Positions 1 to 7,414 of a stretch of DNA of 7,414 bases are shown here, in pieces. Position 1 is the stretch's first letter, and every line of letters begins with the position of its first letter. A program made the position numbers and the translations under genes. The notes beneath the pieces were generated by a model. That model was given only the letters and a program-made list of their open reading frames with translations, had not been told where the DNA came from and made no database searches. Source of the DNA: Sedimentisphaerales bacterium (GTDB taxonomy: Bacteria; Planctomycetota; Phycisphaerae; Sedimentisphaerales; SM23-30); the NCBI GenBank assembly GCA_030636065.1, contig DAOVXR010000081.1, forward strand, positions 1 through 7,414. The letters run 5' to 3'.

Positions 1-70
1 CGAAATCCACGCACACCCGATCCGCAGCCTTATGATTTAACACCGCCTGAAAACGCTCACGTGAGTTCAT
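1..70 (-). CDS. Uroporphyrinogen decarboxylase (URO-D) family protein, N-terminal fragment
   Basis: Only the first 23 codons lie in the window; the gene continues beyond base 1. The peptide starts MNSRERFQAVLNHKAADRV, which matches the usual opening of URO-D superfamily proteins of the methylcobamide:corrinoid methyltransferase type (pattern M-x-SRERF-x-A-x-LNH-x-x-x-DRVP). Classical heme-pathway HemE starts differently, so a one-carbon or corrinoid methyl-transfer role is likelier than heme synthesis. The start is supported by AGGA at 76-79, five bases before ATG, with a second purine-rich AGGAGAGG just behind it. It follows uppS on the same strand after a 37-bp gap, so the two may be co-transcribed. 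Family assignment rests on a short N-terminus only; substrate cannot be judged. Confidence 0.6.
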   Translation of the reverse strand, partial: MNSRERFQAVLNHKAADRVCVDF

Positions 71-107
71 GCTTATCCTGCCTCTCCTGATTCATCGTCA
101 TTTTGTA

Positions 108-875
108 TCAATTCAGCCCGCCGAATCGGCGGTTGCGACCCGCGAAATCCCTGATCGCCTCATACAGTGTTTCTTTACTGAAATCGGGCCATAGAACATC
201 TGTTACATACAGCTCGGCATACGATATTTGCCACAGTAAAAAATTGCTTATTCGCATCTCACCGGCCGTGCGTACCAAGAGGTCCGGGTCGGGCAGGCCT
301 GCCGTGTCGAGATACGAACTGACAGTTGCGTCATCGACGTCCTCGGCCTTTAATTTGTCATCCCGGGCGTCACCGACCATCCGCGAAATCGCCCCGATCA
401 ACTCCTGTCGCCCCGAATAATTGAGTGCCAGACTTAGTGTCATTCCCGTATTGTCCCGGCTGAGACGCATTGTCTCGTGTAGTTCACGGAGAACATTATC
501 CGGCAGTTCTTTTTCCTTACCGAGGTGCCTTACCTTGATATTGTTATTCATAATGGTCGGGCGTTCCTGTATCAGGTATTCTTCATACAGGGCCATCAGG
601 CCTTTAACTTCTTTCGGCGGACGTTTCCAGTTTTCCGTGCTGAACGAGTACAGCGTAAGACATTCGACTCCCAGCCGGGCCGTTTCGGTAATAACGTGGC
701 GTACCCCCTTGCTGCCGTTGCGATGTCCTTCCAGTCTGGGCAAGCCACGTTGCTCTGCCCATCGGCCGTTGCCGTCCATTATTATCGCGATGTGTCGCGG
801 CATGCGATTCAGGGGAATACCCAAAACAGGATGCATTTCAGACCCATCGGGTTTTGATCGAGAATTTGTTGTCAT
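108..875 (-). CDS. uppS: Isoprenyl transferase (undecaprenyl diphosphate synthase)
   Basis: Cytosolic cis-prenyltransferase that condenses isopentenyl diphosphate onto farnesyl diphosphate to make the C55 lipid carrier for cell-wall and surface-glycan synthesis. The 255-aa length is normal for the family. Visible motifs in order: IIMDGNGRWA (31-40) with the Mg-binding, catalytic Asp34; His51 in the RLEGHRNG stretch; SFSTENWKRP (78-87); LNYSGRQEL (151-159); and LLVRTAGEMRISNFLLWQ (199-216), the diphosphate-binding RTxGExRxSNFLLWQ box, followed by YAELYVTDVLWPDF. All key residues are present. The start at 875 gives the longest protein and has only a weak GAGAG ribosome site; in-frame ATGs at 836 and 803 have no better site, so the exact start is open. 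It lies 93 bp downstream of purA on the same strand. The usual partner cdsA does not follow; a URO-D-like gene does. Confidence 0.95.
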   Translation of the reverse strand: MTTNSRSKPDGSEMHPVLGIPLNRMPRHIAIIMDGNGRWAEQRGLPRLEGHRNGSKGVRHVITETARLGVECLTLYSFSTENWKRPPKEVKGLMALYEEYLIQERPTIMNNNIKVRHLGKEKELPDNVLRELHETMRLSRDNTGMTLSLALNYSGRQELIGAISRMVGDARDDKLKAEDVDDATVSSYLDTAGLPDPDLLVRTAGEMRISNFLLWQISYAELYVTDVLWPDFSKETLYEAIRDFAGRNRRFGGLN

Positions 876-905
876 AGCTCTCTGCTCTTAATTTTCCGCC
901 GTGTG

Positions 906-932
906 GCACCTTTCTGTATTTCAGAGAGGTGC
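906..932. repeat. Hairpin between purA and uppS
   Basis: Inverted repeat with 11-base arms (GCACCTTTCTG at 906-916, CAGAGAGGTGC at 922-932) around a 5-base loop. Ten pairs are Watson-Crick. The eleventh is a U-G wobble in a plus-strand transcript and an A-C mismatch in the purA-uppS (minus) direction. No clear T-run follows in either direction, so it is not a standard intrinsic terminator. It may shape mRNA processing or attenuate read-through from purA into uppS. Confidence 0.45.
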
Positions 933-968
933 TTCTGTACAATCATTTTAACTAACCACTACCCTTTA

Positions 969-2252
969 TCATCTGCTCACCAATTGTTCCCTGCCCGGGC
1001 CGACGCCAACCATCCGGATTGGAACTCCCAGAATTTCTTCTAATCGCTGAACATATTGTTTTGCCGCCGTGGGCAAATCGTCGAATGAGCAGGCTGCCCG
1101 GAGATTCTGATCGAACCCTGTCAGAGTTTCATATTCACATTCTACCTGGCTCAGTACCGACTCTTCTGCCGGGAAAAAGCCCAGTTTTTTGCCTTTATAG
1201 TGGTACGCCGTACACACTTTCAATTCTTTCAGGCCGCTGAGCGTATCCAGATGCTGCATAACGATTTCGTCGATACCTCCTATTCGGATCGAATACTCCA
1301 CCGCTACCGCGTCGAACCACCCACATCGTCTTGGCCTGCCGGTTGTCGTACCGTATTCGTGTCCTTTATCTCGAATATAATCACCGATCTCGTTATCCTG
1401 CTCACTGGGAAAGGGGCCGGCTCCTACTCGTGTGCTGTAAGCCTTGCAAACTCCTAAATATTTATCGACCACCCGGCCCGGCAGTCCCGTAGCCGCCGGC
1501 AGCCCCACGGCGCTTGCGTTACTGCTGGTAACATACGGAAAAGTTCCGTGATCCAGGTCCAGCAGTGTACCCTGGGCGCCTTCGAACAGCAGGTTTTTAT
1601 TTTGCCCCCACGCTTTGTGCAGTAGTTCGGTGGTATCGACGATGATCGGCCCCAACTGTTCCGCCCAGTATTGGCACTTTTCCAGAATCGGTTCGTATTC
1701 CAGCGGCTCATTATCGCCGTAAAGTGCAGCGAACAGTGTGTTTTTATATTCTACTATTCTCTTTAATTTTTCTTTCAGATTGTCCATATTCTGCAGGTCT
1801 GCTACTCGTAATGCTGTCGTCCGCATTACCTTATCGCTGTAGCATGGGCCTATCCCTCGTATTGTCGTGCCGATTTTGGCCTTACCAAGTGAGTCTTCAC
1901 TGAGTTGGTCCTGTTTTTTGTGATAGTCCAGCACGAGGTGTGCCCGGCCTGATATTCGCAGCTTGTCTTTTGCCTCGATTCCCCGTTTTTTCAGTCCCGC
2001 TATCTCGCCAAGCAGTACTTCGGCGTCTAATGCCACTCCGTTCGTAATCACGCACAGCACATTTTTGTGAAGAATACCGCTTGGCATCAGATGTAACTTG
2101 AACGATTCTTCGTTACTGTTTCGCACTACGGTATGGCCGGCGTTTGCCCCGCCGCTGTAGCGAATCACCAAATCGGCCTTCTCGCTCAGTCGATCCACGA
2201 TCTTGCCTTTGCCCTCGTCTCCCCACTGTAATCCAACAATACATATATTCAT
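969..2252 (-). CDS. purA: Adenylosuccinate synthetase
   Basis: Catalyses GTP-dependent ligation of IMP and aspartate to adenylosuccinate, the first committed step from IMP to AMP; cytosolic homodimer. With the start at 2252 the protein is 427 aa, the normal bacterial length. It opens MNICIVGLQWGDEGKGKIVD, carrying the phosphate loop with catalytic Asp12. NAGHTVV follows with His40, then GTTIRGIGPCYSDK (128-141), EGAQGTLLDLDHGTFPYVTSSN (224-245), GAGPFPSE (277-284), the TTTGRPRRCGWFD box (302-314) and the C-terminal GVGPGRE guanine-binding end. The frame stays open to an upstream ATG at 2306, adding 18 residues, but AAGG at 2259-2262, six bases before ATG 2252, and the family N-terminus favour the shorter form. 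First gene of the minus-strand run, with its own promoter at 2334-2362. Confidence 0.97.
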   Translation of the reverse strand: MNICIVGLQWGDEGKGKIVDRLSEKADLVIRYSGGANAGHTVVRNSNEESFKLHLMPSGILHKNVLCVITNGVALDAEVLLGEIAGLKKRGIEAKDKLRISGRAHLVLDYHKKQDQLSEDSLGKAKIGTTIRGIGPCYSDKVMRTTALRVADLQNMDNLKEKLKRIVEYKNTLFAALYGDNEPLEYEPILEKCQYWAEQLGPIIVDTTELLHKAWGQNKNLLFEGAQGTLLDLDHGTFPYVTSSNASAVGLPAATGLPGRVVDKYLGVCKAYSTRVGAGPFPSEQDNEIGDYIRDKGHEYGTTTGRPRRCGWFDAVAVEYSIRIGGIDEIVMQHLDTLSGLKELKVCTAYHYKGKKLGFFPAEESVLSQVECEYETLTGFDQNLRAACSFDDLPTAAKQYVQRLEEILGVPIRMVGVGPGREQLVSR

Positions 2253-2258
2253 TTGTAA

Positions 2259-2262
2259 CCTT
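2259..2262 (-). promoter_or_regulatory. purA ribosome binding site
   Basis: On the minus strand AAGG stands six bases before the ATG at 2252. It decides the start: the longer in-frame alternative at 2306 has no such site. Confidence 0.6.
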
Positions 2263-2333
2263 ATATTTATCAAGTGTGTCCATCGGGTACAATTCTTCAG
2301 CCCCATGCTGTACGTCGTCGGTACGGTCGTTGG

Positions 2334-2362
2334 ATGGTATCACAACCGCTCGGCAGGGTCAA
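2334..2362 (-). promoter_or_regulatory. Predicted purA promoter (sigma70 type)
   Basis: Read on the minus strand: -35 box TTGACC (2362-2357, 5 of 6 consensus), a 17-base spacer ending in TGA (an extended -10 element), then -10 box TACCAT (2339-2334, 4 of 6). Transcription would start near 2327, giving a leader of about 75 nt before the ATG at 2252. I saw no better candidate between purA and darT on this strand. Confidence 0.55.
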
Positions 2363-2552
2363 AACATAATTTGTTCACCCAACAGCCCCGAAATCAGAGG
2401 CCCACACAGCGAAAAATATCAACCCGGGTTGTATAAACGCGGGTTTTTAGCCGTTTTTTAGACTTTTTGACGGTATTGTCGAGTATAGAGCATTATCTGC
2501 AAAACAGTTGTGTAACGGCATATCGGGAAATTTAACCGGGATTGGTGTGTCC

Positions 2553-2582
2553 TTGACAAGTCTGGTAGGATGGTGTTACCCT
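2553..2582 (+). promoter_or_regulatory. Possible upstream darT promoter (weak -10)
   Basis: A perfect -35 hexamer TTGACA at 2553-2558 is followed after 18 bases by TACCCT (2577-2582), preceded by TGT, which resembles an extended -10 but matches only 3 of 6 -10 positions. If used, the transcript would begin near 2589 and include the anti-Shine-Dalgarno-like sequence at 2614-2621. The strong downstream promoter makes this one optional. Confidence 0.25.
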
Positions 2583-2608
2583 GACTTATTGTGCCGCACA
2601 GAAATAAT

Positions 2609-2636
2609 TTGCCAATCACCTCCACTCTCATATAAT
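2609..2636 (+). promoter_or_regulatory. Predicted darTG promoter
   Basis: TTGCCA (2609-2614, 5 of 6 of the -35 consensus), a 16-base spacer, then a perfect TATAAT (2631-2636). Transcription would start near 2643, about 39 nt before the darT ATG at 2682. This also rules against the upstream in-frame starts at 2508 and 2637. The spacer holds ATCACCTCC, the same sequence in inverted orientation as the ribosome binding site downstream. Confidence 0.65.
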
Positions 2637-2673
2637 ATGCCTTGGTATGCGATCTCTATATTATCTTGTCAAA

Positions 2674-2680
2674 AGGTGAT
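2674..2680 (+). promoter_or_regulatory. darT ribosome binding site
   Basis: AGGTGAT, complementary to the ATCACCT part of the 16S 3' tail, lies immediately before TATG. The same AGGTGATTATG string recurs at the darG start (3404-3414). Both sites place a GTG two codons before the ATG in frame; the ATG is preferred because the GTG sits inside the ribosome site. Confidence 0.65.
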
Positions 2681-2681
2681 T

Positions 2682-3386
2682 ATGGCTGAGATGCCCAAAA
2701 ACCCAAAGATTTACCATATTACACATATTGATAATCTTGACAGCATTTTACGCGATGAAGTGTTGTGGTCGGATGCAAAACGATCGGAGCTTGGCCTGGA
2801 ATGTGAAATAGTAGGTATGTCTGAAATCAAGAGGAGAAGACTGGAAGAACTTGAGGTCAAGTGTCATAGTGGCACTATGGTAGGCGAATATGCTCCATTC
2901 TATTTTTGTCCTCGCTCTATAATGCTTTATATTTTGTACATGGGAAATCATTTCTATTTTTGTCCTCGCTCTATAATGCTTTATATTTTGTACATGGGAA
3001 ATCATTCGGGTATTGATTATCGTGAAGGCCAAGAACCAATTATTCATTTGCAGGCTGATTTGAAAGTTGCTGTCGAATGGGCAAATGATAATAGTATTCG
3101 CTGGGCTTTTTCAGATATAAATGCAGGTTCGTTTCCAGCTCAGTTTTACAATAATCTTGCCCTGCTTAATAAAGTAGTAAAATGGCCAGCTATAGAGGCT
3201 GTCTCTTGGCGTGAAGCAGCTATCCGAGAATATAAGCAGGCAGAATTTCTGATTTATGAATCTTTCCCCTGGGAACTTGTGGAAAAAATCGGCGTTTGTA
3301 ATCGTCGTATTGAAAACCAGGTGACTGAAAAACTTGGAAATAGAGTTTCGCCTGCAGTGAGTATTGAAAGAGATTGGTACTATTAA
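2682..3386 (+). CDS. darT: DarT-like toxin: ssDNA thymidine ADP-ribosyltransferase (DUF4433), with internal duplication
   Basis: DarT enzymes use NAD+ to attach ADP-ribose to thymidine in single-stranded DNA, blocking replication; DarTG pairs act as toxin-antitoxin and anti-phage modules. Seen here (234 aa): YHITHIDNLDSIL (11-23), the NAD-site start; the basic IKRRRLEELEV stretch (49-59) that should hold the conserved Arg; GEYAPFYFCPRSIMLY (68-83); EPIIHL (118-123); and KQAEFLIYESFPWELV (185-200), where Glu188 matches the catalytic glutamate. Residues 73-90 and 91-108 are identical (FYFCPRSIMLYILYMGNH), encoded by a perfect 54-bp tandem repeat. Without the extra copy the protein would be 216 aa, near normal DarT length. 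The insert falls in the catalytic fold, so activity may be lost or altered. The promoter and ribosome site fix the ATG at 2682. darG follows after 25 bp. Codon use is AT-rich compared with purA and uppS. Confidence 0.9.
   Translation: MAEMPKNPKIYHITHIDNLDSILRDEVLWSDAKRSELGLECEIVGMSEIKRRRLEELEVKCHSGTMVGEYAPFYFCPRSIMLYILYMGNHFYFCPRSIMLYILYMGNHSGIDYREGQEPIIHLQADLKVAVEWANDNSIRWAFSDINAGSFPAQFYNNLALLNKVVKWPAIEAVSWREAAIREYKQAEFLIYESFPWELVEKIGVCNRRIENQVTEKLGNRVSPAVSIERDWYY
2898..3006 (+). repeat. Perfect 54-bp tandem duplication inside darT
   Basis: Copy 1 is 2898-2951 and copy 2 is 2952-3005; the first base of the next period (3006) also matches, giving 55 matching bases at period 54. The copies are identical and in frame, each encoding FYFCPRSIMLYILYMGNH. 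The left junction reads GEYAP-FYF and the right junction MGNH-SGIDYREG, as a normal DarT would, so one copy is an addition. Lack of any divergence points to a recent event or an assembly artefact. Confidence 0.97.
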
Positions 3387-3403
3387 ATAGTCATTAGGCT
3401 AAG

Positions 3404-3410
3404 AGGTGAT
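3404..3410 (+). promoter_or_regulatory. darG ribosome binding site
   Basis: AGGTGAT followed by TATG, with AAG in front. It is identical in sequence and spacing to the darT site, consistent with both genes being translated from one mRNA with similar initiation. It sets the start at ATG 3412 rather than the in-frame GTG at 3406. Confidence 0.65.
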
Positions 3411-3411
3411 T

Positions 3412-4449
3412 ATGTTGGAATTAACCAGAGGAGACATACTCAAGGCCGATGCCGAAGCCTTGGTCAACACCGTTAATTGTGTTGGTGTGATGGGTAGAGG
3501 AATTGCTTTGCAATTCCGCAAGGCTTTTCCTGAAAACTTCAAAGCATACAAATCAGCTTGCGATAAGAAAAAACTTCGTCCGGGAACGATGCTTGTTTAT
3601 GATCTGAATCGTTTTCAAAATCCAAGGTATATAGTCAACTTTCCAACTAAAAGACACTGGAAAGGCAAAAGTAAGATCGAAGACATAGAATCCGGATTAG
3701 AAGCTCTTGTGAAAGAGGTAACTAAGTGTAATATTCGATCCATTGCAATTCCTCCGTTAGGGTGTGGTCTGGGCGGTTTAAGTTGGAATCAAGTCAAACC
3801 AATGATTCAAAAAGTCTTTGACGCCTTGCCGGATGTGCATGTGTTTTTATATGAGCCTGCCGGAGCTCCTGTAGCCGAAGAGATGGTTAAAGAAAAGAAA
3901 GTGCCCAATATGACTGTAGGGCGAGCGGCATTACTGGGCTTAATGAATCGTTATTTAAAAGCAGTGATGGACCCATTTGTGAGTTTGCTTGAAATACACA
4001 AACTTATGTATTTTATGCAGGAAGCGGGGGAAAATCTTAGATTGAATTACACCAAGGCAGTTTATGGCCCGTATGCTAAAAATTTACGACATGTTCTTAA
4101 CCTTATTGAAGGGCATTTCATCAGTGGTTTCGCGGATGCGGAAGATAGGCCGGATGCGCAAATAGAATTAATTCCGGAGGCCGCTAATAAAGCCGATCGT
4201 TATTTGGGAAATCATTGCACAACTCGTGAACGATTCGATCGGGTTGTGGACTTAATTAGTGGTTTTGAAACCCCATTCGGAATGGAGTTATTGTCAACAG
4301 TTCATTGGGTAGCCACCAGGGAGGATGCCAAAACAGCAGAGGATGTGATTGAGAAAACTTATGCGTGGAACGAGCGGAAACGAATGTTTCAAGAAGAGCA
4401 CATTCGCATTGCCTGGAAAATACTCGAGAAGAAGGAATGGCTGCGGTAG
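3412..4449 (+). CDS. darG: DarG-like antitoxin: macrodomain DNA ADP-ribosylglycohydrolase with C-terminal toxin-binding domain
   Basis: DarG reverses DarT by removing ADP-ribose from DNA thymidine with its N-terminal macrodomain; its C-terminal region binds and neutralises DarT directly. Seen here (345 aa): macrodomain residues 1 to about 155, with the strand-loop VNTVNCVGVMGRGIALQF (18-35), the FPTKRHWKGKS segment (77-87) and the ligand-binding loop IPPLGCGLGGLSW (113-125). Lys80 in FPTK sits at the number reported as catalytic in Thermus DarG. After a charged linker (about 155-170) comes the second domain, with LEIHKLMYFMQEAGE (193-207) and YTKAVYGPYAKNLRHVL (213-229), typical of DarG C-termini. 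No frameshift or missing motif is visible, so the antitoxin looks functional. It is co-directional with darT, 25 bp downstream, with an identical ribosome site. No clear terminator follows. Confidence 0.93.
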   Translation: MLELTRGDILKADAEALVNTVNCVGVMGRGIALQFRKAFPENFKAYKSACDKKKLRPGTMLVYDLNRFQNPRYIVNFPTKRHWKGKSKIEDIESGLEALVKEVTKCNIRSIAIPPLGCGLGGLSWNQVKPMIQKVFDALPDVHVFLYEPAGAPVAEEMVKEKKVPNMTVGRAALLGLMNRYLKAVMDPFVSLLEIHKLMYFMQEAGENLRLNYTKAVYGPYAKNLRHVLNLIEGHFISGFADAEDRPDAQIELIPEAANKADRYLGNHCTTRERFDRVVDLISGFETPFGMELLSTVHWVATREDAKTAEDVIEKTYAWNERKRMFQEEHIRIAWKILEKKEWLR

Positions 4450-4480
4450 TACGTTTTTTCGCAACCGTAAGGAAGCCAAA

Positions 4481-4687
4481 ATGATGAAGACACGAAGAGA
4501 TTTTTTGAAGGCGGCAGGTATTTCAGCGGTGGGGCTGGCCTGTTATGGTTCGAACGCTATATCAAAAAGCAACAACAAGCCCAATATTATTTATATCATG
4601 CTCGATGAGCTTGGATATTTTGAACTTTCGTGTATGGGGCATGTCCTTGATCCCTCAAAAGGGTTTAAGGGACATAAGAAAGATTAA
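4481..4687 (+). pseudogene. Truncated sulfatase: Tat signal plus start of the arylsulfatase domain
   Basis: A 68-codon remnant. It begins MMKTRRDFLKAAGISAVGLA, a twin-arginine export signal (RRDFLK at 5-10) with a short hydrophobic stretch. Next comes KPNIIYIMLDELGYFELS (33-50), the first strand and metal-binding Asp of the sulfatase/alkaline phosphatase fold. Homology ends near His54 (about base 4642) and the frame closes 14 codons later in unrelated sequence. Family members are usually 450-550 aa and carry a C-x-P-S-R formylglycine motif; none occurs in this or the other frames nearby, so this is a deletion rather than a frameshift. AAGGA at 4469-4473, seven bases before the ATG, shows that the 5' end is preserved. 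It begins 31 bp after darG. An exported short peptide is conceivable but unlikely to be active. Confidence 0.8.
4641..4675. repeat. Long imperfect hairpin at the sulfatase breakpoint
   Basis: Arms 4641-4655 and 4660-4675 pair over 14 positions (one of them G-U), with one bulged base and one T-T mismatch, around a 4-base CAAA loop. It begins almost exactly where the sulfatase homology ends. No T-run follows, so it is not a clear terminator. It could be the end of a small mobile or palindromic element, or the footprint of the rearrangement that removed the rest of the gene. Confidence 0.5.
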
Positions 4688-4837
4688 GCCAATCTGCATT
4701 GTCGAAGATAATATAAGAGTACCTCTGGGCCTTCGGCGGAGCGGAAAGGTGGCATCTATCGCGAGCGATCTCAAATGGCGGGCATGGCCCGCCCATACTC
4801 AAAGACCACGTGAACGGTTACAGGGAATTTAAACTTA
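4688..4837. other. Scarred region between the sulfatase remnant and the FAD dehydrogenase
   Basis: No intact gene. One plus-strand frame is open for 42 codons from 4717 to a TAG at 4843-4845 that overlaps the TTG start of the next gene; its end, HVNGYREFKLID, looks protein-like but I cannot assign a family. A palindromic GC-rich hairpin lies at 4775-4796. AGGGA at 4822-4826 is the only candidate ribosome site for the next gene. The stretch may be a decayed gene 3' end or a dispersed repeat. Confidence 0.4.
4775..4796. repeat. GC-rich hairpin (REP-like)
   Basis: GGCGGGC (4777-4783) pairs perfectly with GCCCGCC (4787-4793) around an ATG triloop; the stem extends by two A-T pairs past one bulged base. 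The shorter palindrome ATCGC-GA-GCGAT lies just before it at 4758-4769. Such compact GC stems are typical of dispersed intergenic palindromes; only one copy is in this window. No T-run follows. Confidence 0.45.
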
Positions 4838-6439
4838 TTGATTAGAATCAGAGACATAACATTACCATTCGATCATAAAGAAGAAGCCCTGGCCGGTAGT
4901 ATTCCGGCACGTCTCGGTATTCCTGATAGCCGAATCCTCACCTTTACCATAGTCCACAAGTCCATAGACGCAAGGCGTAAAAATCGTATTGTGGCTGTTT
5001 ATACGATAGACGTGGAAATAGAAAACGAGTCTGAACTGCTTTCCGAATTTTCGAAGGACATTCGGATTTCCGCTGCGCCCTGTATGAATTATCAGCTACC
5101 AACGGTTGGCAATATACACGGTCCGAGTCCTGTTATTGTTGGAAGTGGCCCCTGTGGCCTCTTTGTTGCCTTGATCCTTGCTCAACTGGGCTTTAAGCCT
5201 GTACTGATAGAAAGAGGAAAGGAAGTCAGTTCGAGAATAAAGGACGTCCGGAACTTTTGGCATAAGGGACAGCTTGACCCGGAATCTAATGTGCAGTTCG
5301 GTGAAGGCGGAGCAGGTACTTTTTCCGACGGGAAACTTACCACCCGGATAAAGGATAAATATAACCGTTCAGGAAAAGTTCTTGAAGAATTCGTAAGGGC
5401 CGGAGCACCGGAAGAAATACTCTATCAGGCCAGGCCTCATATCGGCACAGACAATCTCGTTAAGATTGTAAAGAATCTTCGCAATACGATTATCTCGTCA
5501 GGTGGACAGGTTCGTTTTGAGACAAAACTGACAGGTATTAAAATAAAAGACGGCAGAGTTGTCGGCGCAATTGTTGACGACTCTGAAACTATCGAGACAG
5601 GTACCATAGTGCTTGCTCTGGGACACAGCGCGAGAGACACATTCGAGATGCTGTATCGACTGGACGTCCCTATGGAGGCAAAGCCGTTTTCAATAGGTGT
5701 TCGTATCGAGCATCCCCAGAGTTTGATAGACAAGACTCAGTACGGCAGATTCGCATCGCATCGACTTCTTGGCCCGGCTGAATATAAGCTGGTGTGTCAC
5801 TGCGGGAATGGTCGCTCGGCATATACTTTTTGTATGTGTCCCGGCGGAGAGGTGATCGCTTCTTCATCCGAATCAGGCGGCATAGTAACAAACGGTATGA
5901 GCTGTTATTCTCGAAATCATTCTAACGCAAACAGCGCCTTGTTAGTAGGTGTTGCCCCACGGGATTTCGGAGGCACAAGCCCATTGGCAGGCATTGAGTT
6001 CCAACGAAAATGGGAGCGAAAAGCCTTCGAGACCGGAGGCAATAACTACTTTGCGCCTGTCCAGCTTGTCGGTGATTTCTGCTCCGGCCGGTCTTCGAGT
6101 TCACTGGGAGAGGTTTGCCCGTCATATACTCCGGGAATCACACCGTGCAACCTTGCGGAATGCCTGCCTGAATTTGTCGTTGAAACCCTCCGTCTGGCGA
6201 TCCCACAGATGGACAAAAAACTCACAGGCTTCGCGAAAAACGATGCGGTTATGACCGCGGTAGAATCGAGAAGTTCTTCACCGATAAGGATTGTCAGGGA
6301 TGAGACTTTGCAGAGCACCGCTGTTAAAGGGCTATACCCTGCCGGTGAAGGCGCAGGCTACGCCGGTGGAATAATCTCTACAGCCGTCGATGGAATCAAA
6401 ATAGCTGAAGCCATAAGTAGCAAAACATATTTCACTTGA
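4838..6439 (+). CDS. FAD-dependent dehydrogenase, COG2509 type (uncharacterised NAD(P)/FAD-dependent oxidoreductase)
   Basis: A 533-aa cytosolic flavoprotein of a widespread family without an assigned substrate. An N-terminal domain (about 1-90, starting with RIRDITLPFDH) precedes the Rossmann FAD site VIVGSGPCGLFVALILAQLG (99-118), with acidic ERG at 125-127 closing the dinucleotide fold. Family motifs follow: FGEGGAGTFSDGKLTTR (154-170), IVLALGHSARDTFEML (257-272), FCMCPGGEVIASSSE (331-345) and the C-terminal FAD-binding LYPAGEGAGYAGGIISTAVDG (499-519). Length and motifs are complete. There is no ATG near the expected N-terminus; TTG at 4838 matches the family start, with a rather distant AGGGA at 4822-4826. 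The TTG overlaps the stop of an upstream 42-codon open frame, hinting at former translational coupling. The gene ends with two adjacent stops (TGATAG). The next gene starts 83 bp on in the same direction. Confidence 0.87.
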   Translation: MIRIRDITLPFDHKEEALAGSIPARLGIPDSRILTFTIVHKSIDARRKNRIVAVYTIDVEIENESELLSEFSKDIRISAAPCMNYQLPTVGNIHGPSPVIVGSGPCGLFVALILAQLGFKPVLIERGKEVSSRIKDVRNFWHKGQLDPESNVQFGEGGAGTFSDGKLTTRIKDKYNRSGKVLEEFVRAGAPEEILYQARPHIGTDNLVKIVKNLRNTIISSGGQVRFETKLTGIKIKDGRVVGAIVDDSETIETGTIVLALGHSARDTFEMLYRLDVPMEAKPFSIGVRIEHPQSLIDKTQYGRFASHRLLGPAEYKLVCHCGNGRSAYTFCMCPGGEVIASSSESGGIVTNGMSCYSRNHSNANSALLVGVAPRDFGGTSPLAGIEFQRKWERKAFETGGNNYFAPVQLVGDFCSGRSSSSLGEVCPSYTPGITPCNLAECLPEFVVETLRLAIPQMDKKLTGFAKNDAVMTAVESRSSSPIRIVRDETLQSTAVKGLYPAGEGAGYAGGIISTAVDGIKIAEAISSKTYFT

Positions 6440-6522
6440 TAGCTATTGCTGTTTTGGTTAAAAAAGGTAGTGCTTTGTTTGTGTATTTTTTCTGAGATTG
6501 TTCATAGTGAAAGGAAATGATT

Positions 6523-7414
6523 ATGAAATTAAACCGAAAGCTCAAAATGGGTATGATTGGCGGTGGTCCAGGCGCCTTTATCGGCGAAGTGCACCGAAAA
6601 GCGTCCAGCCTGGACTATGGCATCGAGTTGGTCGCGGGGGCGTTTGACATTAATCCGCGAAAGTCAAAGCAGATGGGGCGTGAGCTAAATCTCAACTCAA
6701 AAAGGACTTATCGCAATTATGAGGAGATGATCGAGCAGGAACTCAAGCTGCCTGATGGTGAGCGGATCGACTTTGTCTCGGTTACGACCCCGAATAACTG
6801 GCATTTTCCAATTGCCCGTGATTTTCTCAACGCCGGCTTCCACGTTATGTGCGAAAAGCCTATGACCCTTAATGTCAGGGAAGCCAGGGAATTGCAGAAG
6901 GTAGTCAGGAAAACCCGCAGGGTTTTCGGTCTTATGCACAATTATACAGGCTACCCGATGGTCAAATTGGCTCGCCAGATGGTGCATGAGGGTGATATTG
7001 GCAAGGTACGCAAGATAGTTGTACAGTATCCGCAGGGTTGGCTGGCACAGCCTATCGAGCGAACCGGACAGATGCAGGCTGCATGGCGTACCGATCCCAA
7101 GCAGAGTGGCGGCGCCGGAAGCATGGGGGACATTGGCACTCATGCGGAGAACATGGCGGAATATATTACCGGGCTGAAAATCAGCCATGTTTGCGCAGAC
7201 CTGACGACGTTCGTTAAGGGGCGGCGGCTGGATGACGACGGCAACTGCCTGCTTCGTTATAGTAACGGCGCTCATGGTGTATTATATGTCAGCCAGATTT
7301 CTATCGGCGAAGAAAATAATTTTGCTATATGGATTTACGGTGAAGAGGGTGGGGTGGAATGGCATCAGGAAAATCCTAATTATCTACATATTAAGGATGC
7401 CAACGGCGCCGAGC
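6523..7414 (+). CDS. Gfo/Idh/MocA family NAD(P)-dependent oxidoreductase, N-terminal part
   Basis: The first 297 codons are present; the gene continues past the right edge. Family members oxidise or reduce sugars, inositols and related polyols with NAD(P). Seen here: the dinucleotide-binding strand-loop MGMIGGGPGAFIGEVHR (9-25); FDINPRK (41-47), where the acidic residue usually selects the cofactor; SVTTPNNWHF (86-95); HVMCEKPMTL (107-116) with the family EKP and its Lys112; and the second-domain motif GSMGDIGTHAENMAEYI (199-215), where His207 is the likely catalytic histidine. The N-terminus lacks a twin-arginine signal, so a cytosolic place is expected. AAGGAA at 6511-6516 lies six bases before the ATG; an in-frame ATG at 6517 is too close to it. 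With a sulfatase remnant nearby, a role in breakdown of sulfated glycans is possible but not shown. Confidence 0.9.
   Translation, partial: MKLNRKLKMGMIGGGPGAFIGEVHRKASSLDYGIELVAGAFDINPRKSKQMGRELNLNSKRTYRNYEEMIEQELKLPDGERIDFVSVTTPNNWHFPIARDFLNAGFHVMCEKPMTLNVREARELQKVVRKTRRVFGLMHNYTGYPMVKLARQMVHEGDIGKVRKIVVQYPQGWLAQPIERTGQMQAAWRTDPKQSGGAGSMGDIGTHAENMAEYITGLKISHVCADLTTFVKGRRLDDDGNCLLRYSNGAHGVLYVSQISIGEENNFAIWIYGEEGGVEWHQENPNYLHIKDANGAE

Follow-up and report, generated by a model that had tools for sequence, protein, structure and literature searches.

The window, i.e. the whole stretch of 7,414 nt that was analysed, carries a darTG toxin-antitoxin pair, flanked by uppS and purA on one side and by the gene of a FAD-dependent protein on the other (Table 1). 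The product of darT is a DarT toxin, as the original prediction had it: the cut-offs of the family models were exceeded with NCBIfam NF048013 (229.6 bits; cut-off 150) and with Pfam PF14487 (DarT; 205.9 bits; cut-off 22.5), and the protein also matched PADLOC DarT. Each of these three models matched in two stretches, the best one covering residues 91-234, as expected for a protein with an insertion relative to the models. Assignment to the DarT2 type, whose activity is the ADP-ribosylation of thymidine in single-stranded DNA, is suggested by the DarG partner and by the finding that Thermus DarT was the best structural match of the predicted model (see below). The ATG at 2682 is preceded by AAAGGTG, which resembles a ribosome-binding site. 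Promoter-like sites, of which the sigma-70-like match listed in Table 1 is one, numbered 12 in the region 2300-4900, versus a mean of 5.9 in shuffled sequences.

Table 1. Genes and features of the window
Feature	Position	Strand	Remarks
uppS	108-875	-	
purA	969-2306	-	
Sigma-70-like promoter match, TTGCCA-16-TATAAT	2609-2636	+	Upstream of darT; consensus match alone, 11/12
darT, DarT (DarT2-type) toxin gene	2682-3386	+	NF048013, PF14487, PADLOC DarT; 234 aa including the duplication
CATTC	2896-2900, again at 3003-3007	+	Left-border pentamer, possible short homology
Duplication copy 1, 54-nt unit	2898-2951	+	Residues 73-90
Duplication copy 2, 54-nt unit	2952-3005	+	Residues 91-108
darG, antitoxin gene	3412-4449	+	NF048014, PADLOC DarG, Pfam Macro; macrodomain and C-terminal domain, 345 aa
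FAD-dependent protein gene	4838-6439	+	

The G+C content is 39% in darT and 43% in darG versus 50-52% in purA and uppS, which would fit horizontal acquisition. Soon after darG, a short frame (4481-4687) encodes a twin-arginine signal plus some 45 residues before a stop, and is possibly a truncated gene; no family match beyond the twin-arginine signal was found for it, and its ~45 residues presumably resemble the start of a sulfatase. At the window end, a 192-aa ORF on the minus strand (6697-7275) had no Pfam or NCBIfam match at the limits used and is perhaps no gene. DarG, which is encoded directly 3' of darT, scored 473.7 bits against NF048014 (cut-off 250). It contains K80 and W83; in a review (PMC9967889), Lys80 of DarG is described as catalytic and Trp83 as stacking on the base. 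From its sequence, darG is apparently intact.

Inside darT, a 54-nt unit is present twice in direct succession. The two copies are 100% identical at the DNA level, and the T at 3006 prolongs the match to 55 bases at a spacing of 54. Both copies are in frame and encode the peptide FYFCPRSIMLYILYMGNH, which thus occurs twice, and the reading frame is uninterrupted across them from the ATG to the stop codon ending at 3386. Chance resemblance cannot account for an exact tandem match of this kind, and the original prediction of a perfect in-frame 54-bp tandem duplication was right both in its coordinates and in its reading. The strict homology at the borders amounts to 1 base. The pair of CATTC pentamers is one base off register from the 54-nt spacing, and equally loose sharing of a 5-mer was observed in 307 of 6875 comparison pairs within the window (4.5%). 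Because of this, the pair was considered weak and was not taken as a sign of slippage.

When the whole window was scanned at periods of 20-250 nt, the one in darT was the sole exact tandem duplication. For comparison, we searched 140 stretches (2,064,935 bases) from genomes of Planctomycetota, the phylum of the closest genome (L001), at periods of 40-250 nt. Two exact duplications, among which there may be artefacts, turned up in this set: one of 123 nt, and one of 57 nt that starts 27 bases from a contig end. Each of these lengths is divisible by three. When the range of periods was widened to 20-250 nt, 16 rows were obtained from the first 100 stretches (1,489,299 bases); some of these overlapped within one array, and one was flagged as a simple repeat. 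The rate of exact duplications of 40-250 nt in related assemblies is therefore about one per megabase, which means a chance of less than 1% per 7.4-kb window, yet some are bound to turn up once many windows are scanned.

Placement of the doubled segment in the DarT active site

Residues were placed by a phmmer alignment to Thermus sp. 2.9 DarT (7omv, in which the chain numbering is one above the protein numbering). By this alignment, Tyr71 of the Thermus protein corresponds to both Y74 (copy 1) and Y92 (copy 2), and Met78 to both M81 (copy 1) and M99 (copy 2). According to the same review (PMC9967889), Tyr71 of DarT holds and polarises NAD+, Met78 stabilises the oxocarbenium ion, and Arg51 and Glu160 (Thermus numbering) are catalytic. 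Because the counterparts of Tyr71 and Met78 lie inside it, the doubled segment, as aligned, belongs to the active site itself and is not merely adjacent to it. Its proximity to the NAD/DNA site had been predicted; two catalytic positions even align inside the segment. The counterparts of Arg51 and Glu160 are R53 and E188, both invariant in a 121-row alignment, and those of the NAD-binding residues His13, Thr15, and Asn19 are H12, T14, and N18, which are nearly invariant in the same alignment. The position of Thermus His119 is occupied by N147 in the window DarT.

The AlphaFold2 model of the two-copy protein kept the DarT fold, and Foldseek returned Thermus DarT as its best structural match; matches to other families, from Foldseek or VIA, were weak and were not interpreted. 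Most of one copy was modelled as a low-confidence loop between the Tyr-bearing strand and the Met-bearing helix, with a pLDDT below 50 for residues 80-92 (13 of the ~18 extra residues), which lie between the two catalytic positions. With such a loop predicted at the active site, the two-copy protein has probably lost its activity as an ADP-ribosyltransferase or retains a reduced one, and the earlier suggestion that an 18-residue insertion could inactivate the toxin appears plausible. The model also hints that this part of the DarT active site may tolerate an insertion without loss of the predicted fold.

Copy number in relatives of the window DarT

The closest named relatives were from Planctomycetota, namely the MohnsGC08 MAG (L001), met in a scan of genome contigs, and, among the 120 listed of 7918 protein matches, Sedimentisphaerales and Phycisphaerales records. 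These 120 listed proteins were combined with additional ones from a search with the doubled region, which listed 120 of its 1382 matches, to give a set of 201 relatives (P0003-P0203). The strict FYFCPRSxMLY motif occurred once in 187 of the 201 listed relatives and was absent from the other 14, each of which had a single copy bearing a substitution. A second copy of the motif was found in none of the 201; an internal repeat of at least 6 residues was not found in any of them either, and a repeat of 5 residues was found in 2. In the 121-row alignment, all 120 relatives have 18 residues where the window DarT has 36. The length was 212-218 aa in 167 of the 201, all with a single copy, in agreement with the one-copy length of 216 aa that had been proposed to fit the family.

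The search with the doubled region (residues 66-112) gave its 1382 matches out of 3418 candidates. The top match reached 49 bits and covered 53% of these residues, and the seven listed rows with a coverage of 83-91% (60-65% identity) were all within the 201 proteins inspected. Since a two-copy protein should score far above 49 bits, we infer that there is none among the 1382 matches, in a protein database that is clustered at 90%, so that members behind the representatives are invisible; the window DarT did not itself appear as one. At the genome level, a DarT match was found in 18 of 392 Planctomycetota genomes and, in a search of the genus, in 1 of 5 genomes, that one being L001's own. The strict motif was present once in 11, not at all in 8, and twice in none of 19 DarT loci (a count in which the L001 gene is the L004 gene and from which L003, L020, and the second pieces L022-L026 were excluded). 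The P0001 scan of genome contigs gave 3 relatives. Viral contigs contained no exact match to the 24-base junction pattern, and when they were searched by protein, none of the 10 stretches with a pattern match encoded a relative. Plasmids searched by DNA gave 12 matching records, all within the darG region, and phages searched by protein gave one, Thermus phage phiMa (36% identity).

The two-copy state is a departure at the level of the allele, and membership of the DarT family is unaffected by it. A normal family variant carrying a diverged 18-residue insertion, the case named in the original prediction as speaking against it, was looked for. No point in its favour was found, and it is contradicted by the identity of the two DNA copies and by the lack of a second copy in the 201 listed relatives, which makes it hardly credible.

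In the closest genome (L001, 5670-8503), darT is intact, with one copy, and darG is split by ~1.77 kb. The locus comprises the macrodomain half (167 aa), a 274-aa ORF that matched neither Pfam nor PADLOC, and a 382-aa ORF. This last one matches the C-terminal part of DarG with its residues 191-374 (PADLOC DarG 152-328), its N-terminal part being without family match.

A near-identical counterpart of the window DarT was found in P0003, a protein of 231 aa (with an upstream start) encoded on an ENA contig of 1147 bases and having 3 member sequences. It matches residues 1-90 and 91-234 of the window DarT with no mismatch and contains one copy. P0204, also from ENA, is identical to the window DarG at 344 of 345 residues, the sole difference being residue 115 (3754-3756; Pro in the window versus Ser in P0204). 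To judge from these sequences, nearly the same organism is present in public data with one copy. Both forms are thus known, two-copy in the window and one-copy in the ENA contig, and the population of each may differ. The one-copy form of P0003 fits a recent duplication as well as an artefact in the window. Because a true 55-base repeat may collapse in short-read assembly, the single copy in P0003 is itself not conclusive.

Origin and possible meaning of the duplication

We favour, as the somewhat probable explanation, a recent and sporadic duplication. An ordinary planctomycete-type darTG module would have gained, in the cells of one lineage, a 54-nt tandem duplication inside darT through slippage during replication or a comparable local event. 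This would have doubled the strand-turn-helix element in which the residues aligned with Tyr71 and Met78 of the Thermus protein lie. The resulting protein would probably keep the DarT fold, with the strand from copy 1, the helix from copy 2, and the ~18 extra residues extruded between them as a loop at the NAD+ site; it would probably be an impaired or inactive ADP-ribosyltransferase, tolerated with DarG intact. This explanation is weakened by the lack of a second two-copy record, by a strict border homology of 1 base, which offers little for slippage, and by the in-frame length, a 1-in-3 coincidence if the event was random. Furthermore, nearly the same length would be predicted by an assembly error at k = 55. 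An assembly or read artefact is indeed a less probable alternative that has to be taken seriously: pieces overlapping by ~54-55 bases would have been joined without removal of the overlap, or a chimeric read would have been followed, the source organism having one copy. False tandem duplication from contig overlap is a known kind of assembly error and k = 55 a common assembler setting, for which the spacing of 54 equals k-1 and the exact repeat of 55 equals k; P0003 provides a one-copy protein with identical flanks, and the window may stem from a draft or metagenome record. However, a de Bruijn assembler should make no such junction unless reads contain it or scaffolding fails, and no second join of this type is present in the window. 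In the comparison set, the two periods (57 and 123 nt) show no heaping at k-1, two cases being too few to judge. P0003 might itself be a collapsed true repeat, and if P0204 comes from the same strain as P0003, its one-residue difference in DarG indicates that this strain is not quite that of the window.

The two-copy DarT might still be active, perhaps with an altered DNA preference for which it is kept. The in-frame duplication, the presence of R53 and E188, and a model with the fold, the Tyr-bearing strand, and the Met-bearing helix would agree with this, but the catalytic positions are separated by the ~18 extra residues, 13 of them with a pLDDT below 50, and such an insertion is absent from the 120 aligned relatives, so that we regard such a maintained active form as very improbable. 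The original prediction had gone further and proposed a reversible switch, with selection for silencing of the toxin: the two-copy form would silence or retune the toxin and would revert when one copy was removed by slipped-strand loss. An evolved switch of this type appears very improbable to us, even though the duplication is exact, in frame, and at the active site, a near-identical one-copy form exists, and pneumococcal capsule genes provide a precedent for the mechanism (PMC4022640). Neither the 201 listed relatives nor the 1382 region matches (120 listed, at most 49 bits, with 90%-cluster members invisible) gave a recurrence of doubling at this site or in the gene, and with a strict border homology of 1 base nothing seen predisposes the site. 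Moreover, DarG looks complete, which would presumably make it unnecessary to silence the toxin. We give equally little credence to the idea that a disabled or retuned DarT coexists with the one-copy form in one population, as a defence module bet-hedged by slippage.

As it stands, the locus is of little significance: a DarTG of the usual kind whose duplication is either sporadic or spurious. Were both forms to occur in one population, a duplication within the gene would act as the switch of a toxin-antitoxin defence module; we met no such case in a limited literature search and do not claim absence from print.

Among known cases, a false assembly duplication is similar in being exact and of about length k, with an otherwise identical one-copy form known, and differs in that no further exact duplication is present in the window. 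Spontaneous duplications within open frames lead to phase variation in pneumococcal capsule genes, namely at the type 3 locus, cap8E, and tts, as described in PMC4022640, which cites Waite et al. (2001, 2003). As in darT, these are short exact tandem duplications inside an open frame, with the undoubled form known; switching is described there. In DarT, no recurrence was found among the listed relatives. The Thermus sp. 2.9 DarT (PDB 7omv, 7omw, and 7omy) has once the Tyr71-Met78 segment that the window DarT has twice, a state shared by 0 of the 201 listed relatives; otherwise the window DarT resembles it in its family models, the darG downstream, the NAD-site and catalytic residues, and the predicted fold.
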